Of a stretch of DNA of 7,331 bases, positions 1 through 7,331 are shown in pieces (position 1 is the stretch's first letter; each line of letters opens with the position of its first letter). The notes under the pieces were generated by a model, which was given only the letters and a program-made list of their open reading frames with translations, made no database searches and had not been told where the DNA came from. This DNA comes from JAFGIT01 sp016929465 [NCBI: Candidatus Coatesbacteria bacterium] (GTDB lineage Bacteria > B130-G9): the NCBI GenBank assembly GCA_016929465.1, contig JAFGIT010000333.1, positions 1 to 7,331 on the forward strand, in the 5' to 3' direction. A program made the translations under genes and the position numbers.

Positions 1-427
1 CGCAGTAGATAGCGCCACCGCTGCTTGCAGAGCCGTTCTGGAGAGTGAAGCCGTCCACGGTGCAATTCTCCGCCGCAACGAAAGCAAGAATGCTCTGATG
101 GCCGGAGCCATCGATGATTGTCTGATGTATCTCGGGGTGCCTGGCGCCGCCACCAGCCGGATAGCCCCCCAGCAGCACAGTATTCGACTTGAAGTTGATC
201 GACTCGTGATATGTAGCCGCAGCTACATGGATAACATCGGATGAACTGCCCGTGCATGAGGCCATTGCATTCCCGATGGTGGAAAAGGCATCGCCCCAGG
301 CAGCGCCTGTGTTGTTATCGTCGCCGTTCTGCGCATCGACATAGAATTCTGCGCCGACGGCGGCTGAAACAATAAAGGCCGTGAGAGCGATGAGTAGTGC
401 GAACGCTGAGGTCCGGTTTTTGACCAT
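1..427 (-). CDS. Secreted right-handed beta-helix (DUF1565-like) protein, N-terminal part only
   Basis: Open frame of 142 codons from ATG at 427-425 that leaves the window at position 1, so the C-terminus is missing. The start is supported by AGGAG at 441-437, nine bases upstream. Residues 1-26 look like a Sec signal peptide: basic start (MVKNR), hydrophobic core (ALLIALTAFIV), and small residues before a probable cut after AVGA. The mature part opens with EFYVDAQNGDDNNTG, then a WGDAFSTIGNAM stretch, DVIHVAAATYHESI and VLLGGYP. This order (YVD.NGDDNN.G, a 'W..AF.TI..A' stretch, 'D.I.VA..TY.E', then 'GGY') is typical of the first turns of secreted or surface right-handed parallel beta-helix proteins found in many environmental bacteria. 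From there the chain continues with helix-like repeats (IIDGSG, CTVDGFTLQNGSASSGGAIY). The substrate or role cannot be told. The protein acts outside the cytoplasm; anchoring is unknown because the C-terminus is absent. Confidence 0.85.
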   Translation of the reverse strand, partial: MVKNRTSAFALLIALTAFIVSAAVGAEFYVDAQNGDDNNTGAAWGDAFSTIGNAMASCTGSSSDVIHVAAATYHESINFKSNTVLLGGYPAGGGARHPEIHQTIIDGSGHQSILAFVAAENCTVDGFTLQNGSASSGGAIYC

Positions 428-676
428 GTTTTGTAACTCCTGCTTTGTGCGAGCGCCTGAGAATGAATGGTTCAGGTGGAGAGAATGAATGCGAATACTG
501 CAGCAGCGGCCCTTCCCGCCATCAATGGGAACTGCAGCCCGCTCCAATCCAGAAGACGGAGTGAGGCCCATCCGCTGGGCCCATAATATCTTCCGATGAA
601 CAACTCAAATCCCGGCACTTGCGACCTTCCTAAACTAACTGGTTTACTTGGTCCCTCGCGCCATCCCGTATGGATC

Positions 677-705
677 ACTTTAGCCCAGATTCCGAGAAGT
701 GTCAA
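677..705 (-). promoter_or_regulatory. Candidate sigma70 promoter for the beta-helix gene
   Basis: On the minus strand TTGACA (705-700) and TAAAGT (682-677) are separated by exactly 17 bases. The expected start of transcription is near 670, which gives a leader of about 240 nt before the beta-helix start codon. The leader holds a 6-bp GGCCCA/TGGGCC hairpin (565-581) and a pair of CTGCAG arms (498-503 and 532-537) enclosing TTCCC/GGGAA. I recognise no known riboswitch in it. Confidence 0.5.
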
Positions 706-780
706 GTACGCTGGCTGGAAAGGGTGCGACTCAAAATTGTAGGCAAGTCTAGGAGGCCATTCTCGTTGGTGAATATGATT

Positions 781-820
781 AGTACAATGCCGCCCTGAAT
801 GGGCGACACGTGAATAGCCG
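781..820 (-). repeat. Diverged single copy of the dispersed hairpin repeat
   Basis: Read on the minus strand this stretch has CGGCTATTCACGTG, then an inverted repeat CGCCC-ATTCA-GGGCG (805-791), then GCATTG. The same order (CGGCTATTCACATG, palindrome ATGCCC..GGGCAT, then TTGAGG) occurs at 7209-7240 and 6405-6440 on the plus strand. About 14 bases after GCATTG an AACGAGAA resembles the ACGAGAGC of the other copies. The order of blocks rather than strict identity supports homology. Confidence 0.5.
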
Positions 821-836
821 CGTGTGAAACGCGCGG
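818..836 (-). terminator. Weak hairpin downstream of feoB
   Basis: Seven-base stem (CCGCGTG paired with CGCGCGG, one G-T pair) around a five-base loop, 17 bases past the feoB stop codon. There is no T-run after it on the minus strand, so if it ends the feo transcript it is not a classical intrinsic terminator. It may only be part of the neighbouring repeat. Confidence 0.25.
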
Positions 837-852
837 AATCAGGGCGCTTGTC

Positions 853-3003
853 TCAATGAATCCCTATCCGGAAGAAGCTGCCAACCTGGTATATGGCGAA
901 CGAGACTATCCAGGCGACACTCGTCGTGTATGTTAGGACGAAAAGCGGCCACTTATAGGTGCCGGTCTCCTTCCTCACGGTCGCGATCGCCGCAAAGCAG
1001 GGCAAATAGAGAAGAGAGAAGACCATCAGCGAGAATGCTGCGAGCGGCGTATAGACCTTTCTGCCGTTCGGCCACTTCGCGCTCTGGAGCCGCTCCCTCA
1101 GCGTGTGCGACTCCTCGTTCGCTTCGGAAACCGAATAGAGAGTCCCGAGCGTCGAGACCACGACCTCCTTCGCGACCAATCCACCGATCAATGCCACTCC
1201 AATCCGCCAGTCGAAGCCAAGCGGCTCAATCAGCGGCTCTATGACCCTTCCCAGCCTGCCTGCGTAGCTGGAACGCAGCTTGTCCGCGTGCATTCTCGCC
1301 TCGATCTCCGCGATACGGCCTTCGACCTCATCTCCCTTGGCATCTTGTGCCTTCGCCATCTCCGCCTCATAATCGAACGAGTAGTCGTGGTCCCAGGGGA
1401 AACTGCTGAGGAACCATATCAGGACTGAGCCCAGGAGGATGATCGTCCCCGCTTTCTTGAGGTACATCCGCACCTGCTCCCAGGTCTGAAGCAGGACCCC
1501 GCGGACAGTCGGCACGCGATACGGCGGTAGCTCCATCACGAGCGGCGATGCCTCTCCCTTCAGGACGAATTTTCGAAGCAATTTCGCGGAGACAAGTGCA
1601 GCCAATATGCCGAGCCCATACAGCGTGAATAGGATCGTGCCCCCGTTCTTGGCGAAGAAGGCGCCTATGAAAAGGCTGTAGATGGGGAGGCGTGCACCGC
1701 AGGACATGAAAGGAAGCACGAGAATCGTCGCGAGCCGGTCCCGTCTGTCGGGGATGATGCGGCAGGCCATGATGCCCGGCACGGTGCAGCCGAAGCCAAG
1801 GATCATCGGGATAAATGACTGGCCGTGCAGACCGATCTTGTGCATGTATCCGTCCATTATGAATGCAGCCCTCGCCATGTAGCCGGTGCCCTCCAGGACC
1901 GCCATGAATAGGAACAAAAGCCCAATGATCGGCACAAAGACCAACACTCCCCCGACCCCGCCAATTATTCCATCCACGACCAGGCTGTGAATTGCACTTC
2001 CCGCTGTCAGGAAGCGGCCTACCGCGTTGCCGAGTATCTCGAAGAGGCTCTCGATCCAGCCCATGAATGGCTCGCTCGCGACAAACGTGAACTTGAACAT
2101 GAGCCACATAAGCGCCAGGAAAATCGGCAGGCCCAGGAGTTTGTTCGTCATGACCGCGTCGATGCGGTCCGACCAGTCGTGCCTGAGCTCGACAGTCGTC
2201 TTGACCGCCTCCTGGCAGGCACCCGAGATAAAGCCATAGCGCCGCTCAGCCATGACCGTCTCAGGGCTGTCACCGGCGATCTTCTGTATGTACTCGACGC
2301 CCTCCTTCACCGCCTCGGCGAGTGCCGGCGATTTCACGTCTCCGAAGACCCTGCTGTCGTTCTCCAGCAGCTTGAGTGCCACCCACCTCGCGGGTCGCCT
2401 TCCTGTAAAGCCCGGGTCGGCTTTCACGAGCGGCTCGATGCCATCGATCAGCCGGTCGATCCGCTTTCCGTAGCTGACTTTCACCGGATGATATTTGATC
2501 TCACCTCTCGCGACCTTCAAGGCCGTCTCGAGAAGCTCCTCATGCCCTTTGCCCTTGTGCCCTACGGTCAGCACTATCGGGGCGCCGAAGAGCTTCGACA
2601 GGAGCTCCAGGTCGAAATTCACCCCACGCTGCTTTGCGACGTCGCTCATGTTGAACGCGAGCAGGAGGGGAACACCTAGCTCTATAAGCTGCACAGCGAG
2701 GTAGAGATTCCGCTCCAGGTTCGAAGCGTCGATGACATCGATAACGACGTTCGGCTTCTCATTTATCAGATAGTCGCGAGCGACGAGCTCCTCGACAGAA
2801 TACGCGGTCAGGCTATAGATGCCCGGAAGATCGACCACGTTGACGGTCTGCCCGTCGCAGCACTTGCTCCCTTCCTTCTTCTCGACCGTTACCCCGGGGT
2901 AGTTCCCGACGCGTTGACGGGCGCCGGTGATGCTGTTGAATATGGTCGTCTTGCCGGAGTTCGGGTTGCCGGCGAGCGCTATCTTGATGACGTTATCCTG
3001 CAT
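853..3003 (-). CDS. feoB: Ferrous iron transport GTPase/permease FeoB
   Basis: 716-residue inner-membrane Fe(II) importer, within the usual FeoB length of about 700-770. The N-terminal G domain shows G1 GNPNSGKT (12-19), the G2 threonine in PGVTVE (T39), G3 DLPG (58-61) and G4 NMSD (118-121). A helical, GDI-like linker fills roughly 165-280. The membrane domain starts after MTNKLLGLPIF (285-295). It carries the two FeoB gate signatures: GFGCTVPGIMACR (403-415, with C406 and C414) and PFMSCGARLPIYSLF (431-445, with C435). A charged cytoplasmic segment (about 538-600) separates the last membrane segments, as in other FeoB proteins. No C-terminal FeoC-like helix-turn-helix is fused. Start ATG at 3003 lies just before the conserved KIALAGNPNSGKTT block; no strong Shine-Dalgarno is visible. 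It is 72 bases downstream of feoA, with an operator-like palindrome in the gap, so it may have its own iron-controlled promoter as well as read-through from feoA. Confidence 0.97.
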   Translation of the reverse strand: MQDNVIKIALAGNPNSGKTTIFNSITGARQRVGNYPGVTVEKKEGSKCCDGQTVNVVDLPGIYSLTAYSVEELVARDYLINEKPNVVIDVIDASNLERNLYLAVQLIELGVPLLLAFNMSDVAKQRGVNFDLELLSKLFGAPIVLTVGHKGKGHEELLETALKVARGEIKYHPVKVSYGKRIDRLIDGIEPLVKADPGFTGRRPARWVALKLLENDSRVFGDVKSPALAEAVKEGVEYIQKIAGDSPETVMAERRYGFISGACQEAVKTTVELRHDWSDRIDAVMTNKLLGLPIFLALMWLMFKFTFVASEPFMGWIESLFEILGNAVGRFLTAGSAIHSLVVDGIIGGVGGVLVFVPIIGLLFLFMAVLEGTGYMARAAFIMDGYMHKIGLHGQSFIPMILGFGCTVPGIMACRIIPDRRDRLATILVLPFMSCGARLPIYSLFIGAFFAKNGGTILFTLYGLGILAALVSAKLLRKFVLKGEASPLVMELPPYRVPTVRGVLLQTWEQVRMYLKKAGTIILLGSVLIWFLSSFPWDHDYSFDYEAEMAKAQDAKGDEVEGRIAEIEARMHADKLRSSYAGRLGRVIEPLIEPLGFDWRIGVALIGGLVAKEVVVSTLGTLYSVSEANEESHTLRERLQSAKWPNGRKVYTPLAAFSLMVFSLLYLPCFAAIATVRKETGTYKWPLFVLTYTTSVAWIVSFAIYQVGSFFRIGIH

Positions 3004-3027
3004 GATTCCGCTGCGGTTTTCTAGGCG

Positions 3028-3055
3028 ATCATAAAACTGTTAGGCGCACCTAACA
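3028..3055 (-). promoter_or_regulatory. DtxR-type operator and possible promoter upstream of feoB
   Basis: A perfect 7-bp inverted repeat with a 4-base centre, TGTTAGGCGCACCTAACA on the plus strand, spans 3038-3055. TTAGG/CCTAA arms are typical of DtxR/IdeR-family operators, though the spacing here is shorter than in the classical 19-bp IdeR box. It matches the palindrome at the regulator's own promoter at 12 of 18 positions. On the minus strand TATGAT (3033-3028) could be the -10; the operator would then cover the -35 region, for which I see only a poor hexamer. Binding would block feoB transcription when metal is plentiful. Confidence 0.65.
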
Positions 3056-3063
3056 TATTCACC

Positions 3064-3085
3064 AAAAAAAATCGATCACTCGACC
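3064..3085 (-). terminator. Possible weak terminator/attenuator at the end of feoA
   Basis: On the minus strand a short stem (TCGA-GTGA-TCGA, extendable by two G-T pairs) overlaps the feoA stop codon and runs straight into eight T residues (3071-3064). The stem is weak, so at most partial termination between feoA and feoB is suggested. Confidence 0.3.
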
Positions 3086-3303
3086 ATCATTTTCATCGCG
3101 ATGCCGCGGCCCAGAATAACCTTGCTGTCCTTGACCATCACGACCATCGGCCCCGCGAAGGTGGTGTTGACCACCATGAGCTCCGCGCCGGGCACGATGC
3201 CCATCGCGCTGAGCCGGCATTTCAGGCCCTGGCCGGCGTTGACGCTTCTCAGTTTGACCTTCTGACCAAGTTTTACCGCTGTTAGTGGCACTTTATTGTC
3301 CAT
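3076..3303 (-). CDS. feoA: FeoA-family SH3-like iron transport accessory protein
   Basis: 75 residues, the usual size for a stand-alone FeoA. The family pattern is clear: a leading beta strand with PLTAVKLGQKVKLRSV (6-21), then L..MGIVPGAEL (31-42), the GPMVVMVKDSKVILGRG core (51-67) and a short final strand. FeoA is a small cytoplasmic SH3-like protein thought to bind FeoB and modulate Fe(II) transport. It sits between the regulator (105-base gap) and feoB (72-base gap), all on the same strand. I see no TTAGG palindrome directly upstream, so it is probably transcribed from the regulator promoter. A 5-bp hairpin (3334-3348) is the only structure I noticed in the gap. The ATG at 3303 has only a weak purine stretch before it. 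Confidence 0.93.
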   Translation of the reverse strand: MDNKVPLTAVKLGQKVKLRSVNAGQGLKCRLSAMGIVPGAELMVVNTTFAGPMVVMVKDSKVILGRGIAMKMMVE

Positions 3304-3408
3304 TTCTCTATCGTGCGGAAACAGGCTCTATCACGTCTCGATCAGACGCGGCCCATTCCCCGATGTTATCTTAATCGATAAGTCTCTCAATATTCCTCGA
3401 CCGATTCT

Positions 3409-3978
3409 TCATTCCCTCTTCTGTGACTTGGCGCCGGCCTTCTTCGACGTCGCCGCCGCGGCGCAGGTCATCTGCTTCTCCTTCAACCTCTCCAAAAGGT
3501 CGGTCAAGCATTTGACGCATAGGCCCCCGCTCTCGCCCTTGTCGCAATAGTCAGAAAAAATCTCGAGCCAATCGGTTCCCGCCCTCGGGCACCTCTCCAC
3601 GAATTCCGCAAAGCACAGGAACCGTTCTAAAACCTCCCCGGTGATAGCATGTTCCATTTTGCACGCCGCCTCGTCCGCGAGCTTCTCCTCGACCATCAGC
3701 ACATTCACAAGGAACGACTTCAGGACCGAGTGCCGCCGCGCTATGTCGCTCGCTATCTTCCGACCCTCTTCGGTCAGTGTGATGTATTCGTAGGGGTCGT
3801 AATTCACGAGCCCATGCTGAGACAGGTTCTTCAATGCACCCGTCACGGATGACATCGCGACGTCGAGCCTGCATGCTATCTGCTTCGCACGCGCGACCTT
3901 GTGCTCCTGCGAAATATGGTAAATGGCCTCCAGGTAATCCTCCATGGAGGCAGTAATCTCAGTAGTGTTCGCTATCAT
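3409..3978 (-). CDS. DtxR/MntR-family metal-dependent repressor with Cys-containing tail
   Basis: 189 residues. The winged helix spans about 10-75 (SMEDYLEAIYHISQ, then VARAKQIACRLDVAMSSVTGALKNL and a wing ending in YITLTEEG). The metal-binding and dimerisation domain follows (about 76-125) with RRHSVLKSFL and ADEAACKMEHAI. No third SH3-like domain is present; the protein ends with CPRAGTDWLEIFSDYC, then LCVKC, then an Ala/Lys tail. Aligning by eye to DtxR and MntR, the primary site would be D14 (Asp as in MntR; Met10 in DtxR), C106 (Cys102 in DtxR; Glu99 in MntR), E109 and H110. H83 matches the conserved His, but K87 and A101 replace the other DtxR ancillary ligands. Cysteines 130, 145, 154 and 157 could form an extra metal site. 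Being first in a feo cluster with a shared operator argues for iron sensing. Start ATG 3978 fits the predicted transcript start near 4005. Confidence 0.92.
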   Translation of the reverse strand: MIANTTEITASMEDYLEAIYHISQEHKVARAKQIACRLDVAMSSVTGALKNLSQHGLVNYDPYEYITLTEEGRKIASDIARRHSVLKSFLVNVLMVEEKLADEAACKMEHAITGEVLERFLCFAEFVERCPRAGTDWLEIFSDYCDKGESGGLCVKCLTDLLERLKEKQMTCAAAATSKKAGAKSQKRE

Positions 3979-4011
3979 TCTTCGACCAATCTCATTATAT
4001 CCATCACCTCT

Positions 4012-4040
4012 AATATAGTTCGCCTCGCCTAACTTGTCAA
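4012..4040 (-). promoter_or_regulatory. Promoter of the dtxR-feoA(-feoB) unit with an operator filling the spacer
   Basis: Minus strand: TTGACA (4040-4035), 17-base spacer, TATATT (4017-4012), a near-consensus sigma70 promoter. The spacer plus one base reads AGTTAGGCGAGGCGAACT (4034-4017), an imperfect palindrome (6 of 9 pairs) sharing GTTAGGCG...C.AAC with the feoB-proximal site. A repressor bound here would occlude RNA polymerase, implying autoregulation. Transcription should start near 4005, so the good-looking GAGGTG at 4010-4005 would be mostly untranscribed. Confidence 0.8.
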
Positions 4041-4046
4041 GCTAGG

Positions 4047-4065
4047 CCTTCCGCAAGGCGGAAGG
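4047..4065. repeat. Perfect 8-bp hairpin CCTTCCGC-AAG-GCGGAAGG
   Basis: Perfect inverted repeat just upstream of the regulator's -35 box. There is no T-run on either side. It is probably the first element of the REP-like cluster that fills this divergent intergenic region, though its closeness to the promoter leaves room for a regulatory effect. Confidence 0.5.
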
Positions 4066-4135
4066 GAGGGGCAAAAGGTCAATAGGAAAAAAGGGCAAAG
4101 GGTAAAAAGGGTAAATGAGGGCAAAAAGGTCAATG
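4066..4135. repeat. Purine-rich low-complexity tract with direct repeats
   Basis: About 70 bases almost all A and G on the plus strand. Near-identical blocks GAGGGGCAAAAGGTCAAT (about 4067-4083) and GAGGGCAAAAAGGTCAAT (4117-4134) flank several AAAGGGYAAA-like units. No reading frame here resembles a protein. The strand asymmetry is strong enough to consider slipped or triplex DNA; no function is evident. Confidence 0.6.
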
Positions 4136-4140
4136 CTACC

Positions 4141-4200
4141 TCCAGCCCCAACGGGGCGGCCCAATGATAGCCCCAGGTAAGGCTTCGCCGCAGCCTGGGG
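4141..4200. repeat. REP-like double hairpin
   Basis: Two inverted repeats in tandem: GCCCC-AAC-GGGGC (4145-4157) and CCCCAGG...CCTGGGG (4171-4177 with 4194-4200), the second enclosing a small GGC-TTC-GCC stem. They are separated by GGCCCAATGATAG. This architecture is that of repetitive extragenic palindromes in environmental bacteria. Next to it, minus strand 4222-4206 reads ATTGATTTGATTTGCAT, close to the tail ATTGATTTGAGGGTGCAT of the tandem repeat units at 6411-6560, so a fragment of that family may abut this element. Confidence 0.6.
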
Positions 4201-4268
4201 AATCGATGCAAATCAAATCAATGGGTGGTGGGTGGGGAATCGACCGCATCTATAGATCTCGGGAACGC

Positions 4269-4296
4269 TTGACCGCGGCGGCGGGTCGGGTAATAT
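4269..4296 (+). promoter_or_regulatory. Candidate promoter for the MNT/AbiJ-like unit
   Basis: TTGACC (4269-4274) and TAATAT (4291-4296) with a 16-base GC-rich spacer. Predicted transcript start is near 4303, about 19 bases before the first ATG. It faces away from the regulator promoter, with the REP-like cluster between them. Confidence 0.5.
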
Positions 4297-4321
4297 TGGA
4301 TACAGGTTTTCGCAGTCATCA

Positions 4322-4669
4322 ATGATCGATGCGACGAAGGAGATTGAGCCACAGATGGTGCTGGACGAAGCGATACAGCGGGAGATAGTCTCCCGCATAG
4401 TGGGGACCGCGTGTCCGAACAAAATATTCCTATTCGGCTCCGCTGCGAGCGGCGAGATGGGACCAGATAGCGATATCGATCTATTGGTAATACTCCAGGA
4501 CGCGGAGAATCCGCGACAGCAGAGCGTCCGGATACGCCGTCTGCTCCGAGGCATCCCATTCCCGTTCGACATCCTTGTCAGATCGCAGGAGCAATTCGAG
4601 AAGTTCAAGGATGTAGTGGGCTCGATCTTCTACACCGCGATCAAGCACGGCCGGGTTCTGTATGGGTAG
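4322..4669 (+). CDS. MNT-fold nucleotidyltransferase, probable antitoxin
   Basis: 115 residues, the size of minimal nucleotidyltransferases. The core shows IFLFGSAASGEMGPDSDIDLLV (split: FGSAASGE at 38-45, then DSDIDLLV at 49-56), giving the GS motif (39-40) and catalytic D51 and D53. The third acidic residue is D83 in FDILV. The C-terminus GSIFYTAIKHGRVLYG is typical of MNT proteins encoded next to HEPN genes. In characterised type VII toxin-antitoxin pairs such proteins AMPylate and silence a HEPN RNase. Here the next gene is an AbiJ-like protein, not a short HepT. All catalytic residues are present. The start is uncertain: ATG 4322 has no Shine-Dalgarno, while ATG 4355 (M12) has AAGGAG at 4337-4342, twelve bases upstream, and would give a 104-residue protein. 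The pairing with the downstream gene and the antitoxin role are inferred from context. Confidence 0.88.
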   Translation: MIDATKEIEPQMVLDEAIQREIVSRIVGTACPNKIFLFGSAASGEMGPDSDIDLLVILQDAENPRQQSVRIRRLLRGIPFPFDILVRSQEQFEKFKDVVGSIFYTAIKHGRVLYG

Positions 4670-4708
4670 GGATTCCTCTTGCACTGCATTGGTTTCTGGG
4701 GCGGCCAC

Positions 4709-5554
4709 TTGACTCGACTTTTTTCGGAGCAATATGGCTACAAGCCTGTAAGAGAAGGGCCCCAAATGGAGTGTTTGGATGACGCGCTCAGAAGATCGCT
4801 TTGGAATGTCTATTTCCTGCATTTTGTTGAGACACTTGGCCCTGATGAGTACGGCGGTCCATGTTACTACGGGAACATAGGTGACCTGGATGCAGTGCTC
4901 TTGACAGAGATATTCGAAGGCACCTTGGATGTGATTCCGCATCCATCCCAGACATTTGACTTAGTTAAGGACAAGTTTCTCAAGGGTATTTGGTTCGAGG
5001 TTCTCGATCTTATCTTAATCGTATCACGGGAAAGTGAACCTCAACTGGGGCAGGATTTCCGCAAAGAGTGCAATGCTGCATTTCAGAGACATGTATCCGC
5101 CTACCGGTTTGTTGGTGATAGAATCGCGCCAATTACTAATCAGCACGAGATTGCGGAGATCGAGACGGCAATGAAGAGCCCACTTATGGGTGTCCGGGAT
5201 CACATACGAACCGCATTGTCACTGTTTGCGGACCGCGAGAATCCCGACTACCGAAACTCCATGAAGGAGGCAATCTCTGCAGTAGAGGCGATCTGCAAGA
5301 TCATCGCATTCGATGAGAATGCCACGCTTGGGCAGGCGCTGAAGGCGGTGAAGCAGAGGGTAGGACTGCATCCCGCTTTGGAGAGCGGTTTCTCGAGCCT
5401 ATACGGGTACACCTGCAAATCAGATGGTATAAGGCACGGCTTAATGGACGAATCCAACCTGTGTGGGGAGGATGCACGGTATTTTATCATCTCATGCTCT
5501 GCATTTGTGAATTACCTTACCGAAAAGGCACAGAAAGCCGGAATTGAGCTTTAG
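4709..5554 (+). CDS. AbiJ-like abortive-infection protein (AbiJ-NTD4 plus HEPN-like C-terminus)
   Basis: 281 residues from a TTG at 4709. An in-frame TTG at 4679 would add ten residues, but MTRLFSEQYGYKPVRE fits the usual family start and GGGGCGG precedes it. The N-terminal part (1-130) has FSEQYGYKPVRE, then DDALRRSLWN, a pattern I associate with AbiJ N-terminal domain 4. The C-terminal part (about 150-275) is helical, with ADRENPDYRNSMKEAISAVE (174-193), ATLGQALKAV, HPALESGFSSLYGY (221-234), the DGIRHGLMDE block (239-248) and CSAFVNYL. The conserved RNSMKEAISAVE and IRH elements suggest a HEPN-like domain, but I do not see a plain R-x4-6-H motif. AbiJ-type proteins belong to phage-induced abortive infection; RNase activity is inferred only. 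The gene follows the nucleotidyltransferase by 39 bases (9 if the upstream TTG is used), so they are probably co-transcribed. By eye its base use is more A+T rich than feo, hinting at transfer. Confidence 0.8.
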   Translation: MTRLFSEQYGYKPVREGPQMECLDDALRRSLWNVYFLHFVETLGPDEYGGPCYYGNIGDLDAVLLTEIFEGTLDVIPHPSQTFDLVKDKFLKGIWFEVLDLILIVSRESEPQLGQDFRKECNAAFQRHVSAYRFVGDRIAPITNQHEIAEIETAMKSPLMGVRDHIRTALSLFADRENPDYRNSMKEAISAVEAICKIIAFDENATLGQALKAVKQRVGLHPALESGFSSLYGYTCKSDGIRHGLMDESNLCGEDARYFIISCSAFVNYLTEKAQKAGIEL

Positions 5555-5586
5555 GCGGCTACTGGTGCTGCTGCTCGCACGAGATT

Positions 5587-5606
5587 AAAGGGGATTTCCC
5601 CCTTTT
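5587..5606 (+). terminator. Hairpin terminator between convergent genes
   Basis: AAAGGGG-ATTTC-CCCCTTT, a perfect 7-bp stem followed by one more T, 32 bases after the AbiJ-like stop codon. The T-run is short. Because the arms end in A and T runs on opposite strands, it could serve both the AbiJ-like gene and the convergent methyltransferase gene. Confidence 0.5.
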
Positions 5607-5607
5607 G

Positions 5608-5638
5608 GGCTTAGCGCGGTGCCAGGTCACCGCAAGCC
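5608..5638. repeat. Nested hairpin, REP-like
   Basis: An outer stem GGCTT/AAGCC encloses an inner perfect stem GCGGTG/CACCGC around CCAGGT, with a 3-base bulge. It lies directly after the terminator-like hairpin and shortly before the 3' end of the methyltransferase gene. It is probably part of an intergenic repeat, though only one copy is in the window. Confidence 0.45.
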
Positions 5639-5674
5639 AAAGCGGCGAGAGCTCACCGCACTCCAGATGGCTTC

Positions 5675-6220
5675 TCACCTCCTCCACCTCGGCCACACAA
5701 AAGGCGTGCAGTCCCGGTACGCCGCGTATTCCTCCCCGTAGCGGGCGAGGAGTTCTTTTTCTTCGATGAGTTTGTGGTAGGCGATGCCGAATGCCATGCC
5801 GACTAGGAACATGACGAGGCCGGTTGTGAATTGGTCGAATCCGGTGCCCATGCCGAAGTAGAGGGTCGTGACGCCGAGCTTCATCGGGTTGCGGGTGTAT
5901 CTGAATGGGCCGCTGGTGATCAGTCGGGTAGGGGAGACGAACGGGACCGGCGTGCCCTTCCCGACCCGCCAGAAGACCACGATGCACCATGTGAGGATGA
6001 TGAGCCCGATGGTGGCGGTGGTCATGCCGAGCGCTATCTCGACGTTTCTGGGGATGGTGAGTGGGATGAACTGGGCGACGAAGTGGCCCAGAAGGCCCAA
6101 TAGGAGAGGGATGGCGATGATGAATAGGACCAGGCCGAAGAGAAGGGATATGATCCGGATGGTCACGGGGCGCTCAATCCCCGCGTGCCTTGCGACCATG
6201 GCGGCGAATTTGTTCATCAT
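5675..6220 (-). CDS. Isoprenylcysteine carboxyl methyltransferase-like integral membrane protein
   Basis: 181 residues. Hydrophobic segments lie at about 22-48, 60-86 and 115-147. Between and after them are the hallmarks of the ICMT/PEMT-like membrane methyltransferase family: GPFRYTRNPMKLG (104-116) and the C-terminal EEKELLARYGEEYAAYRD block (153-170) that helps bind S-adenosylmethionine. Bacterial members have varied or unknown substrates (lipids, small thiols), so no specific reaction is claimed. The ATG at 6220 is chosen because a promoter sits just upstream (6294-6266) and GGGGGACC precedes it by six bases. The open frame extends to 6469, but that extra part runs through the promoter and a large hairpin and is not protein-like. 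A second ATG follows immediately at 6217. The gene stands alone and converges on the AbiJ-like gene. A 143-codon frame overlapping it is a shadow. Confidence 0.85.
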   Translation of the reverse strand: MMNKFAAMVARHAGIERPVTIRIISLLFGLVLFIIAIPLLLGLLGHFVAQFIPLTIPRNVEIALGMTTATIGLIILTWCIVVFWRVGKGTPVPFVSPTRLITSGPFRYTRNPMKLGVTTLYFGMGTGFDQFTTGLVMFLVGMAFGIAYHKLIEEKELLARYGEEYAAYRDCTPFVWPRWRR

Positions 6221-6265
6221 GTTGGTGGTCCCCCAGGTTAGGTTCCTTGTTGGTTCTTTAGGGGC

Positions 6266-6294
6266 ATTGTATCGCGGGGAAGGATTCACGCCAA
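6266..6294 (-). promoter_or_regulatory. Promoter of the methyltransferase-like gene
   Basis: Minus strand TTGGCG (6294-6289), 17-base spacer, TACAAT (6271-6266). Predicted start is near 6259, giving a leader of about 39 nt before ATG 6220. This fixes the gene start and rejects the longer frame. Confidence 0.6.
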
Positions 6295-6308
6295 GCGCGA
6301 AGTGTTTA

Positions 6309-6359
6309 TTCCCCCTCCCGCCAATCGCTTCACGATTGGCGGGAGGGGGAAGTTTTTTT
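6309..6359 (+). terminator. Very strong terminator-like hairpin with T7, head of the left repeat module
   Basis: A perfect 19-bp stem (6309-6327 with 6333-6351) around loop CTTCA, followed by G and seven T residues (6353-6359). On the plus strand this has every mark of a rho-independent terminator, yet no plus-strand gene ends within 750 bases upstream. On the minus strand it lies upstream of the methyltransferase promoter and lacks a T-run. A second hairpin plus T-run precedes the second copy of the repeat head (7136-7165), so it may belong to the repeat module rather than to a gene. Confidence 0.75.
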
Positions 6360-6373
6360 GCGGCTGCTTCGGA

Positions 6374-6618
6374 TCCGTAGGCTTGGCCTTTGGCCTGCGC
6401 ACAACGGCTATTCATATAATGCCCCGTCGGGGCATTGAGGGATAAGAGCAGATTGATTTGAGGGTGCATTCCGCCTGTATCGTGGGGTCATTCATGTGAT
6501 GTCCCATCGGGTATTGAAGGACGAGAGCAGATTGATTTGAGGGTGCATCCTGCTGGCACCATACGCTCAGCACATGAGCCTCTTAGGGGCATTGAAGGAG
6601 CAAGGCAGATCAATTAAG
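6374..6618 (+). repeat. Left repeat array: 41-bp head plus three tandem hairpin units of about 79 bp
   Basis: The head (6374-6414, beginning TCCGTAGGCTTGGCC) is identical over 41 bases to 7177-7217. Units follow with palindromes starting at 6419 (ATGCCCC-GTC-GGGGCAT, perfect), 6499 (degenerate) and 6574 (more degenerate), so the spacing is 80 and 75. Each palindrome is followed by TTGARGG and a conserved run such as GAGAGCAGATTGATTTGA, then GGGTGCATYC; about 20 less conserved bases lead into the next unit. No coding potential is apparent. The next 141 bases (6619-6759) hold only a small GAGAT/ATCTC hairpin (6665-6679) and no promoter I would trust. Confidence 0.85.
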
Positions 6619-6759
6619 AAGGTATTTATTGAGATCACTTCCAGGCCCGCGCTCACCGGCATCTGAGATCGCACATCTCGCGGTCGAATTGCCTGACCGT
6701 ATCGAGCGTTTCTGTAGGATTGGAATACGTGCTGTGACGCTAACAAAGGAACGAGAATC

Positions 6760-7083
6760 GTGAATGCTGAAGCAATAGCGGCGATTGATGCTATCGCCCC
6801 CAGAGAGAAGATTGTCGAGTTCTGCCGTCGTTGGCAGATCATCGAGTTTGCCCTCTTCGGTTCGGTGGTCAGGGATGACTTTGGGCCTGACAGCGACGTT
6901 GATGTTCTCGTGACATTCGAGCCGGATGCTCCCTGGAGCCTGCTCGAGCTCGTCGAGATGCAGGCGGAGCTCAAGGGCATTTTCGGCAGGGAAGTGGACC
7001 TGGTCGAGGAGGATGCCATCAGGAATCCGTACAGAAGGCGGTCAATCCTTCGCGACAAAGAGGTCATATATGCCGCAGAATGA
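6760..7083 (+). CDS. MntA-like minimal nucleotidyltransferase antitoxin, partner truncated
   Basis: 107 residues from GTG 6760, supported by AAAGGA at 6745-6750 with a 9-base spacer. The MNT core is intact: EFALFGSVVRDDFGPDSDVD (29-48) with GS at 34-35 and D46 and D48, and a third acidic residue D80 in REVDLVEED. The end IRNPYRRRSILRDKEVIYAAE (split: NPYRRRSIL, then EVIYAAE) is typical of the antitoxin of MntA/HepT type VII toxin-antitoxin pairs, which AMPylates the HEPN RNase HepT. The start of a hepT-like frame overlaps the last codons of this gene, as expected for such an operon, but that frame is cut after about 17 codons by a terminator-like hairpin and repeat array. The protein itself is complete and probably functional as an orphan. 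It shares little with the other MNT protein in the window beyond the catalytic motif. Confidence 0.9.
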   Translation: MNAEAIAAIDAIAPREKIVEFCRRWQIIEFALFGSVVRDDFGPDSDVDVLVTFEPDAPWSLLELVEMQAELKGIFGREVDLVEEDAIRNPYRRRSILRDKEVIYAAE

Positions 7084-7183
7084 AAGGGATGCGGCCCTGA
7101 TATGGGACATGGTTCAGGCCGGTGGCGTTTCTGTGCAGCCCTTTCAGGGCTGTTTTTCTTTTTTTGTTTGTGTCTGTCCGTAG
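7070..7183 (+). pseudogene. hepT-like HEPN toxin gene, truncated remnant
   Basis: ATG 7070 overlaps the end of the nucleotidyltransferase gene by 14 bases in a different frame, with AGAGG at 7059-7063. The first residues MPQNERDAALIWDMVQAG look like the N-terminus of HepT/DUF86 HEPN proteins (family-type start with 'RDAA.LWDML.AA'). From about 7120 the frame reads into a hairpin, T-run and repeat head (GVSVQPFQGCFSFFVCVCP) and stops at TAG 7181-7183. The helix bearing the catalytic R-x4-6-H motif is absent, so no active toxin is made from here. Only some 17-18 codons support the family assignment, so the call rests on both the sequence and the operon position. Confidence 0.65.
7136..7165 (+). 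terminator. Rho-independent terminator, head of the right repeat module
   Basis: CAGCCCT-TTC-AGGGCTG, a perfect 7-bp stem with a 3-base loop, then TTTTTCTTTTTTT. It lies 52 bases after the nucleotidyltransferase stop and would end that transcript. It sits 11 bases before the 41-bp repeat head, in the same position as the large hairpin before the left array. Confidence 0.85.
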
Positions 7184-7331
7184 GCTTGGCCTTTGGCCTG
7201 CGCACAACGGCTATTCACATGATGCCCCTTAAGGGCATTGAGGAACGAGAGCAGATTTATTTGCGATGCATCCGGCCTTCACCATCCGATCATTCACGGG
7301 ATGCCCGTTGGGGCATTGAGGGACGAGAGCA
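7177..7331 (+). repeat. Right repeat array: identical 41-bp head plus at least two units, runs off the window
   Basis: Head 7177-7217 is identical to 6374-6414 (offset 803). Palindromes start at 7222 (ATGCCC-CTTAA-GGGCAT) and 7301 (ATGCCC-GTTGG-GGCAT, imperfect), a spacing of 79 bases. Each is followed by TTGAGGRACGAGAGCA, as in the left array. The orientation is the same as on the left. The array continues beyond position 7331, so its full unit number is unknown. Confidence 0.85.

What the first reader, a model, noticed from the sequence alone, without database searches (positions are those of the whole stretch)
6309..7331. Composite repeat module: terminator-like hairpin plus T-run, 41-bp head, then tandem ~79-bp hairpin units, present twice in the same orientation
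Two arrays 803 bp apart share a 41-bp identical head, the same unit sequence and spacing (75-80 bp), and each is preceded by a different perfect hairpin plus T-run ending 11-14 bases before the head. The hairpins differ in sequence but keep position, suggesting that the module either targets sites after terminators or carries its own. Each unit bears a palindrome like ATGCCCCGTCGGGGCAT and a conserved flank GAGAGCAGATTGATTTGA. This matches no named repeat that I recognise.
Basis: seen in the sequence. Interest (0 to 1): 0.62.

Follow-up and report, generated by a model that had tools for sequence, protein, structure and literature searches.

The report
Five-hairpin mobile DNA parked near promoters
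The repeated module is a worn piece of a small jumping-DNA family, built of five hairpins, that has spread through the genome of an uncultivated bacterium and whose complete copies often end a fixed short distance in front of gene promoters.

Summary
In detail: two arrays 803 bp apart share an identical 41-bp head and 78-79-bp units, each preceded by a hairpin and T-run. It is no local duplication. The window's genome, related to Candidatus Coatesbacteria, holds 39-40 hairpin-A sites and 52 strong heads.

The parent form is a ~355-bp element: inverted terminus, hairpins C', B', central A, B, C, inverted terminus. Hairpin A has changes on both sides at 13 of 20 pairs. Flanking 8-bp direct repeats match at 7-8 of 8 positions in 4 of 9 two-ended copies (0 of 20,000 permutations as good). 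The terminus also ends fragments of an ISKra4-like insertion sequence. I read it as a MITE; the window arrays are truncated, internally amplified copies.

Termini of this type lie 14-17 bp from a TTGACA-like box in 19 of 41 cases in four genomes, against 2.0% of control places. Related arms flank an IS200-type (Y1) transposase gene in three of four family genomes, so the arms look REP-like. Terminator action is not shown: 19 of 40 hairpins have a T-run. No intact transposase for the termini was found.

The parts
6309..6351 (+). Hairpin A (central hairpin of the parent element), CAATCGC/CGATTG core
   Evidence: perfect 19-nt arms; model R1 67.7 bits (this copy is one of the 21 the model was built from); 13 of 20 pairs with changes on both sides across 21 copies
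6354..6360 (+). T-run after hairpin A
   Evidence: sequence; a run of 4 or more T in 19 of 40 copies
6374..6407 (+). Hairpin B of copy 1 (CCG...CGG, followed by CTAT; on the other strand ATAG + palindrome)
   Evidence: model R2, 96.6 bits (a training copy); alignment of 25 copies
6419..6435 (+). Hairpin C of copy 1 (ATGCCCC GTC GGGGCAT)
6421..6615 (+). Three tandem hairpin-C-plus-tail units (starts 6421, 6500, 6578)
   Evidence: family D1
7070..7120 (+). Start of a HepT-like (HEPN) partner gene of the nucleotidyltransferase 6760-7083, apparently broken off where copy 2 begins
   Evidence: 8 of 17 codons identical by eye to the start of the gene after the homologous nucleotidyltransferase in G002, which is PF01934, E 1.7e-13; the window fragment itself (37 aa) gave no Pfam match
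7136..7152 (+). Proximal hairpin of copy 2 (CAGCCCT TTC AGGGCTG), of the kind found beside the Y1 transposase gene
   Evidence: compare by eye
7153..7165 (+). T-runs after the copy-2 hairpin
7177..7256 (+). Head of copy 2 (hairpins B and C)
   Evidence: R2 88.8 bits (a training copy)
7224..7331 (+). Two tandem units of array 2 (starts 7224, 7303), cut by the contig end
722..746 (-). Inverted terminus of a third, left-arm-only copy
   Evidence: TTGCCTACAATTTTGAGTCGCACCC on the minus strand; compare
791..836 (-). Hairpins B' (818-836) and C' (791-805) of the left-arm copy
   Evidence: R2 match 773-837 minus, 32.6 bits, E 1.5e-7; sequence
677..705 (-). TTGACA (705-700), 17-nt spacer, TAAAGT (682-677): promoter-like site whose -35 box lies 16 nt outside the terminus
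   Evidence: not among the 41 ends counted
4125..4201 (-). Diverged solitary B/C arm
   Evidence: R2 29.4 bits, E 1.4e-6

Best explanation
The module is a truncated copy of a non-autonomous DNA transposon (MITE) of about 355 bp. SHOWN: complete copies run inverted terminus - tail - hairpin C' - hairpin B' - central hairpin A - hairpin B - hairpin C - tail - inverted terminus; the ends are sharp, and part of the two-ended copies are flanked by 8-bp direct repeats; the same terminus ends fragments of an ISKra4-like insertion sequence; complete and partial copies are scattered over many contigs. INFERRED: an ISKra4-type DDE transposase moves the element in trans; it prefers sites about 16 bp upstream of the -35 box of promoters; the hairpin arms descend from a REP-like Y1-transposase system and are kept as folded single strands or as transcripts; copies then decay by losing the left arm and half of hairpin A, and the hairpin-C unit can multiply in place. 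The two window arrays are such decayed right-arm copies.
For: Dispersed copies. Common architecture: in 20 copies with a left arm picked by eye, the terminus was found at up to 6 mismatches on the left in 13 of 20 (135-144 nt from hairpin A) and on the right in 7 of 20 (162-165 nt). Flanking repeats: of 15 copies tested, 9 had both ends called; matches 7, 8, 2, 2, 7, 2, 5, 4, 8 of 8, mean 5.0 against 2.3 after permutation, 0 of 20,000 as high; one copy with 2 (L024) matches 7 when slid by one base. Terminus shared with an IS end in G000, 85% identical to a G002 stretch whose codons match ISKra4 positions 388-421, E 7.4e-8. Same five-hairpin order in five G001 copies, another genus, with a different terminus; 2 of 4 two-ended copies there have an exact 8-bp repeat. 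A whole copy folds at z = -6.6 with the termini paired and hairpins C', B', A, B and C formed. Covariation of hairpin A. Copy 2 seems to interrupt a HEPN gene.
Against: No complete ISKra4 transposase was found in the four family genomes: 1 of 4 has a match, over 34 C-terminal positions, 33 bits against a cut-off of 205. Window copy 1 has no terminus on either side; copy 2 is cut by the contig end. Five of nine two-ended copies have fewer than 7 of 8 matches in register (2, 2, 2, 4, 5). The G001 repeats alone are not significant: 3 of 24 pairings, the true one included, score as high. Six of 15 copies were dropped from the test because one or both ends were weak. Hairpin A was not found in G002 or G003 (150 candidates scored in each). 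No empty site was compared, since the relatives are other genera.
Confidence: 0.7

Rival explanations
1. The repeats are REP/REPIN-like single-strand elements moved by the Y1 (IS200-type) transposase: hairpin B is an RTAG-tagged palindrome and two inverted arms form a dimer around a spacer (hairpin A).
For: Y1 homologues occur in G000, G001 and G002 and each is flanked by B/C arms, on both sides in inverted orientation in G000 and G001, on one side in G002. The best R2 match of G002 is the arm next to its Y1 gene. Of 25 aligned heads the other strand reads GTAG in 11, ATAG in 13 and TTAG in 1 just before the palindrome. Published REP dimers with structured spacers, and tyrosine transposase genes flanked by REPs or TIRs (PMC3733652; abstract and two sections read).
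Against: Y1 transposition makes no target duplication (recalled), yet 8-bp repeats lie at the termini outside the arms. The Y1 protein scores 28.9 against the RAYT cut-off of 80 and passes the IS200/IS605 cut-off (60.8, cut-off 55). G003 has 49 R2 matches but no Y1 homologue at E 0.001, though it is only 83% complete.
Confidence: 0.2
2. The module is a structured transcript or terminator kept by selection; compensatory changes reflect RNA function.
For: Strong pairing and covariation; T-run after the stem in 19 of 40; six sites lie 9-57 nt after the end of a same-strand gene (L015, L027, L058, L054, L012 and window copy 2).
Against: 21 of 40 lack a run of 4 T, two of them cut at a contig edge; 17 of 29 called left-hand genes point away; no Rfam match at gathering score; deletion derivatives.
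Confidence: 0.07
3. Not exclusive of the others: hairpin A's compensatory changes come from palindrome correction by template switching during replication, not from selection on structure.
For: A known mutational route (recalled); changes come in symmetric blocks (by eye).
Against: Not tested. The loop-proximal CAATCGC core stays nearly fixed and recurs in G001, which correction alone does not explain.
Confidence: 0.3

Closest known systems
Bacterial MITEs (non-autonomous derivatives of DDE insertion sequences; e.g. MITEAba12, PMC6382973, search listing only)
   Same: Short, no gene, inverted termini, flanking direct repeats, many dispersed copies, terminus shared with an IS remnant
   Different: Five ordered hairpins with a covarying centre; in G001 the same core with other termini; marked promoter spacing of the ends
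REPs, BIMEs, REPINs and RAYTs; REPtrons and TIRtrons of Di Nocera et al. 2013 (PMC3733652; abstract and the sections on dimers and on transposases read)
   Same: Tagged palindromes in inverted pairs, structured spacers, flanking a Y1 transposase gene; that paper describes degenerate GTAG units joined to unrelated stem-loops as TIRs of such genes
   Different: Here the transposase is of IS200 type by curated score, and the arms sit inside a larger unit with its own termini and 8-bp repeats
ISKra4 family insertion sequences
   Same: An IS fragment with this terminus matches the ISKra4 C-terminus below cut-off
   Different: No full-length transposase seen; the family's usual ends and repeat length are only recalled

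Membership tests
MITE | inverted termini at both ends of a short unit | tested here: met
   both 25-nt ends called in 9 of 15 copies tested; not met for window copy 1, copy 2 cut by the contig end
MITE | target-site duplication | tested here: met
   8 bp; 7-8 of 8 matches in 4 of 9, 0 of 20,000 permutations as good
MITE | termini shared with an autonomous element | tested here: inconclusive
   shared with ISKra4-like C-terminal fragments; no intact transposase found
REP/REPIN of a RAYT | GTAG-tagged palindrome | tested here: inconclusive
   GTAG in 11, ATAG in 13, TTAG in 1 of 25 aligned heads
REP/REPIN of a RAYT | cognate RAYT gene flanked by the repeats | tested here: inconclusive
   Y1 gene flanked by arms in 3 of 3 genomes that have it, but RAYT model score 28.9 against 80
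REP/REPIN of a RAYT | no target-site duplication (recalled as a trait of Y1 transposition) | tested here: not met
   8-bp repeats at the outer ends of 4 of 9 two-ended copies; REP-only copies were not tested
Intrinsic terminator | hairpin followed by a T-run | tested here: inconclusive
   both window copies have it, but only 19 of 40 hairpin-A copies do
Rfam families | match at gathering score | tested here: not met
   0 matches in the window

The most novel reading that the evidence does not exclude
The transposase behind the GGGTGTGACC-type termini reads promoters: it inserts at a set distance (about 16 bp, that is the 8-bp duplication plus about 8 bp) upstream of the -35 box, perhaps by contact with RNA polymerase or a factor bound there, so that it would be a bacterial transposon homing to promoters; the five-hairpin core rides on it.
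Probability: 0.35. Interest if true: 0.8.

Novelty: new variant of a known kind. Interest (0 to 1): 0.55.

Why it matters
It gives an identity to a repeat that is abundant in, and breaks the assembly of, a genome of an uncultivated phylum, joins REP-like hairpin arms and a DDE-type MITE in one element, and offers a testable case of a bacterial element whose ends keep a set distance from promoters in three genera.

Tried and rejected
Local duplication of the window arrays: rejected, 23 further places outside the window with one query and many more by model. Known RNA family: none at gathering score. Exact head pattern in the 84,980-species collection: 0 matches, with the tool's warning that records of the window's own genome may be left out. 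R2 in 37 genomes outside the family: 0 at E 0.001, with strict filters and at most 114 candidates scored per genome. Hairpin-A model in G001, G002, G003: found in G001 only. Fixed promoter spacing for the second terminus type (...GAAAACTCCT): not seen by eye in the five G001 copies. Viral contigs for the nucleotidyltransferase: no relative. HEPN fragment in Pfam and in plasmids: no match, read through the G002 neighbour instead. The other two Y1 genes (C388, C3) have no R2 match at E 0.5 in the stretches L073 and L074. Literature searches for promoter-targeting bacterial MITEs or IS, for ISKra4 with MITEs or terminal repeats, for REPIN/TIRYT and for Coatesbacteria (6 papers) were seen as listings only; nothing listed was about this element. 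The library lacks most subscription journals, so this absence is weak.

Counts are lower bounds: the own-genome model searches scored 150 of 2004 and 150 of 1275 candidates, and many copies sit at contig ends. The gene caller is my own and crude; it misplaced the start of the gene left of window copy 1, so its left neighbour was miscalled. The control places come from G000 stretches only, while the 41 ends come from four genomes. Heads and hairpins were first picked by similarity to the window head.

Full report
The observation. Both arrays are present as described. The window is the whole of contig C58 of a 3.19-Mb, 423-contig genome. Two relatives in the same family can be named, because terminus hits fall at the same contig positions in public records: G003 with Candidatus Coatesbacteria isolate B130_G9, G002 with bacterium isolate AUK292. 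That the window belongs to Coatesbacteria is my inference from this kinship.

The copies. A search with the head found 27 places, 23 outside the window. I aligned 25 heads. In front of 21 of these the hairpin could be aligned as one family; the four left out were window copy 2, L020, L021:1510 and the second L028 copy. It has a nearly fixed CAATCGC/GCGATTG core and an outer stem that changes on both sides together: 13 of 20 pairs with changes on both sides, 38 such cells against a shuffled mean of 9.0, and at most 6 such pairs when the partners are slid. Hairpins B and C pair in 95% of cells but vary little (3 pairs with changes on both sides). Covariance models found 78 matches of hairpin A, that is 39 sites each matched on both strands, and 83 matches of the head; both are lower bounds. 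In the stretches then fetched there are 40 hairpin-A sites, one of them weak (L070), and 52 heads of 60 bits or more.

The complete element. Reading outward from the 40 hairpin-A sites showed a second, inverted arm on the left in about half, with hairpins B' and C'. Both arms end in related termini, TTACCTACAATCTGAGGTCACACCC and a variant: of 20 copies with a left arm, the left terminus was found in 13, 135-144 nt from hairpin A, and the right one in 7, 162-165 nt from it, at up to 6 mismatches. Of 15 copies tested for flanking repeats, six were dropped because one or both ends were weak. In the other nine the 8 bases outside the two ends match at 7, 8, 2, 2, 7, 2, 5, 4 and 8 positions, mean 5.0 against 2.3 for permuted partners, none of 20,000 as high; one of the copies with 2 reaches 7 when slid by a base, four stay without a repeat. 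A whole copy folds with its termini paired and hairpins C', B', A, B and C formed, beside smaller ones, z = -6.6.

Another genus. Five G001 copies keep the order C' - B' - A - B - C, the CAATCGC core included, but carry other termini (...TACGAAAACTCCT). Two of four two-ended copies have exact 8-bp flanking repeats, which is not significant alone: 3 of 24 pairings score as high. Hairpin A was not found in G002 or G003, although both have heads.

What might move it. The terminus also ends fragments of an insertion sequence: G000 contigs C223 and C293 stop inside its last codons, and a related G002 stretch (85% identical) matches the ISKra4 model over positions 388-421, E 7.4e-8, 33 bits against a cut-off of 205. 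Separately, the genome has three Y1 transposase genes. The one on C195 is of IS200 type and lies between two inverted B/C arms. Its homologues in G001 and G002 are also flanked by arms, G001 on both sides and inside an array, G002 on one side with the gene itself cut short; G003 has none. This resembles the REPtron and TIRtron arrangements of Di Nocera and colleagues (PMC3733652; abstract and the sections on dimers and transposases read). I take the termini and their 8-bp repeats as the sign of the last movement, and the arms as REP-like cargo.

Where it sits. I looked outward from 41 of the 42 terminus hits (the place on C82 was not fetched). A TTGACA-like box (at least 5 of 6) begins 14-17 nt away in 19 of 41, against 2.0% of 20,000 non-coding control places in G000 stretches; a box of at least 4 of 6 with a -10 partner in 15 of 41, against 1.2%. 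By genome: G000 10 of 21, G001 3 of 6, G002 5 of 10, G003 1 of 4. The ends are not fully independent, so the binomial p of 1e-21 overstates the case, and 22 of 41 ends show no such box. The left-arm copy in this window, not in that count, has the box at 16 nt and TAAAGT after a 17-nt spacer. I did not see such spacing at the second terminus type of G001 (by eye).

Decay and the window. Fifteen of the 52 strong heads lack a complete hairpin A. Fourteen were looked at by eye: four keep only its 3' half, one is fused to a left terminus, two carry another hairpin (window copy 2 and L051), two start near a contig edge and five show no trace of it. The fifteenth, L065, begins at the contig start. 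Window copy 1 has hairpin A and the right arm, no terminus and two extra hairpin-C units. Window copy 2 has the other hairpin, of the kind beside the Y1 gene, and seems to begin after about the 17th codon of a HEPN partner gene of the nucleotidyltransferase at 6760-7083; this rests on 8 identical residues of 17, and whether it is an insertion or a deletion is open.

Function. Terminator action is possible for single copies but is not the shared trait: 19 of 40 have a T-run, and 17 of 29 called left-hand genes point away from the element. Single-strand recognition by a transposase, RNA function, or palindrome correction by template switching could each explain the covariation; I could not separate them.

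Noticed in passing
window 6760-7120: Nucleotidyltransferase (MNT) gene whose HEPN (HepT-like) partner appears broken off after about 17 codons where repeat copy 2 begins.
   Followed up: partly
window 4322-5554: A second nucleotidyltransferase (4322-4669) next to an AbiJ_NTD4-domain gene (4679-5554): a possible defence pair.
   Followed up: no
window 853-3978: feoB, feoA and DtxR-type regulator cluster on the minus strand.
   Followed up: no
L073 594-1562: A Y1 transposase reading frame whose N-terminal part is a repeated MGFQPMKE-type peptide, apparently hairpin repeats read as protein; RAYT score 79.4 against cut-off 80.
   Followed up: no
window about 5614-5667; L028 near 420 and 750: Another dispersed repeat (GCGCGGTGCCRGGTCACCGCAARCCAAAGCGG...) unrelated to the module.
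   Followed up: no
contigs C226, C381, C178, C213, C214, C223, C293 (L095, L096, L099-L103): These contigs end inside this element or its IS relative, so the repeat probably fragments the assembly and its copy number is underestimated.
   Followed up: partly
L022 upstream of 2061: The left arm of the C45 copy appears interrupted by another inserted element (AGGCTGTCTAATAAGTCGAAA / TTATTAGACAGCCT at its edges).
   Followed up: no
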